Assembly: GCA_002704915.1 (NCBI GenBank) | Contig: PAIP01000007.1 | Span: 1 to 64,000 of the forward strand | From: Parvularcula sp. | GTDB lineage: Bacteria > Pseudomonadota > Alphaproteobacteria > Caulobacterales > Parvularculaceae | Direction of reading: 5' to 3' | Length of the DNA stretch: 64,000 nucleotides | In this document: one piece after another, positions 1 to 64,000 of the stretch | Layout: every line of letters starts with the position of its first letter | Numbering within the stretch: the stretch's first letter is position 1 | Notes under the pieces: model-generated | The model's database searches: none | What the model was told of the DNA's origin: nothing | The model's input: only the letters and a program-made list of their open reading frames with translations | Position numbers and translations under genes: made by a program

Positions 1-38
1 GTGGAGGTATCTTTCCTACAATGTGGAACTCTTCCAAT

Positions 39-62
39 CCTCCACCGGAGGTGGAGGTTTTT
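39..62 (+). terminator. Rho-independent terminator for an off-window plus-strand gene
   Basis: Perfect 8-bp arms (CCTCCACC / GGTGGAGG) with a 3-base loop are followed directly by five T on the plus strand. No plus-strand gene lies to the left inside the window, so it most likely ends a gene just outside the left edge. Confidence 0.55.
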
Positions 63-74
63 GATCCAATAAGA

Positions 75-99
75 AACCGGCGCCGGAAGGCGCCGGCTT
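75..99 (-). terminator. Terminator of the acidic lipoprotein gene
   Basis: Inverted repeat with arms CCGGCGCC / GGCGCCGG and a GGAA/TTCC loop. Read on the minus strand it is followed by GTTTCTT. It lies 25 bases beyond the stop codon of the lipoprotein gene. Confidence 0.6.
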
Positions 100-123
100 G
101 ATAAGAATAAGGAAGCGAAGCCG

Positions 124-423
124 TTACTGCTGCGGCTCGTCTTCCATTTCTTCTTCCATGTCTTCCGCGGCTTCATCCATGGCGTCATCGACATCGTCGG
201 CCATATCTTCAGCGCCTTCTTCCATGTCTTCGGCCGCGCCTTCCATGGCGTCGCCCGTATCGTCGGCGGCGTCTTCGATATCGTCGCCAATGTCTTCGGC
301 AGCGTCTTCCATATCGTCCGCGGCGTCTTCCATATTGTCTTCCGCACTGTCATCGCCGCAGGCCGCAAGGCCCGTTGCAGCGATGGCGAATACGGCGCCG
401 GACAAAATCGTTCTCAGTTTCAT
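124..423 (-). CDS. Small, very acidic repeat-containing lipoprotein
   Basis: A 99-residue protein. The ATG at 423 is preceded by AAGGGGAA and opens a signal peptide ending in a lipobox (LAAC, Cys22), so an outer- or inner-membrane lipoprotein is expected. The rest is almost entirely Asp, Glu, Ala and Met in loose 7-residue units such as MEDAADD, MEDAAED and MEEGAED, which would form a highly charged amphipathic helix. No enzyme domain is visible. The gene ends in a strong hairpin. Similar acidic lipoproteins occur in alphaproteobacteria, but I know of no assigned function; cation binding or an envelope spacer role would be guesses. An upstream in-frame start at 462 would put 13 residues before the signal peptide and is less likely. 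Confidence 0.8.
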   Translation of the reverse strand: MKLRTILSGAVFAIAATGLAACGDDSAEDNMEDAADDMEDAAEDIGDDIEDAADDTGDAMEGAAEDMEEGAEDMADDVDDAMDEAAEDMEEEMEDEPQQ

Positions 424-542
424 AAAGTTCCCCTTCTGTCTGAACTTGCCTGACCATAACAATTTTTATGCTGATCAGTTCGTGCAAAAAGAAATCTATA
501 GGAAATTTAATGGTTTAGCAAACGGGAAGAGCTGGCGGGCGC

Positions 543-1418
543 TTAAGGACGCCAGAAGACCGGGGTGGGGACGGGTTCGTCGACAAGCGACGTCAGGTGG
601 AGATAAAGCGCGTCTATTTCCTCGTCCGTCAGCTCCGGGAACCGGTCCGGGGCCACCAGCCGCATAAGGCCGAGTTCACGCCCGTTCATGGCGACGCCGG
701 TGGTGATCAGCTTTTCGAACTCTTCGCGCGAATAGGCCGAAACCACGATAAGGTCTGGCGTCACTGCATCCCACAAGGTCGCGCCGCGCAGATCGAGACC
801 GTGGCACTCATTGCACATGGTCATGGCGAGATATTCGCCGTGGGCGCGCTGCGGCTCTTCTTCCCCGTCAAAGCGCAAAGGCGGCACGGCGTCGGCCCAT
901 TCGGCCATATGTTTTTCCTCGCCAGTGAAAAAGGTCCAGCGCACGCCCCAGCCGAGTTTCGGTTTGGGCAGATCGATCTCCACCACCGGCGCGGACCGTA
1001 AAAACGCAATCAGCGCCGCGAGATCGTCATCGCTCATCCGTGCAAAATTATAGGACGGCATGGAAATGAGCGCCTTGCCATTGGCGCCGACGCCCTGACG
1101 GATCGCCGCTTCCAAAGTCGCGTCGTCGTGCTCGCGCGCATAGAGCGCAAGATTGGGCGCAACGGCGCGTTCGGGCCAGTCCCATTGCTCATCGAAGTCC
1201 TTGCCCTGAAGCTGTTGCCCGTGACAACCGAAACAACCGCGCGTGCGCGCCACATGACGGCCATGCTCTATAGAGGTCGCATCCGTAGGAATCGCCGCCT
1301 CGAAAGGTGAATCGCGCGTCACCTCACGGAACTTCGCTTCGCTCAAAAGGTAAAAGCCGCCAAGGCCCAAAAGCGGCGCCGCAACGATCGCCGCCGCAAT
1401 CAAAATGAATATGCGCAA
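543..1418 (-). CDS. Di-haem cytochrome c family protein
   Basis: About 291 residues. An N-terminal hydrophobic segment (signal peptide or anchor) starts at a TTG at 1418, which is preceded by GGGGGAGAG; a second in-frame TTG at 1460 has weaker support. Two haem-attachment motifs are present, CFGCH near residue 62 and CNECH near residue 202, each followed by a cytochrome-c fold with downstream methionines (ISMPSYNF and the C-terminal half) that could be axial ligands. Two class-I type cytochrome domains in tandem suggest an electron carrier in the periplasm, of the kind found beside alcohol or sugar dehydrogenases. No oxidase or dehydrogenase partner lies next to it, so its redox partner is unknown. 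Confidence 0.85.
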   Translation of the reverse strand: MRIFILIAAAIVAAPLLGLGGFYLLSEAKFREVTRDSPFEAAIPTDATSIEHGRHVARTRGCFGCHGQQLQGKDFDEQWDWPERAVAPNLALYAREHDDATLEAAIRQGVGANGKALISMPSYNFARMSDDDLAALIAFLRSAPVVEIDLPKPKLGWGVRWTFFTGEEKHMAEWADAVPPLRFDGEEEPQRAHGEYLAMTMCNECHGLDLRGATLWDAVTPDLIVVSAYSREEFEKLITTGVAMNGRELGLMRLVAPDRFPELTDEEIDALYLHLTSLVDEPVPTPVFWRP

Positions 1419-1533
1419 AGCCGGCTCTCCCCCGATTGCAGATGTAAGGTTAGCAGGCAAATCATGACCGCGGAACCGGATTGTTGCGCATCGCGGGTGT
1501 TTCCTTCCGGGCGGAACCGGTTACACCGCCCTC

Positions 1534-2250
1534 ATGGCATGGGTTCTCCTCATTCTCTTTGTCGCCGCCATCCTCCAGGGCGCGGTCGGTTTCGGCTTCG
1601 CGCTCGTGGCCATGCCGGCGCTGGCGCTCGTCATGGATGCGCAGTCGGCCGCGGCGCTGGTGGCGCTCACCGGCATTTCCTTGAGCACGGTAATGCTCTT
1701 CCAGAACCGCAAGGGTCTGCATCTCGGCGAAGCGGCCGGCCTTATTGCTGCGGCCGCCGCCGGCGTGCCCATCGGCGTCTATCTCCTCGCCAACGCGCCG
1801 AAAGAACCGCTCCTCATCGCGCTTGGAATCATCATCATCGCCTTCAGCCTCTTTTCGCTGGCGCGCCCGGCAGCCGTCGAGATCAAGGACCGGCGCTGGC
1901 GCTTCGCGGCCGGTTTCGCAGGCGGCGTTCTCGGCGGCGCCTATAACATTCCCGGCCCGCCGATTATTTTCTACGGCGCCATGCGCCGCTGGCCGCCCGA
2001 GCGTTTCCTCGCAGTGACGCAGGCTTTCTTTCTGCCCGTGGCGGTGATGGTCGCGGCGGGCCACGCCGTCGCCGGCTTCTGGAGCCGGGAGGTCCTGATC
2101 GCGTGCGCCGCGAGCATTCCCGGCGTCGTCATTGCGAGCTTCATCGGCCGGCGCCTCACCGCCGGGATTTCGGCCGCAGCGCTGTCAAAGGCCGTCTACG
2201 GATTATGCCTCGTCCTTGGCGTCGTCATCCTGGCGATGAATATCGGCTGA
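1534..2250 (+). CDS. TauE/SafE-family sulfite/anion permease
   Basis: A 238-residue integral membrane protein with about eight hydrophobic segments. The duplicated glycine-rich signature typical of TauE/SafE (DUF81) proteins is visible: ILQGAVGFGFALVAMPAL in the first helix, and the second-half counterpart GGVLGGAYNIPGPPIIFYG near residues 130-150. Members export sulfite, sulfoacetate or other organic anions across the inner membrane. It is a single gene, divergent from the cytochrome gene, with no sulfur-metabolism neighbour that would name the substrate. The start is the ATG at 1534 directly before the first helix; no strong ribosome-binding site is seen. Confidence 0.85.
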   Translation: MAWVLLILFVAAILQGAVGFGFALVAMPALALVMDAQSAAALVALTGISLSTVMLFQNRKGLHLGEAAGLIAAAAAGVPIGVYLLANAPKEPLLIALGIIIIAFSLFSLARPAAVEIKDRRWRFAAGFAGGVLGGAYNIPGPPIIFYGAMRRWPPERFLAVTQAFFLPVAVMVAAGHAVAGFWSREVLIACAASIPGVVIASFIGRRLTAGISAAALSKAVYGLCLVLGVVILAMNIG

Positions 2251-2276
2251 CGGGCCGGCCATCCCCGAACACTAAA

Positions 2277-2312
2277 AAACCGCCGGGTGCTTGGGGGAAA
2301 GCCCGGCGGTTT
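2277..2312 (-). terminator. Strong terminator of the small RHH/Lys-rich operon
   Basis: Perfect 11-bp arms (AAACCGCCGGG / CCCGGCGGTTT) with a 14-base loop. On the minus strand the stem is followed by TTTTTTAG. It sits 27 bases past the stop of the 39-residue gene and may also stop transcription from the plus-strand permease. Confidence 0.75.
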
Positions 2313-2338
2313 CACAGTCTATAAAAAAGCAGTCCTTG

Positions 2339-2458
2339 TTAGGCCGCTTTTTTCAGCGCTTTTTTCGCTTTTTTCAGCTTTGTTTCCTGACGCGCAATCC
2401 GCTTCTTGCGCGACTTGATTTCTTTTTTCAGCGCTTTGACTTTTTTCTTGTTCGCCAT
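2339..2458 (-). CDS. 39-residue lysine-rich basic peptide
   Basis: An ATG at 2458 has a clear AAGGAG ribosome-binding site and encodes 39 residues starting MANKKKVKALKKEIK, about half of them Lys or Arg, ending KKALKKAA. The pattern predicts one long basic helix, possibly a coiled coil. It starts 13 bases after the stop of the ribbon-helix-helix gene and is followed by a strong terminator, so the two form a compact operon. The helical Lys/Ala composition resembles the nucleic-acid-binding tails of histone-like proteins, but there is no recognisable domain and the function is unknown. Confidence 0.65.
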   Translation of the reverse strand: MANKKKVKALKKEIKSRKKRIARQETKLKKAKKALKKAA

Positions 2459-2471
2459 CTTACAAATCTCC

Positions 2472-2666
2472 TTACTTTTGCTTTTCATCGTGCTTGCGCA
2501 CAAATTCCTTCATGAACCCGCGCAGCTCTCTCGCCGCGCTGGTGTCGAGCTCTTCGCAAAGATCGACGAAACGATCGCGCAGCTCCCGGTTCAGCCGGAT
2601 CACAAGCTGGCTGTCTTTCTTGTTTTTCTTCTCGCGCTTTTCGTCGGCCGGTTTTTCCTTGGCCAT
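2472..2666 (-). CDS. Small ribbon-helix-helix-like protein
   Basis: 64 residues from the ATG at 2666. A charged N-terminal tail (MAKEKPADEKREKKNKKD) precedes SQLVIRLNRELRDRFVDLC and a second helix ELDTSAARELRGFMKEF. The short beta strand (QLVIRLN) followed by two helices is the layout of MetJ/Arc-type DNA-binding proteins, which act as dimers. The longer open frame reaching 2852 is rejected because the extra N-terminus is composition-biased and the ATG at 2666 sits just downstream of a palindromic operator-like site. First gene of a two-gene operon with the Lys-rich peptide; autoregulation is likely. Confidence 0.7.
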   Translation of the reverse strand: MAKEKPADEKREKKNKKDSQLVIRLNRELRDRFVDLCEELDTSAARELRGFMKEFVRKHDEKQK

Positions 2667-2673
2667 CGGGGCT

Positions 2674-2711
2674 GCTATCTCGCTATCTTTACGATAGCCA
2701 ATGTATATACA
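2674..2711 (-). promoter_or_regulatory. Operator-like inverted and direct repeats ahead of the RHH gene
   Basis: A perfect inverted repeat GCTATC-N5-GATAGC (2682-2698) has an extra GCTATC half-site 8 bases away (2674-2679), and a separate 10-bp palindrome TGTATATACA lies at 2702-2711. Half-sites spaced by 8 bases are typical of ribbon-helix-helix operators, and the site lies 8 bases upstream of the start of an RHH-type gene. Autorepression is inferred. Confidence 0.45.
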
Positions 2712-2872
2712 ATTGCGTTGCGCGGCGCAAGGGGCGCGTCTGAATTTTTCACCGGCGCCACAGGCGCCTCTCGCCGCGGTTCCGCTGAACCCGAACGCAT
2801 AAGGTGAGAGGTGCGCGGGACGTGAAACATCCTCGTCGCTTGGTAGTAGCACATGGACGCATCACGTCCCCC

Positions 2873-3355
2873 TGCGCGCGAACGCGCGCAAATCAAATTT
2901 GACCGCCTTCGCGGTCGGGCGAGTTTTTACAGCGCCGCCCATTGATCGCATCCGGCGACGGAGCTTCAACTCCAACGGGATAGAAGCCCCGCCTTTTCCC
3001 CGAAGGCTCGGTTGGTTGATTGGGGTTGGGGCCCCAATCAACGCAGGCCGGAACTGCAATCGCACTCATTCGTTCGACCCGCTGCGTTTGCTTCGCAAAC
3101 GGTCGGGCCTCACCCGCCCGCGCGCCGCGATCCGGACCGATGGGAACGGCAGGCCTCACCGCCTCTCAAATGTCCGGACTGCCGCGCAGTATACGGCAGA
3201 AAAAAAGGTGGTGGAAAATTATCCGTCAAATCGGGCGCGGAACCCGATTTGACGGGAATTTGCGCGCTGAGTCCCAGCAAACGCGCACGCTTGCGTTGAA
3301 GGACTTTTGTCTCGGCACTCTAGAAAGATGAAAGTTGTCACGCGCAGCGTGACAA
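2873..3355. repeat. Cluster of five to six intergenic palindromes
   Basis: Perfect stems seen by eye: TGCGCGCG/CGCGCGCA (2873-2890); GACCGC/GCGGTC (2901-2916); an 11-bp stem GTTGATTGGGG/CCCCAATCAAC (3015-3042); CGTTTGC/GCAAACG (3085-3101); a 13-bp stem CCGTCAAATCGGG/CCCGATTTGACGG (3223-3255); and TTGTCACGC/GCGTGACAA (3335-3355). The first two, in this order and spacing, recur at 58866-58908 near pgi, which shows a dispersed family rather than a one-off. Confidence 0.75.
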
Positions 3356-3435
3356 TCGCAAATTCCCGAGGTCCGGAATGGCCTTATACTTGCCGCTGCC
3401 CCCTGCGTGCCCGATGTTTCCGAACACCCCCATCC

Positions 3436-3548
3436 CCCGCTTCGCGGGTACTTCCCCCGTAAACGGGGGAAGAGAAAGCTTGCCGCTAAGCACGAGCTTC
3501 TCCTCCCCCGCTTGCGGGGGAGGTGTCGACCCCGGATTAAATCCGGGG
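3436..3548. repeat. Composite palindromic repeat (CTCCCCCGC type)
   Basis: Adjacent stems: CCCGC-TTC-GCGGG (3436-3448); CTTCCCCCGT-AA-ACGGGGGAAG (3451-3472); CTCCCCCGC-TT-GCGGGGGAG (3503-3522); CCCCGGATT-A-AATCCGGGG (3530-3548). The second stem, with its flanks, is shared with the repeat embedded in the glycosidase gene at 10343-10468. Confidence 0.75.
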
Positions 3549-3625
3549 GAGACGGAGGGGGTCAACTTCCAATCATGCAGATCCGCCAAAAACTCACAAA
3601 AGGGGTCTACCCATTATACTTAGTG

Positions 3626-4282
3626 CTAGGCGTGGTGATCCTGGCGACAACTTTGGGCGCATGAGCGGAGAAGAACTTTTTCATCCACACCTTCAGCGTA
3701 ATAACGATGTGTGCGACTTGATTTAAACAAAACAAGTTCGTCACCAACGCGAAGATCAAAGCGACACCATTTCCAACCTTCCCATTCTTTGTGAAAGTCA
3801 AAATACAGCCTATTTACTTTCTTAGGAGCAGCTGAATTTTTTGCTCTGATGTATTCGGTAACCGAAGTCATCTTCCTATAGCCAATCGTCATATTTCGAC
3901 GACCTTTTGTATTAAAGTCAATTCTACGTGGTAATAAGGTTCCCAGATATTGGTATGGTTCACCAAACCCAATATTTGGTAACATCGCAAAGCTGGATAG
4001 TAACTCACTGTCAGAAATCTCAAAAAATTCACCGTAAACGCATTTGCTTGCATGAAGCGAATGAAGGATAGACTCAATTGCCAATGCTTGGCGTCTCTCC
4101 AACGGAACTGACGACCCCACATGCTCTAACCGAAAACCAGTTTGAGATTCTATCGTACGCTTTCGTATTGGAACGTCATTTGATATCCCAATTTTAAAGA
4201 CACCGGTTGTAAAAACCTTGAAAATATAGACGTATGTATCCTTTACTATCGGCGATCGGTTGTCATCTAGGAACTCTGGCAT
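3626..4282 (-). CDS. GIY-YIG-like (T5orf172/Mug113) nuclease-family protein
   Basis: 218 residues with GGAGAT before the ATG at 4282. The N-terminal half has the layout of the GIY-YIG branch known as T5orf172/Mug113: strand YVYIFKV, strand VFKIGISND, an Arg-rich helix start (PIRKRTIE), then a helix with Glu and His (AIESILHSLHA) and GEFFEI. The C-terminal half (about 130-218) is not recognised. The gene is visibly AT-richer than its surroundings, lies 25 bases after the HEPN-like gene on the same strand, and both follow thiC, which suggests an acquired two-gene unit. Such domains occur in restriction, phage and mobile-element proteins. Catalytic competence cannot be judged from sequence alone. 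Confidence 0.6.
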   Translation of the reverse strand: MPEFLDDNRSPIVKDTYVYIFKVFTTGVFKIGISNDVPIRKRTIESQTGFRLEHVGSSVPLERRQALAIESILHSLHASKCVYGEFFEISDSELLSSFAMLPNIGFGEPYQYLGTLLPRRIDFNTKGRRNMTIGYRKMTSVTEYIRAKNSAAPKKVNRLYFDFHKEWEGWKWCRFDLRVGDELVLFKSSRTHRYYAEGVDEKVLLRSCAQSCRQDHHA

Positions 4283-4307
4283 GGTTATCTCCAGAAAAAC
4301 ACCGACG

Positions 4308-4841
4308 CTAAGGGTTCAGCACGTCCGTTTCTTCTAGGCGCAGTTCTAAATATACTCTTCTAAATACAAGCAAAGCTCTGTGCGAAAACTCGGAAATTGA
4401 TTCGCGCAGATATTTAAATTTAGCAGGCGTGTAATGTCGGTAGCTAATATGCCATTGATTATCCTTACTTGGAGCAAATTTTCTGAATTCCAGAATAATA
4501 TTTGATTCCGGCGAAACAGACGCGCTTGCGAAACCATGAGTAAGAAAATGTCGATCATCTTCAAATTGCTTGAAGTCTTCAATCAACGGTGCCAAATCAT
4601 CGTGATAGCGCTTCAAAGGACCATCCATAGATAGCAACCTTGTTAATACGCTTATCCGAGATTCAGGCCTAAATGGCATTCCTGTTATTGTACCTTCGTA
4701 GGCGTGGTGATTTCTCATTTTTGCAATTAAATCGGCAAAAAGAAATTCAATCTGCGAATATGAATTGACGATCTCTCCTCGTTGCTGCATTGCCGCGTCA
4801 ACGACTTCCATAATTCTATATTTTTGCGTCTCGGTCAGCAT
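4308..4841 (-). CDS. Uncharacterised helical protein with an Rx4H (HEPN-like) motif
   Basis: 177 residues, predicted mostly helical and AT-richer than thiC. It starts 12 bases after the thiC stop and is followed by the GIY-YIG-like gene. Residues 22-43 (with SQIEFLFADLI) form a helix like the first helix of HEPN domains, and residues 95-103 read DDRHFLTHG, giving Arg97-x4-His102 in an Rx4-6H arrangement, the catalytic signature of HEPN RNases. I did not recognise the family by name. HEPN identity rests on one short motif and general helicity, so it is tentative. A weak ribosome-binding site suggests translation is coupled to thiC or driven from its own start. Confidence 0.55.
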   Translation of the reverse strand: MLTETQKYRIMEVVDAAMQQRGEIVNSYSQIEFLFADLIAKMRNHHAYEGTITGMPFRPESRISVLTRLLSMDGPLKRYHDDLAPLIEDFKQFEDDRHFLTHGFASASVSPESNIILEFRKFAPSKDNQWHISYRHYTPAKFKYLRESISEFSHRALLVFRRVYLELRLEETDVLNP

Positions 4842-4853
4842 TTGCGCTGCGAA

Positions 4854-6779
<1,926 letters not shown>

Positions 6780-7145
6780 TCAGCCCGCCATCAGCCCTAA
6801 CTCTTTTTGCAATTTCTTGGTGAGGTTTGCTGCGGCGAGGCTGTAGGACTCGCGCAGATAGTCTTTGAGATCTTTATCGGAAATCGCGGCTTCCCGCGTG
6901 CGCTGCAGCCATTTCATGCCGCGCGAGGCGAGATAAGGCGCGGGGCGCACACCCTCGGCATCCTGCATGACTTCAAACGCCGTATCCGAACATTTGAATG
7001 TGACGGCAAGCTCTTCTCCGTCGCTCCAGCCGGCGATGGCGTAAACTTTGCCGCCAATCTTCCAGACATGCGCATCGCCCCACTGCACCACATGGGTGCT
7101 GTGTTTCAGGGATTTGCAGAAGCGATTATATTCGTTGAGCGTCAT
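6780..7145 (-). CDS. MmcQ/YjbR-family protein in the thiC operon
   Basis: 121 residues matching the MmcQ/YjbR (CyaY-like fold) family: the N-terminal LNEYNRFCKSLKHST, VVQWGDAHVWKIGGKVYA and the later AVTFKCSD and APYLASRGMKWLQ are characteristic. These proteins are small, cytosolic and mostly uncharacterised; some are annotated as DNA-binding on weak grounds. It is the first gene after the TPP riboswitch and lies 30 bases before thiC, so it is co-regulated with thiamine synthesis. The ATG at 7145 directly follows the riboswitch 3' end, where GGAG serves as ribosome-binding site. A role in thiamine metabolism is an inference from position only. Confidence 0.85.
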   Translation of the reverse strand: MTLNEYNRFCKSLKHSTHVVQWGDAHVWKIGGKVYAIAGWSDGEELAVTFKCSDTAFEVMQDAEGVRPAPYLASRGMKWLQRTREAAISDKDLKDYLRESYSLAAANLTKKLQKELGLMAG

Positions 7146-7149
7146 GTCT

Positions 7150-7260
7150 CCGTCCCTACGCCGGTGTTAACCGATCAGGTTCAAAGGGTGCCCGCGTGAA
7201 GCTCTCCTGACAGGAAAATAACGCGGTCTCAGCCGGTGACGCCGGCGCCCCTCGGAAGGT
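7150..7260 (-). ncRNA. TPP riboswitch (THI element) controlling yjbR-like gene and thiC
   Basis: Read on the minus strand, the region shows the conserved THI-box blocks in order: GAGGGGCGCC near the 5' end, CACCGGCTGAGA, a variable arm, then ACCCTTTGAACCTGATC and a closing CCGGCGTAGGGACGGAG. The 3' end of the P1 helix contains the GGAG just before the ATG at 7145, so ligand binding would most simply hide the ribosome-binding site. No intrinsic terminator is seen between aptamer and start codon. THI elements of this kind bind thiamine pyrophosphate. Confidence 0.93.
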
Positions 7261-7325
7261 CGCGCGAGATGTAGCAAATCGTGAGGGCCGCATCAAGGAA
7301 AGCCGGAACCGGAAACCGGACGGTT

Positions 7326-8063
7326 TTACGCGTTTTCCCGGCGAAGCTTTTCGATCAGCGCCGTGTCCTTGAGCTCGATCCACAGCGTGTTCGCCGCCGC
7401 AATGATCTCGCGATTTTCGTCAAGGAGAACGGAGTCCGAGAAATATTTGCGGCCGTCCTGCTTCACCTGCCACGCGGCGGCGATGAGGCGCTCGCCGGGT
7501 TTCGGGCGCCGGATAATCTCCGCCGCCATACGGCCAAGCAGCGTGAACGTATCACCCACGCGCAGGGCGTAGGCCGTGGGGCAGTCGAGCGCCGCCCATA
7601 AAAACTCCGCCCGCACAAGACCGTCTTCGCCCGCGAGGTCTTCACGCGGCGTCCAGAAATCGGCGTTGACGGGGCTGTCGGGACAGGGACCGGAAAAAAT
7701 CCGCAAGCCATCGCCCGGCGCGCGTTCTTTTCCGCATACAAAGCAATAGGGAATGATCTGGTGACCACCCTCGGCTTTCAGGAAATTGTCATGGCCCTGC
7801 GCGACGCCAGCATCGTCTGGTATTAACGGTGGAGAAACTTTCACTTCCGCCGGTTCGACTTTCGCAATCAGGGTGTTACCGGCGACAGCTTCATAGCCGC
7901 CCTCAGCTTGGCGCAGCTCAATCGGCGTATCGAGGGGCGGCGGCGCCTTCAGCATCACCGCAGCCGGGCCGCCGATCTCTTGCGCGAAGAGCCCCGCGCA
8001 ATAGCCGCCATTGCCGGAGCTTTTCGGCCCGCAAAAGCGTTTGTCGATGATGACTGTTCTCAT
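7326..8063 (-). CDS. Hotdog-fold thioesterase-like protein
   Basis: 245 residues. The C-terminal half reads like a PaaI-type hotdog domain: YCFVCGKERAPGDGLRI (a common VCG..N/D-x-x-GLRI type motif), then LWAALDCPTAYAL, TLLGRMAAEI and the final strands around DSVLLDENREIIAAANTLW. The N-terminal third may be a second, degenerate hotdog repeat. The substrate is unknown; an acyl-CoA or other thioester is the family norm. The start overlaps the stop of the upstream peptidase gene by 4 bases (ATGA), indicating translational coupling, but there is no obvious metabolic link between the two. Confidence 0.65.
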   Translation of the reverse strand: MRTVIIDKRFCGPKSSGNGGYCAGLFAQEIGGPAAVMLKAPPPLDTPIELRQAEGGYEAVAGNTLIAKVEPAEVKVSPPLIPDDAGVAQGHDNFLKAEGGHQIIPYCFVCGKERAPGDGLRIFSGPCPDSPVNADFWTPREDLAGEDGLVRAEFLWAALDCPTAYALRVGDTFTLLGRMAAEIIRRPKPGERLIAAAWQVKQDGRKYFSDSVLLDENREIIAAANTLWIELKDTALIEKLRRENA

Positions 8064-9388
8064 TGATCCTCAGCGTCAAACTTCGGCGCGTCTTCGCGCG
8101 TCAGGCGATAGATGAGGAGCGCCGCGCGCGCCGTTGCGTCTTTCACAGACGGAATGTCGAGCCATTCCTCCGGCGTGTGGCCGCGCCCGCCCTCGGGCCC
8201 GAGCCCATCCATGGAGGCGGGCACATGAGGCGCAGCGAAAGAAATATCCGCGGCGCCGCGCTTAGACGGGTCATTGCCCGTGAGCGGCCCCTGCCCCAGC
8301 GCCTCGCTGACATCTGAGACAACAGCGAGCAGCGCTTCGTTGCCGGCCGTCGGCGTCATGGCCGGATAGCTGTCCTCAAACTCAATCTCGGCGCCGGTCT
8401 GCGGCCGGTGCTTGGCGACGATTTCGCGCATGGTCTCGCGCGCCGCTTCCTTCTGCTCTTCGGAAATGAACCGCAAGCCGCCATCGACCACGGCCTTTTG
8501 CGCGACCACATTGGTCTTGCCGAAGGCGGCGCCGCGCGTTGCGTCCTTGTCATATTGAACATCCGTGCCGCCGACGATGACGCCGGGATTAAAGGTCAGA
8601 TAGTCCTCCGCGGCGAGAGTTTCATACATTTCATCGAGAATGCGCGCCATTTCGAAAATCGCGCCGGCGCCCACATCGTCGGAAAAGACGCCGCTCGAAT
8701 GGGCGCGCACGCCCGTCGTCGTCACTGTCCAGCCAGACGAACCGCGCCGCGACGTCACCACTTCGCCGTCGCCCCCGCCCTCGAAATTGAGCGCCACATC
8801 GGCGCGCTTTGCGGCGGCGATCAGCGCCTTGCGGGAGACATCGATAGGTTTGCCGGTCATTTCTTCATCTCCCGTCATGATGACGGTGACCGCCGCATCG
8901 TCGATGATATCCAGATCGTCGAGCGCCTTCAGCGCATAAAGAAGAACGACATTGCCGCCTTTCATGTCGACAACGCCGGGACCGGTGGCCCTGTCGCCAT
9001 CGCGGCGCCATTCGAGGAAATCCCCGTCTTTTTCGAACACGGTGTCGAGATGGCCGATCAGCAGGAGGCGGTTTCCGGTCTTACCCTTATGCGTGGCGCG
9101 AAAATGACCGCCACGATTGACCTTGTCCTGGTCTATCCAGTCGACTGTGAAGCCGAGCGCTTCAAACGGCTCCGCAAAGGCGTGACCGACTTCGCGAACG
9201 CCTTCGTGATTCATGGTGCCGGAATTGATGTTGACCACCTCTTCGAGAAACGAAATCGAGTCATCGAAATTCGCCTCAACGCGGGCGACGATGGCCGCCT
9301 CTTCCTCGCTCAGTGCGGGCGCATCCTGCGCGACCGCAAAGACGGGGGAAAGAGCAAAGCAAAGGACGGCACAGGCGATTGCTTTCAC
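8060..9388 (-). CDS. Secreted M20-family metallopeptidase (CPG2-like)
   Basis: 442 residues with an N-terminal signal peptide ending AVAQDAP, so the enzyme is periplasmic or secreted. The M20 metal-site sequence motifs are visible in order: GHLDTV (His and first catalytic Asp), GPGVVDMKGG (bridging Asp), TGDEEMTG (general-base Glu and metal Glu), and a C-terminal GGRGHTPEEW (metal His). The dimerisation lid lies between them. The length and the DMKGG/DEEMTG pair are closest to the glutamate carboxypeptidase (CPG2) branch, which removes C-terminal glutamate or hydrolyses dipeptides; actual substrate unknown. It starts with GTG at 9388, with GAGGAG 11 bases upstream. Confidence 0.88.
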   Translation of the reverse strand: MKAIACAVLCFALSPVFAVAQDAPALSEEEAAIVARVEANFDDSISFLEEVVNINSGTMNHEGVREVGHAFAEPFEALGFTVDWIDQDKVNRGGHFRATHKGKTGNRLLLIGHLDTVFEKDGDFLEWRRDGDRATGPGVVDMKGGNVVLLYALKALDDLDIIDDAAVTVIMTGDEEMTGKPIDVSRKALIAAAKRADVALNFEGGGDGEVVTSRRGSSGWTVTTTGVRAHSSGVFSDDVGAGAIFEMARILDEMYETLAAEDYLTFNPGVIVGGTDVQYDKDATRGAAFGKTNVVAQKAVVDGGLRFISEEQKEAARETMREIVAKHRPQTGAEIEFEDSYPAMTPTAGNEALLAVVSDVSEALGQGPLTGNDPSKRGAADISFAAPHVPASMDGLGPEGGRGHTPEEWLDIPSVKDATARAALLIYRLTREDAPKFDAEDQ

Positions 9389-9460
9389 AGGATTGACAGC
9401 TCCTCATGGTTTTGACGCCGCCAACATGCCGGTTTCGGCGCCGAATGCAAAGATCGATTT

Positions 9461-9952
9461 CTAGTCCACCCAGAGCCCGCGCGATTTGTGCCAGTCCTCA
9501 ATGCTTTCATCCGGATAATGATCGAAAGTCTGATCGTCCGGGCCCACATTCGGCGTCACCCAGCTCGCCTTGTCTTTCAAGAGACAATGCACAAGCGATG
9601 GCGGGATCGGCAGATCCGTATCAATGGCGGAGGCATGCGGATGCACAAGCTCGGGCCAGTTCGGGTCGTAGAGCCACAGCGCGGTTCCGCATGACTTGCA
9701 GAAATTGCGCTCGCCGGAGCTGGTTTCGCAGGTTCCGCCGCGATCGATCACCGCATGATAAACGCCGATGTGCTTTTTCCCTTTGACCTTCAGCGTGTCA
9801 TTCAGCGCGCCGAGATTGATGGCGTAGCCGCCCCCGCCCGCGGTCTTGCGGCAGATCGAGCAGTAACAGCGCTGATAGGGAACGGGCGTGTGGCTGTCGA
9901 CGGTGAAGCTGACGGCGCCGCAGCGGCAACCGCCTTCAAGAGTCATGGGCAT
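9461..9952 (-). CDS. GFA/CENP-V family zinc protein
   Basis: 163 residues. The zinc-binding cysteine pattern of the GFA (glutathione-dependent formaldehyde-activating, Mss4-like) fold is complete: GGCRCGAV, then CYCSICRK and FCKSCGT. The ATG at 9952 follows GGAG by 7 bases. Most bacterial family members have no proven activity, and the formaldehyde function of the founding member has been questioned, so only the fold should be taken as assigned. Single gene, same strand as its neighbours, with gaps of over 60 bases on each side. Confidence 0.88.
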   Translation of the reverse strand: MPMTLEGGCRCGAVSFTVDSHTPVPYQRCYCSICRKTAGGGGYAINLGALNDTLKVKGKKHIGVYHAVIDRGGTCETSSGERNFCKSCGTALWLYDPNWPELVHPHASAIDTDLPIPPSLVHCLLKDKASWVTPNVGPDDQTFDHYPDESIEDWHKSRGLWVD

Positions 9953-10018
9953 TGGAATGCTCCTTCGCAGTCTGCGGTGTAGGAAATGACAGAGAGAACG
10001 CGAGAGTTCCGTGTGCGC

Positions 10019-10936
10019 TCATTCGGCGCTGACGACCCCGACAATCGGCCCCATGGCGACGCCGGGATCATTTCGGTCAAGCTCCGGCGCATAAAGCCGC
10101 GAGATGGTTCCGTCGAGATACAGCGCATTGGGCGTATTCAGTTCCTCCCGAAAATAAGAAGCGAAATCGTAAAACCGCACGGGACTGTCTGCGAGAACGA
10201 AAATCACGTCGCCGTCTTCAGTAACGCCAACGCCGTTGCGTCGTTTCAGGGAGTCCGAATCGGGAAGGAAACGCGGATGAATCTCGCCATCGATGACAAG
10301 CATGGGCCCCGACTGGGTGGCGAATGCGATAATCTGCTCCATCGCTTGCCGGGGAGCTGTCCGCGAAGCGGACTGAGTGGGTTTTAAAATTGAGTCCGTT
10401 TGCTCGCTCACCCCCTCCGGCTCGCGTTTCTCAACGCTCGCCACCTCCCCCGTGAACGGGGGAAGAAAACGCTCTACGAAGGCCTCAGTCTCCAAGACGC
10501 CCGGCGCGCCGTCGCGCGTCACATAGAAGACGCCGTTTGGCTTCAGATGAAAATTGCCGGGGCCGTCATTGTCATTGAGCGGCGCCAGCTCTTCTCCCGC
10601 CTCGACATAAAGCCCAACAGGCGCCCGGTCTTCATGATACATGCCCGCATTCATGGCGAAGACCAGAGTCTCTCCTTTTTTCTCCAGCGCTTCGTTCACC
10701 CAGTTGAAATGACCGAAAGGCGCGCCATCGGCCTTGTTCAGAAAAAGACGAATGTCATGCGCTTGCGGCTCGACCCGGCAGACCACATAGTCCGTATTGC
10801 GATAACTTGTCTTAACGCAAGGCGGCGCAGCCATTGCAGGCCCGGCCGCCAGGACCAGAAACGCCGCAGTCGCAGCCGCCTTTACACGCATCGGCATTGG
10901 CTTTGTGATTTTTGGCATCCTTGATCCTGCATTCAT
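10019..10936 (-). CDS. Secreted phosphodiester glycosidase-like (DUF2233/NAGPA) protein with an in-frame repeat insertion
   Basis: About 305 residues from the ATG at 10936, which has AAGGAAAA in front; an in-frame start at 10963 is possible. A signal peptide ends GPAMAAPP. Family motifs include FAMNAGMYHEDRAPVGLYV, the NFHLKPNGVFYV block, AFATQSGPMLVIDGEIHPRF, RNGVGVTEDGDVIFV and the C-terminal NALYLDGTISRLY. These match the NAGPA/DUF2233 fold that removes sugar-phosphodiester caps; the bacterial substrate is unknown. Between VLETEAFVERF and MEQIIAFATQSG about 40 residues (LPPFTGEVASVEKREPEGV...) are encoded by a GC-rich palindromic repeat rather than by family sequence. The reading frame is kept, so the protein may still fold with an added surface loop. 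Confidence 0.85.
   Translation of the reverse strand: MNAGSRMPKITKPMPMRVKAAATAAFLVLAAGPAMAAPPCVKTSYRNTDYVVCRVEPQAHDIRLFLNKADGAPFGHFNWVNEALEKKGETLVFAMNAGMYHEDRAPVGLYVEAGEELAPLNDNDGPGNFHLKPNGVFYVTRDGAPGVLETEAFVERFLPPFTGEVASVEKREPEGVSEQTDSILKPTQSASRTAPRQAMEQIIAFATQSGPMLVIDGEIHPRFLPDSDSLKRRNGVGVTEDGDVIFVLADSPVRFYDFASYFREELNTPNALYLDGTISRLYAPELDRNDPGVAMGPIVGVVSAE
10343..10468. repeat. Palindromic repeat inserted in frame in a coding sequence
   Basis: Contains the stems GTCCGC-GAA-GCGGAC (10359-10373) and TCCCCCGT-GA-ACGGGGGA (10446-10463), joined by GC-rich spacer with a TTTTAAAATT core. The second stem and the encoded LPPFTGEV peptide match the intergenic composite repeat at 3436-3548. The insertion length keeps the host frame open. 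Confidence 0.75.
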
Positions 10937-11019
10937 CACTGTTTTCCTTATAACAGACGTCACGGCCCCGCGCGAGAAAGCGTTCGCGCGCGGCGCAACA
11001 CGCCGGAGGAACCGCGCCG

Positions 11020-12594
11020 ATGAACGCCCAGCTCGCCGCGATCGATATCGTCATAATTTTTGTCTATTTCACGGCCGTCATGGCGCATGGCTTCTGGTCG
11101 GGCCGGCGCGAGCGCAATGCGGGCGATTATTTCCTCGCGGGAAGGTCGCTGCCATGGGCGCTGATCGGCGCCTCTTTATATGCCTCGAATATGTCGGGCG
11201 CGAGTTTCGTCGGCCTTATTGGCGCCTCTTATGAATACGGTCTTGTTGTTTTCAATTACGAATGGACCGCCGCAGCCGTGCTGATCTTCTTCGCGCTGTT
11301 CATGGCGCCCGTATTCTTGCGGGCGAAGCTCTTCACCGTGCCGGAATATCTCGAAACCCGCTTCGATGCGCGCACGCGGCGGTTCTATGCAGGCTTCACC
11401 CTTTTCACGCTGATGTTCATCGACATCGCCGGCGCGCTCTTTGCCGGCGGTCTTGTCATCTCCATGATGATCCCCGCTTTGAGCCTGTGGGGCGCCGCGG
11501 CGGCGATCGCGCTCCTCGCCGGGGTCTACACCATCGCCGGGGGCTTGCGCGCGGTTGTCGTCACAGACACGGTGCAGGCGGCGCTGATGATCATCGGCGC
11601 GTCGGTCATTCTCTGGGCGGGGCTCGACGCGGCCGGCGGTTGGGATGCGCTCTTCGCAAAGCTCGAACCCTCCCGCACGGAGATGATCAAACCCGCAGCC
11701 GATCCTTTCCTACCATGGACCGGTCTTTTCGGCGTTCTCTTGCTCGGCTTTTATTACTGGACCCTGAATCAGTATTTCGTGCAGCGCGTTCTCGCCGCGC
11801 GCAACGTCACCGAGGCGCGGCGCGGGGCCCTCTTTGGCGGGCTTTTGAAACTGCCGAACCTCTTTTTCATGATGCTGCCGGGTCTCATCGCATTTGTGCT
11901 CTACCCTGCCCTGGAACGCCCCGACCTCGCCTTTCCCACATTGATCGTCGAGCTTTTGCCGGCGGGGCTCAAAGGCCTCATCGTCACGGCGCTCATCGCC
12001 GCCATCATGTCGAGCCTCGACAGCGCGTTCAACGCCGGCGCCTCTATCGCGGTCATGGATTTCCTGAAACCGAAACGCCCGCAGATGAGCGAGGGCGCGC
12101 TGTTATGGGCGGGACGCGGCGTCACCGGCATGATGATGGTGTTCGGCATGTGCATCGTGCCGCTGGTGGAGCGGTTCGGCTCGCTCTTTTCCTACTTCCA
12201 GTCGACCCTTGCGTATATCACGCCGCCGGTCGTCGCCGTTTTCATGGCGGGGCTTTTTGTGCGGCGGGTGAAAGCGGGCGCGGCGTTCTGGACCTTGTCC
12301 ATCATGATCCCCACAGGGATGGCGCTTTTCATCGCCAAGGAGGCGACGGGCCTGTGGGCGCGCGCCGGCGGGCCAGACATTCATTTCACGATCATGGCGA
12401 GCCTGTCTTTCGCCCTTTCGGTCTGTCTCCTCGCCGCCTTCAGCGCCGCGGGGACGGCGGCGTCGCACGAACACGCCACTTTCAAAATCGCCGATCTCGC
12501 TCACGGCCCGCGCGGCGGCTGGCATTTCGACTATCGCTGGCAGGCTTTGGGGCTGGCCCTGGTGACGGGCCTTCTGATCCTCGCCTTCGCATGA
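11020..12594 (+). CDS. Sodium:solute symporter (SSS/SGLT family)
   Basis: 524 residues, about 13-14 membrane helices, start ATG at 11020 with GGAGGA in front. SSS motifs are visible: GDYFLAGRSLPWALIGASLYASNMS in helices 1-2, YTIAGGLRAVVVTDTVQA in the middle and IMSSLDSAFNAGAS in helix 8, which carries sodium-site serines. Length and the QYFVQRVLAARN loop are closest to the sugar/myo-inositol SGLT-like branch rather than PutP or acetate permeases, but the substrate cannot be fixed. Divergent from the glycosidase-like gene; co-function in uptake of released sugars is conceivable and unproven. Confidence 0.9.
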   Translation: MNAQLAAIDIVIIFVYFTAVMAHGFWSGRRERNAGDYFLAGRSLPWALIGASLYASNMSGASFVGLIGASYEYGLVVFNYEWTAAAVLIFFALFMAPVFLRAKLFTVPEYLETRFDARTRRFYAGFTLFTLMFIDIAGALFAGGLVISMMIPALSLWGAAAAIALLAGVYTIAGGLRAVVVTDTVQAALMIIGASVILWAGLDAAGGWDALFAKLEPSRTEMIKPAADPFLPWTGLFGVLLLGFYYWTLNQYFVQRVLAARNVTEARRGALFGGLLKLPNLFFMMLPGLIAFVLYPALERPDLAFPTLIVELLPAGLKGLIVTALIAAIMSSLDSAFNAGASIAVMDFLKPKRPQMSEGALLWAGRGVTGMMMVFGMCIVPLVERFGSLFSYFQSTLAYITPPVVAVFMAGLFVRRVKAGAAFWTLSIMIPTGMALFIAKEATGLWARAGGPDIHFTIMASLSFALSVCLLAAFSAAGTAASHEHATFKIADLAHGPRGGWHFDYRWQALGLALVTGLLILAFA

Positions 12595-12626
12595 GGGCGA
12601 CCTGAAACGTCTATATCGAAAACGCT

Positions 12627-13022
12627 TCAGTGCGCGGCGGCTTCATCCTGCGCCCCGTCGAGAGACGCATCGGCGCCCCAATAGTCGGTCAGCAAAACCG
12701 TGAGCGCGCGCGCCGTCTCCGCCACGGACCGGTCATCAAGCTCCGCCTCTGCAAAGCCGCTCCATAAACGCGTGTTGTCACCCAGCACATAGACCGTGAC
12801 GCGCACCGAGGTCTGTTTGTCTTTACGTTCAAGGCGCGGCCCGATGGCGATCGCCGGTCTGAAACCGCTCTCCGTCGGGTCGACATCCACCCTGGCCGGG
12901 TCGCGATTGGGCGCGCGTTCGGGCTCGAGCCGCACCGGCGATTGCGGCAAGCCATCCGCAGACGGCCGGTTCACTTTCACCGAATAGCTGATGCGCAGGC
13001 GCGTTTCATCCGTCGACGACAC
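12627..13022 (-). CDS. C-terminal part of a possible DUF4136-like gene
   Basis: 131 residues from a GTG at 13022 that has no ribosome-binding site. Strand-rich sequence with LRISYSVKVNR and VRVTVYVLGDNTRLWSGFAEAEL, then a helix RSVAETARALTVLLTDYW, resembling the layout of DUF4136-type lipoproteins; recognition is weak. The frame stays open upstream of the GTG across the 65-base gap and into the neighbouring ORF, reading ETEAETVTRETLASFLAAQ, so this is probably the second half of one gene interrupted by a frameshift near 13090. Convergent with the symporter gene. Confidence 0.5.
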   Translation of the reverse strand: MSSTDETRLRISYSVKVNRPSADGLPQSPVRLEPERAPNRDPARVDVDPTESGFRPAIAIGPRLERKDKQTSVRVTVYVLGDNTRLWSGFAEAELDDRSVAETARALTVLLTDYWGADASLDGAQDEAAAH

Positions 13023-13087
13023 ATCTGCGTTTTGCGCCGCCAGAAAAGACGCCAGCGTCTCGCGCGTGACGGTTTCGGCTTCAGTTT

Positions 13088-13390
13088 CTAATAGTCGGGA
13101 AGGAAAAACCGCGCCTCGCCGCCGATGTCGCCGGTCGCATAAGCGCGCAGCCAGGAGTTCCCGGCCAGGGCCGGTTTCGCTTTTTCAGCACCGCCGAATT
13201 CGGCATCAGTTGACGCTTCCGCGCCGACTGACGCAGGCGCTTCCTCAGCCGAGGTTGACTGGTTCTCATCCGGCGCCGCCGCAGCAACATGAGATAAGGC
13301 CATGAAGACAGCGCAAGCAGCGCCACACCTCACGCGCGAGACATGGCCCGGCGCTGCGGCAGAACTGTTCAGATACTTTCGAATGCGCAC
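13088..13390 (-). CDS. N-terminal part of the same possible split gene; signal-peptide protein
   Basis: 100 residues from a GTG at 13390, with a signal-peptide-like stretch ACAVFMALSHVAAAAPDEN and an Ala/Ser/Glu-rich linker, ending ARFFLPDY at a TAG. A minus-one shift near the stop, possibly in the five-A run at 13104-13108 (TTTTT on the coding strand), would join it to the downstream ORF and give a protein of about 220 residues. It is the first gene downstream of an apparently complete TPP riboswitch. Nothing in the protein suggests thiamine transport or synthesis. Confidence 0.5.
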   Translation of the reverse strand: MRIRKYLNSSAAAPGHVSRVRCGAACAVFMALSHVAAAAPDENQSTSAEEAPASVGAEASTDAEFGGAEKAKPALAGNSWLRAYATGDIGGEARFFLPDY

Positions 13391-13460
13391 GCTAATAATT
13401 TACTGTCGATCTCCTCATCGCCGCTATAGCTTTCGGATCCAGCGATGAGGAAATCGGCTT

Positions 13461-13486
13461 AAAACCTTGCTCTTATCAAGCAAAGG
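13461..13486 (-). terminator. Possible expression-platform terminator behind the orphan TPP riboswitch
   Basis: On the minus strand, CCTTTGCT-TGATAAG-AGCAAGG (one bulged base) is followed by TTTTAA, 14 bases after the aptamer. The stem is short and the U-tract brief, so it is weak evidence for transcriptional control. Confidence 0.35.
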
Positions 13487-13499
13487 CCTTTTGCGGCTC

Positions 13500-13662
13500 C
13501 GTTCCTGCGCCGGCATGACCCGGTTCAGGTTCAAAGGGTTCTTCTCAGTCCCATTGCCCGAGCTAACCTGACGCACATTGCTCCTGATCCCGGAGGGATC
13601 AATGAGTTACGCGTCGCAAAAGCCGTCGTCCATTGGCGACAGGCGGGACGCCCCTCGGAACG
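13500..13662 (-). ncRNA. Orphan TPP riboswitch (THI element)
   Basis: On the minus strand the ends pair (CGTTCC at 13662-13657 with GGAACG at 13505-13500), followed by GAGGGGCGTCCCGCC, a long insert arm, then GGGACTGAGA, ACCCTTTGAACCTGA, ACCGGGTCATGCCGGCGCAGGAACGG. These are the canonical conserved blocks of the thiamine pyrophosphate aptamer, with an unusually long P3-side arm of roughly 90 bases that includes a TGATCCC/GGGATCA stem. The next gene in its direction is the split unknown at 13390-12627, not a thiamine gene. Confidence 0.93.
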
Positions 13663-13790
13663 AAATAATCGTGACTCAAAAGCGCAGGAAACGCAAGCGA
13701 AATCGGCGAAAGTTACAAACTTACAATTGCTGTTTTGCATCTGTTTTCGCATCGCAAAACCGGATGGAAAGTTAATATTCTTTATAGAGA

Positions 13791-14249
13791 TTAATCCGCC
13801 GTTCCGCTGCGCGCGGCGATGGCGAGCGCCTGCGCGATGGCGGCGCGCATGGCGCTCTTGTCGTAATCGACCGTGAGACTGTCGATGATCTCACCTGTGT
13901 CGCGATCGACGAGCAGCGTGAAACCGGTCGCGCCCTTAAAGCGCGGATAGATATCGGCGAGGCCTTCGGCGCGCGCTTTTTCCTCAACGCCGCCGCCCTG
14001 GCCGAAGGTGAAGTCAAGCTCCACAAATTTGACCGGCTGATCCGCGAAATCGGGCATCACCTCCGCAAGGCGCGGCTGCAGGATCTTGCAGGACGCACAC
14101 CAGGCCGAGGCGAAGGTTGCAGCGATCACTTCCGGTTCGCGGTCCAGCGCATAGTCAGCGCCGGTGGCGCTGTTGCGGCCCGTCAGCGCGAAAACGGCGA
14201 GGCCTAAAACCAAAACGGCCGGAAAGATAAAATTTTTGACCCGCGTCAT
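13791..14249 (-). CDS. Thioredoxin-fold protein, membrane-anchored or exported
   Basis: About 152 residues from the ATG at 14249, with AAAGGA 6 bases upstream; an in-frame start at 14270 adds 7 residues. One hydrophobic N-terminal segment is followed by a periplasm-facing thioredoxin domain with the active-site motif ASAWCASCKILQPRL (Cys-Ala-Ser-Cys). Conserved later features are KFVELDFTF, RFKGATGFTLLVD and DYDKSAMRAAI. Probably a thiol-disulfide oxidoreductase outside the cytoplasm. Single gene; it ends about 130 bases before the orphan TPP riboswitch. Confidence 0.8.
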   Translation of the reverse strand: MTRVKNFIFPAVLVLGLAVFALTGRNSATGADYALDREPEVIAATFASAWCASCKILQPRLAEVMPDFADQPVKFVELDFTFGQGGGVEEKARAEGLADIYPRFKGATGFTLLVDRDTGEIIDSLTVDYDKSAMRAAIAQALAIAARSGTAD

Positions 14250-14380
14250 GGACGATCCTTTCTCAGCCATTCTAGTCAGCGCTTCTTTGTCGCGCCAGAC
14301 CGGGCGCTCTCACGAGCGCGGGAGCTTGCCTCGCCGCGCCGCTGGCGGAATGATGATCGGGCGACAGAGGGGATCGATCC

Positions 14381-15532
14381 ATGCTTCACAGGCGACAGCT
14401 CTTGCGCGCCGCCGCGCTTTCGCCAGCCTTGGCGCCGGCCATGACCACTTTGCCGGCGCAGGCCGCAGACAATCATGCAAGGCCGTTCGACGCGCCTTAC
14501 GCGCCGGTCCTGTCTCAGCCCTCGCGGGAGATCCGCACGGTCGTGGGCCTCAGGCCCTATCGCGGCAGCGGCTTCCGTCTGGAGCATGAGAAATTCGGCC
14601 GCCGCGACGTCATCCATAATTACGGTCATGGCGGCTGCGGCGTCACGCTGTCCTGGGGCTGCGCGCAGCTTTCCGTAGAACTGGCCGAGCCGATCGACGA
14701 GCGCCGCGCCGCGGTGATCGGCGCCGGGGTCAACGGCCTGACGACAGCGCTGATGCTGTTGCGCCGCGGCTATGAGGTCAGCGTTTACGGCGCCGCGCTG
14801 CCGCCCCACACCACCTCCAACATCGCCGGCGCCTATTGGCACCCGACGACGCTCTATGACGGCCGGGACGCCATCAGTGATGCATTCGCGCGGCAATTCG
14901 TGCGCGCGGCGCGGATCGCCCAACGCCGGTTCCAGCATCTCGCCAACGATCCGCGATATGGCGTTTATTACATGCGTTATCTGGGCCTGCGAGAGGAGCC
15001 GCCGCTGAAAGAACGCACGCCCTATTTCGAAGGCGACGATCTCTATGCGGGGCTCGCCGTCGAAACCGATCCCGAGCGTTACTTTGGCTACGGCTATGTA
15101 GAGCGCCATCACGCGCTGATGATTGATCCGGATATTTATCTGCGCGCCTTGATGCACGACGTCGAAAATGCGGGCGGGCGCATTGTCCAGAAAAGCTTCG
15201 AGACCGCTGACGATGTTTTCGACCTGAAAGAAAAACTGATTTTCAACTGCACCGGCCTCGGCGCGCGCGACCTTTTTGGCGATGAAACGCTGGAGCCGGC
15301 GCGCGGGCAACTCACCATGCTGTTGCCGCAACCGGAAGTCGATTACGGCTATGTGACGTCATCGCCGGAAACGGGACTGCTTTACATGTTCCCGCGCAAA
15401 AGCTCGATCCTCCTTGGCGGGTCGGTGGACCATGGCGACTGGTCACTTGAACCCGATGAAACGGAGCGCCTGCGCATGCTTTCCGGCCACGCCATGATGG
15501 CGCAAAGGATTGCGGACAGTCAAAAGGCTTAG
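14381..15532 (+). CDS. D-amino-acid-oxidase-like FAD oxidoreductase, circularly permuted
   Basis: 383 residues with a Tat-like or Sec signal (HRRQLLRAAALSPALAPA). The FAD-binding Rossmann motif VIGAGVNGLTTALMLLRRG sits near residues 111-130, whereas the block that closes the C-terminus of ordinary D-amino-acid oxidases (VVGLRPYRGSGFRLE, then VIHNYGHGGCGVTLSWGCA) lies before it, near residues 53-97. Middle motifs are in normal order: HTTSNIAGAYW, a central YMRYLGLR region, FNCTGLGARDLF and EPARGQL. The protein ends shortly after GGSVDHGDWSLEP. All core elements are present but rotated. It likely oxidises D-amino acids or a related amine in the periplasm; substrate unknown. Confidence 0.85.
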   Translation: MLHRRQLLRAAALSPALAPAMTTLPAQAADNHARPFDAPYAPVLSQPSREIRTVVGLRPYRGSGFRLEHEKFGRRDVIHNYGHGGCGVTLSWGCAQLSVELAEPIDERRAAVIGAGVNGLTTALMLLRRGYEVSVYGAALPPHTTSNIAGAYWHPTTLYDGRDAISDAFARQFVRAARIAQRRFQHLANDPRYGVYYMRYLGLREEPPLKERTPYFEGDDLYAGLAVETDPERYFGYGYVERHHALMIDPDIYLRALMHDVENAGGRIVQKSFETADDVFDLKEKLIFNCTGLGARDLFGDETLEPARGQLTMLLPQPEVDYGYVTSSPETGLLYMFPRKSSILLGGSVDHGDWSLEPDETERLRMLSGHAMMAQRIADSQKA

Positions 15533-15577
15533 ACGTTATTGCGCTTGTGCTTTAGGATGGCCGAAAACGGGGGTCAA

Positions 15578-17188
15578 ATGCTCATTCGCATCTTCGTATT
15601 CTCAACCATCGTTTTATTGTGCGGCCCAGGTGCTTCTGCATGTTCGCTCATACCCGGTGCATTTCTTCAATCGAACTTTGAACTGATTGATGCGTCAGAC
15701 GCCATTGTAGTCGCCACTGCCGTTCGAAGCAAAAAGGGAGAAGACTCCTTTTCAAAGTCAGTGGTCTTCAAAGTCAACGAGGTTCTAAAAGGCTCTCCGT
15801 CCAAACAAGTAAACGACCTTCGGGCCCGCTTCGGAAAACCGACACCTAGCAATCCTCATGACTTTTTGTCGGCAAATCCTGAAGCATACATGGGGCCATG
15901 CGTGCGGATGACATACCGCAAAGGGGATCGCTATGTCCTTATGCTTCGCAACGATCCCGAGAACGGGTTTATTGTTTGGGGCGATGCTTTTTCGCGCATA
16001 AACGAAGATGACTTTGGCCCAAATTCTATGTGGCGCCGTGCAATAGGCATATACATAAATATACAGCAAAATCCGGACCGCATGGAGCAGATAGGCGAGC
16101 TAGAAAAGCTTGTCGATAGAGGGTTAAGAGAAGGCGCGACAGAATTCGAGCAACAACTGGGATTAGACGCGCTCAATCATCTTCTGAATATACACCCAGA
16201 CAAACCGACCGAATGGCTGCTCGATCGCTATGACGACCCCGATTACATCATGCGCCGATTCAAAGACAGAATCGCAGGAACGCCAGAAGAAGCGGCCGAT
16301 AACCTTGTGTCGCTAGTCTTTGGCGAAGGCCCGCCGCCCGAGGACGAACGCACTGCCATTCTGCGCGCGCTTGCGGAGGGAGACCACCCACAAGCAGAAC
16401 CTTTGTTTTATGAGATCATTTCTGAAACAGCACCCGAACCCACCCGCCTCGGCGCCGCGCTCGCCTATTTCATAAAAAAAGGAGAATATGATTTCGTCAA
16501 AGCGGCGTTTGGCGAGCATATTCTCTGGGTGACGGGCGTCACCGGTCCAGGTTCGGGCCCCGGCTTTTGGGGAGTTATGTGGCAGGCCATTCGATATGGC
16601 GAAAACAAACAGGTTACGCCTGAGTTCGCTTCGTGGTGGGAGCGCCAAACCACATCGAATTGCCTCATATTAAACGGTCCGTTCGATTGTTCCTTTGACA
16701 GGGATAAGGCGACCGCTTTGCTCGACGCTCCCCGCAAGAATCAAACCCTTTTGCTTGCGGCCGCTTCAAGTCCACAAGTCATTGCCTGGGCCGAGGCGGA
16801 ATTGGATAGATTGCACACCCAGGGCGTAAAAACATTCGAGGAGGCTTGGGATTTTCCGATGAAGCTTCTTCTGGCTGCATATCGCGGCGACAAACCTTCG
16901 CGCGTACATGAGTTAGCTTGCGGATCCAAAGAAATGCGTGAGGGCTTGGCCGATCTCATCGGCGAAGTCCCGACGCTCTACACAGAAGAACTTCTGCGCG
17001 AAATGATGGCAATTGATCAGCACGAACATGTGCGAGAGCAACTCTTCGAAAGCGCCGTACTTATTGCTGCAGCGGATATGAAGGAGTCGTGGTTAGGCGA
17101 CGCTGAGCTAGTCTATGCATATGCGCGTACAGACGGCACGATTCCGCTTCGCAAACGCGATAGGCGGCATTTGCCTTGCCTCAAATGA
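15578..17188 (+). CDS. Large secreted protein of unknown function
   Basis: About 536 residues. The ATG at 15578 (preceded by GGGGG) opens a signal peptide (FVFSTIVLLCGPGASACS); an earlier in-frame start at 15539 is less likely. The N-terminal 130 residues, with DAIVVATAVRSKKG, VVFKVNEVLKGSP and GDRYVLML, resemble the small beta-barrel domain found in secreted proteins that begin ACS and carry VLKG motifs. The rest is helical and could be HEAT-like repeats. I do not recognise the family. Base composition is clearly lower in GC than in purA or the oxidase gene beside it, which hints at transfer. It starts 45 bases after the oxidase gene. Confidence 0.75.
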   Translation: MLIRIFVFSTIVLLCGPGASACSLIPGAFLQSNFELIDASDAIVVATAVRSKKGEDSFSKSVVFKVNEVLKGSPSKQVNDLRARFGKPTPSNPHDFLSANPEAYMGPCVRMTYRKGDRYVLMLRNDPENGFIVWGDAFSRINEDDFGPNSMWRRAIGIYINIQQNPDRMEQIGELEKLVDRGLREGATEFEQQLGLDALNHLLNIHPDKPTEWLLDRYDDPDYIMRRFKDRIAGTPEEAADNLVSLVFGEGPPPEDERTAILRALAEGDHPQAEPLFYEIISETAPEPTRLGAALAYFIKKGEYDFVKAAFGEHILWVTGVTGPGSGPGFWGVMWQAIRYGENKQVTPEFASWWERQTTSNCLILNGPFDCSFDRDKATALLDAPRKNQTLLLAAASSPQVIAWAEAELDRLHTQGVKTFEEAWDFPMKLLLAAYRGDKPSRVHELACGSKEMREGLADLIGEVPTLYTEELLREMMAIDQHEHVREQLFESAVLIAAADMKESWLGDAELVYAYARTDGTIPLRKRDRRHLPCLK

Positions 17189-17204
17189 CCCGACTGCGAA
17201 ACAC

Positions 17205-18497
17205 TTAATCCTGAAACGGATCTTTCATCAGGATGACGTCGTCGCGTTCGGGGCTGGTTGAAACGAGCGCCACGGGCGTTTCGATGAGCTCCTCGATGCG
17301 GCGGACATATTTCACCGCTTCCGCCGGAAGATCGGCCCAGCTTCGCGCCTTTTCGGTCGAGCCCGACCAGCCTTCCATCACCTCATAGACCGGCTCGGCG
17401 CCCGCCTGCGAATCCATGCCTGCGGGCAGATAATCGAATTCCTTGCCGCCGATCTTGTAGCCGACGCAAACCTTGATCTCCTTGAACCCGTCGAGGACGT
17501 CGAGTTTCGTCAGCGCGATGCCGTCGACGCCGGCGATCTTCAGGGACTGGCGCACGAGACAGGCGTCGAACCAGCCGCAGCGCCGTTGCCGTCCCGTCAC
17601 GGTGCCGAATTCATGGCCGCGCTCGCCAAGGCGCTTGCCGACAGCGTCGTGAAGTTCTGTCGGGAACGGTCCTTCGCCGACGCGCGTCGTATAGGCTTTG
17701 ACGATGCCAAGGACATAATGAACGGAGCGCGGTCCCATGCCCGACCCCGTCGCCGCCTGGCCCGCCACCGTGTTCGATGAGGTCACATAAGGATAGGTGC
17801 CGTGATCGACATCGAGCAACATGCCCTGCGCGCCTTCGAAGAGGATGCGCTTGCCCTCCTTATGCGCGATGTCGAGTTCGCGCCAGACCGGCTTGATGAA
17901 GGGCGTCACTTTCGGCGCGATCTCCTTCAACTGCGCCACAAGCGCATCCGCATCGATTTCCGCCTCGCCGAAACCGCGGCGCAGCGCATTGTGATGCACG
18001 AGCAGGTTTTCGACTTTGGCTTTCAGCGATTCCGTATGCGCAAGATCGATGACGCGCAGACCGCGGCGCCCGGCCTTGTCTTCATAGGCAGGGCCGATGC
18101 CGCGTTTCGTCGTGCCGATCTTGACGCCAGCCGCCGAAGTCTCGCGCAGGGCGTCGAGCTCCTGATGCACGGGGAGAATGAGCGTTGCATTCTCCGCAAT
18201 CATCAGATTGTCCGGCGTCACCTCGACGCCCTGTTCCTTGATGCGGCCGATCTCTGCGAGAAGCGCGAAGGGATCGACCACGACCCCGGCGCCGATCACG
18301 CCGACGCAGCCCTTGCGAACGACGCCCGACGGAAGCAGCGACAATTTGTAAACGGCGCCGTCAATGACAAGCGTATGCCCGGCGTTGTGGCCGCCCTGGA
18401 AACGAACCACCACATCGGCCCGCGCCGACAGCCAGTCCACAATCTTGCCCTTGCCCTCGTCGCCCCATTGCGCGCCGACGACCGCAACATCCGCCAT
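17205..18497 (-). CDS. purA: Adenylosuccinate synthetase
   Basis: 430 residues, standard length. It catalyses GTP-dependent joining of IMP and aspartate, the first committed step to AMP, in the cytosol. The N-terminal P-loop [14 protein letters not shown] with the catalytic Asp, HNAGHT, the IMP-binding region [14 protein letters not shown] and [10 protein letters not shown] and the C-terminal TSPERDD are all intact. The ATG at 18497 has a good GGAGG ribosome-binding site. Monocistronic or downstream of the periplasmic gene at 18600-19424, from which a GC-rich stem-loop separates it. Confidence 0.97.
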
Positions 18498-18591
18498 AAA
18501 GGCCTCCGGAATTCATGATGACGCGGCGCACCATAGGGCTTTCCGCCCGCCCGTCAACGCGGGCGAACGGCCTCGGGAAAAGCAGCGCGAA

Positions 18592-18617
18592 GGCCGGCGT
18601 CAGTTGACGCGCCGGCC
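18592..18617 (-). terminator. Terminator-like stem at the end of the periplasmic gene
   Basis: Perfect GGCCGGCG / CGCCGGCC arms span the TGA stop at 18600. The following bases (TTCGCGCTGCTTTTCC on the minus strand) are only partly T-rich, so termination may be weak or may allow read-through to purA. Confidence 0.4.
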
Positions 18618-19424
18618 ATTCTGAAGGGCCGTGTAAAGGGCGTAATCGGCCGCCGGCGCCTGAACGTTGAGGACCTCGTCGAGGGTCGATTCGATGGGCT
18701 CGACCTTGCCTTGCGCGGACCGCTCCAGAGCGAAGAGACCGTCGAAATCCTCCGCCGCCTGGAGCGGCTTTGCTTTCGCTTGGAACGCCGCCGCTTCTTT
18801 CGACCATTCGGCGCAAGCCTTCGCCACCGCCGCGGAAACGGCTTGCTTGTCGTAGCTCGTTCTGACTTTCGAGAAGTCGAATTGATAGCGCCCGTCCTGC
18901 GGCGCATAGGAGCCGCTGAGAATAGCGACGTCCGCGTCCACATTATTCGAAGCGCGCGGCCAGTTCGGGGCCAATTGGCGCAACTCGTAGCGGTAGCCCG
19001 AGCCGTAAACGGCGTATCGATCCCGGGACGGACATTTCGCCGCCAGCTCTGCATCAACAAAATTATCGAAGGATTTCTGCGCCTGCCAGTTGGCGCGGAT
19101 CACCGGCTCATATTGCTGCCTGTTATAGGCGAGGTCTTCTGGCGATGCCACGGGCTCTTCTTCGATGATCTCATCAGTCATTTCCTGCGCGCCGCTGTCG
19201 GATTCCTCCATGCTGGCGACAAGCATCGCGACTTGCTCCTTGTTTAACAAGGCGACGGACCGTTCGATCTGCGCGCGCATGGGCTCGCGCATGGACGGCT
19301 CCAGTTGCGCAAGCATTTTTTCGACCGCCTGTTTCTGGTCCGGCCGCAAGTCGGCGGCGGCGGAAGGATAGGCGATCGACAGCGCGGCCGCTGCGACGGC
19401 CGTCATTATTATTGTGGTTTTCAT
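18600..19424 (-). CDS. Periplasmic protein of unknown function
   Basis: 274 residues with a clear signal peptide (TAVAAAALSIAYPSAAA). The N-terminal part is helical and acidic (AVEKMLAQLEPSMREPMRA and a Glu-rich EEEPVASPED linker); the C-terminal part contains Cys residues at KCPSRDRYAVYG and KACAEWSKEA that could pair. No family recognised. It ends 102 bases before purA on the same strand. Composition matches the host, so it is probably a lineage gene rather than recently acquired. Confidence 0.75.
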   Translation of the reverse strand: MKTTIIMTAVAAAALSIAYPSAAADLRPDQKQAVEKMLAQLEPSMREPMRAQIERSVALLNKEQVAMLVASMEESDSGAQEMTDEIIEEEPVASPEDLAYNRQQYEPVIRANWQAQKSFDNFVDAELAAKCPSRDRYAVYGSGYRYELRQLAPNWPRASNNVDADVAILSGSYAPQDGRYQFDFSKVRTSYDKQAVSAAVAKACAEWSKEAAAFQAKAKPLQAAEDFDGLFALERSAQGKVEPIESTLDEVLNVQAPAADYALYTALQNGRRVN

Positions 19425-19546
19425 GGGTTACTCTCTCCGTTTCGGAAACGGGGAGATACGCCCGGGCGGGGCGGCCGGCAAGCTCCGTCCGGCGCGCAGC
19501 GATCACATTTCAGCGCACGCCTGGCGCCGTCACAGGAGAAGCGCTG

Positions 19547-21127
19547 TCAGAATGACAGCGCCGTCGCCTGAATCACATGGGGCAGGGCGCGCACCTTTTC
19601 CAGGACGTCATCCTTCAGAGGATCATCGATGGCGACGAGCGCAATAGCCCCTTCGCCCGGTCCGGCGCGGCCGAGATTGAAGGTCGCGATATTGACGCCA
19701 GCCTCGCCCAGGGTGCGTCCAAGCGCGCCGATAAAGCCCGGCTTGTCCTCATTGGTCGTGTAGAGCATATGCGGATAGAACCCCGCTTCCATGTCGACGC
19801 CCTTGATTTCGACAATCCGCGGCGCGCCGCCAAAGGTCGTGCCCGACACCGTGCGGGTCTGGGTTTCTGAAGTGATCTTGAGACGGATGATGCTGTCATA
19901 GGCGTCGGCGTCATCGCGCGTCGTCTCGGCGATGGAGATGCCGCGTTCGCGCGCGAGCACCGGCGCATTAACGATGTTCACATCCTGAAGCATGGGCTTC
20001 AGAACGCCGGCGACGGCGGAGGCCGTCAGAGGTTTCAGATTGAGCTGGGAAACGTCGCCTTCGTAAATGACTTCGATTTTTTTCAGGCCCGTTTGCGTCA
20101 ACTGGCCGGCGAAGGCGCCGAGCTTTTCCGCAAGCGCGATGAATTTTTTCAGGCGCGGCGCCTCTTCGGCGGTCACAGAAGGCGAGTTCAATGAATTCGA
20201 GACTGCGCCGCGCACCAGATAATCCGCCATCTGTTCCGCGATCTGGATCGCGACATTTTCCTGCGCCTCGGTCGTTGAGGCGCCCAAATGGGGCGTCGCC
20301 ACCACTTTCGGATTGCCGAAAAGCGGATGTTCGGTCGCAGGCTCTTTCACAAAAACATCAAGCGCCGCGCCGGCGAGATGCCCGGAATCAAGGAGCTCCT
20401 TCAGCCCCTCTTCATCCACCAGGCCGCCGCGGGCGCAGTTCACCACAAAAGCGCCCTTTTTGAGTTTCGAAAGGTTTTCGCGGCTTAAAATATTGCGCGT
20501 CTGATCGGTCAGCGGCGTATGCAAGGTCACGATATCCGCGCGGGCGAGCAGCGTTTCGAGATCGACCTTTTCGACGCCGAGTTCGATGGCGCGCTCTTCG
20601 GTCAGGAAAGGATCGAAGGCGGCGACGCGCATTCTCAATCCCACGGCGCGGTCGGCGACAATGGAGCCGATATTGCCGCAGCCGATAACGCCGAGGGTTT
20701 TGCCGAACACTTCCGTGCCCATGAAGGCCGACTTTTCCCACTTGCCCTGATGGGTCGACGCGCTCGCTTGCGGGATCGAGCGCACCAGCGAGAACATCAT
20801 GGCGATGGCATGCTCCGCCGTCGTAATGGCGTTGCCGTAAGGCGTGTTCATGACGACGACGCCCGCCGCGGTCGCCGCCGGAATGTCGATATTGTCAACG
20901 CCAATGCCGGCGCGGCCGATGACTTTCAGGTTTTTGCCGGCTTCGATCACCGCCTTGGTCGCTTTTGTGGCGGAGCGAACGGCAAGACCGTCATACTGGC
21001 CGATCACGGACAGGAGCTTGTCCTTATCCTTGCCGAGCGTCGGCTCGTAATCGACGTCGACGCCGCGCTCTTTAAAAATGCGCACAGCGGTTTCACTGAG
21101 CTTGTCGGATACAAGAACTTTAGGCAT
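19547..21127 (-). CDS. serA: D-3-phosphoglycerate dehydrogenase
   Basis: 526 residues from the ATG at 21127 (MPKVLVSDKLSE), preceded by GGGGA; the frame runs upstream to 21313, but that extension has no family sequence and overlaps the end of serC. The enzyme oxidises 3-phosphoglycerate in the first step of serine synthesis. Visible features are the NAD-binding GVIGCGNIGSIVADRA, catalytic region NCARGGLVDEEGL, the HLGASTTEAQENVA His-containing motif, an intervening ASB domain and a C-terminal ACT domain (DKPGFIGALGRTLGEAGVNIATF), which suggests allosteric control by serine. The stop lies inside a GCGCTGTCA/TGACAGCGC hairpin. Second gene of the serC-serA operon. Confidence 0.97.
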   Translation of the reverse strand: MPKVLVSDKLSETAVRIFKERGVDVDYEPTLGKDKDKLLSVIGQYDGLAVRSATKATKAVIEAGKNLKVIGRAGIGVDNIDIPAATAAGVVVMNTPYGNAITTAEHAIAMMFSLVRSIPQASASTHQGKWEKSAFMGTEVFGKTLGVIGCGNIGSIVADRAVGLRMRVAAFDPFLTEERAIELGVEKVDLETLLARADIVTLHTPLTDQTRNILSRENLSKLKKGAFVVNCARGGLVDEEGLKELLDSGHLAGAALDVFVKEPATEHPLFGNPKVVATPHLGASTTEAQENVAIQIAEQMADYLVRGAVSNSLNSPSVTAEEAPRLKKFIALAEKLGAFAGQLTQTGLKKIEVIYEGDVSQLNLKPLTASAVAGVLKPMLQDVNIVNAPVLARERGISIAETTRDDADAYDSIIRLKITSETQTRTVSGTTFGGAPRIVEIKGVDMEAGFYPHMLYTTNEDKPGFIGALGRTLGEAGVNIATFNLGRAGPGEGAIALVAIDDPLKDDVLEKVRALPHVIQATALSF

Positions 21128-21158
21128 GGGGATTCCCCGATCTGAATTTGAAAGAAAG

Positions 21159-22316
21159 TTAAAGGTGTGACTTCGCTTCAGCGAAGGCCCAGTCGAGCCA
21201 GGGCCCGAGCGCTTCGATATCCGCGCTTTCCACGGTGGCGCCGCACCAGATGCGAAGCCCCGGAGGCGCATCGCGATAGCCGCCAATGTCGAAGGCCGCG
21301 CCCTTTTCCTCAAGCAGCTTTTCCATGGACTTCACGAAAGCGCGTTGATCGGCGTCATCGAGCGCCGCCACATCCGGATCGACGATTTTGAGGCATACGG
21401 ACGTGTTGGAGCGGATGCCGGGATTGGCGCAGAGAAAATCGATCCAGTCCGCGCCTTCAACCCAATCGTGCAGCGCCTTTGCATTGGCGTCGGCGCGCCC
21501 GTGAAGCGCCTCCAGCCCGCCCAGGCTTTCGGCCCATTTCAGCGCGTCGAGATAATCCTCAACGCAGAGCATGGAGGGCGTATTGATGGTGGCGCCTTCG
21601 AAAATCGCCTCATTGAGCTTGCCGCCTTTCGTAAGACGGAAGATCTTCGGCAGCGGCCATTCCGGCGTGTAGCTCTCAAGCCTTTCGACGGCGCGCGGGG
21701 AAAGAATAAGCACGCCATGAGCGCCCTCGCCGCCCAGCACCTTCTGCCAGGAATAGGTGACCGCATCGAGCTTCGCCCAGTCGAGGGCTTGCGCGAAAAT
21801 CGCCGAGGTGGCGTCGCAGATCACAACCCCCTCGCGATCATCGCTGATCCAGTCCGCATTCGGCGCGCGCACGCCTGACGTCGTGCCGTTCCAGGTGAAG
21901 ACCACGTCGTGCGAAGGATCGACTGCGGCGAGATCGGCGATTTCGCCGTAAGGCGCTTTCAAAATCCGCGCATCGAGCTTCAACTGCTTCACCGCATCGG
22001 TGACCCAGCCTTCGCCGAAGCTTTCCCAGGCGAGCATGTCCACGGGGCGGGGGCCCAGCATGGACCACATGGCCATTTCCACGGCGCCTGTGTCCGACGC
22101 CGGCACGATGCCGATGCGGTAATCGTCAGGCACGCCCAAAAGCGCGCGGGTGCGGTCAATCGCCTCTTTGAGGCGCGATTTGCCGAGTTTCGACCGGTGC
22201 GACCGGCCGAGCGCGTCGGTGGGAAGATTGTCAGGGGACCATCCGGGGCGCTTGGCGCAGGGGCCGGACGAAAAATGCGGTCGCGCAGGGCGCACCGCGG
22301 GTGCTGGATCTGTCAT
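21159..22316 (-). CDS. serC: Phosphoserine aminotransferase
   Basis: 385 residues, matching the alphaproteobacterial SerC branch (start [17 protein letters not shown]). A PLP enzyme that converts phosphohydroxypyruvate and glutamate to phosphoserine. The PLP lysine lies in [18 protein letters not shown], with [15 protein letters not shown] and [11 protein letters not shown] upstream supplying cofactor contacts. ATG at 22316 with GGAG 7 bases ahead. It is followed after 31 bases by serA, and a hairpin pair in its leader resembles the serC RNA motif known from alphaproteobacteria. Confidence 0.97.
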
Positions 22317-22324
22317 GTTTTACT

Positions 22325-22362
22325 CCATCCTTCCAGATGGCTCGCGCCTCGTTGGGGAGGCG
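22325..22362 (-). promoter_or_regulatory. serC leader hairpins (serC-motif-like)
   Basis: Two tandem hairpins lie just before the serC start: CGCCTC-CCCAAC-GAGGCG (22362-22345) and CCATC-TGGAAG-GATGG (22340-22325), with the last arm next to the GGAG ribosome-binding site. Tandem hairpins directly before serC are the hallmark of the serC RNA motif described in alphaproteobacteria. I am matching from memory of the layout, not from an alignment. Control of translation start is the probable mode. Confidence 0.5.
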
Positions 22363-22477
22363 TGGCCCACGCCCGCCATCGCACAGAAGGCGCCTGCGCG
22401 TCAAATCATAAAAATTTGCGGGCCGAAGAGATTTTCTCCCTTGCAGGAGCATCCCTTCGCCGATAGCGCGGAGATTA

Positions 22478-23491
22478 ATGGCTCGTAAACATGTCACCCC
22501 GGCGGAAGCGACCCTGTTCGACTGGGCGCTCCTCGCGCTTATCGTCGCCTTTGGCGGCTCGTCGTTTGCATTCATTCGCAAGGCGGTCGAGACCGCGCCG
22601 CCTTCCGTGGTCGCCGCCGGGCGGCTCTGGGTGGCGGCAATCCTCGTTTACATTCTGATGCGCGCCGCCGGACGGCGTCTGCCGCCGTTTTTCATCCGTA
22701 CGGAGAATAACTGGCGCGTGCGCCGCTCATGGTGGTGGATGATCGCCGTCGGCGCGAGCGGCAATGTCCTGCCCTTCTATCTCTTCCCCTGGGCGCAGCA
22801 GCATGTGGAGAGCGGGCTCGCCGGCGTTTACATGGCGTTCATGCCGATCTGGACTTTGGCACTCGCCTATTTTTTCGCGGGCGAAAATCTGACGGCCCGA
22901 AAACTCGGCGGCTTTGCGCTTGGCTTTGCGGGGGTCATCCTGCTCATGGGGCCCGATGCGGTGAAAGGCGTTCTGACCTCGAGTTTCCTGGCGCAGGCCG
23001 GATTGTTGCTCGCAACCCTGCTCTACGCCGTCTCCGCCGTCCTGTCGCGCCGGGCGCCGCCGATCCGTCCGCGGGTGTTTGCTTCGGGCATGCTGATTGT
23101 CGCCGCCTTCATGGCGATCCCCGCCCTGTTTTTCACCGATCTCCACCGCGCGGAATGGAGCGCCGCGAGCCTCTGGAGCATCGTATTCCTTGGCGTCTTC
23201 CCGACCGGGCTCAATGGCGTTCTCATCATCATGCTGATCCGCCGGGCCGGCGCCGGGTTCATGGCGCTCTCCAATTACATCACGCCGCTCTGGGCCGTAG
23301 GGCTCGGCGCGGTCATGTATCACGAGCGGCTCGACTGGAACGTGCTCGCCGCGCTTTCGATCATTCTTGCAGGCGTGGCGGTCAGCCAGCGTTCGCCTTT
23401 CAGCAAAAGGCAAAAAGGCGTCAGCGCCGCCGGCGACGGCCTCGCCGGCGAGCTTGAACCTATGGTTGAACGGAGGGAAGAAAGCCGCTGA
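22478..23491 (+). CDS. EamA-family (DMT) transporter
   Basis: 337 residues with about ten membrane helices in two EamA halves. Typical features are the first-helix FGGSSFAFIRKAVETAPPS, RLWVAA, the conserved loop AGVYMAFMPIWTLALAYFFAGE and the second-half counterpart MALSNYITPLWAVGLGAVMYHE. Family members export amino acids or metabolites across the inner membrane; direction and substrate are not determinable here. The last 35 residues form a charged cytoplasmic tail. Divergent from serC, with 161 bases between start codons. Confidence 0.88.
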   Translation: MARKHVTPAEATLFDWALLALIVAFGGSSFAFIRKAVETAPPSVVAAGRLWVAAILVYILMRAAGRRLPPFFIRTENNWRVRRSWWWMIAVGASGNVLPFYLFPWAQQHVESGLAGVYMAFMPIWTLALAYFFAGENLTARKLGGFALGFAGVILLMGPDAVKGVLTSSFLAQAGLLLATLLYAVSAVLSRRAPPIRPRVFASGMLIVAAFMAIPALFFTDLHRAEWSAASLWSIVFLGVFPTGLNGVLIIMLIRRAGAGFMALSNYITPLWAVGLGAVMYHERLDWNVLAALSIILAGVAVSQRSPFSKRQKGVSAAGDGLAGELEPMVERREESR

Positions 23492-23524
23492 ATAACAGTG
23501 GTTGTAAATCCGTCCGCCTTCGAT

Positions 23525-23602
23525 CCTTCGAGACACAAAAATTTCTTCATCCTGAGGAGACCGTCTCGAAGGGCGAAGACATTTTTGCTCCTCAGGATGA
23601 AG
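23525..23602. repeat. Interleaved inverted repeat (CCTTCGAGAC / CTTCATCCTGAGGA type)
   Basis: Two interleaved perfect inverted repeats: CCTTCGAGAC (23525-23534) with GTCTCGAAGG (23563-23572), and CTTCATCCTGAGGA (23545-23558) with TCCTCAGGATGAAG (23589-23602). The interleaving means only one stem can form at a time. The TTCGAGAC...CCTGAGGA motif pair is common between genes in alphaproteobacteria. It lies between the EamA gene and the PhzF stop. Confidence 0.75.
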
Positions 23603-23625
23603 GCTCAGCTTTACGCCCCAAACTC

Positions 23626-24513
23626 TCAGATAAAAATCCGGCCTTCCTGCACGAAGACCGCATCGCCGCCGATGCGCACCGACTGAACGGCGCCGCCTTC
23701 AACTGAAACAGTCGCCCGGATGCGGCTCGGCCGGCCCATTTCGACGCCCTGTTCGATCACCCAGCGATGAACGCCGTCTGGAATATTCTCGCTACGGACG
23801 ATCTGCGCCGGAATGCCCGCCGCCGCACTTCCAGTCGCCGCATCTTCGACCACGCCCGCGCCGGGGGCGAACATGCGCGCGTGATAATCCGCATCCGGCC
23901 CTTCGCCGCCTTGCGCATAGAGGTAAACGCCGACGATCTCTTCGAGCGCAAGATCGTCCCAGACCGCGCTGTTCACCTGGGCCGCCTTAACCGCATCCAT
24001 CGGCGCTTTGACATAGATGTAATCGACCCCGGCGCCGCAGCGGCGCGGCTTGTGTGATCCGACATCGATAGCGCTAGCAGGCAGCGACAGCGCAGCGGCG
24101 ATCTGTTCAACGGACGGCGCAGGGCCGGTCTCGTCCGGCAGGTTCGGATTTTGAAACTCCGCAAAGCCACCCGTTTCTTTCACGTCGACATCGACCGGAA
24201 ACACACCCGTATTCAGCTCAAGTTTCACTTGTCCTTTCAATCCCTTCGCGCGGGCGACAGCGATGGCCGTGCCCACAGTCGGATGGCCCGCGAAAGGCAT
24301 TTCATAGCCGGGCGTGAAGATCCTGACGCGCGCTGTGTTGTCTGGGTTTTCCGGCGGCAGAACAAAGGTCGATTCCGCGTAATTGAACTCGCGCGTAATC
24401 GTCTGCATTTGCTCGAGGCTTAAACCTTGCGCATCGAGCAAGACGGCAAGCTGGTTGCCGGTGAATTTCCGGTCGGTGAAAACATCGAGCGTCACGAAAT
24501 CGTAAGCGGCCAT
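23626..24513 (-). CDS. PhzF-family isomerase-like protein
   Basis: 295 residues from the ATG at 24513, with AAGGAG in front; the frame runs on upstream through repeat-like DNA and that part is not coding. PhzF/diaminopimelate-epimerase fold: the N-terminal VTLDVFTDRKFTGNQLAVL and the catalytic-Glu region NYAESTFVLPP, then PGYEMPFAGHPTVGTA and the second-half RMFAPGAGVVEDAATGSAAAG are the family signatures. Members isomerise small acidic metabolites, as in phenazine synthesis, but no phenazine genes are here, so the substrate is unknown. Confidence 0.9.
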   Translation of the reverse strand: MAAYDFVTLDVFTDRKFTGNQLAVLLDAQGLSLEQMQTITREFNYAESTFVLPPENPDNTARVRIFTPGYEMPFAGHPTVGTAIAVARAKGLKGQVKLELNTGVFPVDVDVKETGGFAEFQNPNLPDETGPAPSVEQIAAALSLPASAIDVGSHKPRRCGAGVDYIYVKAPMDAVKAAQVNSAVWDDLALEEIVGVYLYAQGGEGPDADYHARMFAPGAGVVEDAATGSAAAGIPAQIVRSENIPDGVHRWVIEQGVEMGRPSRIRATVSVEGGAVQSVRIGGDAVFVQEGRIFI

Positions 24514-24622
24514 GGGTTTCTCCTTTTCCTCCGCCCCTATCGAACGAAGACGCATAAACCTCAATCGAAAAAATGTGTCGCCATTGATAGCTGCTCTTTC
24601 AAAAGAGGTGAGAAAGCTTCCA

Positions 24623-24660
24623 CCCTCTCCCCCTTGGGGGAGAGGGCTGGGGTGAGGGGG
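24623..24660 (+). repeat. REP-like palindrome with GGGGTGAGGG tail, copy A
   Basis: Perfect 11-bp stem CCCTCTCCCCC-TT-GGGGGAGAGGG followed by CTGGGGTGAGGGGG. Together with copy B at 24745-24784 it forms an inverted pair whose tails face each other, with about 85 bases between. Confidence 0.8.
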
Positions 24661-24744
24661 TAAAGCGAAAGAACGAGATCTAAATGATCCATTTCCCGGC
24701 CAATACAGCCGACAAACGCACCATCGCGCCGCATGGACAGCTCG

Positions 24745-24784
24745 CACCCTCACCCCAACCCCTCTCCCGCGAGCGGGAGAGGGG
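24745..24784 (-). repeat. REP-like palindrome, copy B (inverted partner of A)
   Basis: CACCCTCACCCCAA followed by a perfect 12-bp stem CCCCTCTCCCGC-GA-GCGGGAGAGGGG. This is the tail-then-palindrome orientation, inverted relative to copy A. It ends 2 bases from the thiD stop and could act as its terminator. Confidence 0.8.
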
Positions 24785-24786
24785 CT

Positions 24787-25578
24787 TTACTTCTCACATG
24801 GATGTGAATGATTTAGCGGCCCATGTCCGCCGCCATATCCCGGCGCCGTGGCAATCGCCTTATGCACATAGTCGACGGCGCGCTTCACAGCCGTTTGCAG
24901 CGCGAGCCCCTGCGCAAGACCCGTCGCAATCGCCGACGCCAGCGTGCAGCCGGTGCCATGGGTCGACGTCGTGTCGATGCGCGGATTGGAAAAAATGCGC
25001 GCGCCTTCTGCGGAAACAAGCGCGTCTTCGACCGTGTCGCCGCTCAGATGCCCGCCTTTCACAAGCGCCGCCTTTGTCCCGAGCCCGACCAGCGCCTCGC
25101 CCGCCGCGATCATGGCGTCACGGGTGTTGACCGCCATCCCCGTCAGCGCCGCAGCTTCATCCGTGTTCGGCGTGAGGACTACGGTAAGAGGCGCGAGCCT
25201 TTCCGTAATAAACGCGGCGACGCCGTCTTTCGACAGCGCGTCGCCGCTGGTGGCGATTAGCACGGGATCAAGAACGACGGGAATGCGCGGATGTTTCCGA
25301 AGCGCGGCTTCGATGACGGCCGCTGTCTCCACATCGCCGATCATCCCGATCTTGATAGCGTCGGCGCCGATGTCCGACATCACTGCTTCGATCTGCGCGG
25401 CGATGACATCCGGCGCGACCGGATGCACGGCCGTCACGCCCTTCGTGTTCTGCACGGTGAGCGCGGTGATCGCCGTCGCCGCATAGCCGCCAAGCGCCGT
25501 CACCGTCTTGATGTCGGCCTGGATGCCGGCCCCGCCTGACGGATCGGACCCGGCGATGATCAAGACACGTCCTTTCAA
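24787..25578 (-). CDS. thiD: Hydroxymethylpyrimidine/phosphomethylpyrimidine kinase
   Basis: About 263 residues from a TTG at 25578 (AGGA 6 bases upstream), which gives the usual ThiD length; an ATG at 25632 would add 18 residues and the frame runs on to 25791. The enzyme phosphorylates HMP and HMP-P to HMP-PP for thiamine synthesis. Ribokinase-like motifs are intact: VLIIAGSDPSGGAGIQADIKT at the start, KIGMIGD, LDPVLIATSGDAL, LTPNTDEAAALTG and the catalytic DTTSTHGTGCTLASAIA. It uses the HMP-P made by ThiC at 4.9-6.7 kb. No TPP aptamer is seen in front of it, so it appears outside riboswitch control. Confidence 0.95.
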   Translation of the reverse strand: MKGRVLIIAGSDPSGGAGIQADIKTVTALGGYAATAITALTVQNTKGVTAVHPVAPDVIAAQIEAVMSDIGADAIKIGMIGDVETAAVIEAALRKHPRIPVVLDPVLIATSGDALSKDGVAAFITERLAPLTVVLTPNTDEAAALTGMAVNTRDAMIAAGEALVGLGTKAALVKGGHLSGDTVEDALVSAEGARIFSNPRIDTTSTHGTGCTLASAIATGLAQGLALQTAVKRAVDYVHKAIATAPGYGGGHGPLNHSHPCEK

Positions 25579-25609
25579 CTCATTCCTCGCTTTCGCCTTA
25601 ACTTTTTCT

Positions 25610-25705
25610 GACCTGCATAAGGCTTCGCCCATGCAGGTCAAATATCCTCGCTTCGCTGCGGACGGGCGGTCGCCCTTGCCGGTCGTCAATGAGATGAACT
25701 CATTG
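25610..25705. repeat. Inverted repeats in the thiD upstream region
   Basis: Perfect 9-bp arms GACCTGCAT / ATGCAGGTC (25610-25639, 12-base loop) and 7-bp arms CAATGAG / CTCATTG (25687-25705). These lie between thiD and a small plus-strand membrane gene. They look like members of the dispersed palindrome background rather than a riboswitch. Confidence 0.6.
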
Positions 25706-25803
25706 CCGCCCGGTTTGTCACGCGAACGCCCCATGCTTTTCAAACATGCGCCGGAATTGCGCAATATCGCCCGCTTCCGGGATGGGCGCATTTTCGGAGA
25801 GAG

Positions 25804-26010
25804 ATGAATTTCATGACCAACAGCCTACTCTGGACGGGGCTTTTATGCTGCCTCGGGGCCCTTTTGCTGCAACTCTTTCCGGGCCTCGCCTTCCGTATCG
25901 GCGCGGAGCCCGCGGCCGCGTGGCTGGTCTTCGGCTTCGGGGTCTTTTTGATGATCCTCGCGGCCATGCTCGCTTCTGGCGGACGCCCGAGTCCCCGTAA
26001 AACCGATTGA
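25804..26010 (+). CDS. Small two-helix membrane protein
   Basis: 68 residues starting at an ATG preceded by CGGAGAGAG. Two hydrophobic segments (LLWTGLLCCLGALLLQLFP and WLVFGFGVFLMILAAMLA) with a short loop and a charged C-terminus (GGRPSPRKTD). No family recognised. Divergent from thiD, 179 bases before the glyoxalase-like gene. The good ribosome-binding site and clean helices favour a real gene. Confidence 0.55.
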   Translation: MNFMTNSLLWTGLLCCLGALLLQLFPGLAFRIGAEPAAAWLVFGFGVFLMILAAMLASGGRPSPRKTD

Positions 26011-26188
26011 CAGACGCCGCATCGCAGGCGTATGGCGGCGTCCGGGTGAAGGCCCCCGCCGCTCGCAAGCGATATGCTTTGGTGAAGTCCTTCGATAAAC
26101 GCTCTGGTCAGCCCTGTTTTCAGCATGCGGACCGATGGCAATGCGAGCCCCATCAGATGAACCCGCATGGCGAAAGACGAGGTCTGCC

Positions 26189-26626
26189 ATGACTACCCCT
26201 CCCTTGCCGTCGCTTGACGGATTAAAGCAACAGGCCAAGCGCCTGCGCGCCGGTCTCGATGAAGACGGCGATTTCCTCACCCACAGCGAAAGCCTGGAGC
26301 TCATCGCGAAACAATACGGGTTTCGAGACTGGAACACGTTGCATGCAGCGGTCGGCAACCGGCCGCCAGTCAAACGTTTTCAACTGGGCTCCCGCGTCAA
26401 AGGCCGTTATCTCGGTCAGGCGTTCACCGGAGAAATCATTGCGATCCGGTCAATGCCGCCGGATCATTTGCGCATTGTCCTGCAATTCGACGAACCGGTG
26501 GATGTCGTCACGTTCGAGAGCTTTTCCGCTTATCGCAGCCGCATATCGGCGGTGATTAACCCGGAAGGCGTGACGGTCGAAAAAACGTCTGACGGCCAGC
26601 CGCAGCTTGTGATGGAGACGTTGTGA
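26189..26626 (+). CDS. Glyoxalase-superfamily-related protein with N-terminal LKxQAKRLR domain
   Basis: 145 residues from the ATG at 26189 (the open frame begins at 26135, but the family sequence begins here). The N-terminal 50 residues SLDGLKQQAKRLRAGL...LTHSESLELIAKQYGFRDWNTLHAA form a helical module often found on small proteins annotated as glyoxalase-superfamily or toxin-antitoxin-adjacent. The C-terminal part is strand-rich (VKGRYLGQAFTGEIIAI, DHLRIVLQFDEPVDVV) and unrecognised. Convergent with the HxlR regulator. Confidence 0.65.
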   Translation: MTTPPLPSLDGLKQQAKRLRAGLDEDGDFLTHSESLELIAKQYGFRDWNTLHAAVGNRPPVKRFQLGSRVKGRYLGQAFTGEIIAIRSMPPDHLRIVLQFDEPVDVVTFESFSAYRSRISAVINPEGVTVEKTSDGQPQLVMETL

Positions 26627-26638
26627 TGCGGTTTCGTT

Positions 26639-27109
26639 TCAGGACGCTTTTCTGAATTGCGCTTCGGCAAGCGAGGTCGTCGAGCCCGTATTGTCCACAA
26701 GACCGAGCTGCAAGGGCTGGCCCGTGCGGCGGCTGACAATCGCCGCCGCCTGCGCCTCCGCCAGGATGTGCTTTTGCCCCCATTGCATCAGTGCCATCAG
26801 CGGCAAAGCGAGATCGACGCCTTTCGAGGTGAGCACATATTGGTGCCGCGTGCGCTGGCCCGCCTGCTTGTAGGCGCGCCGGCGCAACACGCCGCCTTCG
26901 ACGAGCTTTTTCAGCCGGTTCGACAGCACCGTGCGCGGCATGCCGAGCGTCGTCTGCAACTCGTCAAAGCGCGTGACGCCGTAAAGCGCCGAGCGGACGA
27001 TCAGCAAGGTCCAGCGGTCGCCGACAAGCTCGATCGCCGCGGCCAGGCCGCACGCTTCGAGCGGCGGCGCGCCGTCCTTGGCCTCGGGTTTGTCATGGGT
27101 GAACGCCAT
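26639..27109 (-). CDS. HxlR-family transcriptional regulator
   Basis: 156 residues from the ATG at 27109. Winged-helix HxlR signatures: a near-N-terminal Cys (EACGLAAAIELVGDRWTLLIVR), then TRFDELQTTLGMPRTVLSNRLKKLVEGGVL for the recognition helix and RTRHQYVLTSKGVDL for the wing. Family members often sense electrophiles or redox state through that Cys. The regulated gene is unclear: its stop is 12 bases from the convergent glyoxalase-like gene and its upstream neighbour is divergent. The frame extends to 27259, but no family sequence lies there. Confidence 0.9.
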   Translation of the reverse strand: MAFTHDKPEAKDGAPPLEACGLAAAIELVGDRWTLLIVRSALYGVTRFDELQTTLGMPRTVLSNRLKKLVEGGVLRRRAYKQAGQRTRHQYVLTSKGVDLALPLMALMQWGQKHILAEAQAAAIVSRRTGQPLQLGLVDNTGSTTSLAEAQFRKAS

Positions 27110-27327
27110 GGGGCGAATCGTTAAAACGATTTGCGGGATGAGCGCAATCGCGCCCGCAAGACGAAACGCCGTCCGGATCGCCCGGCCTCTCACAGGGATG
27201 TGTCCCGTTTGGGCGCTTTGGGGAGAATGTGGCGCGTTTTCGGCGGAAAATCGCGCCATTCTCGCCCCATTCCGCCGTCATTTTGAACGCCATCGACATC
27301 CGGCTGGGGCAAGCACGGAGAGCGACG

Positions 27328-27849
27328 ATGAAACGACTTATGAAACCCGTGATCGCAGGCGCGCTCGCCCTGGCGGCGCTCGGCGCGGGCGCGGCATTCG
27401 CGAAGCCCGCCTACTGCAGTCACGACCACGACCACCGCAGCCACGCCGCGGACTATTACGATTATTATGCCCCGGACAGATATTACCGGGCAGGCGCCTA
27501 TCGCGGGTCGGCGCGTGACTCAGGTCTAAGCATTTCTGTCCGACTCGGCGATCATGACCGCTATGACCGTTATGATCAGCGGGACCGCTATCGCAGCCGT
27601 CATGATTATGGCCGGCGCAATGGCTATCGCGGCCGCGAGGGACGCATTGTCAATCGCGAGGTCTATGACACGCGCTATCGCGCGCGCATCGTTTTGACCG
27701 AAGAAATCGTGCGCACGCGCCACGGTCCGCGTCTTGTCTGCACTGTCGACGCCCGCGGCCCCGATGCGCGTTACGTACCGAACAAGCGACTGCGCAGAAT
27801 TGCGCGCCGCGAATGTTCGCGCCGGGCGAAGGTGCGTATCATCACCTGA
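27328..27849 (+). CDS. Secreted Tyr/Arg/Asp-rich basic protein
   Basis: 173 residues from the ATG at 27328 with CGGAGAG in front. Signal peptide ALALAALGAGAAFAKPA, then a His/Asp/Tyr-rich stretch (HDHDHRSHAADYYDYYAP), then repeated DRY/YDRYD units followed by an Arg-rich domain with two Cys (RLVCTVDARG and RRECSRRAK). The high charge and tyrosine content suggest an envelope or extracellular binding protein. No family recognised; the pattern resembles alphaproteobacterial proteins known only as hypotheticals. Divergent from the HxlR regulator. Confidence 0.75.
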   Translation: MKRLMKPVIAGALALAALGAGAAFAKPAYCSHDHDHRSHAADYYDYYAPDRYYRAGAYRGSARDSGLSISVRLGDHDRYDRYDQRDRYRSRHDYGRRNGYRGREGRIVNREVYDTRYRARIVLTEEIVRTRHGPRLVCTVDARGPDARYVPNKRLRRIARRECSRRAKVRIIT

Positions 27850-27936
27850 CCTGTTGCGATTATTCAGTCCATCGCGTTTTCATAAACGCGAACCGGAAGC
27901 TGCTTCGCATTGAAAATGCTTAGGTAGCGTAAACGG

Positions 27937-27971
27937 AACCCGCCGGCATGCGTATCTTGCCGGCGGGTTTT
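27937..27971. terminator. Bidirectional terminator between the secreted gene and tetR
   Basis: Perfect 11-bp stem AACCCGCCGGC / GCCGGCGGGTT followed by TTA on plus and by CCG on minus. It directly abuts the TAA stop of the TetR gene at 27970 and lies 88 bases past the plus-strand gene. Confidence 0.6.
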
Positions 27972-28539
27972 ATATTGCCTTGATCGCAGCAGACGCCGCC
28001 GATTTAATGACGCGCAAAGGCGCATCCGCCTTGGTCAGAATCCTGAGGCCCAGATAAGAGGCGAGCAACGCGGCGGCACGATCTTCGCGAGCCTTTCGAT
28101 CCCGGTCATAGGGCGGTGACGCGGCAAGCGCCTTGCGGAAGATTTTCTCCAGCCGCTGCATGGCCGCGCTCACCGCAGCCGTCGCTTCATCGTCCTCCTG
28201 TCCCTGATCCGCAGCAGCGTTGCAGAGAAAACAGCCGCGCCGGTCCCCTTGCGCGGCAAGCGCGATGACGCCGCCAAAGAGCGTTTCGAACCGCGACCGC
28301 GCCGTCCCCGCCCCCGCGAGGACCTCCTCCGCCTTGGCGAATTCATTCGCCTCGTAGCGCTCAAGCGCGGCGAGATACATCGCCCGTTTGTCGGGGAAGA
28401 TGCGGTAAAGGCTTTGTTTATTGAGCCCGGTCGCCGCCTCGATGTCCTGCATCGAAGCGCCCTCATAGCCCTGCCGCCAGAAGACGCTCATCACGCCGTC
28501 AAGCGCATCGCCGATTTCAAATTCCCGCAATCGCGCCAT
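27970..28539 (-). CDS. TetR-family transcriptional regulator
   Basis: 189 residues. The N-terminal helix-turn-helix is clear: ALDGVMSVFWRQGYEGASMQDIEAATGLNKQSLYRIFPDKRAMY, with GLNKQSLYRIF as recognition helix. The C-terminal ligand domain contains CFLCNAAADQG, seen in regulators of the AcrR/NemR-like group, where Cys can be redox- or electrophile-sensing. It is divergent from a carboxymuconolactone-decarboxylase/AhpD-like gene, and an inverted repeat overlapping a promoter lies between them, so repression of that gene is the natural inference. Confidence 0.9.
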   Translation of the reverse strand: MARLREFEIGDALDGVMSVFWRQGYEGASMQDIEAATGLNKQSLYRIFPDKRAMYLAALERYEANEFAKAEEVLAGAGTARSRFETLFGGVIALAAQGDRRGCFLCNAAADQGQEDDEATAAVSAAMQRLEKIFRKALAASPPYDRDRKAREDRAAALLASYLGLRILTKADAPLRVIKSAASAAIKAI

Positions 28540-28584
28540 AAAAGCCTCTCACGCTATCGTTACCGATCGATCCGAAATGAATAG

Positions 28585-28612
28585 TTGACCATTCGGTCCG
28601 CAATTACATATG
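28585..28612 (+). promoter_or_regulatory. Promoter and TetR-type operator for the AhpD-like gene
   Basis: TTGACC (28585-28590) and CATATG (28607-28612) with a 16-base spacer form a plausible sigma-70 promoter. GACC-ATTC-GGTC (28587-28598) is an inverted repeat overlapping the -35 box, a common position for a TetR operator. Confidence 0.4.
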
Positions 28613-28693
28613 AAGCATCGCAGCAGGGCGCAAGAGACCCCGCCGCCAACCAAACACTCGATCAAAACACCCTACGGGAAAAGGAGAACTACC

Positions 28694-29236
28694 ATGAGCC
28701 GTCTTACGCAACTTTCCGACAATGAAGCCTCCGCAGAAGCCGCGGCCCTTTTCGGCGCGATCAAATCGAAACTGGGCGTGGTGCCCAATCTTTACCGTGT
28801 CATCGGCAACGCTCCGGCTGTGCTTTCCGCCGCGCTCGGCTTTAACGAGGCCCTCGGCAAAGGCTCCTTCGACCAGAAAACACGGGAAGCAATCGCGCTG
28901 ACCGTCGCCGGCGAAAACGCCTGTGATTATTGCGCCTCGGCGCACTCGGCGATTTCACGCAATCTCAAAGTCGACGAGGCCGAAATCACCGCGCGGCTTC
29001 ACGGCAAATCCGCCGATCCGAAGCTGAACGCCATTCTGGGTTTCGCGTCGGCCGTCGTTGAAAAGCGCGGGAAGGTTTCGGACGACGATCTCAAAACCGC
29101 GAAGAACGCCGGCCTTTCCGAAGGCGAGATCGTCGAAACTGTCGGCGTTGTCGTTGCGAATATCCTGACCAATTACATCAATCATGTCGCCGACACCGAC
29201 ATTGATTTTCCTGTGGTGCGCACCCAAGCCGCCTAG
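28694..29236 (+). CDS. Carboxymuconolactone decarboxylase / AhpD-like protein
   Basis: 180 residues from the ATG at 28694, preceded by AAAGGAGAA. The AhpD-type active site is present: REAIALTVAGENACDYCASAHSA, with Cys-x2-Cys and the downstream His used in alkylhydroperoxidase chemistry. Uncharacterised members are often called peroxidase-related. The start MSRLTQLS fits the family; the upstream frame extension to 28610 has no family sequence. The gene is probably induced when the divergent TetR regulator releases the operator, consistent with a peroxide or electrophile response, and ends in a strong terminator. Confidence 0.88.
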   Translation: MSRLTQLSDNEASAEAAALFGAIKSKLGVVPNLYRVIGNAPAVLSAALGFNEALGKGSFDQKTREAIALTVAGENACDYCASAHSAISRNLKVDEAEITARLHGKSADPKLNAILGFASAVVEKRGKVSDDDLKTAKNAGLSEGEIVETVGVVVANILTNYINHVADTDIDFPVVRTQAA

Positions 29237-29258
29237 CGGTTCTCCCGGCGCAACACAG

Positions 29259-29302
29259 AAACGGCCGGACGCCGCCCCCGCGCCCGGCCGTTTTTCTTTT
29301 TT
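29259..29302 (+). terminator. Terminator of the AhpD-like gene
   Basis: 10-bp arms AAACGGCCGG / CCGGCCGTTT followed by TTCTTTTTT. It lies 22 bases past the stop codon and 10 bases from the convergent glmM stop. Confidence 0.75.
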
Positions 29303-29311
29303 GAAACCGGA

Positions 29312-30661
29312 TCAGGCCGCCGCTTCGACCGCCGCGCAGATATCGTCGACGACAGTTTTGACGAGCGTGGCGTTCTCGCCCTCGCCCATGACGCGGATCA
29401 ACGGTTCGGTGCCGGATTTGCGGATGACCAGGCGGCCGGATTTGCCGAGTTTGTCCTCGCCAGCCTTGATGGCCTTTTTGACCGCGTCGGCGTCCAGCGG
29501 ATCGCCGCCAGTATAGCGGACATTCTTCAAAAGCTGCGGGAACGGCGTGAAACAGCGGCAGATATCGCTGACCTTGCGACCTTCTGCGGCGACCACCGCA
29601 AGCACCTGAAGGGCTGTCACAAGGCCGTCGCCCGTGGTGCCGTAATCGGACAGCACAACATGGCCCGACGGCTCGCCGCCCACATTGATGCCTTTGGCGC
29701 GCATTTCCTCAACCACGTAACGGTCGCCAACCTTGGTGCGCTGAAGCGCCAGGCCCTCGCCGCTCAAAAATTTTTCAAGACCCAGATTCGACATCACCGT
29801 GGAGACGACGCCGCCGCCTTTCAAGGCGCCGGTCTTTTTCCAGGCGCGGGCGATGAGCGCGAGTATCTGGTCGCCATCGATGATCTCGCCCTTTTCATCG
29901 CAGATGATGACGCGGTCCGCATCGCCGTCTAGGGCGATGCCGATATCGGCGCGATATTCAAGCACCGCTTTTTGCATCTTTTCCGGCGCCGTCGAGCCGA
30001 CTTCGTTATTGATATTGAAACCGTTGGGCTCAACCCCAATAGGTTTCACTTCCGCGCCCAGCTCCCACAAGACAGTGGGCGCGACCTTGTAACCGGCGCC
30101 ATTGGCGCAATCGATCACGACGCGCACGCCATCCAATGACTGACGGCGCGGGAACGCGGCCTTGGCGAATTCGATGTAACGCGCGCCGGCGTCGTCAATG
30201 CGTTTCACGCGGCCAAGATCGGCGGGGGCGGCGCGTCCCGCCTCCGGGCCCTCGCGCATCAGCCGTTCGATCTCGATTTCCGTTTCATCGGAGAGCTTGA
30301 ACCCGTCCGGACCGAAAAACTTCACGCCATTGTCGTGATAAGGATTATGCGACGCTGAAATCATCACGCCGAGATCGGCGCGCAAGCTTCGCGTCAGCAT
30401 CGCCATGGCCGGCGTCGGCAGCGGTCCCAAGAGAAACACATCCATGCCCGAGGCCGCGAAACCCGCCGTCAGCGCCGGCTCAATCATATAGCCCGACAGG
30501 CGCGTATCCTTGCCGATCACCACACGGTGGCGATGCGCGCCGTTCTTGAAGACGCGGCCTACGGCCATGCCCAGCGCCAGCATGCTTTCCGGCGTCATCG
30601 CGCCTGCATTGGCGAGGCCGCGCACGCCGTCCGTTCCAAAAATTTCCCGCTTGCCCGTCAT
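29312..30661 (-). CDS. glmM: Phosphoglucosamine mutase
   Basis: 449 residues, standard. It converts glucosamine-6-phosphate to glucosamine-1-phosphate on the way to UDP-GlcNAc for peptidoglycan and lipopolysaccharide. The first motif [11 protein letters not shown], the phosphoserine loop [18 protein letters not shown], the metal loop [14 protein letters not shown], the sugar-binding [20 protein letters not shown] and the C-terminal [13 protein letters not shown]-type phosphate-binding loop are all present. In many alphaproteobacteria glmM follows folP and ftsH; here folP is 1.7 kb away, separated by an opposing membrane gene. Confidence 0.97.
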
Positions 30662-30807
30662 CTGGTCATCGCCCCCGCATGGGCCGCCGCTCCTTTACGC
30701 TTGCTTAAACCTTAACACATCGCGCCTTCCAAGCTCTTAATATATTGGCATGATTTCACCGGCTAGGCTGCGCCGGGTCCATAAGGCTAGAGAATCCGGA
30801 CGAAATC

Positions 30808-32328
30808 ATGACCATTTCCGCCCAGACGCCGACGCCCAGCGCGCCCGCAATCGCGGTTAGTCTTAACGGCGCCGCTTTCTGGGGCGTCATCGCGGGTTTG
30901 GCGGCCCTTTCGCTTTCCCTGCGCCAGAGCGGCCTGACCCCCGATGTGAGCTGGCTTCTCGACATGTGCCAGCGCATGCTGAACGGCGAAAAGGCCTATG
31001 TGGACATTGTGGACACAGCCCCGCCCGTGGCCGTTTTCTTATACATGCCGGGTGCGGTCATTACGCAGGCGACAGGCCTCGGCGGCGGCTTCGCCGTTTA
31101 CGCCACCGCCTATGCGGCCATTCTCATGGCGCTTTATGTCAGCGACCGGATCTTGCCGGATGCAATTGCTGACGCCGGTCCGAGCCGCCTTCTCGTTATT
31201 ACGCCCGCGGCTTTCATTCTTTTTTTCCTGTGCAATGACGCCTTCGCCCAGCGCGAACATCTCGCGGCCGCCTTCGCCTTGCCGGCGGCTTGCGTTTTTA
31301 TCCGTCATGCCGAAAGCGGAAGCTGGCCGCCGCTCAGCCAGCGCATGATCGCCGCCATCCTTGCCGGGCTCGCCGCCGCGATCAAACCGCCCTTGTTCAT
31401 GGCGCCGGGCGTTGCGCTCGCGCTTTACTATCTGTGGCGAGAGCGCAATGTTGTCTTTCTGTGGCGCAGCGGCCTTATCATTGCGGGCGCCGTCTTCGTT
31501 ACGCTGACAGCGTGCTCGCTCATGGCCTATCCGGCCTATCTCGAAAGCATGGGCAAGGTCATGCGCGATATTTACGTACCCACCCGCAGCATCGTCTTGA
31601 TCGGACTCACATCCAAAGAATTCATCGCCGTTGCAGCGTCGTTTTTTATCGCGCTGGCTGCAGGCGGCAGGCAACGCCCGACGCCTGCAACGAGCATCTT
31701 TTGCGTCATGAGCGCCGCGTATGTGAGCGTATATTTTCTTCAGGGAAAATTTTTTCCATACCAGCTTTATCCGGCATCCCTGTTCAGCGGGCTTGCTCTG
31801 GTGACCGCAGCGGCTCGCCTTTTGCGCGAAGACTCTGGCGCGGCGGGCGCACTCCGCAAACCCCTATCTATCGCTTTCGCGCTCATGATCCTTGCCCTGG
31901 CATGGCTGACTTACGCCGCCTATGACGACCGCCGCCCGCGCATGACCGATCTCGGCTGGGCTGAAGCGCTGGACCGTCCGACCGCGCTCGCCATTTCCAA
32001 TTATATTTCAGTGCCGTTCCCTCTCGCGCAGGAAATCGGCGCTGTCTGGAAGGACCGCAGCCACAGCCAGTGGATCGTGCTCTATGCCGGCGCCGGGCTG
32101 GAGAAAGAAGGGCTCTCCGCCGAACAAAAAGCATTGTTTCAATCCTATTATGACGGTGAGATCGATCGCCTCGCGGCGCGCATTGGCGAGCGACAGCCTG
32201 ACATCATCATTCGCAGCCTTGTCGATAAAAACTTATACGCTGAACTGTTGAACAGGAATCCGCATCTGCTCGACGCCTATGAGCCCATTGCAGAAGAAGG
32301 CGTGATCCAGATTCTCAAACGCCGGTAA
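30808..32328 (+). CDS. Multi-pass membrane protein, glycosyltransferase-39-like topology
   Basis: 506 residues with roughly ten hydrophobic helices and a C-terminal soluble tail of about 120 residues. The first loop after helix 1 carries DVSWLLDMCQRMLNGEKAYVDIVDTAPPVAVFLYMPGAV, an acidic loop of the kind found in GT-C type glycosyltransferases and related mannosyltransferase-like proteins. It may transfer a lipid-linked sugar or modify lipid A; the assignment rests on topology and the acidic loop only. Single plus-strand gene between glmM and folP. Confidence 0.7.
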   Translation: MTISAQTPTPSAPAIAVSLNGAAFWGVIAGLAALSLSLRQSGLTPDVSWLLDMCQRMLNGEKAYVDIVDTAPPVAVFLYMPGAVITQATGLGGGFAVYATAYAAILMALYVSDRILPDAIADAGPSRLLVITPAAFILFFLCNDAFAQREHLAAAFALPAACVFIRHAESGSWPPLSQRMIAAILAGLAAAIKPPLFMAPGVALALYYLWRERNVVFLWRSGLIIAGAVFVTLTACSLMAYPAYLESMGKVMRDIYVPTRSIVLIGLTSKEFIAVAASFFIALAAGGRQRPTPATSIFCVMSAAYVSVYFLQGKFFPYQLYPASLFSGLALVTAAARLLREDSGAAGALRKPLSIAFALMILALAWLTYAAYDDRRPRMTDLGWAEALDRPTALAISNYISVPFPLAQEIGAVWKDRSHSQWIVLYAGAGLEKEGLSAEQKALFQSYYDGEIDRLAARIGERQPDIIIRSLVDKNLYAELLNRNPHLLDAYEPIAEEGVIQILKRR

Positions 32329-32364
32329 CGCCGCAAAGGCGCATCGGCGCCGCTAGAGGCAAAA

Positions 32365-33180
32365 TTACTGCCGGCCCTCTATGGCCGAAAAAACGCCAAG
32401 CGCCTGCCGCGTCTCGGCGACGTCATGAACGCGGAAAATCGAGGCGCCGCGCACATATCCCGCCAGCACCGCCGCGATGGAGCCGCCGAGCCGGTCTGAC
32501 GCCGGTCCGTCGCGGTCGAGGGCCGCGATAAAGCGTTTGCGCGAGGCGCCGAGCAGCACAGGCCGTCCGAATTCCCCAAAGCGATCGAGATGGGCGAGCA
32601 AGTCGAGATTGTGTTCGAGCGTCTTGCCGAAGCCGATGCCGGGATCGAGGATCAACCGCTCCTCGCCGACGCCCGCCTTCACGCAGGCCTCTATGCGTGT
32701 CGCGAGATAGGCATAGACGTCCTCTACCACATCGTCATAGCACGGATCTTTCTGCATGGTCTTCGGGTCGCCTTGCGCATGCATCAGGACGATGTCGCAT
32801 TTGAGCGACGCCGCGGCGTCAAGGCTCTCCGGCGAGAAGGTAAGCGCGGTGACATCGTTCCAGATGGCGGCGCCCGCGGCGACCGCCGCCCGCGCCACGT
32901 CGGGCTTTCGCGTGTCGATTGAAATCGCGGCCTTGCAGCCCTTTTGCCGGATGCCTTCTATGACGGGCAGCGTGCGCGCCAGCTCCATTTCAAGGGGAAC
33001 ATCCTCGGCGCCGGGCCGTGTGGATTCGCCCCCGATATCGAGAATAGCCGCGCCGTCCTCGGCGAGTTTCAGCCCGTGGGCAACGGCCGTCGCTGGGTCG
33101 AGATATCGCCCGCCGTCGGAAAAGGAATCAGGCGTTGTATTGACGACGCCCATGATGCGCCATTCCGCTTTAGCCTTCAT
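32365..33180 (-). CDS. folP: Dihydropteroate synthase
   Basis: About 271 residues from the ATG at 33180 with GGAAGGA ahead; a second ATG at 33192 is in frame. The enzyme joins para-aminobenzoate to pterin pyrophosphate in folate synthesis. Motifs are complete: GVVNTTPDSFSDGG, DIGGESTRPGAEDV, SIDTRKPDVA, WNDVTAL, DPGIGFGKTLEHN, LLGASRKRFI and a C-terminal VHDVAETRQALGVF. No antibiotic-resistance insertions are visible. Convergent with the plus-strand membrane gene and divergent from the AraC regulator. Confidence 0.96.
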   Translation of the reverse strand: MKAKAEWRIMGVVNTTPDSFSDGGRYLDPATAVAHGLKLAEDGAAILDIGGESTRPGAEDVPLEMELARTLPVIEGIRQKGCKAAISIDTRKPDVARAAVAAGAAIWNDVTALTFSPESLDAAASLKCDIVLMHAQGDPKTMQKDPCYDDVVEDVYAYLATRIEACVKAGVGEERLILDPGIGFGKTLEHNLDLLAHLDRFGEFGRPVLLGASRKRFIAALDRDGPASDRLGGSIAAVLAGYVRGASIFRVHDVAETRQALGVFSAIEGRQ

Positions 33181-33262
33181 GAATCCTTCCATCTGTCGCG
33201 CCGCGCCCTCACTTCGGCGCGAGACGCCTGCCGTTTTATGGGCTTTCGTCTAAACTTGCGCA

Positions 33263-34087
33263 ATGGCGGGTCATGCAACCACCTTTGTCGCTGAAGCGCC
33301 GGATCACGCTCTGGGACAATATCAGGCCTGGCGCGCGATGAACGGCGCGCAGACCGCGCTGGATCTCGCCTGGATCAGCATCGCCCATAGCGAAACGCCC
33401 GCCGCCCATCGGCTCCTGCCTCATGGCGAGCCCAGCATCGCGGTTTTGCGCCGGCGCGATAAGGCCGGCGATGTGGCGGCGCTCGATCTTGTAGTCTGCG
33501 GCCCCTACTATCAAGGAAAGCACTACAGGCCATCGCCCAACGAGGAGTTGATCGCATGGCGCGTCAAGCCGGAGCATGCGGCCATCCTCTTTGGCGTCGC
33601 GCCACGCGATTATGGCGCTCACCCGCATGTGGCGGCGCCGGAGCGCTTAAAAGCAGCGTGTCAAAAAACGCTCGTCCTCAGCGAGCACGGATCCGGCGCC
33701 GATATTCTCGCATCGCTTCACGATGATCTGATGTGTTTTGCGCAAAGTGCAAAAACCAAAGCGGGACCGGAGATGATTGCGGCGCAGTGGCTGCGCGACA
33801 GCGAAGGGCGATTGCGCTTGCGCGACATCGCCGCCCGGCTAGAAGTGAGCGAACGCAATCTACGCCGCCGCTTCGCCGATCATGTGGGCTGTTCCCCGAA
33901 AACCTATGCGCGGCATCTGCAGATTACGGCGGCGGCGCTGGCGGCGGAAAAAACCGCCGCCCCCGACTGGGCGGAAGTCGCCGCGGGCGCGGGGTTCCAC
34001 GATCAGGCGCATATGATCAACGCTTTCCAGTCCGCCATCAGCTTGACGCCGAAGGCGTTTCACGCAGAACGCCGCGGGCTTTTGTAA
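33263..34087 (+). CDS. AraC-family transcriptional regulator
   Basis: 274 residues. The C-terminal 90 residues form the double helix-turn-helix domain: LRLRDIAARLEVSERNLRRRFADHVGCSPKTYARHLQI followed by WAEVAAGAGFHDQAHMINAFQSAISLTPKAF. The N-terminal part (PSIAVLRRRD, LVVCGPYYQGKHYRPSPNEELIAWRVKP) resembles the ligand-sensing domain that precedes such helices in AraC-like regulators. The neighbouring secreted gene 83 bases downstream on the same strand is a possible target. Confidence 0.88.
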   Translation: MAGHATTFVAEAPDHALGQYQAWRAMNGAQTALDLAWISIAHSETPAAHRLLPHGEPSIAVLRRRDKAGDVAALDLVVCGPYYQGKHYRPSPNEELIAWRVKPEHAAILFGVAPRDYGAHPHVAAPERLKAACQKTLVLSEHGSGADILASLHDDLMCFAQSAKTKAGPEMIAAQWLRDSEGRLRLRDIAARLEVSERNLRRRFADHVGCSPKTYARHLQITAAALAAEKTAAPDWAEVAAGAGFHDQAHMINAFQSAISLTPKAFHAERRGLL

Positions 34088-34170
34088 ACCGCCCGTTCTG
34101 TCCGCTTTTTGCAATACATCCGGCCCTGCTGCGCCCCATGCTCCGTTTCATTTCAAGATCGGAGCTTTCC

Positions 34171-35295
34171 ATGCGTCATGCTTTGCCCACCCTTTTGATA
34201 TCTCTTTTCCCTTCACTCGCGTTCGCGCAAGACGAGGGCGCGCCTGAAACGCTCGCCTTTGGCGGCGAAACCTGGCGCATAGAGGCGCAGGAGGCGCGCG
34301 CGGAAACCCATAAGGGCCGCGAGGCGCTGATGATGAAAGGCGGGCGCCTCTGGCTTGATGATGTAATCTTCACCGACGGGGTCATCGAATTCGACGCAGC
34401 CTATGACGAGGTGCAGGGTTTTATCGGCCCCATGTGGAGGGCCGAGAGCGACAGCCGTTTTGAAGAAATTTACGTCCGCTCCCACCTCAATGAAAAACCG
34501 GACGCCGTTCAATATACGCCCGTGGAGAACGGAAATTCCGCCTGGCAGATTTTTTCCGACAAGAACGCCATCGCGGCCGTCAGCCAGACTTATGACGGGT
34601 GGAACCATGTGAAAGTCGTTGTGAAAGGCGACAGGGCCGATTTCTATTTCAACAGCGATGCGCCGGTCCTGCATGTGCCGGACCTCAAGACCGATTTGAA
34701 ATCGGGCTATGCCGGCTTGCGGGTTTCCGGCGCTGTGGCCGTGCATTTTTCCAATATCGTCTTCCGGCCTTTGAAAGAGGGCGAGAAGATTGTCGGCGAA
34801 GCGAAGGAAACTCCTGCGCTTCCTGGCGGACTGATTGAAGAATGGACTGTCTCGTCCGTTTTCCCGGAAGCTGAAGTCAGCAACGCGCTGACCTTGTCCC
34901 CGACCACAGGCGACGATCTCGACTGGGACAGGCTCGCCGTTGAAACCAATGGCGTCGCCAATATTTCGAAAATTCGCGAACGCCTATCCGGAAACGATTC
35001 GACCGTCTTCATCCGCCTGTCGATCGCATCCGATCGCGACCAGATGAAAAAACTTCGTTTCGGCTATTCCGACCGCGTGCGCGTCTATCTCAATGGCAAG
35101 CGCATCTATGAAGGCGACGCCGGATGGTCCGTGCGCGATTACCGTTTTCTCGGCACGGTCGGGTTCTTCGACAGCGTCGGGCTCGATCTTAAAAAAGGCG
35201 AGAACGAACTCATGGTCGCAGTGTCGGAGACTTTCGGCGGCTGGGCCTTCGCCGGCGCCATGGAAAATCAGCGCGGCGTGACGCTGACGGAATAG
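34171..35295 (+). CDS. Secreted LamG/DUF1080-like protein
   Basis: 374 residues from the ATG at 34171 with GGAG in front; the frame opens much earlier (33733), but that part overlaps the AraC gene. Signal peptide ends SLAFAQDEG. Two beta-rich domains: residues about 25-200 look like a concanavalin/LamG jelly roll (FTDGVIEFDAAYDEVQGFIGPMWRA, WNHVKVVVKGDRADFYFN, GYAGLRVSGAVAVHFSNI), as in 3-keto-glycoside hydrolase-like DUF1080 proteins. The C-terminal part (FGYSDRVRVYLNGKRIYEGD, KKGENELMVAVSETFGGW) looks like a carbohydrate-binding jelly roll. Likely binds or acts on polysaccharide outside the cell. Confidence 0.7.
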   Translation: MRHALPTLLISLFPSLAFAQDEGAPETLAFGGETWRIEAQEARAETHKGREALMMKGGRLWLDDVIFTDGVIEFDAAYDEVQGFIGPMWRAESDSRFEEIYVRSHLNEKPDAVQYTPVENGNSAWQIFSDKNAIAAVSQTYDGWNHVKVVVKGDRADFYFNSDAPVLHVPDLKTDLKSGYAGLRVSGAVAVHFSNIVFRPLKEGEKIVGEAKETPALPGGLIEEWTVSSVFPEAEVSNALTLSPTTGDDLDWDRLAVETNGVANISKIRERLSGNDSTVFIRLSIASDRDQMKKLRFGYSDRVRVYLNGKRIYEGDAGWSVRDYRFLGTVGFFDSVGLDLKKGENELMVAVSETFGGWAFAGAMENQRGVTLTE

Positions 35296-35328
35296 CCGTG
35301 AGCGACTACGCGCTGCCGGCTTAAAAAG

Positions 35329-35363
35329 ACGGCGTCCGCACCCCCAAGCGCGGACGCCGTTTT
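35329..35363 (+). terminator. Terminator of the secreted jelly-roll gene
   Basis: 11-bp arms ACGGCGTCCGC / GCGGACGCCGT followed by TTTTC on plus; the AAAAG on the other side also fits the convergent hydrolase gene whose stop is at 35392. Confidence 0.7.
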
Positions 35364-35391
35364 CGTAAATGTGATGACGCGCCCTGCAGGA

Positions 35392-36531
35392 CTATTCCAT
35401 TGCAAAAACGCTATCGAAATGGGATTCTATTTGCGCCGCGGCATCCTCATGGATCGCAACCCGATCAACGCTGCTTGCATCCTTGCAGACGGGAACATAC
35501 CGTTTTCCGCGTGACGTGCAGGCATTGAGAAATACGTAGTGACCGGCGTCAGAATAGATGTTCATTTCCGCGTTGGACACGGCGTCGGCGAGCCGCTGAG
35601 CATTCGTCGCCACCGGCGCAACCTCGTCGGCCTGCCCCGCCAGGATCAAAAGCGGCGCATCGATTTCCGACAGGCTCTCATCGGAAAACATTTGAACAAT
35701 TGCCGGCGCCATAACGGCGGCGGCCTTAATCCGATCATCGCGATAGGAAGCGGCGGATGCTTCCTTCTCCGGGGCGGCGGACGGATCTGATTGAAGCAAG
35801 GCCTCAAGGTCTTCCTCGACGTCAGGATATTCCGTCTGCGGCAGACAGGTGTTGTCCGCTTCGCTGGAGGCGCAAAAAGCCGCAAAGCGCTCAAGGTCAA
35901 TCCGGCCGCCCAGAGTCGCCGTCACCGAATAGCCTCCCAGCGAAAATCCGGCCGCACCGATGCGCTGAGAATCCAGAGATTCGCTGAATTGTGGATCCGC
36001 CAGAATTTCCGAAATCAGGAACGATATGTCGCGCGGCCGTTCCCACACATATAAAAATCCTCTCGGATCAAACTCGTCTTCCGCTGCGGTATTGCCATGA
36101 TGATCAATGGCAGCAGCGACATATCCGGCTTCGGCAAGCCGGCGCCCGAGCCACATCATCTGAAAGGCCGAACCGCCCGTGCCATGGGAAAGAACAATCA
36201 AAGGATGACGCCCCGGCGCGATTTGCGCATCCCGAATCGCGCGCCCGCCAATAAAAACCGGCTTGTCCGATGGGATGTCGAATGACTCTGCAACGGCTGC
36301 GTCAGCGGCAGGATACCAAATCCAGGCGTTTACGGGGCGGGCCTCGTCCCTGCTCGCCCATGACGGGCGGGCCGGATCGGAATAGTCCAGCCGCATCATG
36401 CCGATGCTGACAGGGGATTGAGCCGCCTCTGGCCCGGCCACCCTGCTGTCATCGCATGCTGACAGCAGGAAGAGCCCGGCAAGAAGGAAGAGCGCGCCAG
36501 ACCATGGTGCATTGATACGGACCATCATCAT
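35392..36531 (-). CDS. Alpha/beta-hydrolase lipoprotein (PAF-acetylhydrolase/dienelactone type)
   Basis: 379 residues with a lipoprotein signal (FLLAGLFLLSACDDS, lipobox Cys). The hydrolase core shows HPLIVLSHGTGGSAFQMMW (oxyanion region), the nucleophile elbow AAGFSLGGYSVTA, an acidic residue in LLILAGQADEVAPVA and the catalytic His in SDAGHYVFLNAC. This layout matches predicted dienelactone or platelet-activating-factor acetylhydrolase-like enzymes. Substrate unknown. It lies just downstream of ftsH on the same strand, but 26 bases separate the ftsH stop from its start, so shared transcription is possible. Confidence 0.85.
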   Translation of the reverse strand: MMMVRINAPWSGALFLLAGLFLLSACDDSRVAGPEAAQSPVSIGMMRLDYSDPARPSWASRDEARPVNAWIWYPAADAAVAESFDIPSDKPVFIGGRAIRDAQIAPGRHPLIVLSHGTGGSAFQMMWLGRRLAEAGYVAAAIDHHGNTAAEDEFDPRGFLYVWERPRDISFLISEILADPQFSESLDSQRIGAAGFSLGGYSVTATLGGRIDLERFAAFCASSEADNTCLPQTEYPDVEEDLEALLQSDPSAAPEKEASAASYRDDRIKAAAVMAPAIVQMFSDESLSEIDAPLLILAGQADEVAPVATNAQRLADAVSNAEMNIYSDAGHYVFLNACTSRGKRYVPVCKDASSVDRVAIHEDAAAQIESHFDSVFAME

Positions 36532-36557
36532 TCCGCCCCCGCTTTAGACAGCGTCTG

Positions 36558-38492
<1,935 letters not shown>

Positions 38493-38639
38493 TCCGTGTC
38501 TTCTTTCCTCTCAAATCTTGCCGCGCCGCTTAGGACCGGGACGCGCTTATATCGGGCGTATCGGGAAATTCCCTGAACCCTAGTAGATAGGCGTTAAGAA
38601 ATGCCAGCGCCATGACCTTCAGCGCAATTTGCGGCAAAT

Positions 38640-39953
38640 CTACGAAAATCTAACAATCCGGCCGTCAAAACGCTCCTGAAGCAAGGACCGGCATGTCACA
38701 TTTCTTGTGTCCATAAATGGGAGCGCCGGCGCGCCAATCAATACGCCTTGGCGCCAGAGCCCCGGCTGGGCGGCGAGCCCTTCCGCCGGCCCCCGGAAAA
38801 GGCAGGCCCGGGGACCCAGAAGACCCGCCCCTTGCGCGCCCAGCGGCGCGATTTCGAGGTTTCCGGACGGGTCATTCGGCGCGATCACGAAACGGCGATC
38901 CCAGAGGACAGGCCCGGTCAGGGGTTGGGCGGTCATCGGCGCAACCCCGGCCCGGCCCGTCAGCGCCGCCGGCTCGCGCAGGAACCACAGACGGGTTTTC
39001 CAGCCCCGGATCAGCGCGCCGCCCAAGGTGGCGGCCCGTTCTGACGACGCCTTTTTGATGGCCTCGAGGGCGGCGCTCTCTTCCGCCGGATACTCCCCGC
39101 CGCCAGCCGCGTGGATAAGCCGGCGGGCGAGACCGGCCGCGCCCGGGACTTTTCCGTCCCAGCGGTCGAGGGAGACGCCGCCCCAAGGGTAAAAGCATCC
39201 GCCGAGATGGCCCAACAGCGCCTCTTCCTGGGCCCGGGCCGCGTCTTCCGCGAGGGCAAGCTTTTCCGCCGACGCCGCCAGCGACGCCCCGGCAAGAAGC
39301 CCTTGCTCGGCAAGCGCCGCCAGAAGCGCGCGCACCCGCACGCGCTCAAAGCGTTCATCGAGATTAGACGGGTCGTCGAGATAGTCCTGACCGATTTCAT
39401 GAAGCCAGGCCGTGACGCTTTCACGGCTGAATGAAAGCAGGGGCCGCAACAAGCGCATGGGCGCGTCGGCGCCCGCGGCGACGAGGCTTTCGGCCCGCAT
39501 GGCCGCGAGACCTTTGAGTCCCGCGCCGCGGGAGAGCCGCATGAACAGCGTTTCCGCCTGATCGTCTTCACTATGCGCAGTGAGGAGCGCTTCGCAGCCA
39601 TTTTCCTGCGCAGCCTCGATCAAGAGCCTGTAACGCGCAAACCGCGCCGCCGCCTGAACGCCCGATCTGGGTTTGTCCCCTTCCCAGCGCAGGGTGCGAT
39701 GATCGAGGCCCGCTGCTTCGCACCAAGTCTTGACTTTCGCCGCTTCTTCACCCGCCTCTGCGCGCAGGCCGTGATCGACGGTCAGCGCCAGGCACTTTGC
39801 GCCGGTTTTCTCAGCATAGGCGGCGCACATCCGCGCCAGCGCCATGGAATCGCGGCCGCCGGAAACGGCGGCCGCAAATCTCTTCGGCATGTTCAGGGAT
39901 TGTAGGCGCTCGAAAAACGCCGTTTCCGTCAGCGACGTCGACGGGCCGGTCAC
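38640..39953 (-). CDS. tilS: tRNA(Ile)-lysidine synthase
   Basis: 437 residues from a GTG at 39953, 3 bases after the cpoB stop. The PP-loop ATP-pyrophosphatase motif AAVSGGRDSMALA (residues 28-40) is intact, with LTVDHGLRAEAGEEA and LLTAHSEDDQAETLFMRLSRGAGLKGL further on. TilS adds lysine to cytidine 34 of the CAU-anticodon tRNA so that it reads AUA. The C-terminal third is GC-rich and divergent compared with canonical TilS, which is usual in this class. Cotranscribed with cpoB and pal upstream. Confidence 0.95.
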   Translation of the reverse strand: MTGPSTSLTETAFFERLQSLNMPKRFAAAVSGGRDSMALARMCAAYAEKTGAKCLALTVDHGLRAEAGEEAAKVKTWCEAAGLDHRTLRWEGDKPRSGVQAAARFARYRLLIEAAQENGCEALLTAHSEDDQAETLFMRLSRGAGLKGLAAMRAESLVAAGADAPMRLLRPLLSFSRESVTAWLHEIGQDYLDDPSNLDERFERVRVRALLAALAEQGLLAGASLAASAEKLALAEDAARAQEEALLGHLGGCFYPWGGVSLDRWDGKVPGAAGLARRLIHAAGGGEYPAEESAALEAIKKASSERAATLGGALIRGWKTRLWFLREPAALTGRAGVAPMTAQPLTGPVLWDRRFVIAPNDPSGNLEIAPLGAQGAGLLGPRACLFRGPAEGLAAQPGLWRQGVLIGAPALPFMDTRNVTCRSLLQERFDGRIVRFS

Positions 39954-39956
39954 TGC

Positions 39957-40787
39957 CTATTTGCAGTCGATGCGCGACATCTCAAGATCGGCGCGCTGCA
40001 TGACGGGCGTCGGCGCATTCGGGTGTTTCGACTTCATAGTCTTGAAGACCGTGCAGGCTTCACTCGCCTTGTCGAGCCGCGCGAAAGCGGTGCCCAGTTT
40101 CAGATAGGCTTCAGCGGCGCGCTGATCGTTCGGATAGTTGCGAATATGCGCGATAAAGGCGTCCGCCGCCGCGGCGTTCTCGCCAAGCGCCAGATGAATC
40201 TCGCCGAGGCGGAATTGCGCATCCGCCGTACGCGGATGATTTGGGAAGGCGTCCACATAAAGCTGGAACGCCGCCTTGGCGCGCTGATAGTCGCCAGCGA
40301 GCAGAAAGCCGGAGGCGTAATCGAACGCCGCATTGGGATCGAGGGGCAGCGCCACATCGCTTGCCTCGCCCTGCTGGCCGGCGCCGGAAGATTGCTGAAT
40401 CTGATCGCCGATCGGATCGCCGGCCCCGCCCTCATCGCCCGCGCCCGGCATGAGCGACATCGGCCCGTCGCCGGAAACGCCGCCGGAGAAATCGCCCGGC
40501 GTTTCATAATTGGAATCGCCCGCAAGGACTGCGCTCACTGCGTCGAGGCGCGTATTCGCCTGATCGAGTTCATATTGCAGCCGCTCGATTTCGCCGGTGA
40601 GCTCCTGAATCTGACGCTCCATTTGCGAGACTTTCAGGATCGCCTGGCTCTGCCCCGCAAGCGCCTGCTCCGCTGCGTCGAGCCGCGCCTGCAGGTCGCG
40701 AATGTCGTCCTTGGTGCCAGCGGCAGCCGGTCCTGCGATCAGGCAGGCGGCGGCGAAGGTGATGGCGGCGGTTCTAATAAGCGTCAT
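39957..40787 (-). CDS. cpoB: Cell division coordinator CpoB (YbgF)
   Basis: 276 residues with a signal peptide (ITFAAACLIAGPAAA). An N-terminal coiled coil (DIRDLQARLDAAEQALA, QMERQIQELTGEIERLQYELDQ) for trimerisation, a low-complexity Gly/Asp/Ser linker, then tetratricopeptide repeats (FDYASGFLLAGDYQRAKAAFQLYVDAFPNH, ADAQFRLGEIHLALGE, AEAYLKLGTAFARLDKASEACTVF). CpoB links Tol energy to peptidoglycan synthesis during constriction. Standard position after pal. Confidence 0.95.
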   Translation of the reverse strand: MTLIRTAAITFAAACLIAGPAAAGTKDDIRDLQARLDAAEQALAGQSQAILKVSQMERQIQELTGEIERLQYELDQANTRLDAVSAVLAGDSNYETPGDFSGGVSGDGPMSLMPGAGDEGGAGDPIGDQIQQSSGAGQQGEASDVALPLDPNAAFDYASGFLLAGDYQRAKAAFQLYVDAFPNHPRTADAQFRLGEIHLALGENAAAADAFIAHIRNYPNDQRAAEAYLKLGTAFARLDKASEACTVFKTMKSKHPNAPTPVMQRADLEMSRIDCK

Positions 40788-40895
40788 GATCTAACCCTCG
40801 GGAATACAAGCGATGGGAGTGTCGCCGATTTTCTCTTATGGCGCAAAATGCGGCGAAAACACGAAGTTTTCCAGCGCCCGGGGACAATTGGCAAC

Positions 40896-40929
40896 AAAAA
40901 GGCGCGCCAGTCACGAATGACGGCGCGCC
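40896..40929 (-). terminator. Terminator after pal
   Basis: On the minus strand GGCGCGCC-GTCA-TTCG-TGAC-T-GGCGCGCC with a UUCG-type tetraloop, followed by TTTTTGTT. It lies 28 bases past the pal stop, implying that cpoB has its own promoter or depends on read-through. Confidence 0.75.
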
Positions 40930-40957
40930 CCTTGTTCACAAAGCCGAGCAGCGCCGG

Positions 40958-41461
40958 TTAGGCGCCTGCGCCCGTGATCGTCGTCGTGGCGTTGCGGTTG
41001 ACCGACCAGGCGGCTTCCGTCGAACGCGGATCGATCGGACGTTCCTTGCCATAAGAAACGGTGGTGATGCGCGAAGCGTCAACGCCGAGGCTTACGAGAT
41101 AGGATTTCGCGGCTTCAGCGCGGCGGGCGCCGAGCGCGAGGTTGTATTCGCGGGTGCCGCGCTCATCGCAGTTGCCGGCGACGAGAATGCGGGTTTCCGG
41201 ATATTCTTTCAGCCACGCAGCCTGACGCGCGAGCGTCGCCTGGGCTTCGCCCGTAAGCGTGTACTCGTCATAACCGAAGAAAACGCGGTGGCCCGCAGAA
41301 TTCTCAAGGTCAGCCTGGCTGCCCGGAACGGGGCCCGTCGGCGCAGCGCTGGTGGTCGTGTCGGCGCCCGCAGACGCATCGAGATCAGGTCCCGTGCTTG
41401 CACAAGCCGCAACCAACGCGAGCGACGCGAAGATCCCGGCGATTTTGAAAAACTTCATCAT
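40958..41461 (-). CDS. pal: Peptidoglycan-associated lipoprotein Pal
   Basis: 167 residues. Lipoprotein signal with lipobox ALVAACAST, a Thr/Ser/Asp linker, then an OmpA-like peptidoglycan-binding domain: VFFGYDEYTLTGEAQATLARQAAWLKEYPETRILVAGNCDERGTREYNLALGARRA, containing the NCDERGTREYN diaminopimelate-binding motif. Pal ties the outer membrane to peptidoglycan and binds TolB. Between tolB and cpoB in the usual order, with 299 bases separating it from tolB. Confidence 0.97.
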   Translation of the reverse strand: MMKFFKIAGIFASLALVAACASTGPDLDASAGADTTTSAAPTGPVPGSQADLENSAGHRVFFGYDEYTLTGEAQATLARQAAWLKEYPETRILVAGNCDERGTREYNLALGARRAEAAKSYLVSLGVDASRITTVSYGKERPIDPRSTEAAWSVNRNATTTITGAGA

Positions 41462-41760
41462 TTTATTTGCTCCACTTCCCCAGTCACCGGTCTTGAAACC
41501 GCTGGGCTCATTTCAATCCGGCCCGGCGAGCGCGCCCCCGCCCCAAAGCCTTTTTACTTACACTCCGCCGGCGTTTGCGGCGCACAATCGCAGCGGAAGC
41601 TTATTTCCCCCTTATTACAATTCAGTGTCGACCAATTCATAAAATTTAGCCAACTTCTGAATCGTAGCGATACACGCGCCAGCAATCAAGAACGGCTGTT
41701 CCGGCGCGAAAATGAATTTTCGGTTACGATCGCCCGAAAAAACCTCCCTATTCTAGGCTG
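41462..41760. other. Intergenic region between tolB and pal
   Basis: 299 bases without a gene. It must hold the pal promoter (AT-richer stretch TTATTACAATTCAGTG near 41615-41632 is a candidate), and a short CCTA...TAGG stem followed by TTTTTT on the minus strand near 41742-41759 may be a weak tolB terminator. Nothing else recognised. Confidence 0.45.
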
Positions 41761-43086
41761 TTAGGGCAAAAGCGGCGACCAGGCGGGGTCCGACGCATCG
41801 CCGGGAGTCCGCACACGGCGTAAATTCCGGCCCGTCAGATCCACCGACCAGAGCTGTGAGGAGCCGCCGGTTCCGTCGCGCCGCGTGGGCGTCTGGCGAT
41901 AGAACATGATGACGCGGCCATTGGGCGACCAGGTCGGCCCTTCCTCAAGATAGCTTTCCGTCAGCAGCCTTTCGCCGGTGCCGTCCGGGCGGATCACGCC
42001 GATATAAAAGCGGCCATTATACTGGCGGGTGAAGGCGATGAGGTCGCCGCGCGGGCTCCAGACCGGGGTCTGATAACGTCCCTGCCCGAAAGTGATGCGC
42101 TTCTGGTTCGAGCCGTCGGCGTTCATCGTATAGATCTGCGGCGTGCCGCCCCGATCCGACGTAAAGGCGATGCGCCGTCCATCCGGCGACATGGTAGGCG
42201 AGACATCGACAGACGGATTATCGGTGAGGCGCGTCAGGCGCCGCGTCGACAGATCCATGTTGAAGATGTCGGAATTGCCGTTGCGCTCCATGGACATCAT
42301 GACCTCGCGGCCATCGGGCGAAAAGCGCGGGGCGAAAGTCATGCCCCGGAACGTGCCGAGCTGTTCCTGTTCGCCGGTTTCGATGTTGAAGAGATAAACT
42401 TGGCCCGGGCGGTTATCGAACAGCGCCATGTAAGTGATCTGCTGCTGCGTCGGCGAAAAGCGCGGCGTCAGCACCTGATAGTTGAGGCCGTCGGTGAGCG
42501 GGATCGGGTTGGCGCCGTCCTGATCCATAATCATCAGGCGTTTGACGCGCTTTTCCTTCGGCCCGGTCTCGTGAACGAAAACAATGCGCGTATCGAAATA
42601 ACCGTCCTCGCCCGTGAGCGTCTTGTAGACGAAATCCGCAACCTTGTGCGCGGCGCGCCGCCAGTTGTCAGCCGGCGTCTTGAACGCCACGGCCCCGAGC
42701 TGCTCGTCGGAGTAAACGTCCCAGACGCGCGTCGCGACTTGAATTCGGCCGTCGGAAAGCTCCTCCACCTCACCGACGATCAAGACCTGCGCATTGATGA
42801 TGCGCCAGTCGGCGAAACGCGGACGCTGGTTCACGCTTTCCGGTTTTTCGATATAGGCGCGCTGATCGATCACCTGGAAAAGGCCCGAGCGGTCGAGATC
42901 GTTCATGATGACGCCGGTGATGTCGCGGCCGAGCCCTTGCGTCGCCTCATCAGCGCCGAGGAAATTCGGCGCGGCGACCGGCATTGGATCCACATTGCCT
43001 TGCGTGATGTCGATGGTGACGCGCGCGGCGGCGGGCGTCGCCGCTACTGCAATCGCGGTCAGGAGGATGATCAATAATCTCTTCAT
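41761..43086 (-). CDS. tolB: Tol-Pal system protein TolB
   Basis: 441 residues with a signal peptide (LIILLTAIAVAATPAAARV). An N-terminal domain (FLGADEATQGLGRDITGVIMNDLDRSGLFQVID) and a six-bladed beta-propeller made of repeated WSPDGR/FSPDGREV-type units (PRFSPTQQQ, PRFSPDGREVM, TMSPDGRRIAFTSDR, PVWSPRGDLIAFT, PTWSPNGRVIMF). TolB moves between TolA and Pal in the periplasm during constriction. Standard neighbours. Confidence 0.97.
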   Translation of the reverse strand: MKRLLIILLTAIAVAATPAAARVTIDITQGNVDPMPVAAPNFLGADEATQGLGRDITGVIMNDLDRSGLFQVIDQRAYIEKPESVNQRPRFADWRIINAQVLIVGEVEELSDGRIQVATRVWDVYSDEQLGAVAFKTPADNWRRAAHKVADFVYKTLTGEDGYFDTRIVFVHETGPKEKRVKRLMIMDQDGANPIPLTDGLNYQVLTPRFSPTQQQITYMALFDNRPGQVYLFNIETGEQEQLGTFRGMTFAPRFSPDGREVMMSMERNGNSDIFNMDLSTRRLTRLTDNPSVDVSPTMSPDGRRIAFTSDRGGTPQIYTMNADGSNQKRITFGQGRYQTPVWSPRGDLIAFTRQYNGRFYIGVIRPDGTGERLLTESYLEEGPTWSPNGRVIMFYRQTPTRRDGTGGSSQLWSVDLTGRNLRRVRTPGDASDPAWSPLLP

Positions 43087-43194
43087 GTCGTTACTCTCTT
43101 TCAGGCCCCCTGAAATGTGTTCGTTTTGCAGGACACGGGCTTTTGGATATTACAGCTCACCTTGTCCATATTTTGTCGGGCGCGCATTTTAAAT

Positions 43195-43222
43195 AACGGA
43201 AATTCGCGCCGGATTTTCCGTT
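43195..43222 (-). terminator. Possible terminator between tolA and tolB
   Basis: AACGGAAA / TTTCCGTT arms with a 12-base loop, followed on the minus strand by ATTTAAAA. Six bases past the tolA stop. The T-tract is poor, so it may attenuate rather than stop transcription into tolB. Confidence 0.35.
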
Positions 43223-43228
43223 CTCAGC

Positions 43229-44107
43229 CTAGCGCCCCACCATCTCCGCCGGATTGAAGTTCAGGCGGAATTCTTTCCAGCTTTCATAGCGCTCGACAGG
43301 CAGGAAATCATAAGGCGCGCATTTGGAGACTGCGCTCAGGGCTTCGCGCTGCGCCACGCGCCAGAACTGATTTCCTGATAGATTGATTTGCAGCTCATTC
43401 ACCACCCGCGGCGACGAGGCGAGCGTGCCGTCACGATTAAGTTCGAAATCGATAACAACGATGAGCTTTTCCGGTTCCGGCGCGCCGATGATCGTGCCTG
43501 CGTTCCAGCAGCGCTGGATCGCCGCGCGCATTTTCGCCTCATCGCTCGCCGTCAGGCGGTCGCCGGCGCCGATGGCGGGGCGCTCGCGGTCAGCGGTTTC
43601 CGTGGTCTGGGAAGGCGTATCGCGGGGCGTTTCACGGCGCTCATCCTCCCGCTCCTTGTCGATCAGTTGCGATAGCGCGTCGAGATCGAGATCGTCGTTT
43701 TTCGGTTCCGGCTTTTTCACCGGCGGTTTCGGCGTTTCCTTCGGCGGCTCGGGCTTGGGTTCCGGTTTCGGCTCGGGCTTCACCGGCTCGGGCTCCGGCT
43801 CCTCCACCACAGGCTCGGGCTCCGGTTCCGGCAGGTTTTCCGGCTCCGCCGCTTCTTCCGCTGGCGCGGGCTCCGGCTCCTCGACCTGCGGTTCCGGCAG
43901 GTCCGGATCCGGTTCTTCTTCCTCTACGGGTTCAGGCGCGGCAGCCGGCACGCTGGTCGTGAGGTCAAGTTCGGCTTCGGCGATGAGATCGAGCGGAATG
44001 TAAGGCTCCGACGTCACATCCGGCAGCGTGATGAATTGCGGCAAAATAAACCCGGCCCCGACAATGGCGAGGTGCAGCACAACCGATGCGAAGAGGCCAA
44101 AACGCAT
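43229..44107 (-). CDS. tolA: TolA-like energy-transducing protein
   Basis: 292 residues. One N-terminal membrane anchor (FASVVLHLAIVGAGFILP), a long Pro/Glu/Lys-rich periplasmic linker (PEPEPEPVVEEPEPEP, KPEPKPEPPKETPKPP) and a C-terminal TonB/TolA-like domain (AAIQRCWNAGTIIGAP...VVIDFELNRDGTLASSPRV). The linker is Pro-rich as in TonB, not the Ala/Lys helix of enterobacterial TolA, and the total length is short, both common in alphaproteobacteria. It couples TolQR proton flow to TolB-Pal. Directly after tolR. Confidence 0.9.
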   Translation of the reverse strand: MRFGLFASVVLHLAIVGAGFILPQFITLPDVTSEPYIPLDLIAEAELDLTTSVPAAAPEPVEEEEPDPDLPEPQVEEPEPAPAEEAAEPENLPEPEPEPVVEEPEPEPVKPEPKPEPKPEPPKETPKPPVKKPEPKNDDLDLDALSQLIDKEREDERRETPRDTPSQTTETADRERPAIGAGDRLTASDEAKMRAAIQRCWNAGTIIGAPEPEKLIVVIDFELNRDGTLASSPRVVNELQINLSGNQFWRVAQREALSAVSKCAPYDFLPVERYESWKEFRLNFNPAEMVGR

Positions 44108-44148
44108 GGAACCTGAGGGCCTTTGCTACAAAACGTCCGTACGCGCCG

Positions 44149-44580
44149 TTATTGTTCCTGATCGGTCACGAGACCGATCCGGCGGAAACCGGCGGCGTTG
44201 ATCCGGCCCATGACGCGCACGACGTCGCCATAGGCGCGGTTTTCGTCGCCGCGAATGAAAATGCGCTGATCATAGCCGGCCGTCGCCACGGCCTCGAGAT
44301 GCGCTACGAGATTTTCATATTGCACCGGCGTTTCCTGCACATAGATCGTGCCGTCAGCGGACACCGTCACGGTCAGCGGCTCGCCCTGCTCCTGGATCGG
44401 ATCGGCCGCCGTTTCCGGCAGATCAACGGCGACGCCCACGGTCAGAAGCGGCGCGGCGACCATGAACACGATCAGGAGGACGAGCATCACGTCGACGAGC
44501 GGCGTCACGTTGATTTCGGCCATGGGGCGCGTTCGCCCAGGCCGGTGGCGCCCGCCGCCGCTGTTGAGATTGACCGCCAT
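44149..44580 (-). CDS. tolR: Tol-Pal system protein TolR (ExbD family)
   Basis: 143 residues. A Gly/Arg-rich N-terminus, then the single helix of ExbD/TolR (MAEINVTPLVDVMLVLLIVFMVAAPLL) with the proton-path Asp in PLVDVMLVLL, and the periplasmic domain (GDENRAYGDVVRVMGRINAAGFRRIGLVTD). The start codon shares its A with the TGA of tolQ (1-base overlap), indicating translational coupling and fixed stoichiometry. Confidence 0.96.
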   Translation of the reverse strand: MAVNLNSGGGRHRPGRTRPMAEINVTPLVDVMLVLLIVFMVAAPLLTVGVAVDLPETAADPIQEQGEPLTVTVSADGTIYVQETPVQYENLVAHLEAVATAGYDQRIFIRGDENRAYGDVVRVMGRINAAGFRRIGLVTDQEQ

Positions 44581-45302
44581 CAGCGCGCCCTTTCGTCAAG
44601 CTGACTGGAAAGGATCGCCGAGAACTCGTCCGCAAAGCCCTGAAGCCGCACGGCGAAGGAATTCAGCGCGGCTGAATAACGGTTGTACCCGATCACCGCC
44701 GGGATCGCGGCGAGAAGACCCAGCGCCGTTGCAAAAAGCGCTTCGGCGATGCCGGGCGCGACGACGGCGAGGTTCGTGTCCTTGGTGAGCGCAATCGCCT
44801 GGAACGCGTTCATGATGCCCCAGACTGTGCCGAGAAGACCGATAAAGGGCGCGGCAGAGCCGACCGTCGCGAGAACGCCGAGACTGCTTTCGGCTTTCTC
44901 CAGCTCCCGCGAGACGGAAACGTTCAGCATCTTGTCGATGCGCTCGCGCGCGCCGACGACCAGCGCATCGGTGCGCCCGCCCGAGCCTTTGACCCGGCTC
45001 CATTCCTCCATGCCGACGCCGAAGACGCGGGCCATGGGATGATCGTCGCGGTCGCGCATTTTCCGGTAAAGCTCGTCCAGCGGCTTGCCGGACCAGAACT
45101 GGTCCTCGAATTTTTTCGATTTCGACTTGATGCGCCCGAAGGTGAGCGACTTGTCGATGATCACCGCCCAGGACCACACGGAGGCGATGACAAGGATGCC
45201 CATCACCGACTTCACAATCGGATCGGCGCGCAGGAACAAACTCCAGAGGCTGAAATCGCCCCCCATTCCGGCTGCTGCGGCGCCCGCGACTTCTGTTTCC
45301 AT
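44580..45302 (-). CDS. tolQ: Tol-Pal system protein TolQ (ExbB family)
   Basis: 240 residues with three membrane helices: about 26-46 (VKSVMGILVIASVWSWAVII), and a closely spaced pair near 138-165 and 178-200 (GSAAPFIGLLGTVWGIMNAF, GIAEALFATALGLLAAIPAV). The conserved Thr/Ala-rich helices of the TolQ pentamer are visible. It forms the proton channel with TolR that powers TolA. First gene of the tol block, 388 bases after ybgC. Confidence 0.97.
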   Translation of the reverse strand: METEVAGAAAAGMGGDFSLWSLFLRADPIVKSVMGILVIASVWSWAVIIDKSLTFGRIKSKSKKFEDQFWSGKPLDELYRKMRDRDDHPMARVFGVGMEEWSRVKGSGGRTDALVVGARERIDKMLNVSVSRELEKAESSLGVLATVGSAAPFIGLLGTVWGIMNAFQAIALTKDTNLAVVAPGIAEALFATALGLLAAIPAVIGYNRYSAALNSFAVRLQGFADEFSAILSSQLDERAR

Positions 45303-45690
45303 TGTTCTGACTATCCCTCATGCGCCCCGCCTTTAAGGGGGCCGATACCGAAACTGTTTTTACCCCGCGCCCGACCATCCCATCGGCTGACGGGAAAAAT
45401 AGGCGCAAGCCTTCCTGTCGCGCGTTTCACCCCGCGCGGGGCCCAACCATGGTTAACACCGAACGGCTTCCCGTTTAATCCCCTTATCACTGGAATTTGG
45501 GCGAATAGGAGGCCTCCGCGCGGTTCAAAGCGGCGATTTCCAAAGTTTAATGACGGTTAATGAAAGGTTTACGACTTTTTTTCAGCGGCGCCTGAGCCGC
45601 ATGGGGTTTTAGCCGGCTGACGTCTGACCAGGCCTGTCAGCAGTCCGAAGCCGCCCTGTTCGCCATGGCGCCGGGGAGTCCGGCAAGGCC
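45303..45690. other. Intergenic region ahead of tolQ
   Basis: 388 bases without a gene; it must contain the tolQ promoter. On the minus strand a TTAACCAT octamer (45456-45449) and a TTAA-N6-TTAA pair (45560-45547) resemble CtrA-type half sites, with the second pair one base short of the usual N7 spacing. A GCGGCTCAGGCGCCGC-type stem lies near 45586-45601. No RNA gene recognised. Confidence 0.4.
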
Positions 45691-46092
45691 TCAAAATTTG
45701 GCGAGAATGTCCGCTGGAAGGCGGCGCGGGCGGCCCGAAAGCGACATGGACGCGGCTTCGACCTCGGCCCGGGCGAGGAGGACGTCATCGCGCCATATCT
45801 CCTGGGACAGCATCATCCGGGCGCCCTTGGCGGAAACGAAACGGGTCCGCACCTCCAGCATGTCGTCGATTTTGGCGGGGATCAGCCATTCCGTGGTCAT
45901 CTTTCGGACGGCGAAGGCGAGGGGCTCCTCGCGCGCCAGCAGCTCGGAATGGTGAACCCCGCAGGCGCGGAGCGCCTCGGTCCGGCCGCGCTCGAAGAAT
46001 TTCAGATAGGCGGCGTGATAAACCACGCCGGAAAAATCCGTATCCTCGTAATAAATACGGATCGGCAACCTATAGACGTTATCGCTGTTCAT
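45691..46092 (-). CDS. ybgC: Tol-Pal-associated acyl-CoA thioesterase YbgC
   Basis: 133 residues from the ATG at 46092; the frame continues to 46191, but family sequence starts here. Single hotdog domain: RIYYEDTDFSGVVYHAAYLKFFERGRTEALR carries the catalytic Asp (YEDTD) motif of the YbgC/4-hydroxybenzoyl-CoA thioesterase branch. It hydrolyses short-chain acyl-CoA and is genetically linked to tol-pal across proteobacteria. First gene of the block. Confidence 0.95.
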   Translation of the reverse strand: MNSDNVYRLPIRIYYEDTDFSGVVYHAAYLKFFERGRTEALRACGVHHSELLAREEPLAFAVRKMTTEWLIPAKIDDMLEVRTRFVSAKGARMMLSQEIWRDDVLLARAEVEAASMSLSGRPRRLPADILAKF

Positions 46093-46174
46093 AACGGGCC
46101 TGTTCTGGGGGCGGTCGTCTTGCCTCGCAAGAAAGACACACAGTAGGCAAAAAGTTAATGAGAGTTCTTTTCCG

Positions 46175-47221
46175 ATGAAAGTGATGGGCAATCTCGACTG
46201 GCGTCATCCGCTTGTGCGCGCCCGGGTGGCGGTCGCCGCGCCCCTGCAAAAGGCGCTGGCGGGCGCCGGCGCCTGGCGAGCGCTAACGCCGGAAGAACTT
46301 GAGACCGTGCAGGCCGACGAAATTCCCGTCGCCGGCGATCGCGAGGCGCAGCGCCGCCTCGTCTACAAAACGCCGCGCCCGGAATATCTCGACGTGGAAA
46401 ATCTCGTCTACACACCCAAGGGGCTCGCGCTTCATGACGGCAAATATACGGCGCGGTTTTCGATCCGCCCGCCTTCGACCGCTGAAATCATCAAGACGCC
46501 CAAACACGCGCCCTCGAAAACATTGCCGCGCGGCACGGTGGTCGAATGCGAAACACCCTACACCTATGGCGACTGGGTCGGCGATTATGTGTTGTCGCTG
46601 GTGACACAGGACAATCTGATCGAGCCGTTGCTCTTGCCGGAATTCCTTGCGCAGAAATCCTACGCCATTCGCGACGTCGAGGCGCTCGGCATCGACTATG
46701 TCATCGTCAAGGAGCCCGTGCTCATTGAAAATGCGCGCGTCTTGCGCAAGCGCATTCCGAGTTATTACTGGGGCCCTGAAGAAGTCGGCGCCTATCGCAA
46801 GCGCTTTCACGTCACGCCGCCGCCGGCGAAACCGGGGTCCATCATCTATCTCGGGCGTTTCGATACGGTGAGCGAGGCGGCGCAGCGGGTTTACCCGTCA
46901 GCCGAAATCGCGCGCATCGTGGAATCCCTCGGCGGCAAGGTTTTCGACGCGCGCAACGCATCGCCATCCGCCTTCAATGAGATCGCGCCGCAGATGGAGA
47001 CCGTCATCGCCGATCAGGGCTCGGCGGTCTTCGGCGTCATGCACGCGCAGACGAAGAATTTGATCGAGCTTGCGGAAGACGACTGGTGGCACAACGCCAA
47101 TCTTTTCATCGCCAACGGCGCAGGCGTGAAAAACTACGCCGTCATCCACATCTATAACAAGACGGAAGCCGATCTGCACGGCCGCATTGAAGGGCATTTG
47201 CGGGACTTTGGCGTTGTTTAG
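46175..47221 (+). CDS. Possible GT61-like glycosyltransferase protein
   Basis: 348 residues with GAGAG before the ATG. The C-terminal half (PGSIIYLGRFDTVSEAAQRVYPSAEIARIVESLGG, then QMETVIADQGSAVFGVMHAQ and NANLFIANGAGVKNYAVIH) has the arrangement of the DUF563/GT61 fold, in which a nucleotide-sugar site follows an I-Y-L-x-R strand; here several usual residues differ, so activity is uncertain. The N-terminal half has no recognised domain. It may act in surface polysaccharide synthesis. Divergent from ybgC by 82 bases, and its stop abuts that of the next, opposing gene. Confidence 0.6.
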   Translation: MKVMGNLDWRHPLVRARVAVAAPLQKALAGAGAWRALTPEELETVQADEIPVAGDREAQRRLVYKTPRPEYLDVENLVYTPKGLALHDGKYTARFSIRPPSTAEIIKTPKHAPSKTLPRGTVVECETPYTYGDWVGDYVLSLVTQDNLIEPLLLPEFLAQKSYAIRDVEALGIDYVIVKEPVLIENARVLRKRIPSYYWGPEEVGAYRKRFHVTPPPAKPGSIIYLGRFDTVSEAAQRVYPSAEIARIVESLGGKVFDARNASPSAFNEIAPQMETVIADQGSAVFGVMHAQTKNLIELAEDDWWHNANLFIANGAGVKNYAVIHIYNKTEADLHGRIEGHLRDFGVV

Positions 47222-47605
47222 TTAGGCTAGCGCCTCTGCACATAAGGCATATTTTAGCGGCCACTGCTTTGCGTACGCGATCTGGCAGAGCTCTTCAAAA
47301 TAGAGTTCATCAACATACAAAACCGCCGATTCTTGAGTTCGGCGGAATGAGCATGCCCCGCCAAAAAATTTCGACTTTTTCAGCGCCAGATAATACTTTC
47401 CTGGGTTTTTAGCTTGCGGAACCGATATCTTAAACTTGCGTGAGAAATCCTCCAAGAACTCTGTAAAGGCATCCGGATCTTGCTCATTAAAGCGCTCAAC
47501 CAAACATGCGCCTGAGAGCGGCTCGGCATTTGGGCGCTCGAAATAATTCAGAATGTAATTCTCAATTGCCGCCGTTAAGCCGGCGCGACCATCACCATCC
47601 TTCAT
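47222..47605 (-). CDS. Small soluble protein of unknown function, DUF1493-like
   Basis: 127 residues with lower GC than its neighbours. Residues 12-60 (AAIENYILNYFERPNAEPLSGACLVERFNEQDPDAFTEFLEDFSRKFKI) look like a small helical fold similar in layout to DUF1493 proteins, which resemble acyl-carrier or immunity proteins. This is a weak layout match. The stop abuts the convergent plus-strand gene with no gap. Company with a barstar gene 600 bases away suggests a patch of immunity-type genes. Confidence 0.5.
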   Translation of the reverse strand: MKDGDGRAGLTAAIENYILNYFERPNAEPLSGACLVERFNEQDPDAFTEFLEDFSRKFKISVPQAKNPGKYYLALKKSKFFGGACSFRRTQESAVLYVDELYFEELCQIAYAKQWPLKYALCAEALA

Positions 47606-47629
47606 ATGATCTATATTCCAAAACTATTT

Positions 47630-48142
47630 TCAGTTTCGGGAATATATAACCATATTGTCAAGCAGCCCGCCGGCCCCCTGTTCGCTCAACAGGAAGATCG
47701 ACAGGATGCCGACCGTGAACACCGTCCAGATCAAGCCGAAAATCAGGATGAAGAGGATCGAGCGGTTGACGCCATGGGTGAGGACCGCGCGGTCCGGTTT
47801 CGACGGGTCGTAGCGCACGGCGACCTGCGCGCCCACGGGCAGCGCCTCGTAAATCTCGTGATGGAACTGGCGGCCCGAACTCGCGGTGTAACCGAACGCA
47901 ATGGTCTTCCCGATGCGCTCATAGCCGTCGGGCGCGTATTTGTATTCGACCTTGGCTTCGTAGGTGTCGCCGTCGCTATCGGAGTTCACCCTGAAATCCG
48001 ACGCGATGATGTCGCCCGGCGTTGTCGGCCAATGCGCCGCCTCAAGCGAATAATAATAAGACCGCCCGCCCCAGAACAGCATCGCCGCCCCGACCGCGAG
48101 GAACAGCCCGAAAAACAGCGTCAGCCCGATCGATCCGCCCAT
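47630..48142 (-). CDS. DUF3592 membrane protein
   Basis: 170 residues. Two membrane helices (N-terminal IGLTLFFGLFLAVGAAMLFWGG and C-terminal ILFILIFGLIWTVFTVGILSIF) flank an extracytoplasmic beta domain with the DUF3592 signature: WPTTPGDIIASDF, YEAKVEYKYAPDGYERIGKTIAFGY and VAVRYDPSKPDRAVL. Function unknown; members occur singly or beside effector genes in many bacteria. Transcribed toward the small unknown gene, whose start lies 24 bases downstream of its stop. Confidence 0.85.
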   Translation of the reverse strand: MGGSIGLTLFFGLFLAVGAAMLFWGGRSYYYSLEAAHWPTTPGDIIASDFRVNSDSDGDTYEAKVEYKYAPDGYERIGKTIAFGYTASSGRQFHHEIYEALPVGAQVAVRYDPSKPDRAVLTHGVNRSILFILIFGLIWTVFTVGILSIFLLSEQGAGGLLDNMVIYSRN

Positions 48143-48191
48143 GACGCGCCCTCCCCGAAATTGCGGAAATGATCCTAGTGCGGAATGGTCA

Positions 48192-48479
48192 CTATTCGAT
48201 GACTAAATTGAATAAATCAGGCGACGAAGCCTCTAACTGTTTCATTACGTTTAGATACTTGCTCACATAGTCTCGCAGCGGCGTTGGAAGACTGCTCAAT
48301 CCCGAGACGAATACCGTGTCGCCGCTGCAAAACTCTTCAAAGCACTCTTCGAAAGCATCGAGGTTACGGCCATAATAATCAGAGAAAGCAAACTCTCTCG
48401 CCACTAGATCGTGGAAATCACTTTCCGATCTGACGGCTTCAAGATTGAGGCGCTTGGCAGCCACGCTAGTTTTCGCCAA
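48192..48479 (-). CDS. Barstar-family (barnase inhibitor-like) protein
   Basis: 95 residues. The barstar core is recognisable: [33 protein letters not shown], with YGRNLDAF as the hallmark, then strand [11 protein letters not shown] and helix [14 protein letters not shown]. Barstars block barnase-type or related RNases by covering the active site. No barnase-type toxin is encoded in this window, so it is an orphan. The start overlaps the ruvB stop by 14 bases, and the gene is AT-richer than ruvB, so it looks like an acquired rider on the ruv operon. Confidence 0.8.
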
Positions 48480-49506
48480 ACAAATCCGACGCCGCGCCCT
48501 TCGGCGCGGGCAATCCGAGATGCGCCCAGGCGCTGACGGAAAGAACGCGGCCGCGGGGCGTGCGCTGGATGAGGCCCTGCTGCAACAGGAAGGGTTCGAT
48601 CACATCCTCGACAGCGTCGCGCGCTTCGGCGAGGGCCGCGGCGATGGTTTCAACGCCCACGGGACCGCCGCCGAAATGCTCCGCAATCAGACGAAGATAA
48701 CGCCGGTCGAGCGGATCAAGACCTAGGACGTCGATTTCGAGACGCTTCAGCGCCTTGTCGGCGACCGCCGCGTCAATGACGCCGGCTCCTTCCACCGTCG
48801 CCACATCGCGCACGCGGCGCAGCAGCCGCCCCGCGACGCGGGGCGTCCCGCGCGCCCGGCGCGCGATTTCTCCGGCGCCGTCGGCGGACATCTCGGCTTT
48901 CAACAAAGCTGCGCCGCGCGAGACGATGCGCGCGAGATCTTTTTCAGAATAGAAATCGAGACGCACGGGGATGCCGAACCGGTCGAGCAGCGGTTTGGCG
49001 AGCAGCCCCGAGCGCGTTGTCGCTCCGATCAGCGTGAAGCGCGGCAGATCGATCCTGACCGAGCGCGCCGCCGGACCTTCGCCGATGATGAGATCGAGGG
49101 CGAAATCCTCCATCGCGGGATAGAGCACTTCCTCGACATGGGGCGACAGGCGGTGAATCTCGTCGATGAACAAGACGTCGCCGGCTTCGAGATTGGTGAG
49201 CAGCGCCGCAAGATCGCCGGGCTTGGTGATCGCGGGGCCCGAGGTCGCGCGGAAGCTGACTTCCAGTTCATTGGCGACGATCTGCGCCAGAGTCGTCTTG
49301 CCGAGGCCCGGGGGCCCGTGAAACAGCACGTGGTCGAGCGCCTCGCCGCGCGCCTTCGCGGCTTGCACGAAAACCCGGAGATTGTCCTTGGCGCTCGGCT
49401 GACCGACGAAATCGTCGAGCTTTTTCGGGCGCAGCGCCGCATCGGCGTCTTCTCCCTTGCGCTCGCCGTCAATTAAACGGTCATCTTTGTAAGCAGGTTC
49501 AGCCAT
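48466..49506 (-). CDS. ruvB: Holliday junction branch-migration motor RuvB
   Basis: 346 residues. AAA+ ATPase with Walker [14 protein letters not shown] (residues 62-73), Walker [11 protein letters not shown], sensor region [11 protein letters not shown] and a C-terminal winged helix ([20 protein letters not shown]) for DNA binding. RuvB forms hexamers that drive branch migration with RuvA. It is the last ruv gene, separated from ruvA by a 490-base insert containing the DUF559 unit, and its end overlaps the barstar gene. Confidence 0.97.
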
Positions 49507-49522
49507 GGGAAAAGGTCCTTCT

Positions 49523-49974
49523 CCCCTCTCCCGCTTTGCGGGAGAGGGGCCGGGGGTGAGGGTGCTCTTTAAGCTTCATAACCCAAGTTCTTTTTGCATC
49601 AGCGCGCATAACTGATCTTCATTCATCGCGACCTCCGCAGATATGCGCAACATGCGCCACCCGCTTTCGACAATTTCTTTTTCTCGCACGGCATCGCGTT
49701 CAGCAACTGCCGGCAATTTGTGGATGCCGCCATCGATCTCAATAGCAAGCTTCGCTTTCACGACAGCGAAGTCTACAACAAAGCGGCCTACTCCGTGTTG
49801 ACGGCGCACCGGAAATCCATGCTTGCGAAACTCGCGCAAAACTTCCCACGCCATTTGCTCCGGCTTATTTGCAAATTGCCTTAGTTTTCTCGCTCGCTTT
49901 ATATTTCGGCGTGGTTCCATATGGGAAAACTTCCACCCTCACCCCCGGCCCCTCTCCCGCCAGCGGGAGAGGGG
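49523..49974. mobile_element. Putative small mobile unit: DUF559 gene between inverted palindromic ends
   Basis: Left end (49523-49564): a 12-bp stem CCCCTCTCCCGC-TTT-GCGGGAGAGGGG followed by CCGGGGGTGAGGGTG. Right end (49933-49974): the inverted copy, CACCCTCACCCCCGG then CCCCTCTCCCGC-CA-GCGGGAGAGGGG. The two ends are near-identical inverted repeats of about 41 bases, with tails facing inward and a single DUF559 gene filling the interior. The unit splits ruvA from ruvB, which are normally adjacent. No transposase and no clear target duplication seen. Mobility is an inference from layout. Confidence 0.55.
49576..49920 (-). CDS. DUF559 endonuclease-fold protein
   Basis: 114 residues. The DUF559 family belongs to the PD-(D/E)xK nuclease superfamily near very-short-patch repair enzymes (Vsr). 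Visible core: an Arg-rich start (RRNIKRARKLRQFANKPEQ), LREFRKHGFPVRRQHGVGRFVVDF with Asp50, then AIEIDGGIHK with Glu61 and Asp63 as metal ligands, and SGWRMLRI. It is the complete domain and nothing else, the usual size for such genes, which often exist in several copies per genome. Same orientation as the ruv genes, so it is probably carried on the ruv transcript. Activity untested; a DNA nicking or mismatch role is possible. Confidence 0.85.
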   Translation of the reverse strand: MEPRRNIKRARKLRQFANKPEQMAWEVLREFRKHGFPVRRQHGVGRFVVDFAVVKAKLAIEIDGGIHKLPAVAERDAVREKEIVESGWRMLRISAEVAMNEDQLCALMQKELGL

Positions 49975-49996
49975 GGGGAGTTGCGTCCCTGTTCCC

Positions 49997-50629
49997 TTAC
50001 GCCGCCGCCAGTTCTTTGAGCGCCGCTTTAATAAGCGCTTCAACGCCGGGAGAGTCCATGCCTTCCGCGGCGCGGGCGACGGCGCGGCGCGCCTCAACGC
50101 CGTCATAGCCGAGATTGGCGAGGGCCGAGACGGCGTCCGCCTTCGCCGCCAAAGCGGGATCGGACGGCGCCGCGGCGGCGACCTTTTTACGCGCGGCCAT
50201 GGCGATCACTTCGCCTCCGGCGCCGGCGAGCGCGCCGGCCTTTGACTGCAATTCGGTGACGATGCGCTGGGCGAGTTTCTTGCCCACCCCATGGGCGCGG
50301 GAAACCGCAGTGACGTCTTCCGCCGTCACCGCGTCGTAAAGTTCGGACGGCGTCAGCACCTGTAAAATCCCGAGCGCATGTTTCGCGCCGACCCCTTGCA
50401 CGCTTTGCAAAAGACGAAACGCCTGACGCTCATTCTCGGACGGAAAGCCGTAAAGCCGGATCAGGTCTTCGCGCACCAATGTCTCAATAGACAGCGTCGT
50501 CTCGTCACCCGGCGTCAAACCTTGCAGCACGCGCGGCGCGGCGTGAATTTCATAGCCGACGCCATTCACATCGATGATGGCCGTATCTTCCGCCAGCGAG
50601 ATGACAACGCCTTTCAACCTGCCGATCAT
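49997..50629 (-). CDS. ruvA: Holliday junction DNA-binding protein RuvA
   Basis: 210 residues. N-terminal OB-fold (MIGRLKGVVISLAEDTAIIDVNGVGYEI), central helix-hairpin-helix pair (LQSVQGVGAKHALGILQVLTP, RAHGVGKKLAQRIVTEL) and a flexible linker to the C-terminal domain that contacts RuvB (ALANLGYDGVEARRAVARA). RuvA tetramers clamp the four-way junction. Start and the ruvC stop abut exactly (50629/50630). The ruvB gene normally next in line is displaced by the DUF559 unit. Confidence 0.97.
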   Translation of the reverse strand: MIGRLKGVVISLAEDTAIIDVNGVGYEIHAAPRVLQGLTPGDETTLSIETLVREDLIRLYGFPSENERQAFRLLQSVQGVGAKHALGILQVLTPSELYDAVTAEDVTAVSRAHGVGKKLAQRIVTELQSKAGALAGAGGEVIAMAARKKVAAAAPSDPALAAKADAVSALANLGYDGVEARRAVARAAEGMDSPGVEALIKAALKELAAA

Positions 50630-51130
50630 TTACGACGCCTCCAATTTGCGAAAACTACTGTGATGAGCGTGACAGACAGCGACGGCGAGCGCATCCGCCT
50701 CGTCGCTCGCCAGCGCGCCGCATTTCGGGAGCAGCACTTTCACCATGGCGGCGACCTGAGTTTTGTCCGCATGGCCCTTGCCCACCACGGACTTCTTCAC
50801 CGAATTCGCCGCATATTCGGCGACAGCCAGCCCGGCGAGCCCCGGCGCCAACAAGGCGACGCCGCGCGCCTGTCCCAAGACCAGCGCGTCGCGGGGATTG
50901 GCGTTGACGAATGTCTCCTCCACCGCCGCCTCGTCGGGTCCGAACTCGGAAATCAGCGCTTGCAGCCCTTCGAAAATCTCGGCGAGTTTCGCGGCATGGG
51001 CCGCGCCCCGCTTCGGCCGGATGACGCCGGAGGCGACATAGGAAAGCCGCGCGCCCGCGCGCTCGACCACGCCCCAGCCGGTGGCCGCGGAGCCCGGATC
51101 GACGCCCAAAATGCGAATCACTGCGCTCAT
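50630..51130 (-). CDS. ruvC: Holliday junction resolvase RuvC
   Basis: 166 residues, the usual length. RNase-H-fold resolvase with catalytic acidic residues in RILGVDPGSAATGWGV (first Asp), AAVEETFVNANP (Glu), and the C-terminal DEADALAVAVCHAHH (Asp pair). It cuts Holliday junctions symmetrically after RuvAB migration. First gene of the ruv operon; its start lies 54 bases from the SEL1 gene stop. Confidence 0.97.
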   Translation of the reverse strand: MSAVIRILGVDPGSAATGWGVVERAGARLSYVASGVIRPKRGAAHAAKLAEIFEGLQALISEFGPDEAAVEETFVNANPRDALVLGQARGVALLAPGLAGLAVAEYAANSVKKSVVGKGHADKTQVAAMVKVLLPKCGALASDEADALAVAVCHAHHSSFRKLEAS

Positions 51131-51184
51131 GGCGCGACCATAGGGCGGTTCCGCGTGGAAGGAAACAAAACGTGAATAGAGGTT

Positions 51185-52138
51185 TTATCGCAAGCGGCGA
51201 CGCAGCTTCTTCGCCTGGTCCTTGAGAGCCGGATCAACCTCGGGGTCGGCGATCAGGCCGTCGACCAGCAGCAGGGCGGCTTCCGCGTCCCTCTCGCGTC
51301 CGTCGCCTTCGGACAGGGCGACCGCATAAAGAAACCGCCCCTGCGGGTCGCCGGCCTCGGCCGCGCGCTCGAACCAGTCGGCGGGGCTTTCCTCCGCGTC
51401 GACGCCGCTATGGACCAGCAAGCCAAGCCCGGTCATGGCGGGCGCGAAGCCCGCCTCCGCCGCTTTGCGCATATACGTCGCCGACGCCTCAAGATCAGGA
51501 ACGCCGAGATCGCCGGACTGCAACAACAGCCCCAGATTATAGGCGGCAAGCATATCGCCGCCCTCGGCGGCCTTGGCGAACCAGTCGGCGGCGGTCGGGT
51601 GATGCCGCGACACGCCGTCGCCGGAGAGATAAGCAATGGCGAGATTGCGCTGGGCTTCCGGCTCGCCCGCCTCCGCCGCCTCCATCAGGAATTTGACGCC
51701 GCGCGCCTTGTCCTGATCGACGCCGACGCCTTCCAGATGCATGACGCCGAGACGCAGATTTGCCCGTGCGTGCCCCTGCTCGGCCGCCAGCTTGTACCAG
51801 CCGATGGCGATGTCCGGCGCCTCCCGGACGCCGTCGCCCGTGCGCGCAAGCTCGCCAAGCGCAAATTGCGCATCCGCCTGCCCGGCCCGCGCCGCCTTGT
51901 CGTAAAGATCCACCGCACGCTGAAGATCGGTCTCAACGCCGAGACCGTTTTCATAAAGATAGCCGATGAGATGCTGCGCATCGGCGTCGCCTTTTTCCGC
52001 CAGCGGTTCGGCAAGCGCCCGCGCCGTTTCATAATCGCCCGCAAGCAGCGCCTCGAGCGCGGCCCCGGCGCCCTGTTCCTGTGAGAAAGCAGGCGTCAGA
52101 AAAAGACAAGAGAACAGAATGAAAATAGCTCGCCGCAT
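51185..52138 (-). CDS. Periplasmic Sel1-repeat protein
   Basis: 317 residues with a signal peptide (LFSCLFLTPAFSQEQ). At least six Sel1-type repeats of about 36 residues: DADAQHLIGYLYENGLGVETDLQRAVDLYDKAA, QADAQFALGELARTGDGV, GHARANLRLGVMHLEGVGVDQDKA and so on, ending in a charged tail. Such helical-hairpin repeats assemble protein complexes; periplasmic versions are linked to envelope stress and secretion. No specific partner can be named. Upstream of ruvC on the same strand, possibly a separate transcript. Confidence 0.88.
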   Translation of the reverse strand: MRRAIFILFSCLFLTPAFSQEQGAGAALEALLAGDYETARALAEPLAEKGDADAQHLIGYLYENGLGVETDLQRAVDLYDKAARAGQADAQFALGELARTGDGVREAPDIAIGWYKLAAEQGHARANLRLGVMHLEGVGVDQDKARGVKFLMEAAEAGEPEAQRNLAIAYLSGDGVSRHHPTAADWFAKAAEGGDMLAAYNLGLLLQSGDLGVPDLEASATYMRKAAEAGFAPAMTGLGLLVHSGVDAEESPADWFERAAEAGDPQGRFLYAVALSEGDGRERDAEAALLLVDGLIADPEVDPALKDQAKKLRRRLR

Positions 52139-52171
52139 GGCCCGGCTTTTACGCCGGTTCGGCGCGCGAAA

Positions 52172-52279
52172 CTAGCTCGCCGCCGCCATGGCCTGGTTAA
52201 ACCCTTCCACAAAGGCGGCGGTGAAACAGATGGCGACCATGGCCACCATGGCGGTCAGCAACACCCAGCGAAGGCTCAT
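52172..52279 (-). CDS. 35-residue single-helix membrane peptide
   Basis: ATG at 52279 with GGGGAG 7 bases upstream encodes MSLRWVLLTAMVAMVAICF and continues TAAFVEGFNQAMAAAS: one hydrophobic helix and a short tail. It sits between thiE and the Sel1 gene on the same strand, with 54 bases to the thiE stop. Small membrane peptides like this are often missed. The evidence is a ribosome-binding site and composition only. Confidence 0.45.
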   Translation of the reverse strand: MSLRWVLLTAMVAMVAICFTAAFVEGFNQAMAAAS

Positions 52280-52333
52280 GACAGTGCTCCCCACGACATA
52301 TGGGGGCTTCAACGCAAGATCCGTTCCGGCACC

Positions 52334-52981
52334 TCACCCCTCGGCGATCGCCTTGTTGAAGGCTTTGACCGCTGCGGCGGGACCGTCTTCGTGCAACCAG
52401 ACCGCCCCGGCGGCGGCGATGAAATCTGCGCCCGCGCGCACTAGGGGGCCGCAATTTTCCGGGGTGATGCCGCCTATCGCGACGCAAGGCAGCGTCGTTG
52501 CGTAAGACCACCATTCAAGCAGTTGAGGCTCCGCCTTTGTCGGCGCTTCTTTCGTCTGTGTGGGGAAAAAGGCGCCAAAGGCCACATAATCGGCGCCCGC
52601 CTCCCCGGCCTCAAGCGCCAGGTGTTTCGAATTGTGACAGGTGACGCCCACGGTGGCGTCTTCGCCGAGGGCGGCCCGCGCCTTTTTGCAGCTCGCATCG
52701 GACTGGCCCACATGGACGCCGTCGGCGCCCGATTTCAGCGCCAGATCCGGCCGGTCATTGATCAGAAAAGCGACATCGTGTTCGCGCGCGATGGGCAGGA
52801 GCGTTTCGGCGGCGCGCAGAGTTTCGTCGTCGCCCGCAGACACGCCCTCAGGCGATTTCAGACGCAACTGCACGCAGGCGACATCGCCGGCGCCGAGCGC
52901 GCGGGCGAAATCATCGCGAAAACGTTGAAGATCGCCGATCGCCGGCGGCGTAATCAGATAGAGTCTGCAATCATGCGTCAT
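52334..52981 (-). CDS. thiE: Thiamine-phosphate synthase ThiE
   Basis: 215 residues. TIM-barrel ThiE with the typical pyrophosphate and thiazole sites: CRLYLITPPAIGD, the AFLINDRPDLALKSGADGVHVGQSD block, GVTCHNSKHLALEAGEAGADYVAFGAFFPT and PCVAIGGITPENCGPLVRAGADFIA. It joins HMP-PP and thiazole phosphate to thiamine phosphate. The gene is short compared with many ThiE proteins but contains all motifs. It completes, with thiC and thiD in this window, the pyrimidine side of the pathway; thiazole genes are not in the window, and no TPP aptamer is seen upstream. Confidence 0.92.
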   Translation of the reverse strand: MTHDCRLYLITPPAIGDLQRFRDDFARALGAGDVACVQLRLKSPEGVSAGDDETLRAAETLLPIAREHDVAFLINDRPDLALKSGADGVHVGQSDASCKKARAALGEDATVGVTCHNSKHLALEAGEAGADYVAFGAFFPTQTKEAPTKAEPQLLEWWSYATTLPCVAIGGITPENCGPLVRAGADFIAAAGAVWLHEDGPAAAVKAFNKAIAEG

Positions 52982-53020
52982 GGGCGGCTATATAAAAACG
53001 CCCGGCCCTGATGGAAAGCA

Positions 53021-53893
53021 TCAGCTTGCCTGCAAGGCCGCCCGTTCCCGCGCCGCGCGCTCCCGCTCGGCCTGAGTTTCGGCGACCTTCGGCTTCAAAA
53101 GCGTGCGTTTGATCTCGTCAGGAACCGCTTTGTAGATTTTCGGCTCGCCGATCTTGAGGCGCGCCCGCGCTTCGGAAAGCGGCAGCGGCAGTAATTCCTC
53201 CACGTCATATTCCAGCACCCACTCGGCGGCGAGCGCATTGCGTTTTGCTTCGGCGAGGGCTTTTTGTATGGGCTGGAAAGGCTGCTCGAGCTTTTGCGCA
53301 AGGAAGCCGATGGCGACGATCAATTTGAAACCGGGATTGTGTGTCTGCTGGCGCGTGTAAACGAGATTGCAGAGCTCTCCCAGCGCGTCGCGACCATAGC
53401 CGGTCAGCACATGCCAGAGATCGTGACTGACCTGAAGGTGCATGAAGAGACGCATGTATTCGGCGAATTCCGGATAGGCGTCATAATCGATCTGCGCTTC
53501 CTCCGCCGCGGCGCGCAAACCTTCAGGCGTCAGGTTCTCGCCTTCCATGAACGCAAGATAGGCCCGCGCCAGCGAACCTTCCGGGTAGGTGCGCAAGGCC
53601 TCGCGATCGCCGAGGATTTCTTCGAGCTTCACCGGCTCGGTCACAACGCGGCGCCCGTAAGGGGTCGACGTAAAACGGCGGAACAGTTTTTTCGGACTGT
53701 CCCCGGCGAGCGCCTGTACGGTTTCAAAAACCTGGCGCGTGTCTTCCTTGTTGGTGACCAGTCTGAAGACAGAGGCGACGGCGTGCAGCGGACGGCGCGA
53801 CATGACCGGCGGCGTCGGAAAGCCGTTGATCCAGACATAGTCTTCCGGGTCGATTTCAATGCGGTTCGGATGAGCTTCAGCGGTCGCGGTCAT
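53021..53893 (-). CDS. Coq4-family ubiquinone biosynthesis protein
   Basis: 290 residues from the ATG at 53893. The Coq4 family zinc motif is present as HDLWHVLTGYGRDALGELCNL (HDxxHxxxG...E), with PEGSLARAYLAFME and AYPEFAEYMRLFMHLQ in front. Coq4 proteins act in ubiquinone assembly, and recent work links the eukaryotic protein to removal of the C1 carboxyl group. A Lys/Glu/Arg-rich C-terminal tail (ETQAERERAARERAAL) is extra. Single gene with no other ubi gene nearby. Confidence 0.85.
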   Translation of the reverse strand: MTATAEAHPNRIEIDPEDYVWINGFPTPPVMSRRPLHAVASVFRLVTNKEDTRQVFETVQALAGDSPKKLFRRFTSTPYGRRVVTEPVKLEEILGDREALRTYPEGSLARAYLAFMEGENLTPEGLRAAAEEAQIDYDAYPEFAEYMRLFMHLQVSHDLWHVLTGYGRDALGELCNLVYTRQQTHNPGFKLIVAIGFLAQKLEQPFQPIQKALAEAKRNALAAEWVLEYDVEELLPLPLSEARARLKIGEPKIYKAVPDEIKRTLLKPKVAETQAERERAARERAALQAS

Positions 53894-54003
53894 GGGATGC
53901 CTGTTATGGGATAGCGTTACACTGACCAGTTTACTTAGCCTCATTTTGCGCGGCCGCCGCCCTATTTCAAGGGGGAGGGGGTAAATTTTGATGACTACCT
54001 CCG

Positions 54004-54023
54004 CTCTCCCGGTGGCGGGAGAG
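54004..54023. repeat. Degenerate copy of the CTCTCCCG palindrome family
   Basis: CTCTCCCG-GTGG-CGGGAGAG. It lies between coq4 and the DUF2794 gene with a GGGGGAGGGGGT stretch 20-30 bases to its left. Shorter arms and a different loop mark it as a diverged member of the family seen at 24.6, 24.8, 49.5 and 49.95 kb. Confidence 0.6.
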
Positions 54024-54073
54024 GGTTTCGCACGCTGCGAGAAGGTAGCCTTTGGCGGAATCCGGAGAAGCCG

Positions 54074-54415
54074 TTACGTGGCGAGCTTCAGCTTCTGGCG
54101 GTCGAAGACCTTGAGGACCTGCGCCAGCTCATGGCCGCGCCTTAAAACCGCCCCGCTCATGGAGACGACCACCCAGGCGCCCTGTTTCTTCGCCAGCGCC
54201 GGGCGCTTTTCTATCCGGTAGAGGGGCAGCTCCGAGGCGCGCCGGAAGATCGAAAACACCGCCGCATCGTTGAGCGAATCGATAGCGTAGTCGCGCCATT
54301 CCCCGGCGGCGACGAAGTAGCCATAGACGGACAAAATCCGCGTCAGCTCGCTGCGCGTGAAGGCGACGGTTTCGGGCTGGCGCCTGGCGGGCTGGGAAGC
54401 GGGACTGGTTCGCAT
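54074..54415 (-). CDS. DUF2794 protein
   Basis: 113 residues from the ATG at 54415; an upstream start at 54451 adds 12 residues. Alphaproteobacteria-restricted family of unknown function. Characteristic sequence: VAFTRSELTRILSVYGYFVAAGEWRDYAIDSLNDAAVFSIFRRASE and PLYRIEKRPALAKKQGAWVVVS. Cytosolic, compact alpha/beta. Its presence supports an alphaproteobacterial source. Confidence 0.88.
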   Translation of the reverse strand: MRTSPASQPARRQPETVAFTRSELTRILSVYGYFVAAGEWRDYAIDSLNDAAVFSIFRRASELPLYRIEKRPALAKKQGAWVVVSMSGAVLRRGHELAQVLKVFDRQKLKLAT

Positions 54416-54674
54416 CACGACAACCATCGCGCCGATGGCCCCCTCCCGCAAGCCTTTATTCCCTTCGCAGCCGCAAAGAAACCGGGGAAAATCATCCTTA
54501 AAATCGCCTTAATTGGTCCCTCAACGCGCCCCATTCCCCCATCATTCTCGGTCGGCCGGGCGGATGGTCCGGGCCGGAGTTTCCGGTTTTAACCATCGCC
54601 CCCAGCCCCCGGGAGATTTGGCCCTCTCTCCGCCCGGCAATTCCGATTTCCCTCCCTCAGCTTGACCCTTGATG

Positions 54675-54694
54675 CGAGCCTTGTGAAAGGCTCG
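54675..54694 (+). promoter_or_regulatory. Hairpin covering the ribosome-binding site of the AEC transporter
   Basis: Perfect 8-bp stem CGAGCCTT-GTGA-AAGGCTCG ends 5 bases before the ATG at 54700. The only purine-rich ribosome-binding candidate, AAAGG, lies in its 3' arm, so translation may need the stem to open. Confidence 0.4.
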
Positions 54695-54699
54695 GGCCC

Positions 54700-55632
54700 A
54701 TGAGCCCAGCCATCACCATCGCCCTTCCCGTCTTCGCCGTCATCGCCGCGGGGTTCGCCGCCGGCCGGACGAACATGTTGAACGCCGCCGAATCGGAGGT
54801 GCTGAACAAATTCGTATTCAAAATCGCCATGCCGGCGGCGCTGTTCGGCCTCACCGCCGGCGCGACGCCGCCCGGGGAAAAGGAACTCGCTGTCGCGCTT
54901 TCCTATCTGGCGGGGGCGAGCATCGCGCTTCTCACCGGCTATTTCCTGTCGCAGCGGTTTTTCAATCTGTCGAAACAGGAGGCCGGCGCCCATGCGCTCA
55001 CCTCGACGCTCGGCAATGCGGTATTTCTCGGCCTGCCCATTGCGCTCAACATCGAAGGCTGGGCGAAGCCTTTCGTTTCCTCCATGCTGCTTGAAGGCAC
55101 GATCATTATCGGCATCGCCACCGCGCTGATCTCGCCGCGCAAGGAGGACGGCCATGCGCTGGCGCGCGCGGCGGCGTTCGTCACGGGCCCCTTAAAAAAC
55201 CCGCTGATCCTCGGCCTTATTCTCGGCTTTCTCTATTCGGCGTTCGGTCTTCCCTTCGAGCCGCCGGTTAAAACCTTTTTCGACATTCTCGGGCGCGCCG
55301 CGGGACCGACGGCGCTGTTCTCCCTTGGCGTCTTTCTCGCGACGCATCGGTTTCCGGCGTTCAAGGACGTGGCCGGCCGGGTGAGCCTCATCACCGCGAC
55401 AAAAATGGTGCTGCTGCCCGCCGTGGCGCTTGGGACCGCCGTCCTGCTGGGCGTTCAGAATCCGGATTACTGGGGCGCGCTGGCGCTGTTCGTGCTGGTG
55501 CCGTCAGGCGTCGGCTGCTTTGTTATTGTCAGCCAGTATGGCGTCTATAAAAGCGAAACCGCCGCGGCGATCGCCTTTACGATGATGCTTTCGGTGCTGA
55601 CGGTGTCGGGCGTTCTGGTGGTGTTTGGGTGA
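54700..55632 (+). CDS. AEC-family transporter
   Basis: 310 residues, ten membrane helices in two inverted five-helix halves. Family motifs include ITIALPVFAVIAAGFAAGRTNML at the start, ALTSTLGNAVFLGLPIALNIEG in the centre and VLVPSGVGCFVIVSQYGVYK near the C-terminus. AEC proteins are auxin-efflux-carrier-like permeases for organic acids or other anions. Substrate unknown, no enzyme partner adjacent. Confidence 0.9.
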   Translation: MSPAITIALPVFAVIAAGFAAGRTNMLNAAESEVLNKFVFKIAMPAALFGLTAGATPPGEKELAVALSYLAGASIALLTGYFLSQRFFNLSKQEAGAHALTSTLGNAVFLGLPIALNIEGWAKPFVSSMLLEGTIIIGIATALISPRKEDGHALARAAAFVTGPLKNPLILGLILGFLYSAFGLPFEPPVKTFFDILGRAAGPTALFSLGVFLATHRFPAFKDVAGRVSLITATKMVLLPAVALGTAVLLGVQNPDYWGALALFVLVPSGVGCFVIVSQYGVYKSETAAAIAFTMMLSVLTVSGVLVVFG

Positions 55633-55683
55633 GTCAGAAAATTTCGGCTTTCAGCAATTTATAAGATGCCCTAGTCTTGGCGC

Positions 55684-56124
55684 ATGGGGAACCTGGTCGA
55701 AATTGCGCGCTTCTATGATCCTGAAGAAGCCTATTGCGCAAGAAGCTTTCTCCTATCCAATGGGATCGACTCTTTTGTTCAGAATGATCACTATTTGACA
55801 GCAGCGCCATGGATGCGCATCGCGTTGCAGGGGTATGGTTTGCAGGTGATGGCGTCTGCAGAAAACGACGCGCGAATGCTTCTGGACACTATCGGCGCCG
55901 CAGAGTTAGAGACCGCCGAAGACAGTCCATCCGATGCAACGCCGCTAATTCGAAAACCAAACTGGCTTTGGCTGCCTGTCGCATTCTCGACCAGCATCCC
56001 TTTTCTTCCAAAGCCAAAACCGGGATGGTTTGGCCTGCTTCAGAGCACAATTTTGCTCACACTCTACATAGCCGTCCTATACCTAGCATATTCCTGGTTA
56101 GCTTGGATTTCGTTTTGGCTATAA
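55684..56124 (+). CDS. DUF2007-domain protein with C-terminal membrane helix
   Basis: 146 residues. The N-terminal half is a DUF2007 (putative signal-transducing) domain: VEIARFYDPEEAYCARSFLLSNGIDSFVQND, YGLQVMASAENDARMLLD. A C-terminal hydrophobic helix (LLQSTILLTLYIAVLYLAYSWLAW) anchors it. GC is lower than that of its neighbours. Convergent with hisS, with only 3 bases between the two stops. The domain probably binds a small ligand or partner; function unproven. Confidence 0.8.
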   Translation: MGNLVEIARFYDPEEAYCARSFLLSNGIDSFVQNDHYLTAAPWMRIALQGYGLQVMASAENDARMLLDTIGAAELETAEDSPSDATPLIRKPNWLWLPVAFSTSIPFLPKPKPGWFGLLQSTILLTLYIAVLYLAYSWLAWISFWL

Positions 56125-56127
56125 CGC

Positions 56128-57618
56128 CTAACGCCGCGCCAGCACCTTCTTCACCGCTTCCACGAGCTCACTGCGCTTGACCGAAAACTGCGCGGGCTGG
56201 GCCTCACGCCATTCGGCGTTGTCCTCGATCTCTTTTGAAAGCTCGGCGCCAAGGACAAGATCCTTGATCTGAAGCTCGCCCTTTTCGCGTTCGTCCGATC
56301 CCTGAATGATCGCGACGGGCGCGGAACGCTTGTCGGCGTATTTCAACTGCTTGCCGAAATTCGACCCGCCGAGATAGACCTCCGCGCGCACGCCCGCGGC
56401 GCGCAGCTCGGCCGCCATCGCCTGATACTCCGCCATCTGATCTTTTTCGAGGGCGAGGACGACGACGGGGCCCCGCGCAATCTCTTCGGCATCGCGCTTC
56501 AATTCAAGCGCCGCCAGCAGGCGCGACACGCCGACGGAAACGCCGACAGCCGGAACCTCGACGCCCTTGAAGCGTTTCACGAGTCCGTCATAGCGCCCGC
56601 CGCCGCCGATGGAGCCCATCTGCACCGGGCGGCCTTTGGCGTCCGTCAGTCCGCTGGAAAACTCCGCCTCGAAAACGGGACCGGTGTAATAATCGAGCCC
56701 GCGAATGACCGAGCAGTCGAAGATGATCGGGCGCGAGGCGAAATCCGGAATCGACGCCTTGATGCCCTGCAACTCCGCTACGCCTTCGGCGCCGCTTTTG
56801 GTTTCGCCAAGCAGTTTTTCGATCACCGCCAAAGGGTCCGCTTTGGAATTTTCCGGGCCCGAGGTCAGAAACGCGAGCACAGTTTCGATCTTGGCGTCAT
56901 CGAGTTTTGCGCCTTCAGTGAAATCGCCGCTCTCGTCCTTGCGGCCCGGCCCGAGGAGCAGCGCCACGCCCTCCGCACCGAACTTGTCGAACTTGTCCAT
57001 GCTCCGCATGACCGTGAGACGCGTTTCCACATCCGCCTCTTCCGCGAGACCGATCTTTTCAAAGAGCCCATCAACAATCTTGCGGTTGGAGACGCGAATG
57101 AAAAAATCGCCGGGCGCGATCCCCGCCGCCTCGATCACCTCAGCAAAGAGCGCGCAGATTTCCGCATCCGCATAAGGCGCCGGCGCACCCACCGTGTCGA
57201 CGTCGCATTGGGTGAACTGGCGGAAACGGCCCGGCCCCGGCTTTTCGTTGCGCCAGACGGGCCCCATCTGATAGCGGCGGAAGGGTTTGGGGAGCGCATC
57301 GTAATTTTCCGCCACATAACGCGCGAGCGGCGCCGTCAAATCATATCTGAGGCTCATCCACTGTTCGTCGTCGTCCTGAAGCGAAAAGACGCCCTGACCC
57401 GGCCGGTCCACATCGGGCAGAAACTTGCCGAGCGCATCGGTATATTCAAAGGCCGGGGTTTCCAGCGCATCGAAGCCCCAGCGCTCATAGACGGCGCCGA
57501 TCCGCGCCAGCATCTCGCGCTCGGCGGCGATCTCGCCGCCGAGACGGTCGCGGAAGCCGCGCGGAATGCGCGCCTTGGGGCGGAAGGTTTTCTGTTTTTT
57601 CTTTTGCTTGTCGGCCAT
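56128..57618 (-). CDS. hisS: Histidyl-tRNA synthetase
   Basis: 496 residues. Class II synthetase: motif 1 region (GFDALETPAFEYTDAL), motif 2 MSLRYDLTAPLARYVAEN with FRRYQMGPVWRNEKPGPGRFRQF, histidine A motif CSVIRGLDYYTGPVFEAEF, motif 3 IGGGGRYDGLVKRF and GVSVGVSRLLAAL, and an anticodon-binding C-terminal domain. The N-terminal KKKQKTFRPKARIPRGFRD start is typical of alphaproteobacterial enzymes. Charges tRNA-His with histidine. Confidence 0.97.
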   Translation of the reverse strand: MADKQKKKQKTFRPKARIPRGFRDRLGGEIAAEREMLARIGAVYERWGFDALETPAFEYTDALGKFLPDVDRPGQGVFSLQDDDEQWMSLRYDLTAPLARYVAENYDALPKPFRRYQMGPVWRNEKPGPGRFRQFTQCDVDTVGAPAPYADAEICALFAEVIEAAGIAPGDFFIRVSNRKIVDGLFEKIGLAEEADVETRLTVMRSMDKFDKFGAEGVALLLGPGRKDESGDFTEGAKLDDAKIETVLAFLTSGPENSKADPLAVIEKLLGETKSGAEGVAELQGIKASIPDFASRPIIFDCSVIRGLDYYTGPVFEAEFSSGLTDAKGRPVQMGSIGGGGRYDGLVKRFKGVEVPAVGVSVGVSRLLAALELKRDAEEIARGPVVVLALEKDQMAEYQAMAAELRAAGVRAEVYLGGSNFGKQLKYADKRSAPVAIIQGSDEREKGELQIKDLVLGAELSKEIEDNAEWREAQPAQFSVKRSELVEAVKKVLARR

Positions 57619-57785
57619 AGCCCGCGCGGGATAGCCGATCCCGCGAGGGGGGGCAATGCGAGGCCACCGACCATTGATGGCGCCGAAGGCTAACTTCCGT
57701 CAGGTTGTTGCGGCGGCCGCAGAGACTACCTGTGCCACCCCTTGCCGCCACCTGCGGTCCCCGCGCGCAGCGAAAGACGAGACAT

Positions 57786-58226
57786 ATGACCTCTTCCGAC
57801 CCTTTCCCCTCCAGCCGCCATCTGATGCAGCTCGGCGCCGCTCTATTGCTGCTCGGCCTTGTGACAGGGCTCGTTGTGCCGCTCGCCATGCTGCCGCGCA
57901 TGGCGCTGGCGAGTCATCTCGAAGGCGTCTTCAACGGCATGTTGCTGATTGTCTTCGGGCTGATCTGGGAACGTCTCGCGCTCGGCCCCCGTCAGCGCCT
58001 AGCGACGTTTTGGCTGGTGGTGTACGCCGCGTTCGCCAACTGGCTGGCGACGCTGGTCTCGGCTTTCACCGGCGCGGCGGCGATGATGCCGCTCGCCGGC
58101 GGCGGCTCAGCCGGCGCAGCGCCCGTTGAGCTTTTCGTGACAGCTCTGTTGCTCAGTCTTTCGCTCGCCATCATCGTCGGCGTCGGTTTCGTGATTTACG
58201 GTCTGCGAGCAACGCGCGCCGTGTAA
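57786..58226 (+). CDS. Hydroxylaminobenzene mutase HabB-like membrane protein
   Basis: 146 residues from the ATG at 57786; the open frame extends upstream to 57705 without family sequence. Four hydrophobic helices. The sequence HLMQLGAALLLLGLVTGLVVPL, ASHLEGVFNGMLLIVFGLIWERL and FWLVVYAAFANWLATL has the SHLEGVxNG and FANWLA pattern I associate with hydroxylaminobenzene mutases (HabA/HabB), which rearrange hydroxylaminobenzene to aminophenol. Many homologues have no tested activity. Divergent from hisS and convergent with the cyclophilin gene. Confidence 0.65.
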   Translation: MTSSDPFPSSRHLMQLGAALLLLGLVTGLVVPLAMLPRMALASHLEGVFNGMLLIVFGLIWERLALGPRQRLATFWLVVYAAFANWLATLVSAFTGAAAMMPLAGGGSAGAAPVELFVTALLLSLSLAIIVGVGFVIYGLRATRAV

Positions 58227-58227
58227 A

Positions 58228-58833
58228 TCATTCAGCTTCGGGCCACTCGATCGGGTCGACCCGCTCGATGATGACCGGCTCCACCGGAACTTCCGACTCG
58301 AACTGGCCGCCGGGGCCGGTCTCCACCGCGCCGATGGCGTCGGCGACATCCATGCCGTCCACGACGCGGCCGAAGACGGTGTAGCCATAGACCGGCAGTC
58401 CCTCGAACATCTTGTGGTCGAGGTCAGTATTATCCTTCAGATTGATGAACCATTGCGCCGCGGCGCTGTCGGGATGGTCGCTGCGCGCCATGGCGAGCGT
58501 ACCGCGTTCGTTTTTGAGGCCATTGTCGGCCTCGTAAGGAATCGGATCGCGGGTCGGACGCTCTACAAAGAAACGCGAATAGCCGCCGCCCTGAATCACA
58601 AAACCGCGCACCACGCGATGGATGAGCGTGCGGTCGTAATGACCGTCCGTTGCATATTGCAAAAAATTCTCGACCGTCTTCGGCGCCTTGTCCGGATAAA
58701 GCTCCACGACAATGTCGCCCATGGAGGTTTGAATTTTCGCATGGGTTTCGCCTTCGGCGCGCGCAGCGTTTGCAACCAAGCATGCAAACATAAAGACGAT
58801 AAACATCATGGAAAATTTTTTGATTGTCATCAT
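58228..58833 (-). CDS. Periplasmic cyclophilin-type peptidyl-prolyl isomerase
   Basis: 201 residues with a signal peptide (IVFMFACLVANAARAEG). Cyclophilin core: IQTSMGDIVVELYPDKAPKTVENFLQYA, IHRVVRGFVIQGGGYSR, NERGTLAMARSDHPDSAAAQWFINLKDN and YTVFGRVVDGMDVADAI. The active-site Arg and Phe of VVRGFVIQGG are present. It accelerates proline isomerisation in exported proteins. Convergent with the HabB-like gene (1 base between stops); the pgi gene lies upstream on the same strand. Confidence 0.95.
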   Translation of the reverse strand: MMTIKKFSMMFIVFMFACLVANAARAEGETHAKIQTSMGDIVVELYPDKAPKTVENFLQYATDGHYDRTLIHRVVRGFVIQGGGYSRFFVERPTRDPIPYEADNGLKNERGTLAMARSDHPDSAAAQWFINLKDNTDLDHKMFEGLPVYGYTVFGRVVDGMDVADAIGAVETGPGGQFESEVPVEPVIIERVDPIEWPEAE

Positions 58834-58865
58834 GCCTATCCCAATCTCCGATCATCCCCACGCCC

Positions 58866-58962
58866 GCGCGCGAATGCGCGCTAATCATAACCTGACCGCT
58901 TCGCGGTCGGCGGGGATCCATTTCAAGCCTCACCATTTCTGGATTCCCGCTTCCGCGGGAAT
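58866..58962. repeat. Dispersed palindrome cluster, second copy
   Basis: GCGCGC-GAAT-GCGCGC (58866-58881) followed by GACCGC-TTC-GCGGTC (58894-58908), the same two stems in the same order as at 2873-2916, then ATTCCCGC-TTCC-GCGGGAAT (58943-58962). It lies between the cyclophilin gene and the pgi stop. Confidence 0.75.
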
Positions 58963-58978
58963 GATCGGACTCCTATTT

Positions 58979-60667
58979 TTATTTCATCTCAGATCGCGCG
59001 GCGTTTATCCGGTCAATGAGACCGTTTGTCGACGCGTCGTGACTTTCCGCTTTCGGTTTTTCCTCTCCGGCTTTCGCGAGCTCCGGCAGGATGGTTTTGG
59101 CCAGCGCCTTTCCAAGCTCGACGCCCCACTGGTCGAAGGAATTGACGCCCCAGATGACGCCCTGACAGAAGATCTTGTGTTCATAAAGGGCGATCAGCGC
59201 GCCGAGATGTTCCGGCGTCAGCTTTTCCATGAGGATCGAATTGGTCGGCCGGCCGCCGGGAAAAACTTTATGCGGCGCAAGCTTGTCCACTTCCGGCGGC
59301 GGGCAGCCGTCTGCTTTCAATTCTTGGCGCGCTTCCTTTTCGGTCTTGCCGCGCATCAGGGCTTCGGTCTGGGCGAGGAAATTCGATAACAGTTTCTCAT
59401 GATGGTCGCCGGTTTCCTCCTGACTGACGGCAGGCGCAATGAAGTCGGCGGAGATAAGGTCCGTCCCCTGATGCAGAAGCTGATAGAAGGCGTGCTGGCC
59501 GTTGGTGCCGGGCTCGCCGAAGATCACCGGGCCGGTCGCGTAACTGACCGGCGTACCGTCCGCCTCGACGCGCTTGCCGTTCGATTCCATGTCCGCCTGT
59601 TGCAGATAGGCCGGCAGACGATGGAGATGCTGGTCATAGGGAAGCACCGCGTGCGACGCCGCGCCCTGGAAATTGCGGTTCCATATCCCTATAAGCGCCA
59701 GCATGACCGGCATGTTCTCACGCAGCTCCGCCGTGCGAAAATGTTCGTCCATGACGTGGGCGCCGCGCAACAGCTTTTCGAACACATCGAAGCCCACCTG
59801 CAACGCGATAGACATGCCGATCGCGGACCACAGGGAATAGCGCCCCCCGACCCAGTCCCAGAATTCGAACATGTTCTCCTCGGCGATGCCGAAGGCCTTC
59901 ACCGCATAGGCGTTGGTGGAGAGCGCGATGAAATGTTTCGCGATGTCGTCTTCGCCGCCGCCGTTTTTCAAAAACCATTCCTTCGCCGTTTCGGCGTTGG
60001 TCATGGTCTCCTGCGTCGTAAAGGTTTTCGAGGCGACGATGAAGAGAGTCGTTTCCGGATCCACTTCAGCCAGCGTGTCGGCGATATGCTGGCCGTCCAC
60101 ATTGGAAACGAAAAAGGCGCGCCGGCCTTCGATCCAGTAAGGCTGCAAGGCCTCCGTCGCCATCAGGGGGCCAAGGTCGGAGCCGCCGATGCCGATATTG
60201 ACGACCGTCGTCAGCGGCTTGCCGGTATAGCCTTTGCGCTCGCCGCGATGCACGGCGTCGGCGAAAGCTTTCATCTTGTCGCGTTCGGCGCGTACGGCCC
60301 GGGAGACATTCTCGCCGCCGACAAAATAATCGCGCATGGAAAAGTCGCGCAGCGCCGGGTGCAGCACCGCGCGGCCTTCGGTGACGTTGATTTCTTCTCC
60401 GGCGAACATCGCCTCGCGCGCGGGCTCGAGCTCCGCCGCCATGGCGAGCGCGATCAGATGATCGACAACGTCTTCGGTGATCCTGTTTTTGGAATAGTCG
60501 AGGAACAGCCCCGCCGCCTCGAGCGAATAGCGCTGGAACCGGTCCTGGTCCTTTTCGAAAAGCGAGCGCAGCGAAACATCCTTGAGGTCGTCCGCATCCT
60601 TCCGGAGGGCTTCCCATTCAGGCTTGTCAGCAATAGCAGTCATCTTGATTTCCAACGTCTCGGCCAC
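58979..60667 (-). CDS. pgi: Glucose-6-phosphate isomerase
   Basis: 562 residues, the long proteobacterial form. It interconverts glucose-6-phosphate and fructose-6-phosphate in the cytosol. Sugar-isomerase motifs are intact: [55 protein letters not shown], and the C-terminal [18 protein letters not shown]-type signature. A C-terminal Lys/Ala-rich tail ([16 protein letters not shown]) extends beyond the domain. Monocistronic between repeat-rich spacers. Confidence 0.97.
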
Positions 60668-60738
60668 TCCTGAAAACTGATACGGATTTTAAGCGTCTTC
60701 CTCAACGCGTTTTAAGGAAAAGCCGGTAAACGAAACTC

Positions 60739-60918
60739 ATGCAAATCACCGCTTCTTCCCGCAACGCCTTTCTCAACCGTCTTCTGACCAGTCTCGCGGC
60801 CATTCTCGCCGTGTCGGCTATTTTCGGGCTGAAGGCGCATGAATTCGAACAGCATGCAGCCGCGGAACAGTTGAAAGCGGAGAAGGTTGCCGCGGCAGGC
60901 TTAAAGGCCGGCTCCTGA
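60739..60918 (+). CDS. 59-residue single-helix protein overlapping the dsbD-like gene end
   Basis: ATG at 60739 encodes MQITASSRNAFLNRLLTSLA and a hydrophobic helix (AAILAVSAIFGL), then a charged helix ending AEKVAAAGLKAGS. The last 18 bases overlap the convergent DsbD-like gene. No clear ribosome-binding site. Position and composition make it plausible; no homologue known to me. Confidence 0.4.
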   Translation: MQITASSRNAFLNRLLTSLAAILAVSAIFGLKAHEFEQHAAAEQLKAEKVAAAGLKAGS

Positions 60919-63006
60919 GACAGCTCTTAGAACCGACTTTTTCGTTAAAGGCAGCGGCAGGACGGACGCCTCGCCCGAGGGCCCATAGTAAACATAAAGC
61001 GGCACGCCGCTGGCGCCGAAACCGGCCAGCGCCTCGGTGATTTCCGGATCGCGCACAGTCCAGTCCGCCACCATGAAAACCGTCCCGCTCTCGTCGAAGG
61101 CGCGCGCCACGGCCCTGTCGGAAAACACCGTCATCTTGTTGAACTGGCAGGTGACGCACCAGGCGGCGGTGAAATCGATGAAGACCGGCGTTCCCTGATT
61201 GCGATAGGCCTGAAGGGCGTCCGCATCATAGGTCTCGGCGCGCAGGGCCCCATATGACCCGAGATCGGCTTGTCCCGCCGTTGCTTGGACCGCCGGTTCG
61301 AGCCGCAGGAGCGGCGCCAGCGCCATGACCGCCGCCAGCGCCGAGAGGACCCGCAAAATCAAGGCGCGCAGATTGGCGCCCCGGCTGTGATCGAACACCC
61401 ATGCCGAAAACGCCAGCAACACGCCCCCGGCGAGCACGGCGGCGAGCCCGGCGCCCGTGGCCTGCTGCGCCAGCACCCAGAGAAAATAGGCGGCGGCGGC
61501 GAAGACCGGAAAGGAGAGCGCCTGTTTGAAGATGATCATCCACGGGCCGGGCCTGGGCAGACGCGCGCCGAGCCCCGGAACGAAAGACAGAATAACATAA
61601 GGCGCGGCGAGGCCGAGGCCGAGAAGCGCGAAAATCAAGAGCCCAGCAACCGGCGGCAGTAAGAGCGCCGCCCCCATGGGCGCGCTCAATAAAGGCCCGA
61701 TGCAGGGGGCGGCGACGAGGACCGCCAGCGCGCCGGTGAAAAAAGCCCCGAGGCCGCCCGGCTTGGCTGCGAGTTTCTGGCCGGCGCCGGCGATCCCCCC
61801 GCCTACGGAATAGAGCCCGGCGAGATTGAGCCCAACCAGAAGCAGGACATAAGCCGACAAGGCGACGACCCAGGGCGATTGCAGGTGAAAGCCCCAGCCG
61901 AATTCAGCGCCGCCCGCCCGCAAAGCGAGCAACGCGCCGCCCATCAGCAAAAATGTCGAGAGAACGCCCGCCATGTAGAGAAGTCCATGGAGGCGAACGG
62001 CGCCCGGATGTTCGCGCGCGCTTTGCATGAAAGACGCCGCCTTGATGAACACCACCGGAAAGACGCAAGGCATCACGTTTAAAATCACGCCGCCGAGGAA
62101 GGCGAATAAAAAGAGAAGCGGAAGGCTGGGCTCCTTTTGCGGCGGCGCCTCCGGCGGGGCGCCCGGCTTGATCAGGGGTTCGGCGACATCGGCCGTCACC
62201 GCCAGCGCGCGCCGCCCCGCGTCTTCGCTGAAGGTCAGAACGCCGGAAAAGGTCTCTTCATCATATCTCTCAACCCAGCCCGGCTGCATCGCAATGCGCA
62301 AGACGCCGTCTTCGACCTCCATCTCCTGCGGCGCCGGCGGCGACACCACGCCTTCGGGCCGGGCGAAGAAAAACGCATTCTTTTCGGTGAAACCCTGCGG
62401 CGCTGCGACCGTCAGCACATAGGCGCCGTCTTCCACCGCGATGCGCCCGCGCTCTTCATAGGCTTTCGGCAGCTTGGCGCGGGCAAGAGAGAATAGCACC
62501 CGGCGAGCCGGCTCCATAGCGCCTGTTTCAAGCACGGGCACAGAAAAGGAAAAGCGCCCTTTCTCGGGAACGCAGATTTCTTCGCAAGCCTGCCACGACG
62601 CATGAATATCAATGTCGACTGTCTCGCCGGGATTTGCATCCTCCGGCACGGTGACCGGAACAAGAAACACCGGCGCGCCTTCATGGGCGTAACTCGCCAG
62701 TGGCCCCACAGGAATGAACTCCGGCGCGGGATGAAGAATCTCGCCGGCCTCAAACCCTTGCGGCAGCGACCAGTCGAGCCTCAGGGGCAGACCGGCGTCG
62801 CCGGGATTGGTCCAGAAGACATGCCAGCCGGGTCTTATCTCCTGACGGATCGCAAACCATAATGTCCCGCCGGGCACAAAGCCCGCCGCTTCAGGCGCAA
62901 TCTCCGTCGCCGTATAATCGTTTTCGACGCGAGTTTGCGCCGACGCCGCTGAAAGCATCGCCAGAAAGGCGGTCGATAGCGCAACGATAAGGCGGCGGAA
63001 TATCAT
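60901..63006 (-). CDS. DsbD/ScsB-family thiol:disulfide transporter
   Basis: 701 residues from the ATG at 63006 (the frame continues to 63111 without family sequence). Signal peptide ends MLSAASAQT. Three parts: an N-terminal periplasmic DsbD-alpha-type domain containing SWQACEEICVPEKGRF, a central membrane domain of about eight helices with the paired-Cys motifs NVMPCVFPVVFIKA and LVAAPCIGPLLSAP, and a C-terminal thioredoxin domain with TAAWCVTCQFNKM. It passes electrons from cytosolic thioredoxin to periplasmic proteins. The N-terminal domain is larger than in E. coli DsbD, as in the ScsB branch. Confidence 0.92.
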   Translation of the reverse strand: MIFRRLIVALSTAFLAMLSAASAQTRVENDYTATEIAPEAAGFVPGGTLWFAIRQEIRPGWHVFWTNPGDAGLPLRLDWSLPQGFEAGEILHPAPEFIPVGPLASYAHEGAPVFLVPVTVPEDANPGETVDIDIHASWQACEEICVPEKGRFSFSVPVLETGAMEPARRVLFSLARAKLPKAYEERGRIAVEDGAYVLTVAAPQGFTEKNAFFFARPEGVVSPPAPQEMEVEDGVLRIAMQPGWVERYDEETFSGVLTFSEDAGRRALAVTADVAEPLIKPGAPPEAPPQKEPSLPLLFLFAFLGGVILNVMPCVFPVVFIKAASFMQSAREHPGAVRLHGLLYMAGVLSTFLLMGGALLALRAGGAEFGWGFHLQSPWVVALSAYVLLLVGLNLAGLYSVGGGIAGAGQKLAAKPGGLGAFFTGALAVLVAAPCIGPLLSAPMGAALLLPPVAGLLIFALLGLGLAAPYVILSFVPGLGARLPRPGPWMIIFKQALSFPVFAAAAYFLWVLAQQATGAGLAAVLAGGVLLAFSAWVFDHSRGANLRALILRVLSALAAVMALAPLLRLEPAVQATAGQADLGSYGALRAETYDADALQAYRNQGTPVFIDFTAAWCVTCQFNKMTVFSDRAVARAFDESGTVFMVADWTVRDPEITEALAGFGASGVPLYVYYGPSGEASVLPLPLTKKSVLRAVSGAGL

Positions 63007-63089
63007 AACGTCTTGGTAACGGGGGCCGGGGGCGAGGCCAATCCTATTTCTCACGGCGCATCGCAACATCGCTGAAACTTGAACGAGAA

Positions 63090-63124
63090 AAGGCCGGGCG
63101 GCGCATTTCATGCGGCCCGGCCTT
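63090..63124 (-). terminator. Terminator of the SapC-family gene
   Basis: Perfect arms AAGGCCGGGC / GCCCGGCCTT with a 15-base loop, followed on the minus strand by TTCTCGTTC. It lies 22 bases past the SapC-family stop. Confidence 0.6.
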
Positions 63125-63146
63125 CTAATCTTCGTCTCAATCGCGG

Positions 63147-63941
63147 CTAGTTTGTCGCAATCGGCTTGAACACATCCTGCTCATTGAGGCCAAAGCGCTT
63201 CGCCCGGCGCTGCAGGATTAACCGCCAGTTCCCCATGGACATCAGAAGGGCGTAAGCGAGCGCCATGGCCCCCTGCCGCTCAAGCTCGAGCTTGGTCTCA
63301 TCTGAAAGACCTTTCAGGCGGTCTTCATCGACGCCGAAATATTGCGCGAAGGCAATCGGCTCGCTGGCGCCAGCAGGCGTGTAATGAGCGGACTGCTGCT
63401 GGATCAACTCATGCTGCATGAGCAATTTCGCAAATTGATCCGTCACCTGACGATCGCGCTCATAGTTTTTCACAAAATCCACAGCGGCCTGCGTCTGCGC
63501 CGTCATCTGGTCGTTTTCGAAAAGCGGCGTCTGGCCGCCCTGCGTCAGCCCTTCGTAACCGCGGTCGATCACCACCGCCATGCGCTCGCCATTTTCCTCG
63601 GCGGCGACGCCGAACGGATAGCGGCGGACGTAAGCCGGAATATAGGCAAAATCTTCCCAGTTTCCGTTGTCGTCCACGAACAGATTGATGTCGTCATAGA
63701 CGCCGGTGACGGCAAGAAGCGACGGACGTTCCTGCGACATGAAAATCAGCGGGTAGTTCTTCATGGCCGACGGAATTTCACCGAGCGTGACCGGCACGGC
63801 CCGAGCCTTGGCGGCGAAACCGAATGGCTTTTGCGTCGGCGTCAGGCCAAGATCGCCGTGCTTTTCCTTCATCAGGAGTTCCGGCTGCTCATAAAGATAC
63901 ATTTTGCCGGTCACTTCGGGGAGAGCTTGCGCCTCGCTCAT
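63147..63941 (-). CDS. SapC-family protein
   Basis: 264 residues from the ATG at 63941, with AAGGAAGG 8 bases upstream; a TTG at 63947 would add two residues. SapC (PF07277-type) proteins were first met near the S-layer genes of Campylobacter and are widespread in alphaproteobacteria, often beside TonB-dependent receptors and tryptophan halogenases. Typical sequence: HGDLGLTPTQKPFGFAAKARAVPVTLGEIPSAMKNYPLIFMS, YDDINLFVDDNGNW and the YVRRYPFGV block. Function unknown. Near the right edge of the window; no receptor gene is visible yet. Confidence 0.88.
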   Translation of the reverse strand: MSEAQALPEVTGKMYLYEQPELLMKEKHGDLGLTPTQKPFGFAAKARAVPVTLGEIPSAMKNYPLIFMSQERPSLLAVTGVYDDINLFVDDNGNWEDFAYIPAYVRRYPFGVAAEENGERMAVVIDRGYEGLTQGGQTPLFENDQMTAQTQAAVDFVKNYERDRQVTDQFAKLLMQHELIQQQSAHYTPAGASEPIAFAQYFGVDEDRLKGLSDETKLELERQGAMALAYALLMSMGNWRLILQRRAKRFGLNEQDVFKPIATN

Positions 63942-64000
63942 TCTCAATACCTTCCTTGATAAAAAGCCGCCCGGTCCGGCCCCTGTTGACGACCCTTGGG

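Follow-up and report, generated by a model that had tools for sequence, protein, structure and literature searches.

The RAYT/REPIN system consists of a Y1 HUH transposase gene with inverted palindromic repeats on either side, and of dispersed doublets that lack the gene, the repeat being matched to the enzyme. In this system a GTAG or CGTC tag adjoins the palindrome. Insertion sequences with MITE derivatives are characterised by inverted ends, a derivative formed by internal deletion, gene-less copies and empty sites. DUF559 is listed in Pfam as a family whose function is unknown.

The BoxC repeats of E. coli, also called PIT or TM, were described in the 1990s and occur in more than 260 genomes; according to the accessible text of Holder et al. 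2015, they have no established function or means of spread, the mechanism of spread is unclear, and the E. coli motif forms a triplex in vitro (PMC4666352). The word endonuclease does not appear in the main text of that paper, as far as it is accessible (PMC4666352). In the accessible parts of other reports, the E. coli protein YcjD was related to Vsr (PMC1189080), a DUF559-containing gene was placed in the EDxHD homing family (PMC9403480), and the DUF559 protein VsrA of Caulobacter was functionally tied to a cytosine methyltransferase (PMC12907096). A search of the open-licence literature returned no earlier report that links DUF559 to these repeats.

The window, a stretch of 64,000 nucleotides from a Parvularcula sp. 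contig (PAIP01000007.1, positions 1 to 64,000), carries a DUF559 gene enclosed by inverted repeats between ruvA and ruvB (Table 1). An earlier note on this DNA had described this arrangement; its coordinates were right, and both the ends and the Pfam match were verified. The end at 49523-49564 reads CCCCTCTCCCGC-TTT-GCGGGAGAGGGG-CC-GGGGGTGAGGGTG, and its inverse copy is found at 49934-49974. The inner 27 nt of the two ends match at 100% in inverted orientation, and the two ends differ in the hairpin loop (TTT versus CA). The same window holds a gene-less doublet at 24623-24784, absent from the earlier note, which is a candidate non-autonomous derivative of the repeat family of the unit. A Barstar-like ORF (48192-48479; Pfam Barstar, 1e-13) lies downstream of ruvB and overlaps its end by 14 bp.

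Table 1. Features of the window associated with the DUF559 unit and its repeat family
Feature	Position	Strand	Description
DUF559 gene		49576..49920	-	Vsr-like PD-(D/E)XK nuclease, 114 aa; PF04480, 2e-21
Upstream end (relative to gene)	49934..49974	-	C-arm/G-arm hairpin, CCG second loop
Third arm of upstream end			mirror arm GGGGGTGAGGGTG aimed into unit (locus L005: R arm GGGAGAGGGG, tail GGGGTGAGGG, inward)
Downstream end	49523..49564	+	inverse orientation of upstream end, tail into unit; inward-facing pair
Whole unit	49523..49974	.	between ruvB and ruvA, outer span about 450 bp
ruvB	48466..49506	-	downstream neighbour
ruvA	49997..50629	-	upstream neighbour
Gene-less doublet	24623..24784	.	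inward-facing, same repeat, MITE/REPIN-like, outer span about 161 bp
Single hairpin copy	54002..54026	.	degenerate; third arm not seen by eye

With at most one mismatch, the 12-mer was present seven times in the window; shuffled sequence contained it 0.86 times on average, and a count of seven was attained in 0 of 100 shuffles. Across the genome to which the window belongs, the palindrome (at most two mismatches) was located at about 35 places and a reversed control pattern gave 0 matches. DUF559 was found once in this genome, together with ten close repeat pairs that contain no DUF559 gene, nine of them in the 19 stretches read and one in the window; the tails pointed inward in all ten, and five combined a short-loop end with a hairpin-loop end.

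Comparison of the repeats revealed a common rule, which holds at both window ends: a pyrimidine arm is followed by a purine arm and by a third arm that mirrors the purine arm. The sequences themselves vary by locus (R arms are, for example, GGGAGAGGGG, GGGGGAGG and GGGGAAGGG), and the G-rich tail repeats the purine arm in mirror order, an A of the arm being faced by A or T. Among the nearest hairpins on each side of the gene, for which the tail was not a selection criterion, 165 of 198 had a perfect mirror third arm; when tails were swapped between loci, 200 shuffles gave a mean of 23 and a maximum of 36 perfect mirrors. Where the arms were asymmetric, 141 of 166 fitted as a mirror versus 26 of 166 as a direct copy. 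The second loop is either short (TTA, CCG and similar) or a small hairpin. A G-quadruplex built from four G-runs was considered as the conserved feature and set aside, since the hairpin-loop variants keep the mirror arm. Judged from their sequence, the window repeats have the intrastrand-triplex arrangement described for E. coli BoxC/PIT/TM. Hairpins occurred at a density of 2.72 per kb in DUF559 flanks versus 0.044 per kb at more than 1 kb, and the enrichment near DUF559 on which the earlier note had staked its proposal is thus present. At the distant positions, 18 of 26 hairpins also obeyed the mirror rule, and dispersed copies have thus retained the structure too.

The association between DUF559 and the repeats was surveyed in a family set of 62 genomes, 40 of which had a DUF559 hit (67 of 70 hits were analysed and three weak ones left out), in a class sample limited to the 30 best loci out of a larger number, and in a named-genome set. 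For the last, patterns from the clade of the window detected 338 relatives, of which the best 79 were taken and four then dropped for short flanks. Removal of duplicates left 166 pooled loci, 160 of them with usable flanks. Ends were scored as matched when arms scoring at least 16 were found within 300 bp on both sides of the gene; minus-strand loci were left unturned in the family flank test, which is symmetric, and the result is therefore unaffected. Inverted matched ends were found at 78 of 160 unique DUF559 loci versus 1 of 423 control ORFs from the same stretches (Fisher p 2.8e-50), and inverted or direct matched ends at 96 of 160 versus 4 of 423. As the loci are related by descent and the pairs are not independent, such p values are optimistic and overstate independence. 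No inverted pair was found around the 199 small ORFs used as controls. Slid-interval controls for inverted arms gave 1 of 1874, 3 of 2628 and 0 of 89; the control for direct arms in the named-genome set was less clean, with arms scoring at least 16 in 23 of 2628 slid intervals versus 30 of 75 DUF559 loci.

At the threshold used, 64 of the 160 loci had no matched repeat of either orientation, and pairing is therefore common but not universal. The earlier note would have given up its proposal if most DUF559 genes lacked such flanks; the inverted arrangement accounts for just under half of the loci, and those with inverted or direct ends for the 96 given above. For 65 loci both ends could be oriented, 43 having both ends inward, 6 both outward and 16 mixed. 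Matched ends were also present at DUF559 loci of Pseudoxanthomonas, of two Chloroflexota MAGs and of Chthonomonas, and on a Sphingomonas plasmid a DUF559 unit with such ends was seen by eye inside a transhydrogenase operon. Enrichment near DUF559 and matched inverted ends together support, at the level of sequence, a dependence between gene and repeats of the kind put forward in the earlier note.

Counting of the pattern CCTCYCCCN{0,14}GGGRGAGG in the 62 family genomes gave a median of 13 copies per genome with DUF559 (n = 40) versus 1 without (n = 22; p 2.4e-6), and reversed-pattern controls gave 0-2. Copies are also present in certain genomes that gave no DUF559 hit (20 in G034 and 9 in G007), which is explicable by relics or incomplete assemblies, but also by independence of the repeat from the gene. 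In the family of genome G075, which comprises four genomes only, there were 35 copies with DUF559 versus 3, 8 and 1 without. Y1_Tnp hits were obtained in 12 of the 62 genomes (10 over the cut-off), the window's own included. The Y1 gene of the latter (G000:C36:23750-24103, L249) appeared IS200-like by eye. When repeats were compared by shared k-mers, loci of the same nuclease clade in other genomes and with other neighbours shared 0.156 (221 pairs), and loci of another clade in the same genome 0.031 (17 pairs; p 1.5e-7 versus the same-clade pairs). Thus the type of repeat depends more on the nuclease than on the host genome.

The boundaries of the unit were visible in genome G013, which has two DUF559 loci, located on different contigs, with 91% identity to each other. 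Their similarity stops about 35 bp or less from the outer edges of the repeats (left GTTCCTCCCCCG, right CGGGGGAGGAAC), with more sequence available on the contigs. The near-complete genome G075 contains two open DUF559 units whose hairpin starts are 405 and 417 bp apart, one gutted DUF559 fragment (profile 56-108) with hairpins 295 bp apart, and seven gene-less doublets with hairpins 87-100 bp apart. Full, deleted and gene-less copies alike share the inverted ends (10 of 10), and each of the ten (L263-L272) has one short-loop and one hairpin-loop end, perfect mirror arms and an inward orientation. In the congener G208, both the DUF559 unit and the doublet of G075 that were tested are absent, the flanks being about 83% identical.

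In the genus of the window, 26 ruvA-ruvB junctions from 25 genomes were readable: seven have gaps of 3-29 bp, three carry DUF559 units and 16 hold other sequence. Evidently, the ruvA-ruvB junction of this genus is a hotspot for insertions. Gap contents other than ruvA, ruvB and DUF559 were identified by eye. The 16 other inserts are mostly unrelated small ORFs, and several unrelated small ORFs were noted in the ruvA-ruvB gaps at L190, L193, L195, L205, L210 and L214; the gap at L191 is a gene-less triplex-type doublet, and that at L207 combines an ORF with a single repeat of this type. Other inverted palindromic repeats, maybe of further families, were noticed in the gaps at L198, L203 and L209. 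DUF559 was also found at ruvA-ruvB in two species outside the genus, which brings the total to five species. An empty allele, which the earlier note had called for, therefore exists in the short ruvA-ruvB gaps of 7 of the 26 junctions and in the G075 congener that lacks both tested elements, and these empty sites support its view of the block as a compact mobile unit.

Target duplication, the other trace of insertion that the earlier note had proposed to look for, was seen at some sites only. The ten G075 elements taken as a set had a mean longest flank match of 5.7 versus 5.3 by chance, with L265 alone reaching 9 bp; since this does not exceed chance, no fixed staggered cut is evident. A duplication of 24 bp was present at soxR of E. 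coli (see below), and longer duplications of host genes were found at ruvB and astB. Three of the five DUF559 units at ruvA-ruvB (L199, L214 and L110) have a remnant of the ruvB start on their upstream side, and at L019 the unit lies between duplicate starts of a gene identified by eye as astB. Judged by sequence, the elements in these cases seem to have entered the start of the downstream gene, of which a second copy remained intact. Outer direct repeats exceeded the 99.5% null at 24 of 159 loci (0.8 expected) and were by eye mostly extra copies of the repeat; ruvB (L062/L107, L057/L109, L068/L110) and astB (L019) were counted as host-gene duplications, and L023 and L053 were left unclassed. 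At L199, two successive remnants of the ruvB start precede the unit, each followed by a hairpin of the triplex type, which suggests that insertion occurred there twice.

In E. coli, ycjD is annotated as DUF559, and 3361 of 5426 genomes cover at least 80% of its region. Triplex-type repeats were found on one side of the gene, downstream towards fabI; no such repeat was found in the 580 bp upstream of ycjD. From length, loops and pairing, we infer that the 37-nt E. coli copies represent the BoxC motif. If the pairing is true, ycjD becomes a candidate partner of BoxC. Between soxR and ghxP, a doublet of 154 bp is inserted in strain 118UI and accompanied by a perfect duplication of 24 bp, and MG1655 and Z0117EC0051 are empty at this site; for 152 records the best match to the insert had at least 99% identity, and the 40 matches listed were all of full length. 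Other intergenic regions did not qualify as clean empty sites: in yijF-gldA, argE-ppc and yraQ-dolP the aligned strains hold other sequence, REP-like by eye, and in alx-sstT a doublet alternates with a single hairpin. The sapF-fabI interval (L226-L229) holds either ycjD with its repeats or an efflux operon as alternative contents, as also found in the accessible part of a published account (PMC12817139), and is thus not a clean empty site.

The window protein matched only DUF559 and REase_MTES_1575 in Pfam at 0.001, and no transposase family in Pfam matched it. Alignment of 45 sequences showed E21, D50, E61 (E61-x-D63), D63 and D76 to be invariant, and by analogy a catalytic role may be assigned to these acidic residues. 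A structure model of the protein (pLDDT 84.8) matched the Neisseria endonuclease-like protein 3hrl (5e-5) and the homing endonuclease I-Bth0305I (3r3p; TM 0.62/0.71, E 3e-4) in a fold search. Matches to Vsr were weaker (1cw0/1vsr, E 0.02-0.05; for 1cw0, TM 0.62/0.47 and E 0.02). Two mitoribosomal proteins (9i05) matched at 3e-4, similar to 3r3p, and were given no weight. A sequence profile search returned 3hrl at 7e-29 and 3r3p at 8e-6. The Vsr-like PD-(D/E)xK fold ascribed to DUF559 in the earlier note is in keeping with the modelled match to 3r3p and, more weakly, with that to Vsr.

Taken together, these data suggest that the window block is probably a compact mobile element encoding a nuclease, with inverted triplex-type ends, MITE-like doublets and a RAYT/REPIN-like way of working. 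The DUF559 nuclease would recognise the folded end of its own family and would nick or cut there, after which host repair or replication may copy the bounded segment elsewhere. Gene-bearing units would supply the enzyme, and doublets without the gene would be moved in trans, like MITEs or REPINs. A wider proposal, to which we give slightly less than an even chance, is that of a new class of mobile element in which a Vsr/homing-type nuclease recognises intrastrand-triplex DNA and copies the flanked segment via nicking and repair, BoxC/PIT/TM being its non-autonomous population from E. coli to Alphaproteobacteria. The pairing gives a testable role to both the BoxC/PIT/TM repeats and DUF559, and could explain the spread of a repeat family of unknown origin. 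If the proposal is true, a DNA triplex or mirror repeat is a possible recognition signal.

Other explanations of the same data were weighed. The repeats may be spread by host processes, such as slippage, template switching or gene conversion at folded DNA, or by another enzyme, with DUF559 simply riding between two copies. Inconsistent target duplication, the persistence of copies in genomes without DUF559 and the collapse of the E. coli alx-sstT doublet to one hairpin by deletion would agree with such a passenger, and the accessible text of Holder et al. 2015 describes deletions and mutations around the motif and leaves the mechanism open (PMC4666352). We nevertheless consider a passenger unlikely, since a single gene family occupies 78 of 160 loci as against 1 of 423 for other genes, the type of repeat tracks the nuclease clade, and the copy number tracks the presence of DUF559. 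Another possibility is transposition of the repeats as REPs by a RAYT or an IS200-type Y1 transposase, with DUF559 incidental. Y1_Tnp hits in the family, the own genome among them, and their weak association with higher repeat counts (p 0.043) speak for it. Against it, the effect of DUF559 persists among the 50 genomes that gave no Y1 hit (p 5.6e-6), and the 3.35-kb locus of the Y1 gene in the window's own genome is free of such hairpins; we regard this explanation as very improbable.

Two further readings keep the nuclease active in another role. It might act in a homing-like manner, cutting unit-less alleles, into which the unit and its flanks would be copied by recombination; the repeats would be by-products or terminators. 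Apart from 3hrl, I-Bth0305I is the best match of the nuclease (fold 3e-4; profile 8e-6), a DUF559-containing gene lies in the EDxHD homing family as defined in the accessible part of that report (PMC9403480), and host-gene duplications stand beside units (ruvB start at L199/L214/L110; astB, by eye, at L019). Units and gene-less doublets are, however, found at many sites of one genome, and homing alone does not account for gene-less copies that are dispersed and share both ends with the unit, which makes this reading quite unlikely. Slightly less credible again is an ordinary repair nuclease of the very-short-patch or mismatch type, whose gene would be insulated by hairpins acting as bidirectional terminators. 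None of the 199 neighbouring small genes is so flanked, the third arm that mirrors the purine arm is needless for a terminator, and the same ends are present without any gene; the tie of Caulobacter VsrA to a cytosine methyltransferase, reported in the accessible part of its source (PMC12907096), and the weak fold match to Vsr (E 0.02-0.05) are what favours it. The nuclease-encoding mobile element accordingly remains our preferred reading of the unit.

Compared with known systems, the repeats are closest to BoxC/PIT/TM: as described in the accessible text of Holder et al. 2015, those have a hairpin with a mirror G-rich third arm, a TTA or CCG second loop, inverted pairs of type A and type B, and many copies in many genomes, all in common with the repeats studied here (PMC4666352). 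The difference is that no association with mobile elements was seen there (PMC4666352), whereas here the repeats end units that code for DUF559. The EDxHD homing endonucleases (I-Bth0305I) and Vsr appear from the model to have a catalytic fold in common with DUF559, but in our case the gene stands alone, with inverted triplex-type ends and dispersed gene-less copies, and no intron or intein was noticed in a non-systematic look. A homing endonuclease would be expected in an intron or intein, or beside its cut site in a conserved gene; DUF559 units were seen at ruvA-ruvB in five species and at many other sites too. Inverted ends, an internal-deletion derivative, gene-less copies and empty sites are found here as in IS elements with MITE derivatives; the protein differs in having no transposase match in Pfam, and regular target duplication was not seen in the G075 set. 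With RAYT/REPIN, the unit has in common a flanked enzyme gene, dispersed inverted gene-less doublets and a repeat type matched to the enzyme. It differs in that the window enzyme is a PD-(D/E)XK nuclease and not a Y1 HUH transposase, and in the mirror third arm of its repeat; by eye, GTAG and CGTC are absent from 49523-49564 and 49934-49974. Of the RAYT/REP-like logic with a nuclease put forward in the earlier note, the dispersed inverted doublets bear out the likeness, and the Y1 domain and the GTAG/CGTC tag, as marks of membership, are missing, so that the unit seems to work like RAYT/REPIN without being a member. If this is true, the logic of an enzyme plus REPINs has evolved independently, with a nuclease replacing the transposase.
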